Positions 1 through 44,859 of a stretch of DNA of 44,859 nucleotides are shown one piece after another; position 1 is the first letter of the stretch; every line of letters begins with the position of its first letter. The notes below the pieces were generated by a model, which was not told the origin of the DNA, ran no database searches, and worked only from the letters and a program-made list of their open reading frames with translations. Location: positions 1 to 44,859 of the forward strand of contig JAPPNE010000089.1 in NCBI GenBank assembly GCA_028818775.1, written 5' to 3'. The DNA is from Deltaproteobacteria bacterium. Lineage in GTDB: Bacteria; Desulfobacterota; Binatia; UBA9968; JAJDTQ01. Position numbers and translations under genes: made by a program.

Positions 1-202
1 GCTTGCCGATGAGCTTGCGCGGGTAGGTGGACACCACCGCCGGCGTCTGCGCCCCGGGACGTCCGGGGATGCCGGTCATGATCACCGCGGTGGTGATGCC
101 GCTCCACAGGAGGAAGCTGCGCCGGCTCACGAGGCAGGGCGCCGAGCCTTCCTTTTCCTCGACGCCCGTGGGGCCGGGGAGGTTTCGGCAGGATATCGTC
201 AT
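1..202 (-). CDS. Tat-exported protein, N-terminal part (possibly Rieske-type)
   Basis: The gene runs off the left edge, so only about 67 N-terminal residues are visible. It starts at an ATG preceded by GGAGGA about 9 bases upstream. Residues 25-47 form a twin-arginine signal: SRRSFLL, a hydrophobic stretch, then an Ala-Gln region that could be the cleavage site. This indicates export of a folded, probably cofactor-bearing protein through the Tat system; a tatC gene lies at 15210-15941. The mature start (STYPRKLIGK) resembles the beginning of Tat-exported Rieske [2Fe-2S] subunits, but no cluster-binding motif is in view, so that identity is a guess. It is the third gene after two di-haem cytochrome peroxidases on the same strand, which fits a periplasmic redox role. 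The Tat signal is well supported; the family is not. Confidence 0.6.
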   Translation of the reverse strand, partial: MTISCRNLPGPTGVEEKEGSAPCLVSRRSFLLWSGITTAVIMTGIPGRPGAQTPAVVSTYPRKLIGK

Positions 203-235
203 GGTATTTGTCCTCCGGCATTCGAGCGACGTCAC

Positions 236-327
236 GTCCTTCGACTTCGCTTCGCTACGCTCAGGACGAACGGAGACAGGCTGTCACAACCGTTCGTCTT
301 GAGCGTAGCGGAGCGAAGTCGAAGGAC
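236..327. repeat. Long inverted repeat, 38-base arms
   Basis: Arms 236-273 and 290-327 are complementary at 36 of 38 positions and separated by a 16-base loop that itself contains a small palindrome (GACAG-G-CTGTC, 275-285). It lies between the peroxidase gene ending at 351 and the Tat-exported gene starting at 202, both on the minus strand. A transcript would fold into a very stable hairpin that could terminate or attenuate transcription. The arm sequence, rich in CTTCG/GCTACGC motifs, looks like the dispersed intergenic palindromes common in environmental genomes. There is no U-tract, so a classical terminator is not certain. Confidence 0.8.
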
Positions 328-350
328 AGCTCACTTCCTCGAACAGTCTC

Positions 351-1493
351 CTACGACCCCTTCCCGCCCGGAGGCGGCAGCGGCTGCATCACCGGGAGAT
401 CCGGCGTCTCCATCAAGATTTCCTCGCCCGAGAGGCTTTCGAGGAAGGCCACCAGGTCGTCCATCTCCGCGCCGGTGAGGCCCAAGGGCCGGATCAGCGG
501 GCTCTTGGTGGCGGCGAACTCGTTCTCGCCGCCGCCGCCGTTGTAGAACTCGACGACGTCGCGCAGGGTCTCGATCATGCCGTTGTGCATGTAGGGCGCC
601 GTGTACTTGGTGTAGCGCAGGCTCGGGGTGCGGAACTTGCCCAGGTGCTTCCTATCCTTGGCTCGGAAGTAGAGACCGGGGTCGTCCTTGGTCTTGCGGT
701 ACATGTCTTCGGTGACGCCCTTGGCATAGAGCTCGAAGCGGAAGGTAATCTGCGCCACCGCGTCGTCCTCCCAGCCGTTGTATGGGGGCACGCCCACGTT
801 GTGGTACTTCTCGTCGGTCAGCAGCGGCCCGCTGTGACAGGCGATGCAGTTGGCCTTGCCCGAGAACAGCGCGAGGCCCCGTTTCTGCGACGCGTTGAGC
901 GCGGCATCGTCGCCGCGCATGTAGCGGTCGAAGGGCGTGTCGGTCTGCACCAGGGTGCGCTCGAAGGCGGCGATGGCCATGTAGGCGTGGCGGATGTTGG
1001 GCCAGTCGTCGCCGAAGACCTCCTTGAACCGTCGCCGGTACTCGGGCACGAAGGCAAGCCGCGCCTCCATCATGTCGTCCTCGCCGTTCCCCGCCACCGC
1101 GCCCCGGGCCGCGGAGCGCGCCTGGGACTCCAGCGACCTGGAAGACCCAGCCCAGAAGAGCTTGCCGTAATAGGCTGCGTTGATGATGGTCTGGCTGTTG
1201 CGCCAGTGTATGGTGCCGGGGTAGCCCGTGCTGACGGGTTCCGGGACCGACCAACCCGCCTCGGGAAAGTGGCAGACCGCGCACGGCATGGCGTAGTTGC
1301 CCGAGAGGATGGGATCGAAGAACAGCAGCTTGCCGAGCTCGACCTTCTCCGCCGACATCGGGTTGTCCGCGGGGACGGGGGGCGGACCCAGGGGAGCCAA
1401 CCCCGGCGGTCGCACCGCGCCCGCCGGCGCGGCCGCCGCCAGCACAGCGGCTGCCGCGATGGCGAGAATCGTTCGGAAGCGGTTCACGGCCAT
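351..1493 (-). CDS. Di-haem cytochrome c peroxidase family protein
   Basis: 380 residues. An N-terminal signal peptide (residues 1-26, Ala-rich, ending AGA) sends it to the periplasm. Two haem c sites are visible, CAVCH at 71-75 and CIACH at 216-220, the spacing of the bacterial CcpA/MauG family. The C-terminal domain carries TAPYMHNG, whose Met is the distal ligand of the electron-transfer haem in classical peroxidases, rather than the Tyr of MauG. The likely reaction is reduction of hydrogen peroxide using electrons from a small cytochrome c or cupredoxin. A Pro/Gly-rich tail (PLPPPGGKGS) follows the last helix. It starts 5 bases after the stop of a second peroxidase (1499-2572), so the two are co-transcribed. 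A partner such as the cytochrome at 2821 is plausible. The family is clear; the exact substrate is not. Confidence 0.93.
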   Translation of the reverse strand: MAVNRFRTILAIAAAAVLAAAAPAGAVRPPGLAPLGPPPVPADNPMSAEKVELGKLLFFDPILSGNYAMPCAVCHFPEAGWSVPEPVSTGYPGTIHWRNSQTIINAAYYGKLFWAGSSRSLESQARSAARGAVAGNGEDDMMEARLAFVPEYRRRFKEVFGDDWPNIRHAYMAIAAFERTLVQTDTPFDRYMRGDDAALNASQKRGLALFSGKANCIACHSGPLLTDEKYHNVGVPPYNGWEDDAVAQITFRFELYAKGVTEDMYRKTKDDPGLYFRAKDRKHLGKFRTPSLRYTKYTAPYMHNGMIETLRDVVEFYNGGGGENEFAATKSPLIRPLGLTGAEMDDLVAFLESLSGEEILMETPDLPVMQPLPPPGGKGS

Positions 1494-1498
1494 CTCCC

Positions 1499-2572
1499 TT
1501 AGTTCGGTGCCCTGCGCCAGTTCCGGACCGGCTTGTAGTCGTAGTCGTCCGCGCGCCAGACGAATTCGTCTACGTCGAACGTCTCGCCGCTCAGCGCATC
1601 GAGAAAAGCCAGGAGATCGGCCTTCTCTTCAGGCGTCAATCCGAGCGGCTTGAGTCGCGGGTCCTTCAACGGATCGTCGCCGCCGCCGGCGTCATAGAAA
1701 TCCACGACCTCCTCCAGCGACCGGAACACGCCGTTGTGCATGTAAGGCGCCGTCCACTTGAGCTCGCGCAGGGTCGGCGTGAGGAAGCTGCGGCGGGTCT
1801 CCGGCCGGTGGGTGCGCACATAGGCGCCAGGGTCCTCGCGCAGGCTCATGTAGTTCTCGATGCCCATGAACTTGGCGTAGGTCACGAACGCGGAGTGCCT
1901 CCTGGGGTCGGCCCAGATCTCCGGATTGTCCGGAACTCCGGTGTTGTGCGGCTTGTCGTCGGTGAAACGCGGCCCCGAGTGACACGCGGCACACCCCGCG
2001 CGGCCCTGGAACAGTGCCTGCCCCCGGCGGGCGGCGGCGGACAGCCTGCCCGTGTCGACGGGCGTGCCGCGGGAGACGATGGTGTCCAGGAACGCGGCCA
2101 GAGCCCGGCGGGCGCCGCCGTTGGACGGCTCGCCGAGTCCGGCGGCCCGGAACATCTTCCCGTAGACCGGATCCTGCTTGAGACGTTCCTGCATGAGCCT
2201 CATGTCCATGTTCATGAGGTAGGTCTCGGTGAGCATCTCGCGAGTGACGTCGTTGAGGTTCGTGCCCAGCCGGCCGTCGTGCATCCACGCGGCGCGACGG
2301 CCGACGTTGGCCAGAGTGGGAGTATTGCGGAAGTGGGCGGCCCCGGTGTAGGCGGCGGACAGGGGCTGCCCGTCGCTGAACGCCTTGTCCGGCTGGTGGC
2401 AGGTCGCGCAGGCGAAATTGACGTCGCCGGAAAGCCGCTCGTCGTAGAACAGCCTCTTGCCCAACTCGGCGCGGGCCGCCGCCACGGTCTTGTCACCCAC
2501 GGAACCCGCGCCGGGCACGGGAGCGGCCAACCCCACCAGAGACACCAGAACCAACCCGAGAGTCAGTCTCAT
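1499..2572 (-). CDS. Di-haem cytochrome c peroxidase family protein
   Basis: 357 residues with a signal peptide (about 1-22, ending PGAG). Haem c motifs are CATCH at 55-59 and CAACH at 194-198. The Met-containing TAPYMHNG motif is present towards the C-terminus, as in hydrogen peroxide-reducing CcpA. It is a diverged paralogue of the protein at 351-1493: both share the architecture LGKxLFxD, CxxCH, CxxCHSGP, TAPYMHNG and VVxFYxxGGG, but differ in most other positions. It is the first gene of a minus-strand unit that continues into the second peroxidase and a Tat-exported protein. The promoter must lie in 2573-2820, shared with the divergent cytochrome c gene. Two non-identical peroxidases in tandem may form a heteromer or act at different peroxide levels; this is inference. 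Confidence 0.93.
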   Translation of the reverse strand: MRLTLGLVLVSLVGLAAPVPGAGSVGDKTVAAARAELGKRLFYDERLSGDVNFACATCHQPDKAFSDGQPLSAAYTGAAHFRNTPTLANVGRRAAWMHDGRLGTNLNDVTREMLTETYLMNMDMRLMQERLKQDPVYGKMFRAAGLGEPSNGGARRALAAFLDTIVSRGTPVDTGRLSAAARRGQALFQGRAGCAACHSGPRFTDDKPHNTGVPDNPEIWADPRRHSAFVTYAKFMGIENYMSLREDPGAYVRTHRPETRRSFLTPTLRELKWTAPYMHNGVFRSLEEVVDFYDAGGGDDPLKDPRLKPLGLTPEEKADLLAFLDALSGETFDVDEFVWRADDYDYKPVRNWRRAPN

Positions 2573-2820
2573 GAGCGCACCTTCCGCGCCAACCGTCGCA
2601 CAGGGCCTTCCGTAGTCGCGTCAAGTCGCCGGTGTCGGGAATGGGCTCGAACGGCACCCCTCGCGTTCATCCCCGGACACCGATTCCCAAGCTCGATGAT
2701 ACCACTGCCGTGCCCCACGAGACAACGAGAAACCGCTCCCGGGTGTCTCCCGTGCCTCTTTCAATTCCCGACGACACTACCTAAATTGGAAGGAGGGTCA
2801 CGCAGAGGGGAGGAGCCACC

Positions 2821-3231
2821 ATGGTACGAGGCGTTTTCCTGTTGTCCGCGGCTCTGGCCTGGGCGGCTCTGGGGGCGAACGCGGCCTTCGCCGAGGGCGA
2901 CGTCGCAGCCGGCAAGAAGGTCTTCAAGCGCTGCCTCGTGTGCCATACCGACGTGGAGGGCAAGCACAAGACCGGACCCACCCTCCACGAGGTCCTGGGC
3001 CGGGCCGCGGGAACGGCGAAGGGGTTCCGATACTCGCCGGCTTACGTACGGGCGGGGAAGGAGGGCCTGGTCTGGAAGGACGAGACCCTGTTCGAGTACC
3101 TCAGGCATCCCAAGAAATTTCTCCGCAAGTTTCTGAAGGACCCCAAGGTCAAGTCGCGCATGACCATGAAATACTTCAAGGAGAAGGACCGCCGCGACGT
3201 CATCGAGTACATGAAGTCGCTTGGCAACTGA
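2821..3231 (+). CDS. Mono-haem class I cytochrome c (c2-like)
   Basis: 136 residues. The signal peptide covers residues 1-24 (ANAAFA|EG). A single haem site, CLVCH, is at 38-42, followed by the KTGPTLHEVLGR segment typical of cytochrome c2/mitochondrial-type proteins. The distal ligand is probably one of the Met residues in SRMTM near the C-terminus, followed by the usual KEKDRRDVIEYMKSL helix. It is a periplasmic electron carrier. Start choice: ATG with GGGGAGGAG just upstream. It is transcribed away from the peroxidase operon across a 248-base gap and is a natural electron donor for those peroxidases, although that pairing is inferred from position only. The Lys-rich stretch before the Met ligand (LRKFLKDPKVKSR) would give a positive docking face. 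Confidence 0.93.
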   Translation: MVRGVFLLSAALAWAALGANAAFAEGDVAAGKKVFKRCLVCHTDVEGKHKTGPTLHEVLGRAAGTAKGFRYSPAYVRAGKEGLVWKDETLFEYLRHPKKFLRKFLKDPKVKSRMTMKYFKEKDRRDVIEYMKSLGN

Positions 3232-3307
3232 GCCGGGAACTACGGCAAACCGCGGTCTCTCCCACACGCCCGCCCGCGCGACAGGCTTCGCAGATCGTTG
3301 ACACCGA

Positions 3308-3319
3308 CAAACCGGTTTG
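3308..3319. promoter_or_regulatory. 12-base perfect palindrome upstream of the VOC gene
   Basis: CAAACCGGTTTG is a perfect dyad lying about 76 bases before the start at 3395, inside the otherwise featureless 163-base gap after the cytochrome gene. Its place and symmetry suit an operator for a dimeric regulator of the 3395-7553 gene set. No -10 or -35 hexamers could be assigned beside it, so the call is tentative. Confidence 0.3.
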
Positions 3320-3394
3320 GTATCGGCGTGCCATGGACAGGCATGCGTCCACCCTCAGGGATTTCCGGGCCTGACGGCCCGCAGGAGGTGACCG

Positions 3395-4435
3395 ATGGAA
3401 AGAAATGAGCCACGCGGCGTCGTGCATTGGATCGATCATTTTATCGTGGGCACCAACGACATGGTGGAGTGGGTCGACTGGGCGGTGAACGCCACCGGCA
3501 TCACCCGGCGGCCGATCCGCGGCATCACCACCAAGGCACGACAGAAGGACGTCCCGATCATGTGCTTCCTGTGGTGGGATGGCGAGTCCTGCCGCATCGG
3601 CGCGTTCCTCCAGCCCGAGGTCTACCCGACCGCCAAGCCCCTGGGCGAGGAGTTGCCGCGTTGCGGCTTCTACATCCGCCCCGAGGACGTGGACCGGCAC
3701 GTCAAGCGGCTCGAGCGCCACGACATTCCCCACACCGACCCGGTCCGGACCGCGGACGGCGGCGACGAGGGCACGGTGATCCACTTCGCCGACCCCGACG
3801 GCAACCAGTTCGAGTTCTGGGCCCCGGAGCACATGCCCGAAGGCGCCATGGAAATGTGCACCACCGAGGGCGTCGGGCGCATCAGCCACGCCGTGTACGG
3901 CTCCCGGGACCTGGGCCGCACCGCCGATTTCTTTGGCAAGTATTGCGCCCTGGAACCGGAAGTGAACCCCAACGTGGCCGAGGGGAACCTGGTGCTGCGG
4001 CTGCACGCCGGCGGCCGGCTCATCTACAAGCTCACGGACGAGGTGGACGAGCGCGTGGCCGGGCACGGACCCTGGTGGGACATGCACACGGCGCTGACCG
4101 TGCGGGCGGATGAGTTCATGCCCAACTACCGGCGCATGTGGGAGACCCTGCCCGAGGAAGCCATGGCCAAGGAAGACGACACCCTCACCCTGGAGCAGGA
4201 GGACGCCCTGCCGGCGCGCACCGGCCTGCACCGCAGCCCGGTAGGCTACCGCTGGAAGGCCATGTTCGAGCGCGGCGACGAATTCTACGACTGGGACGGG
4301 CACGCCTTCCACTTCTTCGGCGGCAGACCCGTGAAGGACGACGGATCCCTCGCCCTCTACACCATCGTGGAGCAGGAAGAGTACCTCACCGACGTCGCCG
4401 TCGAGGCCGAGAAAGCGCGGGTCGCCCAAGGCTGA
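3395..4435 (+). CDS. VOC-fold (glyoxalase / extradiol dioxygenase) protein
   Basis: 346 residues, cytoplasmic, with no signal peptide. Two vicinal-oxygen-chelate modules are visible. The first (about 8-150) begins VVHWIDHFIVGTND and ends with FADPDGNQFEFW; the second begins GRISHAVYGSRDLGRTADFF near residue 165 and ends with GHAFHFFGG near residue 310. His in the HWIDH or SHAVYG strands and Glu in FEFW are the usual metal ligands of such proteins, so a ferrous or other divalent metal enzyme acting on an aromatic or dicarbonyl substrate is likely. The start is supported by AGGAGGTGA upstream. It is followed by an IspH-like protein, a UbiD-type decarboxylase and a LOG-like protein on the same strand, suggesting a catabolic pathway for an aromatic or unsaturated acid. 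Substrate unknown. Confidence 0.8.
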   Translation: MERNEPRGVVHWIDHFIVGTNDMVEWVDWAVNATGITRRPIRGITTKARQKDVPIMCFLWWDGESCRIGAFLQPEVYPTAKPLGEELPRCGFYIRPEDVDRHVKRLERHDIPHTDPVRTADGGDEGTVIHFADPDGNQFEFWAPEHMPEGAMEMCTTEGVGRISHAVYGSRDLGRTADFFGKYCALEPEVNPNVAEGNLVLRLHAGGRLIYKLTDEVDERVAGHGPWWDMHTALTVRADEFMPNYRRMWETLPEEAMAKEDDTLTLEQEDALPARTGLHRSPVGYRWKAMFERGDEFYDWDGHAFHFFGGRPVKDDGSLALYTIVEQEEYLTDVAVEAEKARVAQG

Positions 4436-4448
4436 CGGCTGTTTTCAC

Positions 4449-4486
4449 CCCTGGTCAAGATCAGCCGCGGCTGATCTTGACCAGGG
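4449..4486. repeat. Perfect 38-base palindrome
   Basis: Two 19-base arms meet with no loop: CCCTGGTCAAGATCAGCCG followed at once by its exact complement. It sits 13 bases after the stop of the VOC gene and 63 bases before the IspH-like gene. In RNA it would form a strong hairpin that could trim or attenuate read-through from the first gene; in DNA it could be an operator. No T-run follows, so it is not a standard Rho-independent terminator. Confidence 0.85.
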
Positions 4487-4549
4487 TCCACACTCGCCCT
4501 TCCGATTTGCAAACATTCCGCAACGACTCGGTTCAGCGAGGAGGCTTTC

Positions 4550-5434
4550 ATGGAAGTGGTCAAGGTCGACTTCAAGGGGACCAAGGGGATTCCGCCGTCG
4601 GGTCTGTGCGTGGGCGTGCACCGGGCCGGGGCGATGCACCAGAAGATGGTGGAGAAGTACGGCAGCGGCATCGCCGTGTGGTCCCTCCGGCCCGAGAACG
4701 ACTTCATCGCCTTCAAGTCGCTGGAGGACGAAGACGGCATCCGCTCCACCAACGACATGGACTCCATCCAGGACGAGAAGCTCATCTACGGCGTGCGCGG
4801 CGCGCCCCCGGAGATCCGCAGGCAAGCGAAGGAACAAGGCCTGGAACTGCTGGCCGACGCCACCTGTCCGTTCGTCGTTCAGCAGGAGGAGGCGGAGCTT
4901 GAGCTGCTGGACCAGGGCTGCCACCTGGTGATCCTGAGCAGCCGCTCGCACCACGGTATCCCGCGCCTCATGGGCATCGCCAAGGAGAAGGAGCGGGAGG
5001 TGTTCATCGTCGAGAAGGCGGAGGACGTCGACGACATCCGCCTTACCCGGTTCGAGCCCGTGGGGGTCATCGTCCAGACGACGTTCTGGATGGAGAGCTA
5101 CACCGGTATCATGACCCGGATCCTTGAGCGTTTCGCCAACGTGCGCATCCGCAACACCGCCTGCATCGACTCGCTGCAAAGGCTTCCCAAGGTCGAGGAA
5201 CTGGCGCGCGATGTGGAGGCGGTGGTCATCTTCGGCTGGACCGAGGGCATGACCAACCGCATGGAGGAGGTGGCAAAGGCCTTCAACGACAACGTCTACC
5301 GCATCGAAAAGCTCGAAGACCTGGACCGGTCCTGGTTCACGGGCAAGTCCCGGGTCGGCATCATCGGCGCCAACGAGACCACCGACGACCTCGTGGACGA
5401 GGCGGTGGAACGCATCAAGTCCATGGCGGCCTGA
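4550..5434 (+). CDS. Divergent IspH/LytB-like iron-sulfur protein
   Basis: 294 residues. The three cysteines that hold the iron-sulfur cluster in IspH are kept in recognisable contexts: Cys20 (GLCVGVHRA), Cys106 (DATCPFV) and Cys205 (NTACIDSLQR). The QTT motif is at 176-178. Residues that bind the diphosphate and donate the proton in IspH are changed: the HGVSP motif is RGAPP (83-87), the HPEVEG motif is HHGIPR (134-139) so the catalytic Glu is Gly136, the NSSNSxRL motif is EGMTNRM, and the GASxP motif is GANET. The protein therefore probably keeps the fold and cluster but not (E)-4-hydroxy-3-methylbut-2-enyl diphosphate reductase activity. It lies 14 bases before a UbiD-family gene, pointing to reductive dehydroxylation or a redox step in the same pathway. 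Start: ATG with GCGAGGAGG 8 bases upstream. Confidence 0.85.
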   Translation: MEVVKVDFKGTKGIPPSGLCVGVHRAGAMHQKMVEKYGSGIAVWSLRPENDFIAFKSLEDEDGIRSTNDMDSIQDEKLIYGVRGAPPEIRRQAKEQGLELLADATCPFVVQQEEAELELLDQGCHLVILSSRSHHGIPRLMGIAKEKEREVFIVEKAEDVDDIRLTRFEPVGVIVQTTFWMESYTGIMTRILERFANVRIRNTACIDSLQRLPKVEELARDVEAVVIFGWTEGMTNRMEEVAKAFNDNVYRIEKLEDLDRSWFTGKSRVGIIGANETTDDLVDEAVERIKSMAA

Positions 5435-5448
5435 GGGCGGGCGGAAAC

Positions 5449-6915
5449 ATGTCCACGGTCGCCAACATGGAAGCCAGACTCCCTTACCACGATCTTCGCG
5501 AATGGATGGCCCGGGCCGACGCCCTGGGCGAGCTCCGCACCGTCACCGGGGCGAGCTGGGAAGAGGACATCGGCCTCGCCGCCGACGCGGTCATCCGCGT
5601 CGACGACGGCCCTGCCGTGCTCTTCGACGAGGTCCCCGGCTGTCCCAGGGGTTTCCGGGTCCTGATCAACACCTTCGCCGGCAAGCGCCGGAACATGACG
5701 CTGGGATTCCCCGAGCACCTCACCAAGCAGGAGCTCAGCCAGGCCTTCTTCGACCACTACATCAAGGTGCAGCGGCGATTGCCCCACGTGGTGGTGGACG
5801 ACGGGCCGGTGTTCGAGAACATCCTCACCGGCGACGACATCGACGTCATGAAGTTCCCCACCCCCAAGTGGCACCGGGACGACGGCGGGCGCTACATCGG
5901 CACCGGCTGCTTCTGCGTCACCATCGACCCGGAGGAACGCTGGATCAACGTCGGCACCTACCGCGCCATGGTGCAGGGCCCGAAGTCGGTGAGCCTGCTG
6001 TTCGTGCCGGGCAAGCACGCCTACATGCACCGCAAGAAGTACTTCGACAAGGGCCAGCCCATGCCCGTCGCCCTGGTGGTGGGCAGCGACCCCATGTCGT
6101 TCTTCGTGGGGGGCACGGAGTTCCCCTACGGCGTGTGCGAGTTCGACGTGGTCGGCGGGCTGCGCGGCACCCCCGTGGAAGTGGTGCGCGGCCAGGTCAC
6201 CGGACTGCCTATCCCCGCCAACGCGGAGATCGTGCTGGAAGGGTTCCTGACCGAGGACGAACGCGCGGTGGAAGGGCCGTTCGGGGAATGGACCGGCTAC
6301 TATGCCGGCGGCGCCAGCGCGCAGCCCACCCTGGACATCCGCGCCATCTACCACCGCAACGATCCCATCATCCTGGGGGTGCCGCCGCTGGGCGCGGGGT
6401 CCGACGAGATGGCCCGCTACCGGGCCATCATGCGCTCGGCCATGCTCAAGCACGAGCTGGCCAACGCCGGCGTGCCCGACGTCACCCAAGTGTGGTGCCA
6501 CGAGGTCGGCGCCTCGCGCCTGCTGCACGGCATCGGCATCAAGCAGCGCTACCCCGGCCACGCCAGGCAGGCGGGGGTGCTCGCGTCGTCCTGCGGCTCG
6601 GTGGTGTACGGCTGCAAGTTCGTCATCGTGGTGGACGACGACGTCGACGTGTCCAACCTGGACGAGCTGGTCTGGGCCATGCTCACCCGCACCGATCCCG
6701 AGACCTCCATCGAGATCCTGCGCAAGATGCGCACGTCCCCCGCCGACCCGCGGGTGACGCCGGATCAGCGCAAGGTACAGGACCTCACCAACTCCCGCGT
6801 GGTGGTGGACGCCTGCCGTCCCTACGAGTGGTTCGACAGGTACCCCAAGGTGAACGCGCCCGGCCCGGACGTGGTGCGCAAGGCGCGCGAGAAGTTCGGC
6901 TACCTGCTGGACTGA
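5449..6915 (+). CDS. UbiD-family (prenyl-FMN) decarboxylase
   Basis: 488 residues, close to the usual UbiD length. Family marks include the IGTGCFCVTIDPE and NVGTYRAMV strands around 158-178, the catalytic-loop motif EGPFGEWTGYY near residue 280 with the Glu residues used in decarboxylation, and the KQRYPGHARQAG segment. These enzymes use prenylated FMN made by UbiX to decarboxylate or carboxylate alpha,beta-unsaturated or aromatic acids reversibly in the cytoplasm. No ubiX is in the window. Neighbours (VOC protein, IspH-like protein, LOG-like protein) suggest a dedicated degradative pathway rather than ubiquinone synthesis. The start at 5449 has only a weak ribosome site; an in-frame ATG at 5467 is an alternative. 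The family assignment is firm; the substrate cannot be told. Confidence 0.93.
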   Translation: MSTVANMEARLPYHDLREWMARADALGELRTVTGASWEEDIGLAADAVIRVDDGPAVLFDEVPGCPRGFRVLINTFAGKRRNMTLGFPEHLTKQELSQAFFDHYIKVQRRLPHVVVDDGPVFENILTGDDIDVMKFPTPKWHRDDGGRYIGTGCFCVTIDPEERWINVGTYRAMVQGPKSVSLLFVPGKHAYMHRKKYFDKGQPMPVALVVGSDPMSFFVGGTEFPYGVCEFDVVGGLRGTPVEVVRGQVTGLPIPANAEIVLEGFLTEDERAVEGPFGEWTGYYAGGASAQPTLDIRAIYHRNDPIILGVPPLGAGSDEMARYRAIMRSAMLKHELANAGVPDVTQVWCHEVGASRLLHGIGIKQRYPGHARQAGVLASSCGSVVYGCKFVIVVDDDVDVSNLDELVWAMLTRTDPETSIEILRKMRTSPADPRVTPDQRKVQDLTNSRVVVDACRPYEWFDRYPKVNAPGPDVVRKAREKFGYLLD

Positions 6916-7004
6916 GGGCTGACGGTCTGTATCCCGCGGAGGCACGGCAAAATGCACCGGCGGATTGCTGAGCCCTTATGCGTACAGGCCGTCGGGGAGG
7001 ATTC

Positions 7005-7553
7005 GTGACGCCCGGTGCCGCACGCTTCGCCCAAGCCGCGCTGGTAGGGGACTCGGACGCATCCTACGACAACCTGGCGCTGGCCGAGCAGGCCGGCGAG
7101 ATGCTGGCCCGTCGCGGCATCACCCTGATCACCGGCGGCCGCGGCGGCGTCATGGAAGCGGCCGCCCGCGGCGCCGCCGGAGCAGGCGGCCTCACCGTGG
7201 GGATCATGCCCGGCACCGACGCACGCTCGGCCAACCCCTGGTGCGATGTCGTCATCCCCACCGGCCTGGGCCACGCGCGCAACGTGCTCACGGCGCTGGC
7301 CGGCGACTTCATCGTGGCCGTGGGCGGCGGCGCAGGCACCCTTTCCGAGTTGTGCTTCGGCTGGATCCACGCCCGGCCCATCTACGTCCTGGGGGGATCG
7401 GGCGGTTGGTCCGACCGCCTTGCCGGCGGCGCGCTGGACCACCGCGCGTCCTCGGTGATCGTTCCCTGCGACGGCATTGAGACGCTGGAACGCGAAGTGG
7501 CGCGTTTTTGCGCCGCGAAGGGGCTGCGCCTTCGGGATCCGGGCGCGAAGTGA
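7005..7553 (+). CDS. LOG-like / TIGR00725-type nucleotide-binding protein
   Basis: About 182 residues. A Rossmann-like fold is suggested by ITGGRGGVMEAAARGA, TVGIMPG and VGGGAGTLSEL, the phosphate-binding loops shared by the cytokinin-activating LOG proteins and the TIGR00725 family. In LOG the second loop reads PGGxGTxxE; here it is GGGAGTLSE, so the lysine-decarboxylase-like fold and a nucleotide ligand are supported but phosphoribohydrolase activity is not proven. Start choice: GTG at 7005 with GGGGAGG just upstream; an ATG at 6978 is in frame but lacks such a site. It follows the UbiD gene by 89 bases on the same strand and may be part of that unit. No membrane segment or signal is seen. 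Confidence 0.78.
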   Translation: MTPGAARFAQAALVGDSDASYDNLALAEQAGEMLARRGITLITGGRGGVMEAAARGAAGAGGLTVGIMPGTDARSANPWCDVVIPTGLGHARNVLTALAGDFIVAVGGGAGTLSELCFGWIHARPIYVLGGSGGWSDRLAGGALDHRASSVIVPCDGIETLEREVARFCAAKGLRLRDPGAK

Positions 7554-7660
7554 CCGTCACGAGCGGTTGGAGACCCCCGTCGCCGCCGGCAGGGCAGCGC
7601 GGGCAAGGCCATGAGTACCCGCAAACGGTGGCTGGAACGTACGGGGCGCCAATTTAGTCC

Positions 7661-8728
7661 ATGAACCCTCGCTCACAAGCCCTGTTCTGGCTGCTGGTGC
7701 TGGCGGCGACGCTGCTGCTGGTCTGGCTCCTGAGCGCCATCCTGTTCCCCTTCGTGCTGGGCATCGCCCTCGCCTACGCCCTGGACCCGGCCGCCACCGC
7801 GCTGGAGCGGCGGGGATGCTCCCGCACCGCGGCCACGGTGCTCATCGGCGCCGGCTTCTTCGGCTGCGGCATGGTGCTGTTGCTGCTGCTGATCCCGCCG
7901 GTGGCGGGGCAGGCCGCGGACCTGCTTCAGCGGCTTCCCGGCCTCGTCGCGCGCCTCATCGAGGCCGTCGGCCCTCTCCTCACCCGGGCGCTCAACGCCA
8001 TCGGCGCCGACCAGCCCGAAGGCCTGCACCAGACCATGGCCGGGAACCTGCAGCGCATGGCCGCCTTGGGGCTCGCGCTGCTCAAGGGCGTTCTTGGGGG
8101 CGGCGCCGCGGTCGTCAACGTCGCCACCCTCCTGACCATCACCCCCCTCACCACCTTCTACGTGCTGCGGCAGTGGCCCGGCATCGTCCAGACCGTGGAC
8201 GACTGGCTGCCCCGCGACCATGCCGACGCGGTGCGCGGCATCATGCGCAACATCGACGTGGTGCTCAAGGGGTTCCTCCACGGCTCGGTCATCGTCTGCG
8301 GCGCGCTGGCCGCCTTCTACGGCGTCGCCCTTTCGCTCGCGGGCCTCGACTACGGCCTCACCATCGGACTCGTCACCGGCGCCCTGTCGTTCATCCCCTA
8401 CGTGGGAACTCTCTTCGGGCTGATTTCGTCGGTGGGAGTCGCCCTGTTGCAGTTCTGGCCGGAGTGGGTCCGCATCGCCGTAGTTCTGGGGATCTTTCTC
8501 GCGGGTCAGATCCTGGCCGACTACGTGCTGACCCCGCGAGTCATGGGCAGCCGCATCTCCGTGCATCCCCTGTGGCTGATCTTCGGCCTGCTCGCCGGCG
8601 GCGCCCTCTTCGGCTTCGTGGGCATGCTGCTGTCAATACCGGCCACCGCCGCCATCGGAGTCCTCGCCCGCTTCTTCATCGAGCGCTACAAGGAGTCTTC
8701 GTTGTATCGGGGCGCTGGGGACACCTGA
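7661..8728 (+). CDS. AI-2E family (PerM-like) membrane transporter
   Basis: 355 residues with about eight hydrophobic segments. Two lie at the N-terminus (FWLLVLAATLLLVWLLSAI onwards), one near 60-90, a long hydrophilic stretch with amphipathic helices covers roughly 95-150, and a block of four or five follows at the C-terminus ending in a LSIPATAAIGVLARF helix. This arrangement and the LDYGLTIGLVTGALSFIPYVG motif are typical of the AI-2E/PerM family in the inner membrane. Members include the TqsA autoinducer exporter and sodium/proton antiporters, so the cargo cannot be told from sequence. It stands 107 bases after the LOG-like gene and nearly touches the convergent ABC permease gene at 8733. 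No good ribosome-binding site is seen before the chosen ATG. Confidence 0.9.
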   Translation: MNPRSQALFWLLVLAATLLLVWLLSAILFPFVLGIALAYALDPAATALERRGCSRTAATVLIGAGFFGCGMVLLLLLIPPVAGQAADLLQRLPGLVARLIEAVGPLLTRALNAIGADQPEGLHQTMAGNLQRMAALGLALLKGVLGGGAAVVNVATLLTITPLTTFYVLRQWPGIVQTVDDWLPRDHADAVRGIMRNIDVVLKGFLHGSVIVCGALAAFYGVALSLAGLDYGLTIGLVTGALSFIPYVGTLFGLISSVGVALLQFWPEWVRIAVVLGIFLAGQILADYVLTPRVMGSRISVHPLWLIFGLLAGGALFGFVGMLLSIPATAAIGVLARFFIERYKESSLYRGAGDT

Positions 8729-8732
8729 GCCG

Positions 8733-9500
8733 TCACTGGGTCAGCTTGCGCCGCATGAGGTGGGTCGCCCAGGCGATCAGCGCGCCGGAGAGAACCAGGA
8801 TGTAGGCCACGTCCCAGATGAGCGTGGCGGAGGGCTGGCCGTGGAACGCGGCGCGGGCGAGCCGCACGGGATGGAGCAGCGGCAGGCATTCGGCCACCCA
8901 TAGCCAGGACGCGGACAGGCGTTCCTCCAACGGGAAGAAGACCGATGAGAAGAGGAACAGCGGCGTCAGGAACAGGGTGAAGTAGAAGCTGTAGAGTTCC
9001 ATGGTGCCGATGCGCAGGGTGAAGGCCAGCCCGATGGCGGAGAAGAGCAGGCCCGTGAGCGGTATCACCGCCAGCACCCACAGGGCCTGCGGCAGCGGCG
9101 CGAGCCCGGCCACGGCCACCACGAGCGCGAAGCACAGTCCGTACATGCACGACCGGGTCATGGCCCACAGCAGCTCGCCGGCGACCACGTCCACGGGCTG
9201 GATCGGGGTGGTGAGCATGGCGTCGTAGGCCTTCTCGATGTTCATGCGCACGTAGACGTTGTAGGTCACCTCGAAGCTCGCGCCGTTCATGGCAGCCACG
9301 CACACGAGCCCCGGAGCGAGGAACTCGATGTAGGAGGTGCCGCCCATGGTGGTGATGTAGGCGCCCAGGCCCACGCCCAGAGAGACGAGGTAGAGCACCG
9401 GCTCGAAGAAGTTCGGCAGGATGTTCCATCTCCAGGTGCGGCGGTACATGGTGGCGTTGCGCCGCCACACCGACAGGGCGTGCCGCCAGGACAGGGTCAC
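8733..9500 (-). CDS. ABC-2 type exporter permease
   Basis: 255 residues with six predicted membrane spans and the ABC-2 (NodJ/DrrB-like) signature AYDAMLTTPIQPVDVVAGELLWA in the loop after span two. It is the inner-membrane half of a drug-, lipid- or polysaccharide-type exporter whose ATPase is encoded just upstream (9497-10420). The start is taken as GTG at 9500, which overlaps the ATPase stop in a GTGA arrangement and implies translational coupling; a longer frame reading into the ATPase gene would only duplicate that region in another frame. The protein begins with a basic stretch (WRRNATMYRRTWRW) before the first span, as usual for this family. The cargo is unknown. The gene is convergent with the AI-2E permease gene, 4 bases away. 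Confidence 0.9.
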   Translation of the reverse strand: MTLSWRHALSVWRRNATMYRRTWRWNILPNFFEPVLYLVSLGVGLGAYITTMGGTSYIEFLAPGLVCVAAMNGASFEVTYNVYVRMNIEKAYDAMLTTPIQPVDVVAGELLWAMTRSCMYGLCFALVVAVAGLAPLPQALWVLAVIPLTGLLFSAIGLAFTLRIGTMELYSFYFTLFLTPLFLFSSVFFPLEERLSASWLWVAECLPLLHPVRLARAAFHGQPSATLIWDVAYILVLSGALIAWATHLMRRKLTQ

Positions 9501-10420
9501 CGGTCGTCCTCGAGGCGCGTGCCGGTGAGGGAGAGGAAGACGTCCTCCAGGTTCGTGGGACGTGCCACCATCGCCCGGTCGTCGAACCCCGGGCGCTTGC
9601 GGATACGCTCCAGCAACGGGCCGGCCTCGTCCGTGTAGAGCATGGTGCGGTTGCCCGCGCGGTAGCGTGGCGGGCTCTCTTCGAGGCCGCGCAGGAGGGC
9701 GTGCTCCTCCTCGGGGGTGGCGTCGAGCTCCACGGTCTCCTGCGCCAGGTAGCGCTCGATGAGCGCTTCGGGCGCGCCCTGGGCGATGACGTCGCCGGCG
9801 GACATGATGGCGACGACGTCGCACAGCCGCTGGGCCTCGTCCATGTAGTGGGTGGTCAGGAGCACGGTGGTGCCGCCCCGGCGCAGCTCGCGCACCCGCG
9901 ACCACAGCGCCAGCCGTACGGCCGGGTCGAGTCCGGTGGTAGGCTCGTCGAGGATCAGCAGCTCCGGCCGGTTCATCAGCGAGAGGGCCACGGCCAACCG
10001 GCGCTGATAGCCGCCGGACAGCTTGTTCACCGGCACGTCCGCGTGGGAGCGCAGCTCCAGGAAGTCGAGAAGCTCTTCCACCCGGCGTGCCAGGTCCGCG
10101 CCGTCCATGAGGTGGTAGCGGCCGAACACGGTGAGGTTGGCGCGCGGCGAGATGGTCTCGATGAAGACGTTCTGCTGGAGCGTCACGCCCAACCGCCGCC
10201 GCACCGCGCGCACGTGGCGCGCCGCGTCCATGCCGAAGACGCGCACTTCCCCGCTCGTGGGCAAGGTGACGCCGTAGATCATCCGGAGCGTCGTGGTCTT
10301 GCCCGCCCCGTTGGGACCCAGCAGTCCGAAGCAGACCCCCGCGGGCACGTTCAGGGTCAGATCGTCCACCGCCACCCGCTCGCCGAAGCGCTTGGTGACG
10401 CCGGAGAGATGAACGATCAC
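9497..10420 (-). CDS. ABC exporter ATP-binding protein
   Basis: About 307 residues from a GTG start at 10420; an upstream in-frame ATG at 10486 would overlap the preceding amidohydrolase gene. The nucleotide-binding domain is complete: Walker A GPNGAGKTT, Q-loop in TLQQNVF, signature LSGGYQRR, Walker B LLILDEPTTGLD and the switch His in LLTTHYMDEAQ. The C-terminal 80 residues carry the PTNLEDVFLSLTGTRLED element common to DrrA/NodI/CcmA-type ATPases. It energises the permease encoded at 8733-9500, with which it overlaps by four bases. The order amidohydrolase, ATPase, permease on one strand suggests an operon, but no functional link to the amidohydrolase is evident. Confidence 0.94.
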   Translation of the reverse strand: MIVHLSGVTKRFGERVAVDDLTLNVPAGVCFGLLGPNGAGKTTTLRMIYGVTLPTSGEVRVFGMDAARHVRAVRRRLGVTLQQNVFIETISPRANLTVFGRYHLMDGADLARRVEELLDFLELRSHADVPVNKLSGGYQRRLAVALSLMNRPELLILDEPTTGLDPAVRLALWSRVRELRRGGTTVLLTTHYMDEAQRLCDVVAIMSAGDVIAQGAPEALIERYLAQETVELDATPEEEHALLRGLEESPPRYRAGNRTMLYTDEAGPLLERIRKRPGFDDRAMVARPTNLEDVFLSLTGTRLEDDR

Positions 10421-10448
10421 GCCCCGGCCGCGGCCGAAAGGCGGTGCC

Positions 10449-11513
10449 TCAGTGGAGGCCGTAGAAGCGGCGCGCGTTGTCCCCAAGGACGGCGACCTTG
10501 TCCCCTTCCGACAGCTCCGCGTGGTCGCGCGTCTCCTCGATCATCTTCCGCGCCGCGGGCAGGTCCACCTCGTGGGGATAGTCCGAGGAGTACGCGAAGG
10601 GCTCGATGCCCACGCGCCGGGCCAGGTACGGCAGGCTCGCGTCGTTGCCTTCGCAGCCGATGAGGATCTGCCCGCCCGCGATGTATTCGGGCAGCGGCTT
10701 GCACGACAGCCCTTCCAGCTCCGCGTCCCGCTCCATGCGGTCGGCGATGCAGGTGAGCCAGGCGCATCCGCCCTCCAGGAACGCCACCTTGAGGGTCGGG
10801 TAGCGGTCGAACCAGCCGTGGTAGATGAACGACACCAGCGCGATCATCAGCGGCACCGGGTGATGCAACAGCCGGGAGCCCAGCCGGCTGCTGAACGAAT
10901 CCAGGCCCACGCCGCGGTTGGAGCCTCCGTGGATGCCCAGCGCGCACCCCAGCTCCGCCGCCTCTTCGTACACGGGCGCGTAGAACTCGTGGCCGAGATG
11001 CAGTCCCAGGCCGGTGGAGGGAAGCATGCCGCCCAAGAGCCCCAACTCCTTCACGCACCGGCGCAGCTCCGCGGCCGCGGCCTTGGGATCCTGCATGGGC
11101 AGCAGCGCGATGGGATGCAGCCGCTTGCTGACGCCGCGGTATCGCTCCGTCACGTAGTCGTTGTAGGCGCGGCACACCTTGACCGCGTAGCTCGGCTGCT
11201 GGATGAATCCCAGGGACAGCCCCTCGGTGGCGTAGAGGACCGAGTCGGTGAGCTCCGCCTTCTTGACGAACTCGAAGATGTCCTCGCCCGAGCCCGTGCG
11301 TTCGTCGCTGGCGCGCACCGGGTGGACGCGGCTCTGCGCGGTCATCTCCTCGGTCTCGGGGTAGTGCATGCCGTCGATGGACGGGAACACACCCGCGCGG
11401 TTGCGCGGCGGATGCAGCGCGTACTCCTTGGCATCCGGCACCATGTACTCGGCCATCTCGGGTATGGACTCGATCAGGTGGCCGTCGGCATCGACAACGG
11501 AAATCTCGCTCAT
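10449..11513 (-). CDS. Amidohydrolase-family metal-dependent hydrolase/decarboxylase
   Basis: 354 residues, cytoplasmic. It has the amidohydrolase_2 (ACMSD-like) layout: an N-terminal metal site DADGHL at 8-13, a barrel His in LGIHGG near 198, a second in SFIYHGWFDRYPTLKVAFLEGG and a C-terminal Asp in SSDYPHEVD. In this family a single divalent metal, usually zinc, supports hydrolysis or non-oxidative decarboxylation of aromatic and related acids. The ribosome site GGGAGG lies 7 bases before the ATG. The gene leads a minus-strand unit ending in the ABC exporter pair. With UbiD, VOC, class II aldolase and CitE-like genes nearby, it adds to a catabolic flavour of the accessory parts of the window. 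The substrate is unassigned. Confidence 0.9.
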   Translation of the reverse strand: MSEISVVDADGHLIESIPEMAEYMVPDAKEYALHPPRNRAGVFPSIDGMHYPETEEMTAQSRVHPVRASDERTGSGEDIFEFVKKAELTDSVLYATEGLSLGFIQQPSYAVKVCRAYNDYVTERYRGVSKRLHPIALLPMQDPKAAAAELRRCVKELGLLGGMLPSTGLGLHLGHEFYAPVYEEAAELGCALGIHGGSNRGVGLDSFSSRLGSRLLHHPVPLMIALVSFIYHGWFDRYPTLKVAFLEGGCAWLTCIADRMERDAELEGLSCKPLPEYIAGGQILIGCEGNDASLPYLARRVGIEPFAYSSDYPHEVDLPAARKMIEETRDHAELSEGDKVAVLGDNARRFYGLH

Positions 11514-11570
11514 GGCAAACCTCCCGTGGGCAGGGTTGAAAGTTGGACTAACACCGGGACGCCGTAGCGG

Positions 11571-12782
11571 TCAATCCCTGCGCAGCCGCAGGGGAATGAC
11601 CATGCACGCGCCCACGAGCAGGCAGACGCCGGGGAAGAAAAAGGCGGCCATGATGCCGAAACGCTCGCTGAGATATCCCGCCAGCGTGGGCGCCGGAACC
11701 ACGAGAATGTGTGTGCCCAGGGACACCAGTCCGAAGGACGATGCCTGACTCTCCTTGTCGGCCACGTCCAGCGCGACCGTCGTGGTCACGTTGGCCACCG
11801 TGTAGAACAGAAATCCCATGGCGAAGACGACGGCCCCCAGGGCCAGGCCCGGGGCGGCCCATCGCAGCAGGAAATAGGTAAGCCCAAGGGCCGCCAGCGA
11901 AGGCGCCAGAACCACCTTGCGGCCCAGCCGGTCTGACAGCACTCCCATTATAGGCTGGGCGATCAGGCCCGACACCGCCATCGGCGTCAGGTAAATGCCC
12001 ATCTCGGGGTTGGACAGGCCCAGGTGCTCGACGATGTAGATGGGCAGGAAGGTGATCGCCACCTGGCGCGCCATCTGATTGAAGCTTCGCACCAGCGTCA
12101 CCACCAGGATCGCGGGGTTCCGCGCCAGCACCTTGAGCTCCTGGAACGGCCTGGGCTTCTTCGTCGGAACCTCGTCGCCCTCGAACATGCGCGCGCCGTA
12201 CAGCCACACCAGGCCGGCGCACGCCAGCGCCACCAGGAGCTGGCTTTCCGCCAGGGCCTGCCACGAGAAGCTGGCCAGCAGGAAGCCGACGGTCAGGTAG
12301 GTGACGGTGTTGCCCAGGGTGGCGCCCATGCCGTAGAGCGCCACGGCCGTGCCCCGGCTCTCCGGGAAACGGTTCGACAGCGAGGCCACGGACGCAGGAT
12401 GAAACAGCGTGGTGCCGGTGGCCAGGAGCGCCACGGCGAACAGCGCCCAGCCATACCCGGGCAACGCCCCCAGCACCCAGTAGCAGAGCCCCATGCACAC
12501 CAGCGAGGAAGTCACGATGAGCCCGCGCAGGCGCACCCAGGTGTCGGCGATGATGCCGGACGGAACGTCCAGGGCAGCCTGACCGAACATGCGCATGGAG
12601 GACAGGCCGCCCACCTGAACGTCGTTGAGCCCCATGCCCGCCTTGAGGGTGGGAAGGAGCATGGTGATGAGCTGCATGAACCAGTGGATGGCGAGGTGCG
12701 CCAGGGTGATGAAGCCCAGGAACCGGAGGCGTTCCCGGCCCACTTGCGCGGCCAGACCGCGAATCTGCTCAAGCGTCTTCAT
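11571..12782 (-). CDS. MFS permease
   Basis: 403 residues with twelve hydrophobic segments in two sets of six, the major facilitator layout. The cytoplasmic loop between helices 2 and 3 reads GIIADTWVRLRG, a degenerate form of the GxxxDRxGRR motif, while the matching loop in the second half reads GVLSDRLGRKVV and is well conserved. This is a secondary transporter of the inner membrane. The central loop between helices 6 and 7 (about 190-215) is short and hydrophilic (GDEVPTKKPRP). The cargo cannot be inferred. It sits between the amidohydrolase and nicotinate phosphoribosyltransferase genes, with 57- and 31-base gaps. Alternative members of the same fold, such as sugar or aromatic acid permeases, cannot be separated by eye. 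Confidence 0.92.
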   Translation of the reverse strand: MKTLEQIRGLAAQVGRERLRFLGFITLAHLAIHWFMQLITMLLPTLKAGMGLNDVQVGGLSSMRMFGQAALDVPSGIIADTWVRLRGLIVTSSLVCMGLCYWVLGALPGYGWALFAVALLATGTTLFHPASVASLSNRFPESRGTAVALYGMGATLGNTVTYLTVGFLLASFSWQALAESQLLVALACAGLVWLYGARMFEGDEVPTKKPRPFQELKVLARNPAILVVTLVRSFNQMARQVAITFLPIYIVEHLGLSNPEMGIYLTPMAVSGLIAQPIMGVLSDRLGRKVVLAPSLAALGLTYFLLRWAAPGLALGAVVFAMGFLFYTVANVTTTVALDVADKESQASSFGLVSLGTHILVVPAPTLAGYLSERFGIMAAFFFPGVCLLVGACMVIPLRLRRD

Positions 12783-12813
12783 GAGGGTCCTTGGAGCAGC
12801 GTCCCGCCCGCCG

Positions 12814-14304
12814 TCACCGGCCGGCCAGTCCGTTGTCGCCGCGGGCCTGGAGCACGAGCCTGGTCTTCATCTCGTGGAGTCGCGCCTCCAGCCCGACGGG
12901 ATACTCGTGCGGGTTGACCCGGCGCTTGATGCTGTTATGGAAACACGACAGCTCGGCCTGGGTCTTCTCCTTGGCCGCGTGCACCGAGGGTACGTCGTAC
13001 ACCAGCTCGCCGCCGCGGAACACCGGCACCAGCAGGTCCTGGCACTCGGTGCCGGCGGCGATGTGTTTCCTGCGAGTCATGTTCATGGGGTCGACGATGG
13101 TGCAGCCGTCGGCGATGCCCAGGTTCTCGTCGTAGATGGCATCCGCCACGTACCGGTCGCCCTGGCGAAAACGCCGCGTCTGGAGGATGCCGGGCGTCGA
13201 CACCTTGACGGCCTGCTCGGACAGCTTCACCTTGTTGACCCATTCGTTGCCGTTGCCCGCGGAACGGACGCACGACAGCTTGTAGACGCCGCCGAGGGCG
13301 GGCTGGTCGAAGGCCGTGGCGAGCCGGGTGCCCACCCCCCAGACGTTGATGCGCGCGCCCTCCTCCTTGAGGGACGCGATCAGGTGCTCGTCCAGGTCGT
13401 TGCTGCCGACGATGACCGCTTCGGGGAAACCGGCCTCGTCCAGGATGCGGCGCGCCTCGATGCTGAGGAACGCCAGATCGCCCGAGTCCAGCCGGATGCC
13501 CACCATCTCGTGGCCGCGCTGCCGCAGCTTGCGGCCGATCTCCACGGCCTTGCGCACCCCGTTCAGGCTGTCGAACGTGTCCACCAGCAGCAGGCAGTTG
13601 TTGGGCATGGCGTCGGCGTAGGTCTCGAAGGCCTCCATCTCGTCATTGAACGACAGCACCCAACTGTGTGCGTGGGTGCCCTTGACCGGAATGTCGAAGA
13701 GCTTGCCGGCCAGGGCGTTGGAGGTTCCCGCGCACCCGCCCACGTAGGCCGCCCGGCTCGCCGCCAGGGCGCCGTCGAAACCCTGGGCGCGCCGGAGCCC
13801 GAACTCCAGCACGGACTCCCCGCGCGCCGACTGGCACACCCGCGCCGCCTTGGTGGCGATGAGCGTCTGGAAGCAGAGGATGTTGAGCAGCACCGTCTCC
13901 AGGATCTGGCATTGCAGGATGGGGCCGCGCACCCGCACCAGGGGCTCGTGAGGGAACACCACCGTTCCCTCCGGCACCGCGTCCACGTCGCAGACGAAGC
14001 GGGCCTCCCGCAGGTAGTCCAGGAAGGCGTCCTCGAACATGCGCTCGCCGTCGTTGCCGCGCAGCCCCGACAGATATTCGAGGTCGCTGGCGTCGAACCC
14101 GAAACGGGTGAGCACCCCCACCACGTGCCCAAGGCCGCAACCCACGGCAAAGCCTCCCTGGTAGGGGTTCTCGCGGAACGAGAGGTGAAACACCGCTTCC
14201 TTCGTGTCGGTCCCGGACTTCCAGTAGGCGTAAGCCATGGTGAGCTGGTAGAGGTCCGTGAGGAGCGCGAGCGAATTGGCGTAGAGCTGTTCGAGCGTGT
14301 GCAT
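12814..14304 (-). CDS. pncB: Nicotinate phosphoribosyltransferase
   Basis: About 496 residues from the ATG at 14304; a start at 14322 would add six residues. Hallmarks are LLTDLYQLTMAYAYWKSG at the N-terminus, FRENPYQGGFAV, the GLRRAQGFDGALAASRAAY segment and GTHAHSWVLSF carrying the active-site His, then DTFDSLNGV and GIRLDSGDLAFLS. It converts nicotinate and PRPP, with ATP hydrolysis, to nicotinate mononucleotide in the Preiss-Handler route to NAD. The length fits the longer bacterial form with a C-terminal domain that contains Cys and His residues. It is 31 bases upstream of the MFS permease gene, which might therefore import nicotinate or another pyridine; that link is inference. It is divergent from the aldolase gene at 14409. 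Confidence 0.95.
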   Translation of the reverse strand: MHTLEQLYANSLALLTDLYQLTMAYAYWKSGTDTKEAVFHLSFRENPYQGGFAVGCGLGHVVGVLTRFGFDASDLEYLSGLRGNDGERMFEDAFLDYLREARFVCDVDAVPEGTVVFPHEPLVRVRGPILQCQILETVLLNILCFQTLIATKAARVCQSARGESVLEFGLRRAQGFDGALAASRAAYVGGCAGTSNALAGKLFDIPVKGTHAHSWVLSFNDEMEAFETYADAMPNNCLLLVDTFDSLNGVRKAVEIGRKLRQRGHEMVGIRLDSGDLAFLSIEARRILDEAGFPEAVIVGSNDLDEHLIASLKEEGARINVWGVGTRLATAFDQPALGGVYKLSCVRSAGNGNEWVNKVKLSEQAVKVSTPGILQTRRFRQGDRYVADAIYDENLGIADGCTIVDPMNMTRRKHIAAGTECQDLLVPVFRGGELVYDVPSVHAAKEKTQAELSCFHNSIKRRVNPHEYPVGLEARLHEMKTRLVLQARGDNGLAGR

Positions 14305-14408
14305 GAATGAACCCCGAGGCATTTGCGCCGTGCGGCCGATTTGTTACAAATCACCTCCACGGCCCTGCGTCAACACGTGGGTCAAGGGCCGGTTGCAAGG
14401 AGGCAAAA

Positions 14409-15173
14409 GTGGCGCAGCCTGAAGAAACACGGTTGTACGACCGGGAGGCGGCGCGGCAGGCGCGGGTGGATCTCGCCGCCGCCTACCGGCTCGCGGTGCG
14501 GTTCGGCTTTCACGAGGCCATCGACAACCACTTCAGCCTGCTCCTGCCCGGCCAGGACGCGCTGATGCTGTTGAACCCCTATCCGTTGCACTGGACGGAA
14601 GTGACGGCCGGGAACCTCCTGCTGGCGGATTTCGAGGGGAACCGCCTGGAAGGCGAACACGAGGTGGAGCCCACCGCGCTGCACATCCACGCGCCGCTGC
14701 ACCAAGCCAACCCGCGCGGGTTCCGCTGCGTGCTGCACACCCATATGCCCTACGCCAGCGCCATCGCCTGCCGGCAGGGCGGACGCCTGGAGATGGTGCA
14801 CCAGGTGAGCAGCCGGTTCGACGGCGACGTCGCCTACCTCGAAGACTACAACGGACTCGTCCTCGACCGCACGGAAGGGAACCGCATCGCGCGGGTGATG
14901 GGCGACAAGAACGTGCTCTTCATGGCCAACCACGGCGTCATCACCGCCGGCAGAACCGTCGCGGAAGCCTTCGACCGGCTCTATTTCCTGGAACGCGCCT
15001 GCAAGGTGCAGGTGCTGGCGGAGATGGGCGGACACCCGCTCCAGCGCATCACGCACGAGACCGCCGAGCTGCTGCGGCGCCAGCGGGGTGAAGGCGAGAA
15101 CCCCGCGGCCGAGCTGCACTTCGCCGCCCTGAAACGCATTCTCGACCGGGAAGAGCCCGACTACGCGGACTGA
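14409..15173 (+). CDS. Class II aldolase/adducin family protein
   Basis: 254 residues from a GTG start with AAGGAGG a few bases upstream; a longer in-frame ATG at 14307 has no such site and would run into the divergent pncB start. The class II aldolase fold is shown by GFHEAIDNHFSLLLPG at the N-terminus, the zinc site VLHTHMPYASAIA near the middle, and MANHGVITAGRTVAEAF, where the third His completes the metal triad. Family members cleave phosphorylated sugars such as fuculose-1-phosphate or act on decarboxylated or epimerised substrates; several close relatives have no proven aldolase reaction. No sugar kinase or isomerase gene is beside it. It appears to be a single-gene unit. Confidence 0.92.
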   Translation: MAQPEETRLYDREAARQARVDLAAAYRLAVRFGFHEAIDNHFSLLLPGQDALMLLNPYPLHWTEVTAGNLLLADFEGNRLEGEHEVEPTALHIHAPLHQANPRGFRCVLHTHMPYASAIACRQGGRLEMVHQVSSRFDGDVAYLEDYNGLVLDRTEGNRIARVMGDKNVLFMANHGVITAGRTVAEAFDRLYFLERACKVQVLAEMGGHPLQRITHETAELLRRQRGEGENPAAELHFAALKRILDREEPDYAD

Positions 15174-15209
15174 CGCGGTCCCCGGCTGCTGCCCCGCTGT
15201 TCCTGGTCA

Positions 15210-15941
15210 CTACGGCTTGCGCCCGAAGATATACGCCACGCCGATGCTCAGGAGGTAAAGGGCGATGAGCGGCCCCGCCAGGAGCACCTGCGAGACCACG
15301 TCCGGCGGCGTCAATACCGCCGCGAGCACGAACATCACCAGAACGGCGTAGCGGAAATGGTGCCACAGGAAGCGGTGGTTCCAGATGCCCGCGCGCGCCA
15401 GGAAGAACGAGAACACCGGCAGTTGGAAGGTCACCCCGAAGGCGACGACGATGCGGAAGAAGAAGGAGAAATACTCGGAGACGCGGATCTCCGGGTTGAC
15501 CTGCAGCGACCCGTACTGGTCGAGGAAATACAGAAACGCCACCGGCAGGACGGCCTGGTAGCAGAAGAGCGCGCCGGAAAGGAAGAAGACAGTGGTGGCG
15601 CTGACGAAACCCACCATGTATCGGGTCTTCCCCTCGGCGCCGAACGCCGGCGCCACCATGCGCCACGACTGGAGGAAGATGACCGGGCTCCCGGCGAGCA
15701 CTCCGGCGAGGAACGCCACCTTGATCTCGACGAAGAAGACCTCCGCCACGCCCGTGCCGATGAGGCTCTGCCCGGGTTGAAGCCGGCTCTTGAGGGGTTC
15801 TACCAGGACTTCGAAGAGTTGCGGCGCAAGCAGAAAGCCCACGACGAACGGAACGAACACGGCGGCCAGTGACCATGCGACACACGAACGTATCCGCTCC
15901 ATCTGGTGGACGAACTTGGGCAGGATCGGATCGTCGGTCAT
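15210..15941 (-). CDS. tatC: Sec-independent translocase subunit TatC
   Basis: 243 residues, near the usual length, with six membrane spans. The N-terminal region (LPKFVHQMERIRSCV) matches the cytoplasmic segment that carries the TatC ELR-type element, although HQMERIR replaces the usual HLxELRxR. The PxxFxxxxPxxxAF-like loop and the VxPPD element after span five (LTPPDVVSQ) are conserved. TatC recognises twin-arginine signals and builds the Tat pore with TatA/TatB, which are not in this window. The Tat-dependent protein at 1-202 is a possible client. The gene is convergent with the class II aldolase gene, and its promoter region faces the lipoprotein gene at 16191. Confidence 0.93.
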   Translation of the reverse strand: MTDDPILPKFVHQMERIRSCVAWSLAAVFVPFVVGFLLAPQLFEVLVEPLKSRLQPGQSLIGTGVAEVFFVEIKVAFLAGVLAGSPVIFLQSWRMVAPAFGAEGKTRYMVGFVSATTVFFLSGALFCYQAVLPVAFLYFLDQYGSLQVNPEIRVSEYFSFFFRIVVAFGVTFQLPVFSFFLARAGIWNHRFLWHHFRYAVLVMFVLAAVLTPPDVVSQVLLAGPLIALYLLSIGVAYIFGRKP

Positions 15942-16097
15942 ATGCGGGGCGTTCCAACGGCCGGCACGCCGGTATCCTTCGCCCGCGGGCTGCGGATCCG
16001 GGCCTACCTGTGTGTATCAGATCATCGGACAGCACGCGACGAAAGCCGCAAAATTGCCCTCGCCCGGCTTTAGGCGGCCGGAATTGAGAACAAACTG

Positions 16098-16126
16098 TTG
16101 AGTTTTCTTGAGATTCAAGCTAAGAT
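16098..16126 (+). promoter_or_regulatory. Sigma-70-type promoter of the small lipoprotein gene
   Basis: TTGAGT (16098-16103) and TAAGAT (16121-16126) are spaced by exactly 17 bases, giving a good housekeeping promoter about 65 bases ahead of the GTG start at 16191. The surrounding DNA is AT-rich for this window. A short hairpin (CACGT...ACGTG, 16138-16155) lies in the leader. Strong constitutive expression would suit an abundant structural lipoprotein. Confidence 0.55.
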
Positions 16127-16190
16127 GCCGCGCAATCCACGTCACTCTTAACGTGATGTCAGAAGCATGACGTCCCAGAAGGAGGCACCT

Positions 16191-16523
16191 GTGAAGCTTT
16201 CAACGAAATTCGCCAGCTTGGCCGGAAAATCGGCCGTCGCATTGGCCGCCGTGGCGCTGCTCGGCACCGGCTGTATTCCCGAGCACGAGCATCCGGACTA
16301 CAAGGTGAACGTCCAGGCGGTGGAGAGCGCGACCAAGAAGGCGGAAGCCGCGGGCTCGGGCGCGAACGCTGCCGCCGACAAGGCCTCGGCCGCTGCCAAG
16401 CAGGCTGAAGCCGCCGCCGCAAAGGCCGGCGAGGCCGCCGCTCGGGCCGAAGCCGCGGCGGAACGCGCCGAGCGCGCTGCCGCGAAGGCGGAAGCTGCGT
16501 TCGAAAAGTCCATGAAGAAGTAA
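16191..16523 (+). CDS. Ala-rich Lpp/OprI-like lipoprotein
   Basis: 110 residues from a GTG with GAAGGAGG upstream; an in-frame ATG 24 bases earlier has no site. A signal peptide ends in LLGTGC with the lipidated Cys at 28, so the mature chain starts CIPEHEHPDYK. From about residue 45 onward the chain is almost only Ala, Glu, Lys and Arg in a heptad-like pattern (EAAARAEAAAERAERAAAKA), predicting a long trimeric coiled coil as in E. coli Lpp and Pseudomonas OprI. It ends in MKK, and in Lpp the terminal Lys is joined to peptidoglycan. The likely role is tethering the outer membrane to the wall. The low-complexity body means similarity searches will be weak, so the family is inferred from architecture. 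It is convergent with murJ. Confidence 0.85.
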   Translation: MKLSTKFASLAGKSAVALAAVALLGTGCIPEHEHPDYKVNVQAVESATKKAEAAGSGANAAADKASAAAKQAEAAAAKAGEAAARAEAAAERAERAAAKAEAAFEKSMKK

Positions 16524-16552
16524 GCCGGCACGCTTACAACCCCAACCTCACC

Positions 16553-18232
16553 TCACTTCTTCGCGTGGAAGACAGGGAGTCTCTCGATCAGAGAGATTCC
16601 CATCTTCCGGGCCAGCGGCCAGTCCGGGCTGCGCAAAAGCTTCGAGGCCGCAGCGTACAACGCCACTCCGCCCGCAAGTAGCGCGCCGAAAATCGGAACC
16701 TGCGCGAACAGCGTCGCGGACCCCCACTGCACACGTGCCGCCACCAGAGCCAGCGGACCGGCCATGACGGCGGCGGCGGCGAGATTGCGCCAAAGCGACG
16801 ACCCGTAGTCACCCCAGGCGAATCCTCCGAGCCGTCGCGTCATCAGCCACAAGAGCGCCGCGAACTGGAAGGTCGCCGACAGCGAGTTGGCCAACGCGAG
16901 CCCGGCGTAAGAGAGGCTCAGCACCCCGACGCCCCCGCCCACGGCCGCCACCACCGTGACGAAAGCGTTGCCCGCCCCCGCCGTTCCGACCGGTCCCATC
17001 AGCGCCAGGCTCAGAAGGAAGTTCAACACGAAGGTCAGGAACGCCACCCGCATCGGCGTTTTTGTGTCCTGCATGGCGTGGAACATGGGAACGAGGACGC
17101 GCGCGGCGGAGACGCCCCACAAGCCCAGGGCCAGGAAGACCAACGCGTGAGCGCAGGCGGCGACGTCGGCCGCGTCGAACGCGCCCCGTTGGAACAGCAG
17201 TGAGAACGCCGGCACGGCGACGACCATCAGCCCCAGGGCGGACGGCAACGAGATGAAGTTCACCATCCGTAGCGAGTAGCCGAGTGTCGTCCGCAATCCG
17301 TCGATGTCCTGGCGCGCGGCCAGCGAGGAGAAGCTGGGCAACGCGGCCGTGCCCAGGGCCACGGCGAACACCCCCAGGGGGAACTGCAGCAGGCGGTCGG
17401 CATAGTAGAGGTAGGAGACGCTTCCAGGCTCCAGCAACGAGGCCAGGATGGTGCTCACCAGCACGTTCAACTGGTAGACGGCGGCGCCGATGACGGCCGG
17501 ACCCATGAGCCGCAGAAACCTGTAGAGCGCGGGGCTGCGGAAGTTCGGATTGGGGAGCCAGGAGAAGCCGTGCCGCCGCAGGAAGGGGAGCTGCAGCGCG
17601 AGCTGTGCGGCGCCGCCCAGCAGGACGCCGTAGGCCAGGCTCATGACCGGTTGCGACAGCAGCGGGATCAGCAGAAAGGCCGCCGCGATGATGGACAGGT
17701 TCTGCAGCACCGGCGCCAGCGACGGCGCCATGAAGTGGCGGAACGTGTTCAGGTACCCCATGCACAGCGCCACGAGACTCAGGAAGAAGATGCTGGGGAA
17801 CATGATGCGGACCAGCCGGACCGTGAGGGAGAACTTCTCGGGCGCGGCGGAGAAACCCGGCGCGAACAGCCAAGTCAACGGTGCCGGGAAGAGCACGCCG
17901 GCGGCGGTCACCACCAGGAGGAAGAGAACCGCGAAGGTCATGATCACGCGGCTCGCCTCGATCGCTTCCCGGCGCCCCTGGGTGGCGAGGACCTGGGACA
18001 GGACCGGCACGAAGCCGGCGGACAGGGCGCCCTCGGCGGTCAAGCGCCGCAACAGGTTGGGGATGCGGAAGGCAACGAAAAACGCGTCGGCGGCGCTCCG
18101 CGCCCCCAGCAGGTACCCGATGACGATATCCCTGGCAAGGCCCGTGAAGCGGCTCAACAGGGTCATCGAGCCCACGACACCCGTGGCCTTCGCGACCCGG
18201 CCAAGCTCCCTCGCCGTTGACTCTTCACTCAT
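16553..18232 (-). CDS. murJ: Lipid II flippase MurJ
   Basis: 559 residues with about fourteen membrane spans, the MOP-superfamily layout of MurJ. Conserved parts include the N-terminal SMTLLSRFTGLARDIVIG with the Arg-Asp pair of the central cavity, ADAFFVAFRIPNLLRRL, AEGALSAGFVPVL, and YLYYADRLLQFPLGVFAVALGTAALP in the middle. It moves lipid II from the cytoplasmic to the periplasmic leaflet for peptidoglycan synthesis. It starts 35 bases from the divergent rpsT gene, an arrangement also seen in other Proteobacteria. The promoter must overlap rpsT or its leader. Nothing is missing, and the length is slightly above the E. coli protein. Confidence 0.95.
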   Translation of the reverse strand: MSEESTARELGRVAKATGVVGSMTLLSRFTGLARDIVIGYLLGARSAADAFFVAFRIPNLLRRLTAEGALSAGFVPVLSQVLATQGRREAIEASRVIMTFAVLFLLVVTAAGVLFPAPLTWLFAPGFSAAPEKFSLTVRLVRIMFPSIFFLSLVALCMGYLNTFRHFMAPSLAPVLQNLSIIAAAFLLIPLLSQPVMSLAYGVLLGGAAQLALQLPFLRRHGFSWLPNPNFRSPALYRFLRLMGPAVIGAAVYQLNVLVSTILASLLEPGSVSYLYYADRLLQFPLGVFAVALGTAALPSFSSLAARQDIDGLRTTLGYSLRMVNFISLPSALGLMVVAVPAFSLLFQRGAFDAADVAACAHALVFLALGLWGVSAARVLVPMFHAMQDTKTPMRVAFLTFVLNFLLSLALMGPVGTAGAGNAFVTVVAAVGGGVGVLSLSYAGLALANSLSATFQFAALLWLMTRRLGGFAWGDYGSSLWRNLAAAAVMAGPLALVAARVQWGSATLFAQVPIFGALLAGGVALYAAASKLLRSPDWPLARKMGISLIERLPVFHAKK

Positions 18233-18267
18233 GCGGTGCTACAGAAACAGCCTCTAGGAGGTACATC

Positions 18268-18537
18268 TTGGCGAACCACAAGTCGGCCATCAAACGGCAC
18301 AAGCAAAGCGTGCAACGCCATCTGCGCAACCAGGCGTTCCGCTCCCGGGTCAGGACCCTGGTCAAGAAGACCCGGGTGGCGATCGAGAGCAAGGACCGGG
18401 ATACCATCGCGGAGAAGATCAAGGAAGTGAACGGGCTGCTCGACAAAGCCGTGCTCAAGGGCGTGCTCAAGCGCAACACGGCCTCGCGCACGATGGCGCG
18501 GTTGGCGCGGGCGGCGCATCAGGCCGCTTCCTCGTAG
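18268..18537 (+). CDS. rpsT: 30S ribosomal protein S20
   Basis: 89 residues starting at a TTG with a perfect AGGAGG (18256-18261) six bases upstream. The sequence begins ANHKSAIKRHKQSVQRHLRNQ and continues with FRSRVRTLVKKTRVAI, the basic helical hairpin of S20, then LLDKAVLKGVLKRNTASRTMARL. It binds 16S rRNA early in assembly of the small subunit. A TTG start is also known for rpsT elsewhere, where it takes part in autoregulation; whether it does so here is inference. It is divergent from murJ, with only 35 bases between the start codons, and convergent with lptE. Confidence 0.96.
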   Translation: MANHKSAIKRHKQSVQRHLRNQAFRSRVRTLVKKTRVAIESKDRDTIAEKIKEVNGLLDKAVLKGVLKRNTASRTMARLARAAHQAASS

Positions 18538-18556
18538 ACCGCCGCCAGGGCGACCC

Positions 18557-19156
18557 TCAGAATCCCTCCGCCATCCGCTGCCGGATGACACGAGCCAGCC
18601 GCAGCAGCAACCGTTCCCTCGCAGCCATTCGAGAACTCTCCGCAATCGCGGCGTCGCTCAGACGGCCGATGTCGGCGGTATCGATGGCGTCGCGCAGAAA
18701 TTCGCCGGAACCGGGGACCACGGCCCCGCGGGCGCCCGCGTAGACTTCCCGCAACCGCACCACCTGCCGCGGCCACAAGACTTCCCGCGGCGACCGCCGC
18801 CGCAGGGTGACCTCCGCGTCGAGCCGGGCTTCCGACTGCAGCACCCGGTCCGCTCCATCTACCGACAGGTTCCGGGTGCCGTAGTGCCGAATCACTCCCG
18901 AAAGGACCGCGTCCGCATCCTCGAACCGGTCCACCACCCGCGGCCGCTCCGCGCCGGCTAGCTCCCGTCGCAACGCCAGCCCGACCCCGTGCTCCAGGCC
19001 GGTGACGCGGGTCTGATTGAGGAAACGCTCGAGGTAGACGGTTCGGACATCGTCCGGCAATCCCGCGCCGGGACCCACGAACCGGTAGCCGCAGGCGCCC
19101 GCCAGGAGCGCCGCCGCCAGCGCGAACGCCAACCGCAAGGCGCGCCGGCCGTGCAA
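18557..19156 (-). CDS. lptE: LPS-assembly lipoprotein LptE
   Basis: 199 residues. A short signal peptide ends LLAGAC with the lipidated Cys at 22, directly followed by GYRFVGPG, the GYxF opening typical of LptE. The body contains FLNQT and GLEHGVGLALRRELAG, then a beta-rich region and a C-terminal helix with multiple Arg. LptE plugs the LptD barrel in the outer membrane and delivers lipopolysaccharide to the surface. It follows leuS by only 4 bases, the order leuS-lptE seen in many Proteobacteria. Together with LpxC at 32998 it shows that this organism makes LPS. Sequence similarity in LptE is low in general, so the call relies on size, lipobox, GYxF motif and context. Confidence 0.88.
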   Translation of the reverse strand: MHGRRALRLAFALAAALLAGACGYRFVGPGAGLPDDVRTVYLERFLNQTRVTGLEHGVGLALRRELAGAERPRVVDRFEDADAVLSGVIRHYGTRNLSVDGADRVLQSEARLDAEVTLRRRSPREVLWPRQVVRLREVYAGARGAVVPGSGEFLRDAIDTADIGRLSDAAIAESSRMAARERLLLRLARVIRQRMAEGF

Positions 19157-19160
19157 GCTC

Positions 19161-21650
19161 TCAACCCCCGATCACGATATTGACCAGGCGTCCGGGCACC
19201 TGGATGACCCGCTTGACGGGGCGGCCGTCCAGGAAACCCGCCACCTTGGGGTCCGCCAGCGCGGCCGACTCGACGTCCTCCCTGGCGGCGTCGGCGGGCA
19301 CCGAGATCTTGCCGCGCAGCTTGCCGTTCACCTGGACGACGATGAGCCGGGTTTCCTGCACGAGGGCGTCCTCGGAGTGCTCGGGCCAGGCCACGTCCGC
19401 CAAGGATTCACCGTGTCCCAGGCGCTGCCACAGCTCGCTCGCCACGTGCGGCACGAACGGCGCCAGGAGCACCACCTCGGTCTCCAGCACCGCCTTCACC
19501 AGCGCCGCGTTGCCGTCCTGTTCGAGCTCCTCGGCGCTCAACGCGTTCACGGCGTTGTGGAGCTCCATGACGGCGGCGATGGCGGTGTTGAAGTGGAAGC
19601 GCTCCACGTCGTCGGTGACCTTCTTGATGGTCCAGTGGATGCGCCGGCGCAGCTCCTTGAGACCGTCGGACGCGGGCTCGGCGCCGGCATCGGCCGCGAC
19701 GCCCGTGAGCCGCTCGCCGTGGCGCATGGCGAAGCGCCACACCCGGTTGAGGAAGCGATGCGCGCCCTCGACGCCCTGGTCGCTCCAGTCCAGGTCCTTT
19801 TCGGGCGGGGCCGCGAACAGCGTGAACAGGCGCGCGGTGTCCGCGCCGTAGCGCTGGATCAACTGATCCGGGTCCACCACGTTGTTCTTGGACTTGGACA
19901 TCTTGGCGCCGTCCTTGATGACCATGCCCTGGGTCAGGAGGTTGCTGAAGGGCTCATCCACGGCAAGCCAGCCCATGTCCCGCAGGACGCGGGTGAAGAA
20001 GCGCGCGTAGAGCAGGTGCAGCACCGCGTGCTCGACGCCGCCCACGTACTGGTCCACGGCCATCCAGTAGTTGGCCCGCTCCCGGTCCAGCGGCTGCCGG
20101 TCCTCGTCGGGGCAGGCGTAGCGCGCGAAGTACCACGAAGACTCCACGAACGTGTCCATGGTATCGGTCTCGCGGCGGGCCGTCCCCTTGCACGTGGGAC
20201 AGGCGGTCTCGTGGAACTCCGGGAGGTTGGCCAGCGGCGAGGCGCCGGCGCCGGTGAACTCCACGTTGGTGGGGAGCCGCACCGGCAACTCGTCCTGCGG
20301 CACCGGCACCATGCCGCAGGCGTTACAATACACCACGGGGATGGGGGCGCCCCAGTAGCGCTGGCGCGAGATGCCCCAGTCCCGCAACCGGTAACGCACG
20401 GTGCCCTTGCCCCAGCCCCTCTCCTCCAGGTAGGCGGCGATACGCGCGCGGCCCTCGGCGCTGCCCAGCCCGCTGAAGGGGCCGCTGTCGGCCATCACCC
20501 CGTCGGCGACAAAGGCCTCGGTCATGTCCTCGGCCGCCAGGGTGGCGCCGGCGGGATGGATGACCGGGCGCACCGGGAGGTCGTATTTCCGGGCAAACTC
20601 GAAATCCCGCTGGTCGTGGGCAGGGACCGCCATGACCGCTCCGGTGCCGTACTCCATCAGCACGAAGTTGGCCACGTAGATGGGGACCTTTTCCTCGGTG
20701 AACGGGTTAACGCAGTACGACCCGGTGAAGATGCCCTCCTTCTCCATGTCCGCGTCGTCGCGCCGTGAATGACTCATGCGCTTCACGTGTCCGGCGAACT
20801 CCCGGACCGCCTGTTGCTGCGGCGTGCCCTGCGCGAGTTCCAGGGCCAGCGGATGCTCCGCCGCAAGCGAGACGAAGGTCGCGCCGTAGATCGTGTCCTG
20901 GCGGGTGGTGAAGACCGTCAGGTCGCCCTCCCGGTCCACCAGCGGGAAGCGTATCTCGGCGCCGATGGACTTCCCGATCCAGTTGCGCTGCATGGTGAGG
21001 ACCTTGTCGGGCCACCCGCCCGAGAGGTCGTCGCACGCCGCCAGCAGCTCGTCGGCGTAGTCCGTGATGCGGAAGAACCACTGCGGCAACTCGCGCATGA
21101 CCACGTCCTGCTCGCAGCGCCAGCAGACGCCGTCCACCACCTGTTCGTTGGCCAGGACGGTCTCGCACCCGGTGCACCAGTTCACCGCCGAGCTGCGCTT
21201 GTAGGCGAGTCCGCGCTTGAGCATCTCCAGGAAGAACAACTGCTCCCAGCGGTAGTAGTCGGCGTCGCACGTGGCCAGCTCCCGGCGCCAGTCGTAGCTG
21301 AAGCCCATCTTCTTGAGCTGGGAGCGCATGTAGTCGATGTTCTCCACGGTCCAGCGCGCCGGATGCACCTTGTTGGCGATGGCCGCGTTCTCGGCGGGCA
21401 GGCCGAAGGCGTCCCAGCCCATGGGATGAAGGACGTTGAACCCGCGCATGCGCTTGTAGCGCGCGATGACGTCGCCGATGGAGTAGTTGCGCACGTGGCC
21501 CATGTGGATGCGCCCCGACGGGTAGGGGAACATCTCCAGCAGGTAGTACTTGGGGAGGGGCGAGTCCTCGCCCACCCGGAAGCTTTCCTCGCGCTCCCAC
21601 TCGCCCTGCCACTTCTCTTCGATCTTCCAGAACTCGTACTTCTCGATCAT
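19161..21650 (-). CDS. leuS: Leucine-tRNA ligase
   Basis: 829 residues. The class I signature HMGH is at 49-52 ([16 protein letters not shown]) and KMSKS begins at 583. The CP1 editing domain is present ([23 protein letters not shown]) and so is the zinc-type insertion with CxxC pairs (CNACG, CPTCKG). It charges tRNA-Leu and clears mis-charged products. The ATG at 21650 overlaps the nusB stop as ATGA, so the two are translationally coupled, and lptE follows. The anticodon-binding domain and the C-terminal small domain ([14 protein letters not shown]) are complete. Confidence 0.98.
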
Positions 21651-22099
21651 GGTTCCGGCCGCTCGCTCTCCTTGATCTTTCCGGTCTCCTTGAGACCGTT
21701 GGCGTGGGCTACCTGGTCGAGCACCCCGTTGATGAAGGCGGGGGAATCGTCCGACCCGTAGCGGTTACCGACCTCGATGGCTTCGTCGATGCTCACGTTC
21801 ATGGGGATGTCCGGACAGAAGAGCAACTCGTAGGTGGCGAGGCGAAGGATGATCAGGTCCACCTTCGACAGCCGCTCAAGCTTCCAGTGCTCGACGGCGT
21901 TCTCGATGAAGCCGTCGATCTCGTCGCGGCGCGCCGTGGTGCCGGCGATGAGGCGCTGGGCGAAATCCCGGGCCGCGGGGCGCGACGGGAAGTGGCCCCA
22001 AAAGCTCTCCGGACCGGTGGGTGCCGGTTCGCCGGTGATCTCCATCTGGTAGAGCACCTGCAACGCCAGCTCCCTAGCCTTGCGGCGAATACCTGCCAT
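21647..22099 (-). CDS. nusB: Transcription antitermination factor NusB
   Basis: 150 residues from an ATG at 22099 ([18 protein letters not shown]), the standard NusB start with the basic RNA-binding helix. Conserved sections are the LQVLYQME helix, [21 protein letters not shown] and [32 protein letters not shown]. With NusE (S10) it binds boxA RNA in rRNA operons. The gene follows ribH, and its stop overlaps the leuS start by 4 bases. A longer open frame upstream would overlap ribH and is not credible. The C-terminal tail ([10 protein letters not shown]) is short and charged. Confidence 0.96.
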
Positions 22100-22119
22100 C
22101 GACAGGACGTCGTGCGGGT

Positions 22120-22587
22120 TCAGGCGAGTTGCTTGCCCAGGCTCGCCATTTCGATGGCCGTCACCGCGGCCTCGAACCCCTTGTTGCCCATCTTCGCACC
22201 GGCCCGGTCCACCGCCTGCTCCACCGTGTTGGTGGTGAGAAGGCCGAAGGCGATGGGGATGCCGTAGTGGTTCATGGCGTTGCCCACGCCGCGCGAGGCT
22301 TCCCCGCATATATAGTCGAAGTGGGGGGTCTCGCCGCGGATCACCGCCCCGACGCAGATCAGCGCGTCGTACCGGCCGCTGGCCGCCATCTTGTGCGCGC
22401 AAAAGGAGATCTCGAAAGCGCCGGGGACCCACGCGACGTCGACGTTCCCGTCCACGTCGGCGCCGTGCCGCCTCAGGCCGTCCACGGCGCCGTCGAGCAG
22501 TCGCTCGGTGATGAAGCCGTTGAAACGGCTGGCGATGATGCCGAACCGCATCCCCGTTGCATCCAGTTTTCCTTCGATCACTCGCAT
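22120..22587 (-). CDS. ribH: 6,7-dimethyl-8-ribityllumazine synthase
   Basis: 155 residues, the normal length. Conserved stretches are [35 protein letters not shown], the [21 protein letters not shown] loop with the phosphate-binding and catalytic residues (the RGETxHFD motif and its His), and [20 protein letters not shown]. It condenses ribityl-aminouracil with dihydroxybutanone phosphate to give the lumazine used by RibE. It lies between ribBA and nusB, 25 and 20 bases away, inside the ribD-ribE-ribBA-ribH run. It needs the DHBP product that the degenerate RibB half of the neighbouring protein seems unable to make. Confidence 0.97.
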
Positions 22588-22612
22588 GGCCGGCCCTCTA
22601 GCGACACTGCGC

Positions 22613-23851
22613 TCATTTCCCCTCCAGGTGGGTGAGGATGTGTCCGAGCTTGTCGCGCTTGGTTCGCAGGTAGCGGGCGTTGCCGTCGTTGGACTGGATC
22701 TCCAGCGGCACGCGTTCGCTCACCGACAGGCCATAGCCCTCGAGGCTGACGATCTTGCGCGGGTTGTTGGTCAACAGGCGCAGGCGCTGGATGCCGAGAT
22801 TGCGCAGGATCTCCGCCGCCACGCCGTAGTCGCGCAGGTCCACGTCGAACCCCAGTTCCAGGTTCGCCTCGGCGGTGTCGCGCCCCTGGTCCTGCAGCGC
22901 GTACGCCTTGATCTTGTTGGTCAGGCCGATGCCGCGTCCCTCCTGGTGCATGTACACGATGGCGCCGCACTCCTCCTGGTCGATGAGGCGGAGGGCGGCC
23001 CGCAACTGGTCGCCGCAGTCGCACCGCTCCGACGAGAACACGTCGCCGGTCAGGCACTCGGAATGCACTCGGACGAGGACGTTGTCGCGCCCGCTCACGT
23101 CGCCCTTGACCAGGGCCATGTGCTCGAACGGATCGAGGTTCGTGCGGTAGAGAATCGCCTTGAAGGACCTGCCGTGGATGCTCGGGAAGTCTTCTTCCCA
23201 CACCTTGCGTATGGTCGCTTCGTTGCGCAGGCGATGCGCGATGAGATCCACGATGGACACCATCCGCAGGTCATGCGCGCGCGCGAACTCACGGAGCACA
23301 GGCCCGACGGCGACGGCGCCGTCCTCGCCCAGCACCTGACAGAACGCCGCCGCCGGCTGCAGGCCGCACAGCGTTGCCAGATCCATCGAGGCCTCGGCGA
23401 CGCCCGCCCGGGCCAGCACGCCCCCGTCGCTGGCTTGCACCGGCAACACGTTGCCCGGCATCACGAAATCACGAGACCCTGCGTCGGGGCGAACGCACGC
23501 GCGGATGGTATGGGCCCTCCCGGCGGCGGACACCTCCAGACCCAGAGCCGAGTTGGCGCCCACGGGAGCGCCCACCGGCGCATGGCCCGGCACCAGGTTG
23601 GCGGGCTCCTCGGCCCGGAACCCCAACCGCAGCATGTACGACGGGTGCATGGCCAGATAGAGGACGCCCCGGACATGGAGCAACATGAAGTTGATGGACT
23701 CGGGCGTCACCTTTTCCGCGGGCATGCACACGAAGCCCACGCCGCCGTCGCTGGGCTCGTCGACGAGCAGGACCGGGCGACCCTGACGGAGTTCTTCCGA
23801 GATATCTTCAATGGGAGTCAGTGACATGGAGGGTTCAGCGCCGCCGTTCAC
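22613..23851 (-). CDS. ribBA: RibBA-type protein: intact GTP cyclohydrolase II, degenerate DHBP synthase half
   Basis: 412 residues (an ATG at 23827 would shorten it by eight). The C-terminal half, from about 200, is a complete GTP cyclohydrolase II: zinc cysteines 256, 267 and 269 ([16 protein letters not shown]), [19 protein letters not shown] and LLTNNPRKI. It opens the first step of riboflavin synthesis. The N-terminal half aligns with DHBP synthase but has lost the active-site acidic loop (DDEDRENEGD becomes DEPSDGGVG at 31-39), the His of GHTEA (GVAEA, Val151) and the catalytic Glu near 172 (CELMxxDG becomes CQVLGEDG), and the loop around VTTGISAADR is shortened. DHBP synthase activity is therefore unlikely. 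The gene sits between ribE and ribH. A separate RibB elsewhere in the genome would be expected. Confidence 0.92.
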
Positions 23852-23877
23852 ATCACCGGGTCCCCGGCGCGCGACGG

Positions 23878-24474
23878 TTAGTGTCGATAGGCCTTCACGA
23901 ATTGCTGGACGTACTTGCCGATGATGTCGGCTTCGAGGTTGACTCTATCACCAACACCCCGGTCCTGCAAATTCGTGTGCGCCAGCGTGAAGGGGATGAT
24001 CGCCACGGAAAAGGAGCGCGAAGTGCACTCGTTCACGGTCAGGCTGATGCCGTCCACCGCGATGGAGCCCTTGGGCACCAGCAGCCGGCCCACCGCCGCG
24101 GGCGCGCGGAAGCGGAAGAACGTGAAGTCGCCGCTCGGCTCCACGCGGGTGATCTGCCCCACGGCATCCACGTGCCCGGTGACCATGTGTCCGCCGAGCC
24201 GGTCGTTGAGCTGAAGCGGCCGCTCCAGGTTGACGCGGCCGCCCTCGCGCAGGTCCGCCAGGTTGGTGCGCTTGAGCGTCTCGGGAGAAACGTCCACCGC
24301 AAGCCGCCGGCCGGTCTTCCTGACCACCGTCAGGCAGCAACCGTTCACCGCGATGCTGTCCCCGAGCGCGATCTCCCGCCCCGGCAGCGCCGTCTCGAAG
24401 GTCAACTCGCCGCCTTCGGGCTCGGCGCGCCAGCGGCGCACCTGGCCCACATCCTCAATGAGTCCGGTAAACAT
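23878..24474 (-). CDS. ribE: Riboflavin synthase alpha chain
   Basis: 198 residues made of two similar beta-barrel repeats, as in the trimeric enzyme. The start MFTGLIEDVGQVRRW is standard. Repeat one has GDSIAVNGCCLTVV and SPETLKRTNLADL; repeat two has GSIAVDGISLTVNEC and IIPFTLAHTNLQDRGVGDRVNLEADIIGKYVQQF. It turns two lumazine molecules into riboflavin plus the pyrimidine precursor. It lies 13 bases after ribD and 26 before ribBA on the minus strand, all in one run from nrdR to leuS. No FMN riboswitch was recognised ahead of the rib genes. Length and motifs are fully regular. Confidence 0.97.
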   Translation of the reverse strand: MFTGLIEDVGQVRRWRAEPEGGELTFETALPGREIALGDSIAVNGCCLTVVRKTGRRLAVDVSPETLKRTNLADLREGGRVNLERPLQLNDRLGGHMVTGHVDAVGQITRVEPSGDFTFFRFRAPAAVGRLLVPKGSIAVDGISLTVNECTSRSFSVAIIPFTLAHTNLQDRGVGDRVNLEADIIGKYVQQFVKAYRH

Positions 24475-24487
24475 GGTTGATCAGTCC

Positions 24488-25585
24488 TCACAGATACGCA
24501 GAAACCAGGATATCCTCGCCCAACCGCCGGACCGCCGGGCTGTCCAGTTGCGGGCACTGGCGCATGCGTTCGATGCCGAGGTCGCCCACCATGGGAAGGC
24601 CCTCGGCGCCGATGAACTTGGGGGCGTAGAAGCACAGCACCTTGTCCACGGCCTTTTCGGAGATGGCGCGGGCGGCGGTCACGGCGCCGCCTTCCAGCAG
24701 GACGCTGAGGACGCCGGCGCGGGCGAGTTTTCGGAGCACGCGCCGGAAGGAGACGCGGCCGCGGCTCACGGGGAAGCGCCACACCTGGACTCCCATATCC
24801 TCCAGGCGCTTCCGGCGGGCGGCAGGCGCATCGTTTCCGGTGACCAGCACGGTCTTCTCGGGGTGCGGCTGTGTGACCAGCCTGGCGGTTAGGGGCGTGC
24901 GCAGCCGCCGGTCCAGCACGACGCGCAACGGGTCGCGGCCGCCCGGCAGGCGGCAGGTGAGCTGGGGATCGTCGGCGAGGACGGTGCCGGAGCCCACCAG
25001 TACGGCGTCCAGCTCGTTGCGCAGGCGGTGCACGTAGCGGCGCGCGGCCGGTCCGGTGACCCAGCGGGAGTCTCCGGTGGCGGTGGCGATGCGGCCGTCC
25101 AGGGAGGCGGCCAGCTTGAGGGTGACGAAGGGCAGTCCGCGGGTGACGTGCTTGACGAAGGCCTCGTTGAGCCGGCGGCACTCCTCTTGCCGTACAGGCG
25201 CATCCACGCGGATGCCGGCGTCGCGCAGGGCCTGCACGCCGCGGCCCGCCACCGCGGGATTGGGGTCGATCATTCCCGCCACCACCCGCGCCACACCCGA
25301 CTCGATGACGGCGCGGGCGCACGGAGGGGTGCGCCCGAAGTGGCTGCAGGGCTCCAGGTTGACGTAGAGCGTGGCGCCGCGCGCCGCCGCCCCGGCCTCG
25401 CGGAGGGCGGCTATCTCGGCGTGGTCCGCGCCGGCGCGGGCGTGATAGCCGCGCCCCACGACACGGCCGCCGCGCACCACCACCGCTCCCACCATGGGAT
25501 TCGGACTGGTCCTGCCCGCCGCTCGGCGCGCCAGCCTCAGGGCCGCGCCCATGTAACGCTGATCGCTCTGCTCGGAAACCTGCAT
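24488..25585 (-). CDS. ribD: Bifunctional riboflavin deaminase/reductase
   Basis: 365 residues from an ATG at 25585; the open frame upstream is a GC-rich extension without a start signal. The N-terminal cytidine-deaminase-like domain has TSPNPMVGAVVV, the zinc His-Ala-Glu motif GADHAEIAAL and the zinc cysteines in EPCSHFGRTPPCARA. The C-terminal reductase domain has LKLAASLDGRIAT, RWVTGPAARRYVHRLR, GSGTVLADDPQLT and LLEGG. It performs deamination and side-chain reduction in riboflavin synthesis. It is 19 bases downstream of nrdR and ahead of ribE, the conserved nrdR-ribD-ribE order. Domain composition and length are normal. Confidence 0.96.
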   Translation of the reverse strand: MQVSEQSDQRYMGAALRLARRAAGRTSPNPMVGAVVVRGGRVVGRGYHARAGADHAEIAALREAGAAARGATLYVNLEPCSHFGRTPPCARAVIESGVARVVAGMIDPNPAVAGRGVQALRDAGIRVDAPVRQEECRRLNEAFVKHVTRGLPFVTLKLAASLDGRIATATGDSRWVTGPAARRYVHRLRNELDAVLVGSGTVLADDPQLTCRLPGGRDPLRVVLDRRLRTPLTARLVTQPHPEKTVLVTGNDAPAARRKRLEDMGVQVWRFPVSRGRVSFRRVLRKLARAGVLSVLLEGGAVTAARAISEKAVDKVLCFYAPKFIGAEGLPMVGDLGIERMRQCPQLDSPAVRRLGEDILVSAYL

Positions 25586-25604
25586 GCCCTGTGCGGACGA
25601 CGTC

Positions 25605-26177
25605 TCACGCCGATCCGCCGCCGGAGGGATCGGGCGTGGCGGGGCTGTCCGCGCGGACGGACTTCCGCCGGGCCTTGCTCGGCGCTCCCGTCTTGCGGGG
25701 CGGCTTGGGGGCGGCGCGGCTGGTCCGCTGGTTGAGGAGGTCCTCCAGCTCGGCCATGAACTCGTTGAGGTCCTTGAAGGAACGGTAGACCGAGGCGAAG
25801 CGGACGTAGGCCACCGCATCGGTATCGTGCAGCTCGCGCATGGCGGCCTCGCCGATGATGGAGCCGGGGACCTCCTTTTCGCCGCGTTCCTGGATGCCGC
25901 GCTCGATGCGGTCGGCCATGGCCTCGATGGCGTCCATGCTGACGGGACGCTTCTGGCAGGCGCGCTTGAGTCCGTTGATGATCTTGAGGCGGTCGAAGGC
26001 TTCCCGGCGGCCGTCCTTCTTCACCACCATGGGCATGGCCTCTTCCACGCGCTCGTAGGTGGTGAAACGGCGCGAGCACACCATGCACTCGCGCCGCCGC
26101 CGGATCATCTCGCCGTCCTTCCCGAGCCGGGAATCGATGACGTGGCTATTGGACTGGCGGCAGAACGGGCATTTCAT
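25605..26177 (-). CDS. nrdR: Transcriptional repressor NrdR
   Basis: 190 residues from the ATG at 26177 ([17 protein letters not shown]). The N-terminal zinc ribbon uses CPFC and CMVC, followed by the ATP-cone ([30 protein letters not shown] through [16 protein letters not shown]). NrdR represses ribonucleotide reductase genes when dATP is bound. Most family members are about 150 residues; this one has roughly 40 extra C-terminal residues that are Pro-, Lys- and Arg-rich ([11 protein letters not shown] and onward) and likely disordered. The gene leads the riboflavin block after glyA, a neighbourhood well known in Proteobacteria. Confidence 0.95.
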
Positions 26178-26223
26178 GGGATGCCTGCGTGGGCCGCAGT
26201 GGCGGCCCGAAACCGGGTTTCGG

Positions 26224-27519
26224 TTACGTCTCCGTGTCCTGTCGCGCCTTCCCGCGGTACACGGGAAAGCGCTCGCACAGCGCCCGCACATCGGCGGCGA
26301 CGGCCGCGAGGCCCGCGTCGTCCCCTACGTGGGCAAGCGCGCGCTGGATCAGCTCGGCGATGAGCCGCATTTCCGGCTCCTTCATGCCGCGGGTGGTGAC
26401 GGCTGGGGTGCCGATGCGGACTCCGCTGGTGACGAACGGCGAACGGGTGTCGAAGGGCACGGCGTTGCGGTTGGCGGTGATTCCCGCCACCTCCAGGGTC
26501 TCCTGCGCAAGTTTCCCCGTCAGCTCGGAGTCGCGCAGGTCCATCAGCATCAGGTGGTTGTCGGTGCCCCCGGAAACCAACCGGAAGCCGCGCTCGGTCA
26601 GCGCGCCGGCCAGGGCCTTGGCGTTGGCGACGATCTGCCGCTGGTAATCGGCGAACTCCGGCGTCGCGGCTTCCTTCAATCCCACGGCCTTGGCCGCGAT
26701 GACGTGCATGAGGGGGCCTCCCTGCATGCCCGGGAACACCCGGCTGTTGAGGGTCTTGGCGTGCTCCTCGCGGCACAGGATCATGCCTCCGCGCGCTCCC
26801 CGCAGGGTCTTGTGCGTGGTGGTGGTGACGAAGTCCGCGTAGGGCACCGGGCTCGGGTGGCAACCGGCGGCGACCAAGCCGGCGATGTGGGCCATGTCCA
26901 CCATCAGCAGCGCTTCCACTTCGTCCGCGATCTCGCGGAACCTCGGGTAGTCAATGGTGCGCGGATAAGCGCTCGCCCCCGCCACGATAAGCCGCGGGCG
27001 ATGCTCCCGGGCCAGGTCGGCCAGCGCGTCGTAGTCGATGGTCTCGGTTGCCTCCGAGACGCCGTACGGCACCACGTTGTACAGCCGGCCGGAGAAGTTC
27101 ACGGGACTCCCCATGGAGAGGTGCCCGCCGTGGGACAGGTTCATGCCGAGGTAGGTGTCGCCGGGGTTCAGCACCGCGAAGTAGACGGCCATGTTGGCCT
27201 GGGAACCCGAGTGTGGCTGGACGTTGACGTGCTCCGCACCGAACAGCTCCCTGGCCCGCTCCACCGCCAGACGCTCCACCACGTCGACGTACTCGCAGCC
27301 GCCGTAGTAGCGGCGCCCCGGATAGCCTTCCGCGTACTTGTTGGTCATGAGCGAGCCCTGGGCCTCGAGCACGGCCTCGCTCACCACGTTCTCGGAGGCA
27401 ATCAGCTCCAGGTTGGACTCGAGGCGCTCGCTCTCGTCGGCAATCGCTTGAAACACCTCGGGATCGACTTGCTCCAGGCTGGCTGAAATCACTCTCAATT
27501 CCTCGTCGTCGAGCGGCAT
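26224..27519 (-). CDS. glyA: Serine hydroxymethyltransferase
   Basis: About 431 residues from the ATG at 27519; a GTG at 27492 with GAGGA seven bases upstream (giving a start just before [13 protein letters not shown]) is an alternative, while in-frame ATGs up to 27570 and a start at 27576 seem too long. Conserved features are [27 protein letters not shown], the PLP-region SQANMAVY and [12 protein letters not shown], the PLP-lysine motif [15 protein letters not shown] and the [18 protein letters not shown] strand. It interconverts serine and glycine with tetrahydrofolate and supplies one-carbon units. It sits between acpP and nrdR; in related genomes fabF often stands next to acpP, but it is absent here. 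Confidence 0.97.
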
Positions 27520-27611
27520 GGCGCGACCGGGAGGTCCCCCATGTCCTCTCATGGGCATGGCACGTTCCCGCCCCACGGGCAGGACCGCGCGGCGCGGGGG
27601 CGCTCCGGACT

Positions 27612-27848
27612 CTACCGGTGACTCTCGATGTAGTCGATGACGTCTTGCACGGTCTTGATCTTTTCAGCGTCCTCGTCCGAGATCTCCATCTCGTACTCTT
27701 CCTCCAGCGCCATGACCAGCTCGACGATGTCCAGGGAGTCGGCCCCCAGGTCCTCGATGAACGAGGCTTCGGGACTGACTTCTCCGTCGCTCACCCCCAG
27801 TTGCTCACAGATGATCTCCTTGACCCTCGCCTCGACCTCTGTCGCCAT
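27612..27848 (-). CDS. acpP: Acyl carrier protein
   Basis: 78 residues, acidic, with the phosphopantetheine serine in [18 protein letters not shown]. Start is supported by GAGGAGGG seven bases before the ATG. It carries growing acyl chains in type II fatty-acid synthesis and supplies hydroxyacyl chains for lipid A, the substrate branch controlled by LpxC. Upstream is fabG (73 bases); downstream is glyA. The usual neighbour fabF does not follow it. The sequence is complete and typical. Confidence 0.97.
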
Positions 27849-27921
27849 CTTGTACCCTCCTCTTCGTGTCCGTGCTCGTGTTCGTGATGACGGGTGCCCC
27901 GCCCTTCCGCGGGTGGCGGCG

Positions 27922-28674
27922 TCACATGTACAGGCCGCCGTTGACCGCGATGGTCTGTCCCGTGATGTACGCGCCGCCCGACCCCGCCAGAAAAGCCACG
28001 GTCCGCGCGACGTCGTCGCCGCCGCCGAACCGCCCCAGGGGAATCGCCTCGAGATAACGGCCGCGGGTTTCCTCGTTCAGGCTCGCCGTCATCTCCGTTT
28101 CGATGAAGCCCGGCGCCACCGCGTTGACGGTCACACCGCGCGGCGCAAGCTCTCGGGCCATGGACTTGGTGAACCCCTCGATGCCCGCCTTGGAAGCGGC
28201 GTAAACCGACTGGCCAACGTTTCCCATTTGTCCGGCCACCGAGGTCAGGTTCACGATCCGGCCGTACCGCTGCCGGATCATCCTCCTCGCGGCCGCCTTG
28301 GTGCAGAGGAAAAGGCCCCTCAGATTGACGTCGATAATCCGATCCCAGTCCGGGGGCGATTGGCGCAGCAACAAGCCGTCGACGGTCACGCCCGCATTGT
28401 TGATTAAAATATCAAGTTTTTCATGCCCGTCAATGATTCCTTTGAAGGCCGCCTCCACCTCGTCGGCGCGTCCGACGTCAAAGGGCGCCAGCTCGGCGCG
28501 GCCGTTCCCGCTCAGGACCTCCTCCAGCACCTCCCTGGCCGCCGCGTGGTTTTCCCGGTAGTTGATGATGACGCGGGCGCCCAGCCCGGCCAGGCACAGG
28601 ACCACCGCTCGTCCGATGCCCCTGCTCCCGCCCGTGACCAGTGCCACTCTGTCCGCCAACGGTGCCGCCGCCAT
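27922..28674 (-). CDS. fabG: 3-oxoacyl-ACP reductase FabG
   Basis: 250 residues from the ATG at 28674, 5 bases after the fabD stop. A classical short-chain dehydrogenase: cofactor loop [18 protein letters not shown], the catalytic Ser-Tyr-Lys set in [23 protein letters not shown] and [12 protein letters not shown], where FabG residues that bind ACP and NADPH lie. It reduces beta-ketoacyl-ACP in fatty-acid elongation. The long open frame that continues upstream in this register crosses fabD in the wrong frame and is a GC artefact. Gene order plsX-fabD-fabG-acpP confirms the role. Confidence 0.97.
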
Positions 28675-28679
28675 GCGCT

Positions 28680-29627
28680 TCAGGCCCCTAGTGTCGTCGG
28701 AAGCTTGTCCACGTTCTCGGGCGCTTCCACGTGAAGGTTGCGCACGCTCCGGTCGATGCGCCGGATGAGTCCCGAGAGGACCCTGCCGGGACCGATCTCC
28801 ACGGCGCGCTCGCAGCCGAGGTCCACCAACGCGCGCACCGACTCGTCCCAGCGAACCGGCGCCACCACCTGCTCCACCAGCAGAGGCTTCACGCGCGCCG
28901 GGTCCGCGTTCACCGCCGCCTCGACGTTGGTGACCACTCCCACCGACAAGGGATGCACCTCCACGGCCTCCAGCACCTCCCGCAATCCCTCGGCCGCGGG
29001 CTTCATCAGCGCGCAGTGGAACGGCGCGCTCACGGCCAGCTCCACCACCTTGCGCGCGCCCCGGTCGCGCGCAAGGTACGCGGCCCGCCGCACCGCGGCT
29101 CGTGTGCCGGACACCACCACTTGTCCGCCGCCGTTCAGGTTGGCCGGGGCCACCACCTCGCCGTCCGCCGCCTCGGCGCAGATCCCGTGCACGGCGGCGG
29201 CCTCCAGCCCGAGAATGGCCGCCATGCCGCCCTCGCCCTCGGGCACGGCCTGCTGCATCAGACGGCCCCGTTCCCGCACCACCCGCGCCGCGTCCGCCAG
29301 CCCGAGGGCCCCGGCGCACACCAGGGCGCTGTACTCGCCAAGGCTGTGGCCGGCCACCCAGGCGGGCTTGAGGCCACACCGGCTTTCCAGTGCCCGCAAC
29401 GCGGCCACGGACACCGTGAGGATCGCCGGCTGGGTGTTCTCCGTGCGGTTGAGGTCGGCCTCGGGGCCGCGAAAGCAGAGCTCCCGCAACCCGAAACCCA
29501 AGGCATCCTCCGCCTCCTCGAAGACGGCCCTGGCCTCGGGAAACCCGTCGCACAAGGCCTGGCCCATCCCCACGTACTGGGAGCCCTGTCCCGGAAAGAC
29601 GAAAGCGGTCCGTGTCCGGTCCGTCAC
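28680..29627 (-). CDS. fabD: Malonyl-CoA:ACP transacylase FabD
   Basis: 315 residues from a GTG whose bases overlap the plsX stop as GTGA. Motifs are FVFPGQGSQYVGMGQ at the N-terminus, the nucleophile elbow GHSLGEYSAL with the catalytic Ser, SAPFHCALMKPA with the partner His, and the closing EIGPGRVLSGL. It loads malonyl groups on to ACP. It is positioned between plsX and fabG; fabH, usually found between plsX and fabD in related bacteria, is missing. Length and active-site residues are normal. Confidence 0.97.
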   Translation of the reverse strand: MTDRTRTAFVFPGQGSQYVGMGQALCDGFPEARAVFEEAEDALGFGLRELCFRGPEADLNRTENTQPAILTVSVAALRALESRCGLKPAWVAGHSLGEYSALVCAGALGLADAARVVRERGRLMQQAVPEGEGGMAAILGLEAAAVHGICAEAADGEVVAPANLNGGGQVVVSGTRAAVRRAAYLARDRGARKVVELAVSAPFHCALMKPAAEGLREVLEAVEVHPLSVGVVTNVEAAVNADPARVKPLLVEQVVAPVRWDESVRALVDLGCERAVEIGPGRVLSGLIRRIDRSVRNLHVEAPENVDKLPTTLGA

Positions 29628-30616
29628 CGTTCTCCACCCAGCGCGCTCACGATGTCGTTGTTGATGTCCTGCGAGGCGGCCTCGGCCGCGACCCGCACGG
29701 CGTTCTTGATGGCCTTGGCGGACGAGCCTCCGTGCGCGACGATGGCGATGCCGTTCAAGCCGATCAGCGGCGCGCCGCCGTAGTGCGCGTAATCGAGACG
29801 GTCGTAGGCGCGTCTGATGGCGCCCCTGCTCAACAGGTAACCCAACCGGCTCGAGAGGCTGCCGCGGAACGCCTCCTTGAGCACCGTGGAAACGAACTGT
29901 CCCAGGCCCTCCATGGTCTTCAGCGCGACGTTGCCGGTGAAGCCGTCGCAGACCACCACCTGCACCCGGCCGTTGGTGATGTCCCGGCCCTCCACGTAAC
30001 CCACGAAGTTCAAATCCGAACCCCGCAACTCGCCGAGCGCCTCGCGCGTGAGGTCATTGCCCTTGCTTTCCTCCTCGCCGTTGCTCAGGACACCCACCCG
30101 CGGGCGGGCGATGCCGAGGATCTTCTCCGCGTAAATGGCTCCCATGTGCGCGAACTGCACGAGTTGCCGGGGCTTGCAGTCGGTATTGGCGCCCCCGTCC
30201 ACCAGCACGGTGCCCCCGGACAGCGACGGGCTCACCGCCAGGATCGCCGGCCGGTCCACGCCGGGCAACCGCCCCAGCACGAACATGCCAATGGCGAGCA
30301 TGGCCCCGGAATTCCCCGCGCTCACCACGGCGTCGCCTTCCCCGGCCTTGAGCCGGTCGAAGGCGGCCCTCATGGAGGAGTCCTTCTGTTTCAGGGCGCG
30401 GCTGGGCGAGTCGTGCATGCCGATGAAGGTGGCCGCGGACAGCACGCGTACGGCCGACGGGTCGTGCTTGCGGCTCGACAGCTCGGACTCCACTGCGTCC
30501 CCCTGGCTCACCAGGGTCACCTCCACCCCATACTCCTCCGCCGCCTCCAGAGCTCCGGCCACGACGACGCCCGGGCCGTGGTCACCGCCCATCGCGTCAA
30601 CGATGATCCGCCGCAT
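29624..30616 (-). CDS. plsX: Phosphate acyltransferase PlsX
   Basis: 330 residues from the ATG at 30616 (a GTG directly before it is in frame). Family motifs are IIVDAMGGDHGPGVVVAGALEA at the N-terminus, GNSGAMLAIGMFVLG, DGGANTDCKPRQLVQFAHMG, GVLSNGEEESKGNDLTREA and the VVCDGFTGNVALKTMEGL strand. It makes acyl-phosphate from acyl-ACP for phospholipid synthesis and acts at the membrane surface. It follows rpmF by 33 bases, the conserved yceD-rpmF-plsX string, and is coupled to fabD by a four-base overlap. Confidence 0.96.
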   Translation of the reverse strand: MRRIIVDAMGGDHGPGVVVAGALEAAEEYGVEVTLVSQGDAVESELSSRKHDPSAVRVLSAATFIGMHDSPSRALKQKDSSMRAAFDRLKAGEGDAVVSAGNSGAMLAIGMFVLGRLPGVDRPAILAVSPSLSGGTVLVDGGANTDCKPRQLVQFAHMGAIYAEKILGIARPRVGVLSNGEEESKGNDLTREALGELRGSDLNFVGYVEGRDITNGRVQVVVCDGFTGNVALKTMEGLGQFVSTVLKEAFRGSLSSRLGYLLSRGAIRRAYDRLDYAHYGGAPLIGLNGIAIVAHGGSSAKAIKNAVRVAAEAASQDINNDIVSALGGER

Positions 30617-30649
30617 CACGCACCGGGGACAGGCGCAATCCAGGGCACG

Positions 30650-30832
30650 TCAGGTGTCTTCGCCGGTCGTCACCGGCCGCGCCTTGTAGTAGCCGCAGGC
30701 GGCGCAGACCCTGTGCCTGAGCATCGCCGCGCCGCACCGCGAGCAAGTGACCCACTGCGGGGCGGCGATGGCGTCATGGGCGCGGCGCTTGTTGCGCTTG
30801 CTGTTGGAGGTTCTTCTCTTGGGTACGGGCAT
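30650..30832 (-). CDS. rpmF: 50S ribosomal protein L32
   Basis: 60 residues, starting MPVPKRRTSNSKRNKRRAHD, the standard L32 opening. A zinc ribbon with two Cys pairs (CSRCG and CAACG) follows, so this is the zinc-binding form of L32 rather than the cysteine-free paralogue some bacteria use under zinc starvation. It lies 41 bases after yceD and just ahead of plsX, the conserved order that links ribosome and membrane-lipid synthesis. The open frame extending upstream into yceD is not used. Confidence 0.97.
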   Translation of the reverse strand: MPVPKRRTSNSKRNKRRAHDAIAAPQWVTCSRCGAAMLRHRVCAACGYYKARPVTTGEDT

Positions 30833-30873
30833 GTCCTTGTCCTGCTTGTCTGGTGTTTGCCGACCCGCCGGCG

Positions 30874-31395
30874 CTACGACCGGTCGAGTCGGAGGTTGCG
30901 GAAAGCCGCCATGCGGGGATCCCCCGGCGACGTGCACCCGCACGTGGTCCGGTTCAAGTCGGCGCCGCAGTCGGGGCACAGGCCGCGGCAATTCTCGCTG
31001 CACAGGGGCCGGAGGGGCAGGGCGAGCAGCGTCTGCTCGCGGACGAAGGGCGAGAGGTCGATGTCCTCCCCGGTGTAGAAGCTCAAGCCCATTTCGTCCG
31101 CCGTAAGCTCCATGTTCTTATTAGTCGGAAGGGGGTCCGGGGTCAATACGAAGTCGAAGGATTTTTCGATAACGAAGCCGCAGTCTTCCAGGCAACGGCT
31201 GCACTCGGCTTCCGCCGCCCCCTTGAGACTCCCGTGGAAGAATATCTCCCGTCCCGACCGGTAATAGGTGACGTCGATCCGGACCGGCGACGGCAGGCGG
31301 ACCGCCGCCGAAGCTTCTTCCCGGACGATGTCGGGGGTTTCGGCGAAGCAGGTCTCCCTGGGTACGGTGTCGATTCGGCTGAGGGGGATCTTCAA
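30874..31395 (-). CDS. yceD: YceD/DUF177 protein (23S rRNA accumulation)
   Basis: 173 residues from a TTG at 31395 with GGAG five bases upstream; no ATG is available near this point, and the longer open frame crosses the divergent HtrA-like gene. The DUF177 marks are CSRCLEDC in the middle and a Cys-rich tail (CSENCRGLCPDCGADLN, then CGC) that forms a second metal-like knuckle. In E. coli YceD promotes 23S rRNA accumulation; in plants the relative DUF177A has the same role. Its position directly before rpmF and plsX is strongly conserved among bacteria and is the best confirmation. The start codon is the least certain part. Confidence 0.88.
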   Translation of the reverse strand: MKIPLSRIDTVPRETCFAETPDIVREEASAAVRLPSPVRIDVTYYRSGREIFFHGSLKGAAEAECSRCLEDCGFVIEKSFDFVLTPDPLPTNKNMELTADEMGLSFYTGEDIDLSPFVREQTLLALPLRPLCSENCRGLCPDCGADLNRTTCGCTSPGDPRMAAFRNLRLDRS

Positions 31396-31590
31396 GGCCG
31401 CTCCAGTCAAACGATCTTCATAGCTGGCAGGCGTCAAGCCTGTCAATCTCCAGAGCCCGCGCCCCACGGGGGCGCCTTGTGTACGTGAATCGTTTCTGTT
31501 AACGCATGTGTCCGTGACATTTTCCCTGCATCCCAGGAACGCTCGGCCTGGAAGCCGGATCCGCCGGCGCAACACCACCGGAGACGCCGC

Positions 31591-32514
31591 GTGAACGCCC
31601 GTCTCGGACTGGTGCACGCCGTGCTGCTGGCCACGGCGGACCTCAGCACCACGGTACCGGCGCACCATCCATCGGCCCGCAACCTCGGCACCGAGCGCAT
31701 GGGCTCGGGAACCGTCGTCGATCCGGCCGGCATCATCCTCACCGTCAACTATGTCGTCAACGGCGCCGACTCCATCACGGTGACGCTCGCGGACGGGAAG
31801 CAATACCCCGGACAGCTCATGGCCCAGGACTTCGACTCCGGCATCGCCCTGGTCAAGATCGACGCCAACGACCTGCCCTTCCTGCGCCCGGCGGAAACCG
31901 TGACCGTGGGGCAGCCGGCCTTCATGATCGCCAGCAGCGGACAGCACAACCGGCGCGTCAGCGACGGCAACGTGACCTCGCTGGAAGGCTACGACGGCCA
32001 GTGGGAGTACATGCTGGAGAAGTCCATCCGCGTGAGCGCCTTCAATCCGGGCTTCGGCGGCGGCACGCTGGCGGACACCCGCGGGCGGCTGCTGGGAGTC
32101 GTGTCGCTGAACCTCAACGATATCGGAAAGTTCACCATGGCCATCCCGGTGGAGTACTACCTCCGGGACGCGGACGAGCTGCGCAACTTCGGACGGGTGC
32201 GGAGCCGCCCAGCGCGCCCCTGGCTGGGCCTCTACTCACAGGCCATGGGCGGCCACGTGCTGATCACGGGCGTGACCCCGTCGGGACCCGCGGAGAAGGC
32301 GGGGCTCAAACAGGGCGACATCATCCTCGCGGTGGAGCGGCAGGAGGTACAGACCCGGCCCCAGCTCTACCGGGAGGTGTGGAAGAAGCAGGCCGGCGAC
32401 GTCATTACCTTCCGCGTGATCCGGGGCGACGGCGCCATGGACGTTCAGGTCCCCAGCATCGATCGCTGGGACCGAAACCGCAACAATCCGCCGGAGGGCC
32501 AGGCCGGCGCCTGA
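31591..32514 (+). CDS. HtrA/DegP-like protein with PDZ domain, catalytic triad lost
   Basis: 307 residues from a GTG with GGAG upstream. The trypsin-like HtrA fold (about 35-190) is followed by one PDZ domain (about 200-295: RPWLGLY, VTPSGPAEKAGLKQGDIILAVE). All three catalytic positions are changed. The TNxHVV motif reads TVNYVVNG (Tyr54 for His), the TDLAL motif reads SGIALVK (Gly84 for Asp), and the GNSGGPL motif reads GFGGGTL (Gly156 for Ser). The protein should therefore bind peptides through its PDZ but not cleave. The N-terminus is only weakly hydrophobic, so export is doubtful. It is divergent from yceD and 51 bases ahead of a thioesterase gene on the same strand. Function unknown. 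Confidence 0.85.
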   Translation: MNARLGLVHAVLLATADLSTTVPAHHPSARNLGTERMGSGTVVDPAGIILTVNYVVNGADSITVTLADGKQYPGQLMAQDFDSGIALVKIDANDLPFLRPAETVTVGQPAFMIASSGQHNRRVSDGNVTSLEGYDGQWEYMLEKSIRVSAFNPGFGGGTLADTRGRLLGVVSLNLNDIGKFTMAIPVEYYLRDADELRNFGRVRSRPARPWLGLYSQAMGGHVLITGVTPSGPAEKAGLKQGDIILAVERQEVQTRPQLYREVWKKQAGDVITFRVIRGDGAMDVQVPSIDRWDRNRNNPPEGQAGA

Positions 32515-32565
32515 CCGGCGTCTCCCGTCGGGCGTACAGGGCGTCCTTCCGAGACGACGCGCCCC

Positions 32566-32970
32566 GTGAAGAACATCACCACCTACCGGGTCATCTACGG
32601 CGACACGGACCAGATGGGCGTCGCCTACTACGCCAACTATCTCCGCTGGTTCGAGATCGGCAGGACCGAGTTCATGCGCCAGGCGGGCATTCCCTACGAC
32701 CAGGCGGAACGGGAGGGAATCTTCTTCCCGGTGACCGAGGTGCAGTGCCGTTACCGCAAACCGGCCCTCTACGACAACCTGCTCTGGATCGAGACCACCC
32801 TCGAATCTCTCAGCCCCGTGGCGGTGCGGTTCCATTACCGCATCGGCCTGGAGGGACACCGCACCGCGCTGGCGTCCGGCTGGACGAAGCACGCGTGCCT
32901 CGGTCCTGAACGCAGGCTGACGCCCCTGCCCGACGCCTACGCGCGGCTACTCGGGCTGACCGGGCACTAG
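32566..32970 (+). CDS. Hotdog-fold acyl-CoA thioesterase (YbgC/4-HBT type)
   Basis: 134 residues from a GTG, the usual size of this family. The hotdog signature YGDTDQMGVAYYANYLRWFEIGRTEF contains the catalytic Asp (in DTDQMG) and the helix that follows it. YbgC-like enzymes hydrolyse short or medium acyl-CoA or acyl-ACP; in many Gram-negatives ybgC leads the tol-pal operon, but no tol genes are here. It follows the inactive HtrA-like gene by 51 bases and is convergent with lpxC. A role in lipid or acyl-thioester turnover is likely; the substrate is not known. Confidence 0.92.
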   Translation: MKNITTYRVIYGDTDQMGVAYYANYLRWFEIGRTEFMRQAGIPYDQAEREGIFFPVTEVQCRYRKPALYDNLLWIETTLESLSPVAVRFHYRIGLEGHRTALASGWTKHACLGPERRLTPLPDAYARLLGLTGH

Positions 32971-32997
32971 TGCCCGTCCGTGTGACCGATGGAAGAA

Positions 32998-34329
32998 TCA
33001 GCGTGCCGGCTCCGCCGCGGCATGGACGCCGGCGCCGGTCTCGAGTCCGGGGACGCCGTAGGTGTCCGCGACGCGCCGCAAGAGCGCGATATTGTCGGCG
33101 TGGCCCGTCATCCGCGCGCGCACCCGGCCGCGAATGGGGCGGCCCATGAGCGAGAAGTCGCCGACGATGTCCAGTATCTTGTGCCGCGCGAACTCATCCT
33201 CGAAGCGCAGGGAGGTGTTGATCACGCGCTCGTCGTCGACGAGGATGCAGTTGCCGAGGCGGCCGCCCTTGATCAAGCCCAGCCGTTCGAGCTTCTCGAA
33301 ATCGCGCAGGAAGCCGAAGGTCCGCGCCGGCGCGATCTCGTCCCGAAACGACTCCGCCCCCCGGTGGATGTAGGTGTATTCCTGACTGCCCACGGGACTC
33401 GGGTAGCGCAGGCGGTAGTGCACCGTGAAGACGTCGGCCGGTTCGATGACGATCTCCTCCGGCCCGTCCCCGCTCACGCTCAGGGTCCGGTCGATGACGA
33501 TCTCCGGGCACGTCCCCTCCTGCTCTTCCACCCCGGCCTCCTCGATCAGGCGGCAGAACTCGATGGCCGAGCCGTCCATGATGGGAATCTCACCGTACAT
33601 CTTGATCAGCAGGTTGGTGATGCCGTAGGCGTGCAGGGCCGCCATCAGGTGCTCCACGGTGCCCACCACCACGCCGCCGCGGCGCAACGACGTGGCAAAA
33701 TCGGTGGAGCGCACGCAGTCCAGATGGGCCGGGACCGTGGCATCGCCGGAGATGCCGCCGAAGTGAATGCCGCTGTTCTCCGGCAGCGGGTGCAGGATGA
33801 CGCCGGTGCTGACCCCCGAATGCAGGCCCAGGCCGTTGGCCACGACGCTCTTCCGGAGAGTTTTTTGGCGCACCGCGCCATCGGCGGAAACGGCGCTGGA
33901 CCACGGCGCCGCCTGGTGCAGCCGCAACTGCTGCTCCGCCGCCGGACCCTCGCGCCGCGCGTCGCCGCAGGCGCGCTTGATGGTCGCCAGCAGCCCGTCG
34001 AGAGAGAGCGGCTTCTCGATGAAGTCGAAGGCGCCCAGCTTGGTGGCGGTCACCGCCGTGTGGATGCTCCCGTGGCCCGAGATCATGATGACGCGGGCGT
34101 CCGGATGCGCACTCTTGATCTGCTTGAGCAGCACGATGCCATCCATCTCGGGCATCCAGATGTCCAGCAGGATTACGTCCGGCGCCTCCTGCGTCACAAG
34201 CCGCAGCACCTCGGACCCCTCGGTCGCCGCGATCACACGGTAACCCTCGTCGGCGAGGATCTCGCGTACGGTATCGCGGATGACGTCCTCATCGTCCACC
34301 ACCAGCACCGTTCGTTGCGCTGCCTGCAT
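32998..34329 (-). CDS. lpxC: Fusion of NtrX-like receiver domain and LpxC deacetylase
   Basis: 443 residues from the ATG at 34329, which has GGAGGA about 10 bases upstream. Residues 6-120 are a full receiver domain: acidic pair Asp12-Asp13, phospho-acceptor Asp56 (LLDIWMP), Ser84 (ISGHGS) and Lys106 (EKPLS); its sequence is of NtrX type. After a roughly 30-residue linker, LpxC starts near 153 (RQKTLRKSVVANGLGLHSG). Zinc ligands His227 (TVEHLMAA), His383 and Asp387 (RHKILDIVGD), catalytic Glu226 and His410 (TGHADN) are present. Gly359 (GGRLGNCIL) replaces the Asp/Glu normally found there. LpxC deacetylates UDP-3-O-acyl-GlcNAc, the committed lipid A step. An NtrY-like kinase is encoded 59 bases upstream, so phosphorylation-controlled LPS synthesis is the natural inference. 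Confidence 0.95.
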   Translation of the reverse strand: MQAAQRTVLVVDDEDVIRDTVREILADEGYRVIAATEGSEVLRLVTQEAPDVILLDIWMPEMDGIVLLKQIKSAHPDARVIMISGHGSIHTAVTATKLGAFDFIEKPLSLDGLLATIKRACGDARREGPAAEQQLRLHQAAPWSSAVSADGAVRQKTLRKSVVANGLGLHSGVSTGVILHPLPENSGIHFGGISGDATVPAHLDCVRSTDFATSLRRGGVVVGTVEHLMAALHAYGITNLLIKMYGEIPIMDGSAIEFCRLIEEAGVEEQEGTCPEIVIDRTLSVSGDGPEEIVIEPADVFTVHYRLRYPSPVGSQEYTYIHRGAESFRDEIAPARTFGFLRDFEKLERLGLIKGGRLGNCILVDDERVINTSLRFEDEFARHKILDIVGDFSLMGRPIRGRVRARMTGHADNIALLRRVADTYGVPGLETGAGVHAAAEPAR

Positions 34330-34388
34330 CGTCTCTGAATCCTCCACTTGAAACGCCGCGCGGTTTCCCCGCCTTCCGCGGTCCCGCG

Positions 34389-36635
34389 TCAGGACGCCTC
34401 GCTCGTTCGGACGTCGAGCGGCTCGGCCTGCGCGGCCGCGGGCAACTCGATGATGAAGCGCGTGCCGCGGGGCTGGTTCTGGCGCACGCGAATATATCCC
34501 CGGTGGTCGGCCACGATGGTGCCGACGATGGAAAGCCCCAGTCCGGTGCCGTCCTCCTTGGTCGAATAGTACGGCTCGAAGATCCGCCCCCGGTCCTCCC
34601 GGGCGATGCCCTCGCCCTCGTCCGCCACCTCCAGCCGCACCATGCCGAAGGCTTCGTCGTAGCGCGTGGCGATCTCGATGCGTCCGCCGCCGTTCAGGGA
34701 CGCCACCGCATTGTCCAGCAGGTTGAACAACGCGCGCTTGATCTGCTCGCGGTCCAGCTCCACCAGCGGAACGGAATCCTGCTCCGAGAAATCGAACTCG
34801 ACTTCCCGGTGACCTTCCTTGACAAGGAACAGCGCTTCCCGCACCACGTCGTTCAAGTCATCGGGGGCAAGCTTCGCCGTGGGCAGCCGCGCGAAGTTCG
34901 AGAACTCGTTCACCAGCGTCTTGAGCTCCTCCACCTGCCGGATGATGGTGGACGTACACTTGTCGAGCACGGCGCCGTCACCGTCCAGGACGTTCTCGTA
35001 GCGCTTGCGCAGGCGCTGCGCCGAGAGCTGGATCGGCGTCAGAGGGTTCTTGATCTCGTGGGCGATGCGGCGCGCCACCTCGCGCCACGCCTCCACCCGC
35101 TGCACGCTCTGGATCTCGGTGAGGTTCTCGATGAAGACCATGATGCCGAGCGTGTTGCCGTCGTCGTCCCGGAGGCTGGCGGCCGCGGTCATGAGAGTCA
35201 GGGGTCCGTCGCGGCCCACGATGCGTATATCGCGTTCCACGCCGGCGCTGCCCTTGACCTGTTGGATGACGTCGAGCAACGGCCACAGGTTCGGGGCCTG
35301 AAGCGCCTCCTCGTAAGGCCGGCGGAGCACGTCCTCGGCCGCGATGTCCAGCATCAGCTCCGCGGCCTTGTTGACGATGGTCACCTTTCCGGACCGGTCC
35401 ACCGAGATCACACCGGCGGTGATGTTGGCGAGCAGCGTCTCCATGTATTGCCGGCGCTGATCCAGTTCGGACTGGGTGTGCTTGAGGTCCTCGGTCATCT
35501 GGTTGAACGAAGACACCAGGGTGCCGATCTCGTCGTCGCCGCCGCTCTCGATACGGTAGTCCAGGTTGCCGTGGGCCACTTCGTGCGTGCCCTCGGCCAA
35601 CTGCTGGATCGGCACCGTGATCCCCTTGGCCAGCGCAAAGCCGAACCACGAGGCCGCGAAGATCATGACCAGCGTGATGAGCAGCAGCGTCAGCATGTAC
35701 GCGTTCTTCACCGGCTTGTTGAGGATGGCCATGTGCTTGTACTCTTCGTACGACCGCGAGATCGCCTGCGCCTTCTTGCTGACGCTCGCGGGCACGAAGT
35801 AGTCCACCACCACCGCGCCGATGATCCGGCGGCCCTCGCCGTAGACCGGCACCGCGCCGCGCAGCACGTCGCCGTCGCCCAGCCCCTCGCTGCGCGTCAC
35901 CTCGAGGCCGCGCAACGCGCTGTCGAGAAAATCCGCCCGGGGCCGCACCGTCACTCCGGTGGGCACCTGGTCGTTGAACGCCTTCACCAGGGCCGTCCCG
36001 TCCGGCTTGTAGACCTCCACCGTGCCGAGGTTGTATTCCCGCTGCTTCTCCTCCACCAGGCGCTTCAGACCGTCGAGGTTCTTCGACTCGAAGAGCTTCA
36101 CGTCGCCGATGCGGTGGCTGAGCTGGCGCGCGAAGAAAAGCGCGTTGTCGGCGGAGTTCTGGTAGTAGGTGGAGCTGATGTCGAGGGAGCCCCTGAGCGC
36201 GTTGACCACCTGGGCGTCGAACCATTTGTCCACCGACCGGGTCACCAGGCTTCCGGCGGTCAGGAACAGCAGCACGGTGGGCACCAGCGAGAGGCCGATG
36301 AAAGCGAACACCAGGCGGGCCTGGAGGCGGGAGCCCAGGATGCGCCGGCGCCTGTCCAGCACCAGCTTCAGGAGGTTCCGCACCACCAGGAACACCAGCA
36401 GCGCCAGCAGGATGATGTTGAGGTTGACCAGCAGGAAGAACGCGATGTTGCTGACGAGGGTGTAGTCCGCGGAAACGTCCGGAAGGATATCCTCGAAGAA
36501 CGCGAACAGGAGGATCAACAGGGAACTGATGAGGATCAGCCACCCTTCGCGCCGGCGCCGCCTGCGTTCCGCGGATTGCAGCGCCCGCGCGTGCTCTTCC
36601 TCGGCCTTGGCTGTGCTGCTCATTGGAGCGGCCAT
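34389..36635 (-). CDS. ntrY: NtrY-like membrane sensor histidine kinase
   Basis: 748 residues from the ATG at 36635 with GGAGGA seven bases upstream. Four membrane spans are seen at about 32-52, 59-89, 108-130 and 312-334, with a periplasmic sensor region between spans three and four. A HAMP domain (335-386), a PAS domain (394-504), the dimerisation helix with phospho-His526 (RRIAHEIKNPLTPIQ) and a complete ATPase domain (N-box Asn642, DEGEGI near 672, GTGLGL near 696) follow. This is the layout of NtrY, whose usual partner NtrX is a sigma-54 activator. Here the next gene carries an NtrX-like receiver on LpxC instead. The signal it senses is unknown. The basic N-terminus (SAERRRRRRE) is cytoplasmic. 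Confidence 0.95.
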   Translation of the reverse strand: MAAPMSSTAKAEEEHARALQSAERRRRRREGWLILISSLLILLFAFFEDILPDVSADYTLVSNIAFFLLVNLNIILLALLVFLVVRNLLKLVLDRRRRILGSRLQARLVFAFIGLSLVPTVLLFLTAGSLVTRSVDKWFDAQVVNALRGSLDISSTYYQNSADNALFFARQLSHRIGDVKLFESKNLDGLKRLVEEKQREYNLGTVEVYKPDGTALVKAFNDQVPTGVTVRPRADFLDSALRGLEVTRSEGLGDGDVLRGAVPVYGEGRRIIGAVVVDYFVPASVSKKAQAISRSYEEYKHMAILNKPVKNAYMLTLLLITLVMIFAASWFGFALAKGITVPIQQLAEGTHEVAHGNLDYRIESGGDDEIGTLVSSFNQMTEDLKHTQSELDQRRQYMETLLANITAGVISVDRSGKVTIVNKAAELMLDIAAEDVLRRPYEEALQAPNLWPLLDVIQQVKGSAGVERDIRIVGRDGPLTLMTAAASLRDDDGNTLGIMVFIENLTEIQSVQRVEAWREVARRIAHEIKNPLTPIQLSAQRLRKRYENVLDGDGAVLDKCTSTIIRQVEELKTLVNEFSNFARLPTAKLAPDDLNDVVREALFLVKEGHREVEFDFSEQDSVPLVELDREQIKRALFNLLDNAVASLNGGGRIEIATRYDEAFGMVRLEVADEGEGIAREDRGRIFEPYYSTKEDGTGLGLSIVGTIVADHRGYIRVRQNQPRGTRFIIELPAAAQAEPLDVRTSEAS

Positions 36636-36760
36636 ACCGGCTTCCTCCGGCACGGAATACGAATGCACGGAATCACACTAACGTTTCCACCGGCAAAGCA
36701 CAAAGGAAATGACCGTCCTGGAAAGACCCGGCTCGTGAGGGGAAGCGCCTCGCGCGACGC

Positions 36761-37798
36761 CTACAGCAAACGCTTCTGCCGCTTCTCCCGGTCCACGCGG
36801 GACGCCGACTGCGACCGTCCCAGGTGCCGGTAGGCCACCGGCGTGGCCACCCGGCCCTGCGGTCTCCGCTCCAGGAAACCCGCCTGGATGAGGTAGGGCT
36901 CGTAGGCATCCTCGACGGTGCCGCGCTCCTCGCCGATGGCGGCGGCGAGGGTATCCAGACCCACCGGACCACCGTCGAACTTGTCGATGATGGTGGCGAG
37001 GATCAGCGTGTCCATCTTGTCGCACCCCTGCTCATCCACCTCCAGCATCTCCAGCGCGCGGCACGCCACCGGCCGGGTGACCCTGCCCTCGCCGTGGACC
37101 TCCGCGTAGTCCCGCACCCGGCGCAGCAGCCGGTTGGCGATGCGCGGCGTGCCGCGGGAGCGGCGCGCGATCTCCATGAAGCCGGCGTCGTCGCCGCCCA
37201 CGCCCAGGAGCGCCGCCGAGCGGGCGAGCAACCGGGCCAGCACCTCCGGCTCGTAGAAGTCGAGACGGAACACCGCGCCGAAGCGGTTGCGCAACGCCGG
37301 GGTCAAGAGGCCGGAACGGGTGGTGGCGCCGACGAGGGTGAAGCGCTTGAGATCGAGCTTGATGGACTTGGCGCCGGGACCCTGACCGATCATCACGTCC
37401 ACCTGGAAGTCTTCCATGGCCGGGTAGAGCACCTCCTCCACCACGTGGTTGAGGCGATGGATCTCGTCGATGAAGAGGATGTCGCCCGCGTCCAGGTTGG
37501 TGAGGAGCGCGGCGAGGTCGCCGGGGCGCTCGATCACCGGACCCGAGGTGGGGCGGATGTCCACCCCCATCTCGTGCGAGATGAGGTGCGCCAGGGAGGT
37601 CTTGCCGAGCCCGGGAGGGCCGTGGAACAGCAGGTGGTCGAGGACGTCACCGCGCCGCTTGGCCGCGGTGATGGCGACGGCGAGGTTGGCCTTGACCTTG
37701 TCCTGACCGACGTATTCGCTGAAGCGCCGCGGCCGCAGGCTCGAGTCGTAGACGACGTCCTCTTCCGTGCCCGTGGGCGAGATGGTCCTGTTTTCCAT
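36761..37798 (-). CDS. ruvB: Holliday junction helicase RuvB
   Basis: 345 residues. AAA+ motifs are Walker [16 protein letters not shown], Walker [13 protein letters not shown], sensor 1 region [20 protein letters not shown] with the arginine finger, and the C-terminal winged helix ([17 protein letters not shown]). RuvB hexamers drive branch migration with RuvA. It follows ruvA by 36 bases; the order ruvC-ruvA-ruvB on the minus strand is conserved. A 20-residue basic tail ([17 protein letters not shown]) follows the last domain. No LexA-type operator was noticed. Confidence 0.98.
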
Positions 37799-37834
37799 GA
37801 AGGCGTTTCAGCGCGCGGCCGGCCGGTACGTACG

Positions 37835-38422
37835 CTAAAGGCTGAGCTGGCGCAGGGCTTCCTTGAGCACGGTCTCCAGATCGGCGGTACCCTGGTCCAG
37901 CAACCGCCGCACCACCCGCTCCGCATCCGCGCGGCGGTAACCCAGGTTCACCAGCGCCGACACCGCGTCGCCGCGGACTCCCGGATCCACCGTGGCCGAC
38001 TCCGGAGCGCTTTCCGGCAACCCCGCTACTTTATCACGCAGTTCCACGACCATGCGATCCGCCATGCGCTTGCCGATCCCGGGGATCGACACCAGGCGGG
38101 CGACGTCGCCGTCCCGCAGGGCGGCCAGCAGCTCACCCGCGGCCAGGCCCGACAGGATGTTGAGCGCCAGCCGCGGGCCGATGCCCGACACCCCGGTGAG
38201 CAGCGTGAACGCCTGCTTCTCCGCCGGATCGAAGAAGCCGAACAACTGGATGGCGTCTTCCCGGACGTGTGTGTAGACGAGCAGGCTCACCGGCTCTCCC
38301 ACCTCCGGCAGCCGGTAGAACACGCTCAATGCCGTGTAGAGCTGGTAGCCGACGCCGCCGACGTCGACGATGACCTCGCCCGGCGCCTTGTGGTCCAGTG
38401 TGCCGCGAACCTTGGCGATCAC
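37835..38422 (-). CDS. ruvA: Holliday junction DNA-binding protein RuvA
   Basis: 195 residues. Domain I (MIAKVRGTLDHKAPGEVIVDVGGVGYQLY), the helix-hairpin-helix region with LLTGVSGIGPRLALNILSG and LVSIPGIGKRMADRMVVELRDK, and domain III (AVSALVNLGYRRADAERVVRRLL) that contacts RuvB are all present. It binds the four-way junction and recruits RuvB. It starts 9 bases after the ruvC stop. Standard length and sequence. Confidence 0.97.
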   Translation of the reverse strand: MIAKVRGTLDHKAPGEVIVDVGGVGYQLYTALSVFYRLPEVGEPVSLLVYTHVREDAIQLFGFFDPAEKQAFTLLTGVSGIGPRLALNILSGLAAGELLAALRDGDVARLVSIPGIGKRMADRMVVELRDKVAGLPESAPESATVDPGVRGDAVSALVNLGYRRADAERVVRRLLDQGTADLETVLKEALRQLSL

Positions 38423-38431
38423 ATCCGACCC

Positions 38432-39028
38432 TCACCCCTTGCCGCCGGGCAGGGCCTCCACCGGCCACCGCAGTCCGCGCGAGCTTCTTCCCCTCCGACC
38501 CGTTGCGGCGGCACTGGTGCGGAACGCGCACAGATGGCCGTGGCATATGGCCGCCGCCAGCGCGTCGGCGGCATCCTCCTGCGGTTCGGCGGAGAGTTCC
38601 AGGAGCGCGGCGACCATCTGCTGTATCTGTGCCTTGCTCGCGTGCCCGTAGCCCGTCACCGCCTTCTTGACCTGCACCGAGTTGTACTCGGCCACCGGCA
38701 CGCCGCCTTCCGCGGCGGCCAGCAGCGCCACGCCGCGCACCTGGCCGAGCTTCAACGCGCTCTGGACGTTGCGCGCGAGAAAGACCTTCTCCAGGCTGAC
38801 GTGGGTGGGCTGGTGCTCCCGGACGACGCGGGTCAGCTCGGTGAAGATGCGTTGGAGGCGACGGTCCTGCGACAGGGTCGCGGCGGCTCGCACGGTCCCG
38901 TGGGCGACATGCCGGAGCCGGCTTCCGTCGACGCGGATGACGCCCCAGCCGGTCTTAATGGTTCCGGGGTCTATGCCCAGGATCGTTTCGATAGGACCTT
39001 CTCCGATCCCGCCGGCATCAACCGGCAT
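38432..39028 (-). CDS. ruvC: Crossover junction endonuclease RuvC
   Basis: 198 residues from the ATG at 39028, which overlaps the end of yebC by 11 bases. The catalytic acids are in [15 protein letters not shown] (Asp), VSLEKVF (Glu) and [13 protein letters not shown] (Asp pair), the RNase H-like set. Residues [13 protein letters not shown] are also conserved. It cleaves Holliday junctions symmetrically as a dimer. A basic, Arg- and Gly-rich tail of about 35 residues follows the family core. The open frame upstream of the chosen start is antisense-like filler. Confidence 0.96.
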
Positions 39029-39764
39029 TCTCGAGCATCTCGTCCGGTATGTCGAAGTTCGCCGCGACGCTCTGGACGTCGTCGTGGTCCTCGAGCTCCT
39101 CGGTGAGGCTGAGGGTGCGCTCCGCCTCCTTCTCACCGAGGGTCGTGGTGTTCTTGGGGATCATGGTGACTTCGGCCGAGATCACCGCGATCTTGGCGTT
39201 GTCGAGGCTTTCCCGGACCGCGTTGAAGTCCTCGGGCGCGGTGACGATCTCGTAGACGTTATCGCTCTCGGTGACGTCCTCGGCGCCGGCCTCGAGAGTC
39301 AGTCCGATCAGCTCTTCCTCGTCCACCGCGTCCTTGGACACGACGATGAGCCCCTTGCTGTCGAACATCCATGCGACGCAGCCGGTCTCGCCGAGGCTGC
39401 CGCCGTGCTTGTTGAAAAGGTGCCGGATGTCGGACACCGTGCGCTTGCGGTTGTCCGTCAGCACCTGCACGAGGAAGGCGGCGCCGCCCGGGCCGTAACC
39501 CTCGTAGCTGACCTCCTCGTAGGCCACCCCTTCGAGCTCGCCCGTGCCCTTCTTGATGGCGCGCTCGATGTTGTCGTTGGGCATGCTGTTGTCACGGGCG
39601 GTCTGCACGGCGGTGCGCAGGCGCGGGTTGGCCGCGATATCCCCACCACCCATGCGCGCCGCCGCCGTGATCTCCTTGATGAACTTGGTGAACAGCTTGC
39701 CCCGCTTGGCGTCCTTGGCCGCCTTCTTGTGCTTGATGGTGCTCCATTTGGAATGTCCGGACAT
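39018..39764 (-). CDS. yebC: YebC/PmpR family protein
   Basis: 248 residues from the ATG at 39764 ([27 protein letters not shown]), the invariant family opening. Later motifs are [63 protein letters not shown] and MIPKNTTTL. Family members act as transcription regulators and, from recent work, in translation of difficult proline stretches. The stop overlaps the ruvC start, giving yebC-ruvC-ruvA-ruvB, a common order in Proteobacteria. It is divergent from rlpA across 232 bases. Confidence 0.96.
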
Positions 39765-39981
39765 GGCGCGACACTCTCCTCCAGCAGAGTCAGCCGGCAC
39801 CCGACCGCCGGGTCGAGGTTGCCGGAATGCTTGCCGGCCCGTCGACCCCGAACGCGGGCAACGTGCCAGCGAATCAAAAAGTTACCACAACCGGCACCGG
39901 GCCGTAAACGAGCCGGACGAGCGCCCGCCCCCCGTGGAAGCCGTATGAAGGTGCGCCACTTTCATGAAACCGGCATTCCGG

Positions 39982-39987
39982 TATAAT
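39982..39987 (+). promoter_or_regulatory. Perfect -10 box (TATAAT) just before rlpA
   Basis: A consensus TATAAT lies 10 bases upstream of the ATG at 39997. The only -35 candidate at suitable spacing (TTTCAT, 39960-39965) is weak. Transcription from it would begin within a few bases of that ATG, giving a very short or no leader. It also lies inside the longer frame that starts at 39964, which argues for the 39997 start. Confidence 0.45.
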
Positions 39988-39996
39988 CGGAAAGCG

Positions 39997-40737
39997 ATGG
40001 TTCCCACACTCCGTTGGCGCCCGCACGGCCGCGTTTGGCCCTGGGCCATCGCAACACTCGTGGCGCTTTCCGCGTGCGCGCCCTCGAAACCGGACCCCGC
40101 GAAGCACGATCCGTCGCCCGGCGTGTCGGTGTCGCCGGACACTCCCCGCGTCCCCACGCCTCCCGCGGTGGCGCTCTCGCAGGAAGGCATCGCCTCGTGG
40201 TACGGCCCCGGCTTCCACGGGAAGAAGACCACCAGCGGCACCGTCTACGACCAGCACGGCATGACCGCCGCGCACCAGACCCTGCCGCTGGGTTCCAGCG
40301 TGGAAGTCACCAATCTCACCAACGGCAAGTCCGTGACCGTGCTGATCAACGACCGCGGCCCGTTCGTGAAGAACCGGGTGATCGACCTCTCCTACGCCGC
40401 CGCCCGCGCGGTGGACATGATCCGGCCGGGAACGGCGCCGGTGCGCGTGGACGTCGTGGATACCGGCGGATACCCGCTGACGGCCATCCCCGAGCGTCTG
40501 GACTACACCTTGCAGGTCGGAGCGTTCTCGGACCTGGACAAGGCCCGTGAACTGAAGGCCCGCCTCGAGAGCCGGCACGACAGGCCGGTAGTGATAGAGT
40601 CCCATGAAGGCTACTATCGGGTCCGCCTCGGAACCTTCAGCGGCGAGGCCGCGGCACGGGAGTACGGCGCCCGCCTGTCTCAAGAAGGGTTGCCCGTGGT
40701 GCTCGTGGAGGTGTGGCCGCCGGCGGCGGGGTGGTGA
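39997..40737 (+). CDS. rlpA: RlpA-like septal ring lytic transglycosylase with SPOR domain
   Basis: 246 residues from the ATG at 39997 (an upstream ATG at 39964 is less likely). A lipoprotein signal ends LVALSAC with the lipidated Cys at 27, then a Pro-rich linker. The double-psi beta-barrel (GIASWYGPGFHGKKTTSG, YDQHGMTAAHQTLPLGS, INDRGPFVKNRVIDLSYAAA) contains the conserved Asp of the active site. The C-terminal 75 residues form a SPOR domain (YTLQVGAFSDLDKARELKARL) that binds denuded glycan at the septum. It cleaves naked peptidoglycan strands during separation of daughter cells. It is divergent from yebC and convergent with the hydrolase gene at 40866. Confidence 0.93.
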   Translation: MVPTLRWRPHGRVWPWAIATLVALSACAPSKPDPAKHDPSPGVSVSPDTPRVPTPPAVALSQEGIASWYGPGFHGKKTTSGTVYDQHGMTAAHQTLPLGSSVEVTNLTNGKSVTVLINDRGPFVKNRVIDLSYAAARAVDMIRPGTAPVRVDVVDTGGYPLTAIPERLDYTLQVGAFSDLDKARELKARLESRHDRPVVIESHEGYYRVRLGTFSGEAAAREYGARLSQEGLPVVLVEVWPPAAGW

Positions 40738-40833
40738 CGCCGATGATCGAAGCGGTGAAGACGCAGCGTCAGACCGCTTCCCCTGCCCTCGCAGAGCAAT
40801 TCGTCCATCGGTAACCCCGTGGGGATGGTTGCA

Positions 40834-40859
40834 AATCAGGCACCATGGTGCCCGATTTA
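40834..40859. terminator. Bidirectional hairpin between rlpA and the hydrolase gene
   Basis: AAATCAGGCACC and GGTGCCCGATTT style arms form a 26-base near-perfect palindrome (one mismatched pair) with A- and T-runs at its two ends, lying between two convergent genes (stops at 40737 and 40866). This symmetry lets it end transcription from both sides. A second small hairpin (CCCCGTGGGG, 40816-40825) is just before it. Confidence 0.55.
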
Positions 40860-40865
40860 CAAGGT

Positions 40866-41690
40866 TCAAGCGGAGGGAGAGCCTGTCAGGAGGTACCGGT
40901 CGCCTTCCCGATACACCCGCTCCTCGACCATGAGCTTCAAGAGGTGGGCCTCGACGGACGAGCGGGCCACGCGCATCAGGGCCTGGGGGTAGTCCACGTA
41001 GATGACCGCCACCAGTTCGGCGATGGAATGGCGGCCTTCACGGAGCCCCTGGAGGATCTGCTCCTCGCGCATCAGCCGGTGGTCGATGTACTCCCGGATC
41101 TTGGCCATGGGCTCGGTGACGAACGGGCCGTGCCCGGGAAGCAGCAGGCGGATGTCCAGCGAGAGGAGCTTCTCGAGGGACTCCATGTAGTGGACCATGT
41201 TCCCTTCGCCGGCCGGCACCACCGTGGTGCCCTTGCCGAGGATGTGGTCTCCGGAGAAGAGGATCTTCTTTTCGCGTTCGTAGAAGCAGCAATGCCCGGC
41301 CTCGTGTCCCGGCGTGAACACCACCTCCAACTCGCCACCGTCATAGGGGATGCGGTCGCCTTCGTCGTAGGTGAAGTCCTCGCCGCCCAGATGGCCCGCG
41401 CGCACCCGTGAAATTCCCACTTCGGCGCCCGTGCGCTCCTTGAGCGCCAGCGCGCCGCCGCAGTGGTCCATGTGGATGTGGGTCAGCAGGATGCGGGTGA
41501 TGCGGCTCCCGCCCAGCGCCTCCATCTCGGCCAGCAGCCCGTCGATGTTCTCGTCCGAACCCAGGGCCACGTCGATGACCGTAATGTCCCGTTCGCCCAG
41601 GAGGTACTGGTTCGTCCCCCGAAGCGTCATGTAGCCGGGATTGGTGGCGGTGAGGCAGCGGATGTTGTCGGCGTTCTCTACCTTGGGCAT
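40866..41690 (-). CDS. MBL-fold metallo-hydrolase
   Basis: 274 residues. The metallo-beta-lactamase motif HIHMDHCGGALAL is near residue 72, with further metal His in TPGHEAGHCCFY and LLPGHGPFV and the Asp of FSGDHILGKGT, so two metals can bind. The C-terminal 70 residues contain a winged-helix-like tail (LLKLMVEERVYREGDRYLL), as in the LACTB2 / glyoxalase II-like branch. Likely reactions are thioester or phosphodiester hydrolysis; the closest known relatives hydrolyse RNA or acyl-CoA. It follows the CitE-like gene by about 90 bases on the same strand and may belong to its unit. Confidence 0.9.
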   Translation of the reverse strand: MPKVENADNIRCLTATNPGYMTLRGTNQYLLGERDITVIDVALGSDENIDGLLAEMEALGGSRITRILLTHIHMDHCGGALALKERTGAEVGISRVRAGHLGGEDFTYDEGDRIPYDGGELEVVFTPGHEAGHCCFYEREKKILFSGDHILGKGTTVVPAGEGNMVHYMESLEKLLSLDIRLLLPGHGPFVTEPMAKIREYIDHRLMREEQILQGLREGRHSIAELVAVIYVDYPQALMRVARSSVEAHLLKLMVEERVYREGDRYLLTGSPSA

Positions 41691-41780
41691 GGGCTGGTGC
41701 GCTCCTCAGTTTGGGGCCATGACGGATACTGAACCCACGCCTGGACCCGATCCGATATCACGTGCTCGCCCCCCGCCCGG

Positions 41781-42653
41781 TTATACGCTGCCCAGGGCCT
41801 CGGCCAACTCCAGGGTCCGGCGCGCGCGCTCGATGATGGGCCGGTCTATGAGTTGGCCGCCGAAGGCCACCGAGCCGTCGCCGCGGGCGGCGGCCTCCTC
41901 GTAAGCCTCGATGACCTTGCGGGCGTAGTCGATCTCCTCGGGACCGGGGCTGAAGGCCGCGTTGATGGGCGCGATCTGGGCCGGATGGATGGATGACATG
42001 CCGGTGAAGCCCAGGCGCCGCGACTGCAGCGCGAACCGCGCCAAGCCGTCCGGATCCTGGAGATCCACCCAGACTCCGTCCACCGCCTGGACGTGAGCCG
42101 AAGCCGCGGCCACCACCATGGCCGAGCGCGCGTAGAGCAACTCCTGGGCCTCGCCTTCCCGCGAGGTGGGGAGCCCCAGTTCCCGACCGAAGTCCTCCGC
42201 GCCGAACATGAGCCCGACGACGCGCGGCGAGCAACCGGCTATAGCCGGCGCGGCAAGGAGTCCTCTGGGGCTCTCGATGGCTACCAGCATCTTCACCGTC
42301 GTGCCCGTGGACGCCTCGTGCTCCGCCACCAACGACTCCACGGTGGCGATCTCTTCGGGCGACTCCACCTTGGGCAGCACCAGCCCGTCCAACCCCGGGC
42401 GCAGCACCGCGGCGAGGTCGTCCTCCATGCGCTGGTGGCCGATGGCGTTGATGCGCACGTAGCGCAGGGGCTGCCCAGGGCTGCGCTCGCGCCCCAGCGC
42501 CTCGCCGATGAGACGCCGGGCCTCGTCCTTCTCCGCCGGCGCCACGCCGTCCTCGATGTCCAGCATGAGCGCGTCGGCGTCCAGCCCCAGCGCCTTGTCG
42601 ATCATTCGTTGCCGGTGGCCCGGCACGAACATCCAGGAACGTTGCAAATCCAT
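41781..42653 (-). CDS. HpcH/HpaI aldolase / CitE-like lyase
   Basis: 290 residues from the ATG at 42653 (a GTG 15 bases upstream is in frame). CitE-like marks are SWMFVPGHRQRMIDKAL at the N-terminus, ADALMLDIEDGVAPAEKDEAR, VRINAIGHQRMEDDL, GLVLPKVESPEEI, the metal-binding Glu in VAIESPRGLL and LMFGAEDFGRELG, with a C-terminal FTGMSSIHPAQI. It probably acts on a CoA thioester of a beta-hydroxy acid such as malyl- or citramalyl-CoA. It lies 15 bases after an acyl-CoA dehydrogenase gene on the same strand, with a MaoC-type hydratase starting nearby on the other strand, a set that fits degradation of a branched or dicarboxylic CoA ester. Confidence 0.92.
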   Translation of the reverse strand: MDLQRSWMFVPGHRQRMIDKALGLDADALMLDIEDGVAPAEKDEARRLIGEALGRERSPGQPLRYVRINAIGHQRMEDDLAAVLRPGLDGLVLPKVESPEEIATVESLVAEHEASTGTTVKMLVAIESPRGLLAAPAIAGCSPRVVGLMFGAEDFGRELGLPTSREGEAQELLYARSAMVVAAASAHVQAVDGVWVDLQDPDGLARFALQSRRLGFTGMSSIHPAQIAPINAAFSPGPEEIDYARKVIEAYEEAAARGDGSVAFGGQLIDRPIIERARRTLELAEALGSV

Positions 42654-42668
42654 GGTCGTTTCTCTCAC

Positions 42669-43832
42669 TCAGTACGACCGCGGCATCCCCAGTACATGCT
42701 GCCCCAGATAGGCCAGCACCAGGTTGTTGCTCACCGGCGCGATGGTCAGCAGCCGGGTCTCGCGGAACTTGCGCTCCACGTCGTAGTCCACCGACAGCCC
42801 GTAGCCGCCGTGGGTGGTGATGCAGGCGTTGGCCGCTTCCCACGCGGCTTCGGAGGCGAGCAGCTTGGCCATGTTGGCCTCGGCGCCGCAACGCTCGCCG
42901 CGGTCGAACTTGGAGGCGGCGTGCCAGCGCACCAAGTCCGCCGCCTCGATGTGCGCGTAGGCCTGGGCGATGGGAAACTGGATTCCCTGGTTGGCGCCGA
43001 TGGGGCGGCCGAACACCTTGCGCTCGCCCGCGTAGCGCGATGCCCGCTCCACGAACCAGCGGCCGTCCCCCACCGCCTCGGCGGCGATTAGCACGCGCTC
43101 CGCGTTCCAGCCGTCGATGATGTAGCGAAAGCCCATGCCTTCCTCGCCGATGAGGTTCTCGGCCGGCACCTCCAGGTCGGAGAAGAAGAGCGCGTTGGTA
43201 TGATGATTGATCATCATGTCCAGGGGCTTTACGTCCAGCGCGTCGCCCGCTTCCCGGATGTCCACGAGGAACGCCGACAGGCCGCGGGTCTTGTCCTCGA
43301 GCTCGTCGTAGGGCGTGGTGCGCGCCAGCAGCAGCATCAGATCCGACTGCAACACCCGCGAAATAAAGATCTTCTGCCCGTTGATCACGTAGCGGTCGCC
43401 CTTGCGCACGGCGGTGGTGCGGATGCGCGTGGTCTCGGAGCCGGAGTCGGGCTCGGTGACCCCGAACGCCTGGAGCCGCAGCTCGCCGCTGGCCACGCCG
43501 GGCAGGTAGCGCCGCTTCTGCTCCTCGCTGCCGTGCCGCAGCACGGTGCCCATGGTGTACATCTGCGCGTGGCACGCGGTGGCGTTGCCGCCCCAGCGGT
43601 TGATCTCCTCCAGGATGATGCTCGCCTCGGTGATGCCGAGTCCGATGCCGCCGTACTCCTCCGGGATCAACGCCGCCAGCCAGCCCAGCTCCGTGAGCTT
43701 GCTCACGAACGCCTCCGGATACTCGCCCTTGGCGTCCACCGCCCGCCAATAGGGGTCGGAAAAGTCCTGGCAAACCTTGCGGATCTCCTCCCGGAGCTGC
43801 ACCTGGTCCTCGGTGAGGGTGAAATCCATCAT
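42669..43832 (-). CDS. Acyl-CoA dehydrogenase
   Basis: 387 residues, normal length. It starts MMDFTLTEDQVQLREEIRKVC; the second Met is an alternative start three bases on. Conserved regions are LRLQAFGVTEPDSGSETTRIRTTA (FAD and substrate binding), DRYVINGQKIFISRVLQSD, the FAD-binding helix RKVFGRPIGANQGIQFPIAQAY and the C-terminal ITTHGGYGLSVDYDVERKFRETRLL. The flavoprotein oxidises an acyl-CoA to the enoyl-CoA. No ribosome site is obvious. It precedes the CitE-like lyase by 15 bases, and the divergent DUF3047 gene begins 34 bases away. Confidence 0.95.
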   Translation of the reverse strand: MMDFTLTEDQVQLREEIRKVCQDFSDPYWRAVDAKGEYPEAFVSKLTELGWLAALIPEEYGGIGLGITEASIILEEINRWGGNATACHAQMYTMGTVLRHGSEEQKRRYLPGVASGELRLQAFGVTEPDSGSETTRIRTTAVRKGDRYVINGQKIFISRVLQSDLMLLLARTTPYDELEDKTRGLSAFLVDIREAGDALDVKPLDMMINHHTNALFFSDLEVPAENLIGEEGMGFRYIIDGWNAERVLIAAEAVGDGRWFVERASRYAGERKVFGRPIGANQGIQFPIAQAYAHIEAADLVRWHAASKFDRGERCGAEANMAKLLASEAAWEAANACITTHGGYGLSVDYDVERKFRETRLLTIAPVSNNLVLAYLGQHVLGMPRSY

Positions 43833-43866
43833 GGGTGTGCGGTACTATACAGAGAGGAGGCGTTGA

Positions 43867-44601
43867 ATGCCAATTTGGTCCATGCTGACAGCTCTTGCCC
43901 TCACCGTAACGGCGGCGACCCTCGGTGCACAGTCGCCGGCGACGCTGGATGTCGGAAATTTCTCGGCCGCGAACGCCGGCGGACCCTTCCCCGACGGCTG
44001 GGAACCGCTCACCTTCGACAAGATCGAGAAGCACACGGAGTACTCGCTCGTGGAGGACGGCGGGAACGTGGCGGTCAAGGCGGTGAGCCAAGCCTCAGCT
44101 TCGGGACTGGTGCGCAAGGTGGACATCGACCCGATGCAGCATCCCGTGGTGGAGTGGCGCTGGAAGGTCGAGAACGTCCTGAAGAAGGGCGACGTCACCC
44201 GCAAGGACGGCGACGACTATCCGGCCCGGCTGTACATCACCTTCAGGTACGACAGCAGCAAGGTGGGGTTCTTCGAGCGCGCCAAGTACGAAGCCATCCG
44301 CTTCGCCCACGGGGAATACCCGCCCCTGGGGGCCGTGAACTACATCTGGGAGAGCAAGAGCCCGGTGGGAACCGTTGTCCCCAACCCCTACACCGGCCGC
44401 GTCCGGATGTTCGTGGTGCAAAGCGGCAACGGCAAGGTCGGCCAGTGGGTGACGGAGTCGCGCAATCTCGTCGAGGATTACCGGAAGGCTTTCGGCGGCG
44501 ACCCGCCGCGCATCTCCGGCGTGGCGGTGATGACCGATACTGATAATACCGGCGAGTCCGCGACGGCCTACTTCGGCGACATCGTGTTCAAGGCGCGGTG
44601 A
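43867..44601 (+). CDS. DUF3047 family exported protein
   Basis: 244 residues with AGGAGG six bases before the ATG. An N-terminal signal peptide (about 1-21, LTVTAATLGAQS) suggests a periplasmic protein. The DUF3047 pattern is clear: GWEPLTFDKIEKHTEYSLVED, VKAVSQASASGLVRK, HPVVEWRWKVENVLKKGD, DYPARLYITFRY and AVNYIWESK. The function of this family is not known. A candidate -10 (TACTAT, 43843-43848) lies 19 bases upstream, giving a short leader. It is divergent from the acyl-CoA dehydrogenase gene, and a MaoC-type gene follows on its strand. Confidence 0.9.
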   Translation: MPIWSMLTALALTVTAATLGAQSPATLDVGNFSAANAGGPFPDGWEPLTFDKIEKHTEYSLVEDGGNVAVKAVSQASASGLVRKVDIDPMQHPVVEWRWKVENVLKKGDVTRKDGDDYPARLYITFRYDSSKVGFFERAKYEAIRFAHGEYPPLGAVNYIWESKSPVGTVVPNPYTGRVRMFVVQSGNGKVGQWVTESRNLVEDYRKAFGGDPPRISGVAVMTDTDNTGESATAYFGDIVFKAR

Positions 44602-44664
44602 TTCCTGGAGTGGTTTTCACTCTTCACCGTGGCTTATGCTAATCTGCGGCAGCAACGCCGCGAC

Positions 44665-44710
44665 CCCACAAGACGTCATTCCCGCTTTCGGGGTATTGAC
44701 GTCTTGTGGG
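44665..44710. repeat. Inverted repeat with REP-like core
   Basis: Arms 44665-44678 and 44697-44710 are perfectly complementary over 14 bases (CCCACAAGACGTCA and its complement), with an inner CCCG...CGGG stem. The GTCATTCCCGC core resembles the REP-like palindromes found widely between bacterial genes. It stands after the DUF3047 gene and 35 bases before the MaoC-type gene, so it may end the first transcript or act as a dispersed element. Confidence 0.75.
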
Positions 44711-44745
44711 TGTCGGCGCCACTCTTGCCCGGAAGGAGATCTCCC

Positions 44746-44859
44746 ATGGCGGTCGTACAGGGCTGGGAAGGACGTTACTTCGAGGACTTCAACGTCGGCG
44801 ACGTATACCGGTGCCGGGTCGGGCGCACGGTGACGGAGAACGACAACATCTGGTTCACG
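44746..44859 (+). CDS. MaoC-family dehydratase, N-terminal part
   Basis: Only 38 residues are visible before the window ends. It begins with ATG after GGAAGGAG seven bases upstream. The start MAVVQGWEGRYFEDFNVGD followed by YRCRVGRTVTENDNIWFT is the typical opening of MaoC-like enoyl-CoA hydratases, where GRYFEDFxVGD and the GRTVTExDN segment are conserved; the catalytic Asp and His come later and are not seen. Neighbouring acyl-CoA dehydrogenase and CitE-like genes support a CoA-ester pathway, for example mesaconyl- or methylsuccinyl-CoA type chemistry. Confidence 0.8.
   Translation, partial: MAVVQGWEGRYFEDFNVGDVYRCRVGRTVTENDNIWFT

Follow-up and report, generated by a model that had tools for sequence, protein, structure and literature searches.

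A receiver-LpxC fusion beside an NtrY-type kinase suggests direct two-component control of LpxC

The window analysed here, a 44,859-nt stretch of DNA from a Deltaproteobacteria bacterium (GCA_028818775.1, contig JAPPNE010000089.1; GTDB Desulfobacterota; Binatia; UBA9968; JAJDTQ01), encodes a protein in which the receiver (REC) domain of a response regulator is joined to LpxC, the UDP-3-O-acyl-GlcNAc deacetylase at the committed step of lipid A (LPS) biosynthesis, downstream of a gene for an NtrY-like histidine kinase. The fusion is confirmed as real and far more widespread than this one window. Its sequence points to a response regulator with LpxC as its output, in which the upstream NtrY has a good probability of phosphorylating Asp56 (D62) and thereby tuning LpxC directly. 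Action on LpxC directly, by phosphorylation, as raised in the first-pass annotation, is the best reading of the domain anatomy.

The fusion gene (32998..34329, minus strand) encodes 443 aa from the ATG at 34329, which is the start in the database copy (P0001); the open frame reaches back to a GTG at 34347, which gives 449 aa. In the 449-aa numbering the protein consists of a receiver domain (residues 14–128; 33964..34308), a linker (residues 129–158; 33874..33963) and an LpxC catalytic domain (residues 159–428; 33064..33873), all encoded on the minus strand. Pfam matched Response_reg (PF00072) at residues 14–123 with 110.6 bits and LpxC at residues 161–426 with 275.6 bits against a cut-off of 27, the latter spanning positions 1–266 of the 268-position profile; both lie in one frame and one protein, with both sets of active-site residues intact. 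The receiver has the acidic pair, phospho-accepting aspartate, Thr/Ser and lysine of response regulators at D18, D19, D62, S90 and K112, which correspond to Asp12, Asp13, Asp56, Ser84 and Lys106 counted from the ATG. Neither a sigma-54 AAA domain nor a Fis-type HTH was matched by Pfam in the fusion protein, which gave REC and LpxC alone; both domains are present in the canonical NtrX of two comparison loci (L026 and L056). The fusion protein is therefore not an NtrX.

The kinase gene lies at 34389..36635 on the minus strand when read from an ATG at 36635, and the open reading frame (34389–36668) extends to a GTG at 36668, giving 759 aa and the numbering in which the phospho-accepting histidine is H536. 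The five domains used to define NtrY membership (NtrY_N, HAMP, PAS, HisKA and HATPase_c) all score above their Pfam cut-offs, NtrY_N barely so at 28 bits against 23.2. Between the kinase stop and the fusion ATG lie 59 bp (34330..34388), with a GGAGG 11 bases 5' of the ATG. The first-pass annotation, which had described an intact NtrX-like receiver joined to a full-length LpxC, the loss of the AAA and DNA-binding parts, and an NtrY-like kinase 59 bases upstream on the same strand, is thus borne out in each of these respects. A single NtrY was found in the source genome, at 1651 bits, with the next-best kinase at 113 bits, and H536 and N540 are invariant in 97/97 NtrY-type kinases, 40 of them from fusion loci.

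In the LpxC domain, eight positions (E232, H233, T343, H389, K390, D393, D397 and H416), to which we assign zinc and catalytic roles on the assumption that those of E. coli LpxC carry over, align with solved LpxC proteins and are each at least 98% conserved among 170 fused sequences. Identity to solved LpxC is 33–41% among the matches listed, a level that would accommodate a domain with a changed function that is no longer a lipid A deacetylase. Such a change is nevertheless very improbable given that the zinc and catalytic positions are retained, that LpxC structures head the PDB matches, at target TM values of 0.81–0.94, and that the fused copy is the sole LpxC found in a genome that also carries LpxB. 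The structure predicted for the 443-aa form has a pTM of 0.76, with pLDDT below 50 at residues 124–146, in the linker. The interdomain orientation appears weakly defined in this model, a feature counted against the proposed control of LpxC.

The window forms one of the 189 contigs of a draft genome, a setting in which an assembly or annotation artefact might merge two genes. The same architecture was, however, present in 56 of the 58 genomes (33 genera) sampled from the class of the source genome and in all of the at least 120 database proteins listed, the window's own included, and a sequencing or assembly error, which the first-pass annotation had named as a possible cause, is rejected on this recurrence as vanishingly improbable. 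Both domains aligned in every class genome where both were readable, so that the fusion is not missing from close relatives; in the other two genomes (G023 and G034) it is cut by contig ends. NtrY is the next gene upstream on the same strand, at a distance of 5–413 bp, in 55/58 class genomes; one further fusion contig (G008) shows the last 97 aa of NtrY at its edge, and the loci of G009 and G034 are cut. An extra stand-alone lpxC, the only one listed among the 58, lies on a 3.1-kb contig of G028 and is possibly a contaminant.

Separate NtrX proteins were sought by score. NtrX orthologs reached 556–610 bits in 4/4 control genomes, where the second-best regulator of a control reached 419. No NtrX-level match was found in the 58 class genomes, with a top score of at most 415 bits (in many genomes among the best 28 candidates of a first look), or in 11 fusion genomes from outside the class sample, with a top score of at most 403 bits. 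Neither a second, stand-alone lpxC nor a normal ntrX, the two findings that the first-pass annotation had set against its own reading, came to light in the source genome, which is 97.5% complete. Eight sigma-54-activator matches were recovered there. Two of them (C88 and C154), those in which the receiver profile finds a REC and to which our REC scores apply, carry GAFTGA and adjoin kinases of their own; they were rejected as NtrX, with REC scores of 75 and 68 bits, whereas the receivers of NtrX proteins beside ntrY reach at least 127. Two others (C46 and C161) have an N-terminal receiver-like stretch. A search of plasmids at the DNA level gave no match.

The pairing with NtrY is looser outside the class sample, where the kinase often lies away from the fusion, a point against the simple picture. 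In the 11 fusion genomes from there, NtrY is adjacent in 2 and elsewhere in 7 (in one of these, G068, the separation may reflect a contig break), and no clear full-length copy was found in the other 2 (G059 and G060); G059 has two REC-LpxC genes and NtrY only as an N-terminal fragment. Similarly, 9/19 fusion loci showed no kinase in the retrieved locus, two of which (L012 and L039) are near a contig end. This unlinking in several lineages, together with the two genomes that yielded no full-length NtrY and the doubled fusion of G059, would suit a receiver that is a relic aiding only folding or dimerisation, with the kinase signalling to another regulator. The sequence conservation argues otherwise. 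D18, D19, D62 and K112 are invariant in 170/170 fused sequences, and at position 90 S occurs in 167 of them and C in the other 3. For six of eight congeners dN/dS was 0.035–0.127 in REC, 0.115–0.202 in LpxC and 0.41–0.71 in the linker, with REC below LpxC in 6/6 comparisons, and no NtrX-level match is left as an alternative partner for the kinase. We therefore regard a relic receiver as quite improbable, and the invariant phospho-site residues, together with a REC dN/dS that is low like that of LpxC, make direct control of LpxC by phosphorylation likely.

In the mechanism that we propose, NtrY would sense the state of the envelope or periplasm, autophosphorylate on H536 and pass the phosphoryl group to the receiver of the fusion. 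The alpha4-beta5-alpha5 face of the receiver would then change, as would the way in which the receiver contacts the LpxC domain, or pairs around it, across the linker of ~30 residues, and lipid A flux would follow the signal. The kinase retains HEIKN and would thus probably also strip the phosphoryl group. Response regulators with an enzymatic output include CheB, PleD-type and phosphodiesterase types, which likewise have a REC-linker-catalytic domain order and are paired with a histidine kinase; those act on signalling molecules or proteins, whereas in the fusion the role of output falls to a committed enzyme of biosynthesis. Receivers on enzymes, such as those of CheB and diguanylate cyclase regulators, usually work by allostery or dimerisation, which speaks against an alternative in which the receiver leaves catalysis unchanged and phosphorylation instead determines where LpxC resides or how long it lasts, for instance if the enzyme were tethered to NtrY in the membrane or became accessible to a protease. 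In addition, the degron through which FtsH acts on E. coli LpxC (LAXXXXXAVLA; PMC12444477) was found in 0/119 readable C-terminal tails (of 120 proteins, P0001–P0120). Control of place or lifetime draws on the low model confidence and fast evolution of the linker, on the continued adjacency of kinase and fusion in the class, and on PMC12444477, where E. coli LpxC is set by its stability and a Neisseria LapB homolog is suggested to position LpxC at the membrane. On balance we consider it unlikely.

Direct gating of LpxC would differ from the known modes of control, although the LpxC of E. coli and Pseudomonas shares its enzyme domain, active-site residues and fold with the fused protein. According to PMC12444477, E. 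coli LpxC is controlled by FtsH/LapB proteolysis through its C-terminal degron, Pseudomonas LpxC is activated by binding of MurA, and control in alphaproteobacteria is exerted at transcription. The fused LpxC, in contrast to that of E. coli, carries a receiver at its N terminus and lacks this degron. NtrY-NtrX systems likewise pair an NtrY-type kinase with an adjacent NtrX-type receiver, but NtrX is a transcription factor whose control of lpxC was judged indirect, whereas here LpxC is itself the output and the AAA and HTH are gone. Loss of NtrYX in Rhodobacter sphaeroides raises lpxC mRNA 8.8-fold (PMC7240162) and LPS about two-fold (PMC12444477). By analogy with alphaproteobacteria, in which NtrYX lowers lpxC expression (PMC7240162, PMC12444477), we lean towards phosphorylation reducing LpxC output.

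Literature searches showed no description of a receiver-LpxC fusion, in agreement with the first-pass remark that no characterised two-component system acting directly on LpxC was known. An LpxC-FabZ fusion exists and is also a fusion of the LpxC gene, but it joins two pathway enzymes and has no signalling domain. Among the control points of LPS synthesis LpxC is the best characterised, and it is also a drug target. A receiver-gated LpxC, if true, would add a further control mode to proteolysis, MurA binding and transcription, would tie NtrY to the envelope within one molecule, and would let a two-component signal set outer-membrane production directly in one bacterial class; what NtrY senses would then become testable by an enzymatic read-out.

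The fusion offers a rare readable route from a transcription factor to a signal-gated enzyme, along which NtrX, at first a sigma-54 activator, seems from domain comparisons to have become a receiver-gated LpxC. Likely, neighbouring lpxC and ntrX fused, and the sigma-54 ATPase decayed and was then lost. With somewhat less assurance, we take the lpxC-ntrY-ntrX neighbourhood, NtrX-LpxC with a dead sigma-54 ATPase and REC-LpxC as surviving stages of a path to LPS control that would require neither transcription nor proteolysis. Two of these forms occur beyond the window: Nitrospinota have a REC-AAA-LpxC form, and other bacteria have lpxC, ntrY and ntrX as neighbours. In the former, motif patterns indicate loss of Walker B and GAFTGA from the ATPase in 6/6 loci. 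Among 57 stand-alone NtrX-type sequences, Walker B is present in 55 and GAFTGA or GSFTGA in 44, and since the other 13 also lack the latter motif, its loss alone is not special to fusions. In the LpxC tree a branch supported by 100% SH-aLRT places all fused LpxC together on the same side. In the REC tree the fused receivers are dispersed among several positions, which weakens the case for one single fusion, and midpoint rooting of the LpxC tree nests the AAA form within the AAA-less set, which makes the order of events tentative. Separate lpxC-ntrY-ntrX neighbours occur in other deltaproteobacteria, in 25/29 loci of a set biased by selection for likeness to the fusion. A set with less bias comprised 58 genomes from the Geobacter order, in which no frame carrying any of the 61 lpxC genes exceeds 338 aa; ntrY stands beside 17 of the 61, and these comprise 17 of the 18 best-scoring lpxC genes and 0 of the 43 others.

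The receiver and LpxC are joined in one gene, as the first-pass annotation had described: a single frame at 32998–34347 (− strand) contains Pfam Response_reg (residues 14–123) and LpxC (residues 161–426), numbered from GTG 34347. The start is most likely ATG 34329, matching the database copy P0001. Directly upstream, 59 bp away as had been reported, the frame at 34389–36668 (− strand, ATG 36635) encodes an NtrY-type kinase with NtrY_N, HAMP, PAS, HisKA and HATPase_c domains, the NtrY_N score being barely above the Pfam cut-off. Farther upstream, RuvB, RuvA and YebC (Pfam) share this strand, and we read the frame between RuvA and YebC as RuvC by position. Downstream of the fusion, a Trypsin_2-PDZ (HtrA-like) protein (31591–32514, + strand) faces it from the opposite strand, which also carries a 4HBT thioesterase (Pfam).

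An assembly artefact joining two genes was ruled out. Both Pfam domains are present in all 120 listed database homologs (of 7871 passing the E-value limit, the window's own protein included) and 56 of 58 Binatia genomes (33 genera, 13 families, source genome G000 included) align across receiver and LpxC. All 58 gave a match, the incomplete alignments in G023 and G034 being cut by contig ends, so the earlier concern that close relatives might lack the fusion does not hold. A second, stand-alone lpxC, another concern, was not found in a whole-genome search of G000 (97.5% complete), in which the fusion is the one LpxC match and LpxB was also found. One additional lpxC standing alone was listed in the class sample, in G028. 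Among 11 further fusion genomes reached through fetched loci, ten carry one LpxC and one (G059) carries two.

The possibility of a separate, normal ntrX was addressed using the canonical NtrX of locus L026 as the query. Orthologs were recovered from all four control genomes (57–63% identity, 556–610 bits), with the second-best regulator in a control genome scoring 419 bits, whereas the 58 class genomes gave no NtrX-level match (best ≤415 bits; scoring covered the top 28 candidates of an initial pass in many genomes), and any match passing the E-value limit of 1e-115 came from 21 of them. The 11 other fusion genomes likewise gave no NtrX-level match (best ≤403 bits). G000 has eight sigma-54-activator matches; two have a receiver by profile and adjoin other kinases, and two more begin receiver-like.

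The conserved residues of both domains are retained. Across 170 fused sequences, drawn from 44 loci with the direct fusion, 6 loci of the AAA type and 120 proteins (some of which may repeat loci; 16 duplicate loci were removed beforehand), Asp18, Asp19, Asp62 and Lys112 are invariant, position 90 is Ser (167) or Cys (3), and LpxC residues Glu232, His233, Thr343, His389, Lys390, Asp393, Asp397 and His416 are at least 98% conserved. The receiver is under purifying selection, and comparison of six of eight congeners gave dN/dS values of 0.035–0.127 for the receiver, 0.41–0.71 for the linker and 0.115–0.202 for LpxC. The AlphaFold model (60 sequences) has a mean pLDDT of 83.6 and a pTM of 0.76, with residues 124–146 below pLDDT 50; its 50 listed PDB matches are all LpxC (target TM 0.81–0.94). 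Of 119 proteins with a readable C-terminal tail, 69 have 13 residues after GHxxN and none carries the E. coli degron. This absence is not special by itself, because FtsH control of LpxC is described as largely limited to Enterobacteriaceae (PMC12444477).

On the kinase side, His536 and Asn540 are kept in 97 of 97 NtrY-type kinases. Whether the kinase always adjoins the fusion, as had been asked, received a divided answer. In 55 of the 58 class genomes, the gene immediately upstream of the fusion, 5–413 bp away and co-oriented with it, encodes NtrY; in G008, the final 97 kinase residues sit on the contig carrying the fusion, and the loci of G009 and G034 are truncated by contig ends. In the 11 other fusion genomes, however, the kinase is directly upstream in two (L014, L018) and located elsewhere in seven, although in G068 adjacency may be hidden by a contig break. 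No receiver was present within the 3–4 kb fetched downstream of NtrY at four loci (L107, L109–L111), and at L108, L112 and L113 the contig ends. Searches of G059 and G060 gave no clear full NtrY. G059, a 2.07-Mb genome labelled Syntrophobacterales, has two REC-LpxC genes (L154, 1563–2987; L010, 7941–9377), each preceded by a similar frame that appears coiled-coil-like by eye, and its NtrY match is an N-terminal fragment only (L114, 1884–2492). The receiver in this genome may be served by a different kinase, or by none.

Beyond the established anatomy, conservation, linkage and absence of an NtrX-level match, we propose that NtrY would phosphorylate Asp62 of REC-LpxC, that the phosphorylated receiver would change LpxC through docking or dimerisation, and that NtrY, with its HEIKN motif, may double as a phosphatase. 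We lean towards phosphorylation inhibiting LpxC, by analogy with Rhodobacter and Caulobacter, in which NtrYX is described as lowering lpxC expression (PMC7240162, PMC12444477). No description of a receiver-LpxC protein was found in titles and abstract openings on LpxC with receiver, response regulator or fusion, on NtrX, NtrY and Binatota lipopolysaccharide, or in receiver output-domain surveys, a coverage that leaves out most subscription journals and is thus not proof; in the 2025 review (PMC12444477), "receiver", "fused" and "response regulator" are not used. The database's Pfam annotation already shows the domain pair, and the listed homologs there are named LpxC where readable, except P0181 (hypothetical protein) and P0238 (NtrX).

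We present the gene arrangements as an evolutionary series of (1) separate genes, (2) REC-AAA-LpxC and (3) REC-LpxC. Of 29 loci with a stand-alone lpxC, a set biased by selection, 25 have the order lpxC, ntrY, ntrX on one strand. The Geobacter order has 61 lpxC genes in 55 of 58 genomes, two each in G085, G086, G091, G097, G105 and G111, and none is a REC fusion because their open frames are ≤338 aa. Seventeen of the 61 lie directly upstream of ntrY: 17 of 18 of a high-scoring subtype (354–375 bits) and 0 of 43 of the other. Six loci (L014–L019; one with a Nitrospirae label, the other five labelled as Nitrospinota or members of it) encode REC, a sigma-54-type AAA domain and LpxC in one frame. 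Judged by motif pattern, neither Walker B DE nor GAFTGA is present in any of the six, and Walker A is missing from L018 as well; stand-alone NtrX-type rows have Walker B in 55 of 57 and GAFTGA or GSFTGA in 44 of 57. In the L019 protein (6597–8828), AAA and LpxC are separated by additional sequence resembling the remains of a Fis-type HTH, with no HTH called there by Pfam. A database search with L016 gave REC, AAA and LpxC in 119 of the 120 proteins listed (of 5238 passing), the other being partial. REC-LpxC without AAA occurs in Binatia and at L009, L010, L012 and L013.

In a quick-search tree of 81 LpxC rows, all 50 fused rows and the contig-cut L144 fall on one side of a branch (SH-aLRT 100), and keeping the 50 together was not rejected (p-AU 0.511). 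In the weak REC tree (118 columns, 113 rows), 40 fused receivers group, with L009/L010, L012/L013 and the AAA forms placed among NtrX receivers; given this scatter, repeated fusion or domain swap may lie behind the REC-LpxC proteins. Separately, the Omnitrophota LpxC frames at L031 (4187–5509, 441 aa) and L032 (5319–6680, 454 aa) have lengths that would fit an LpxC-FabZ fusion.
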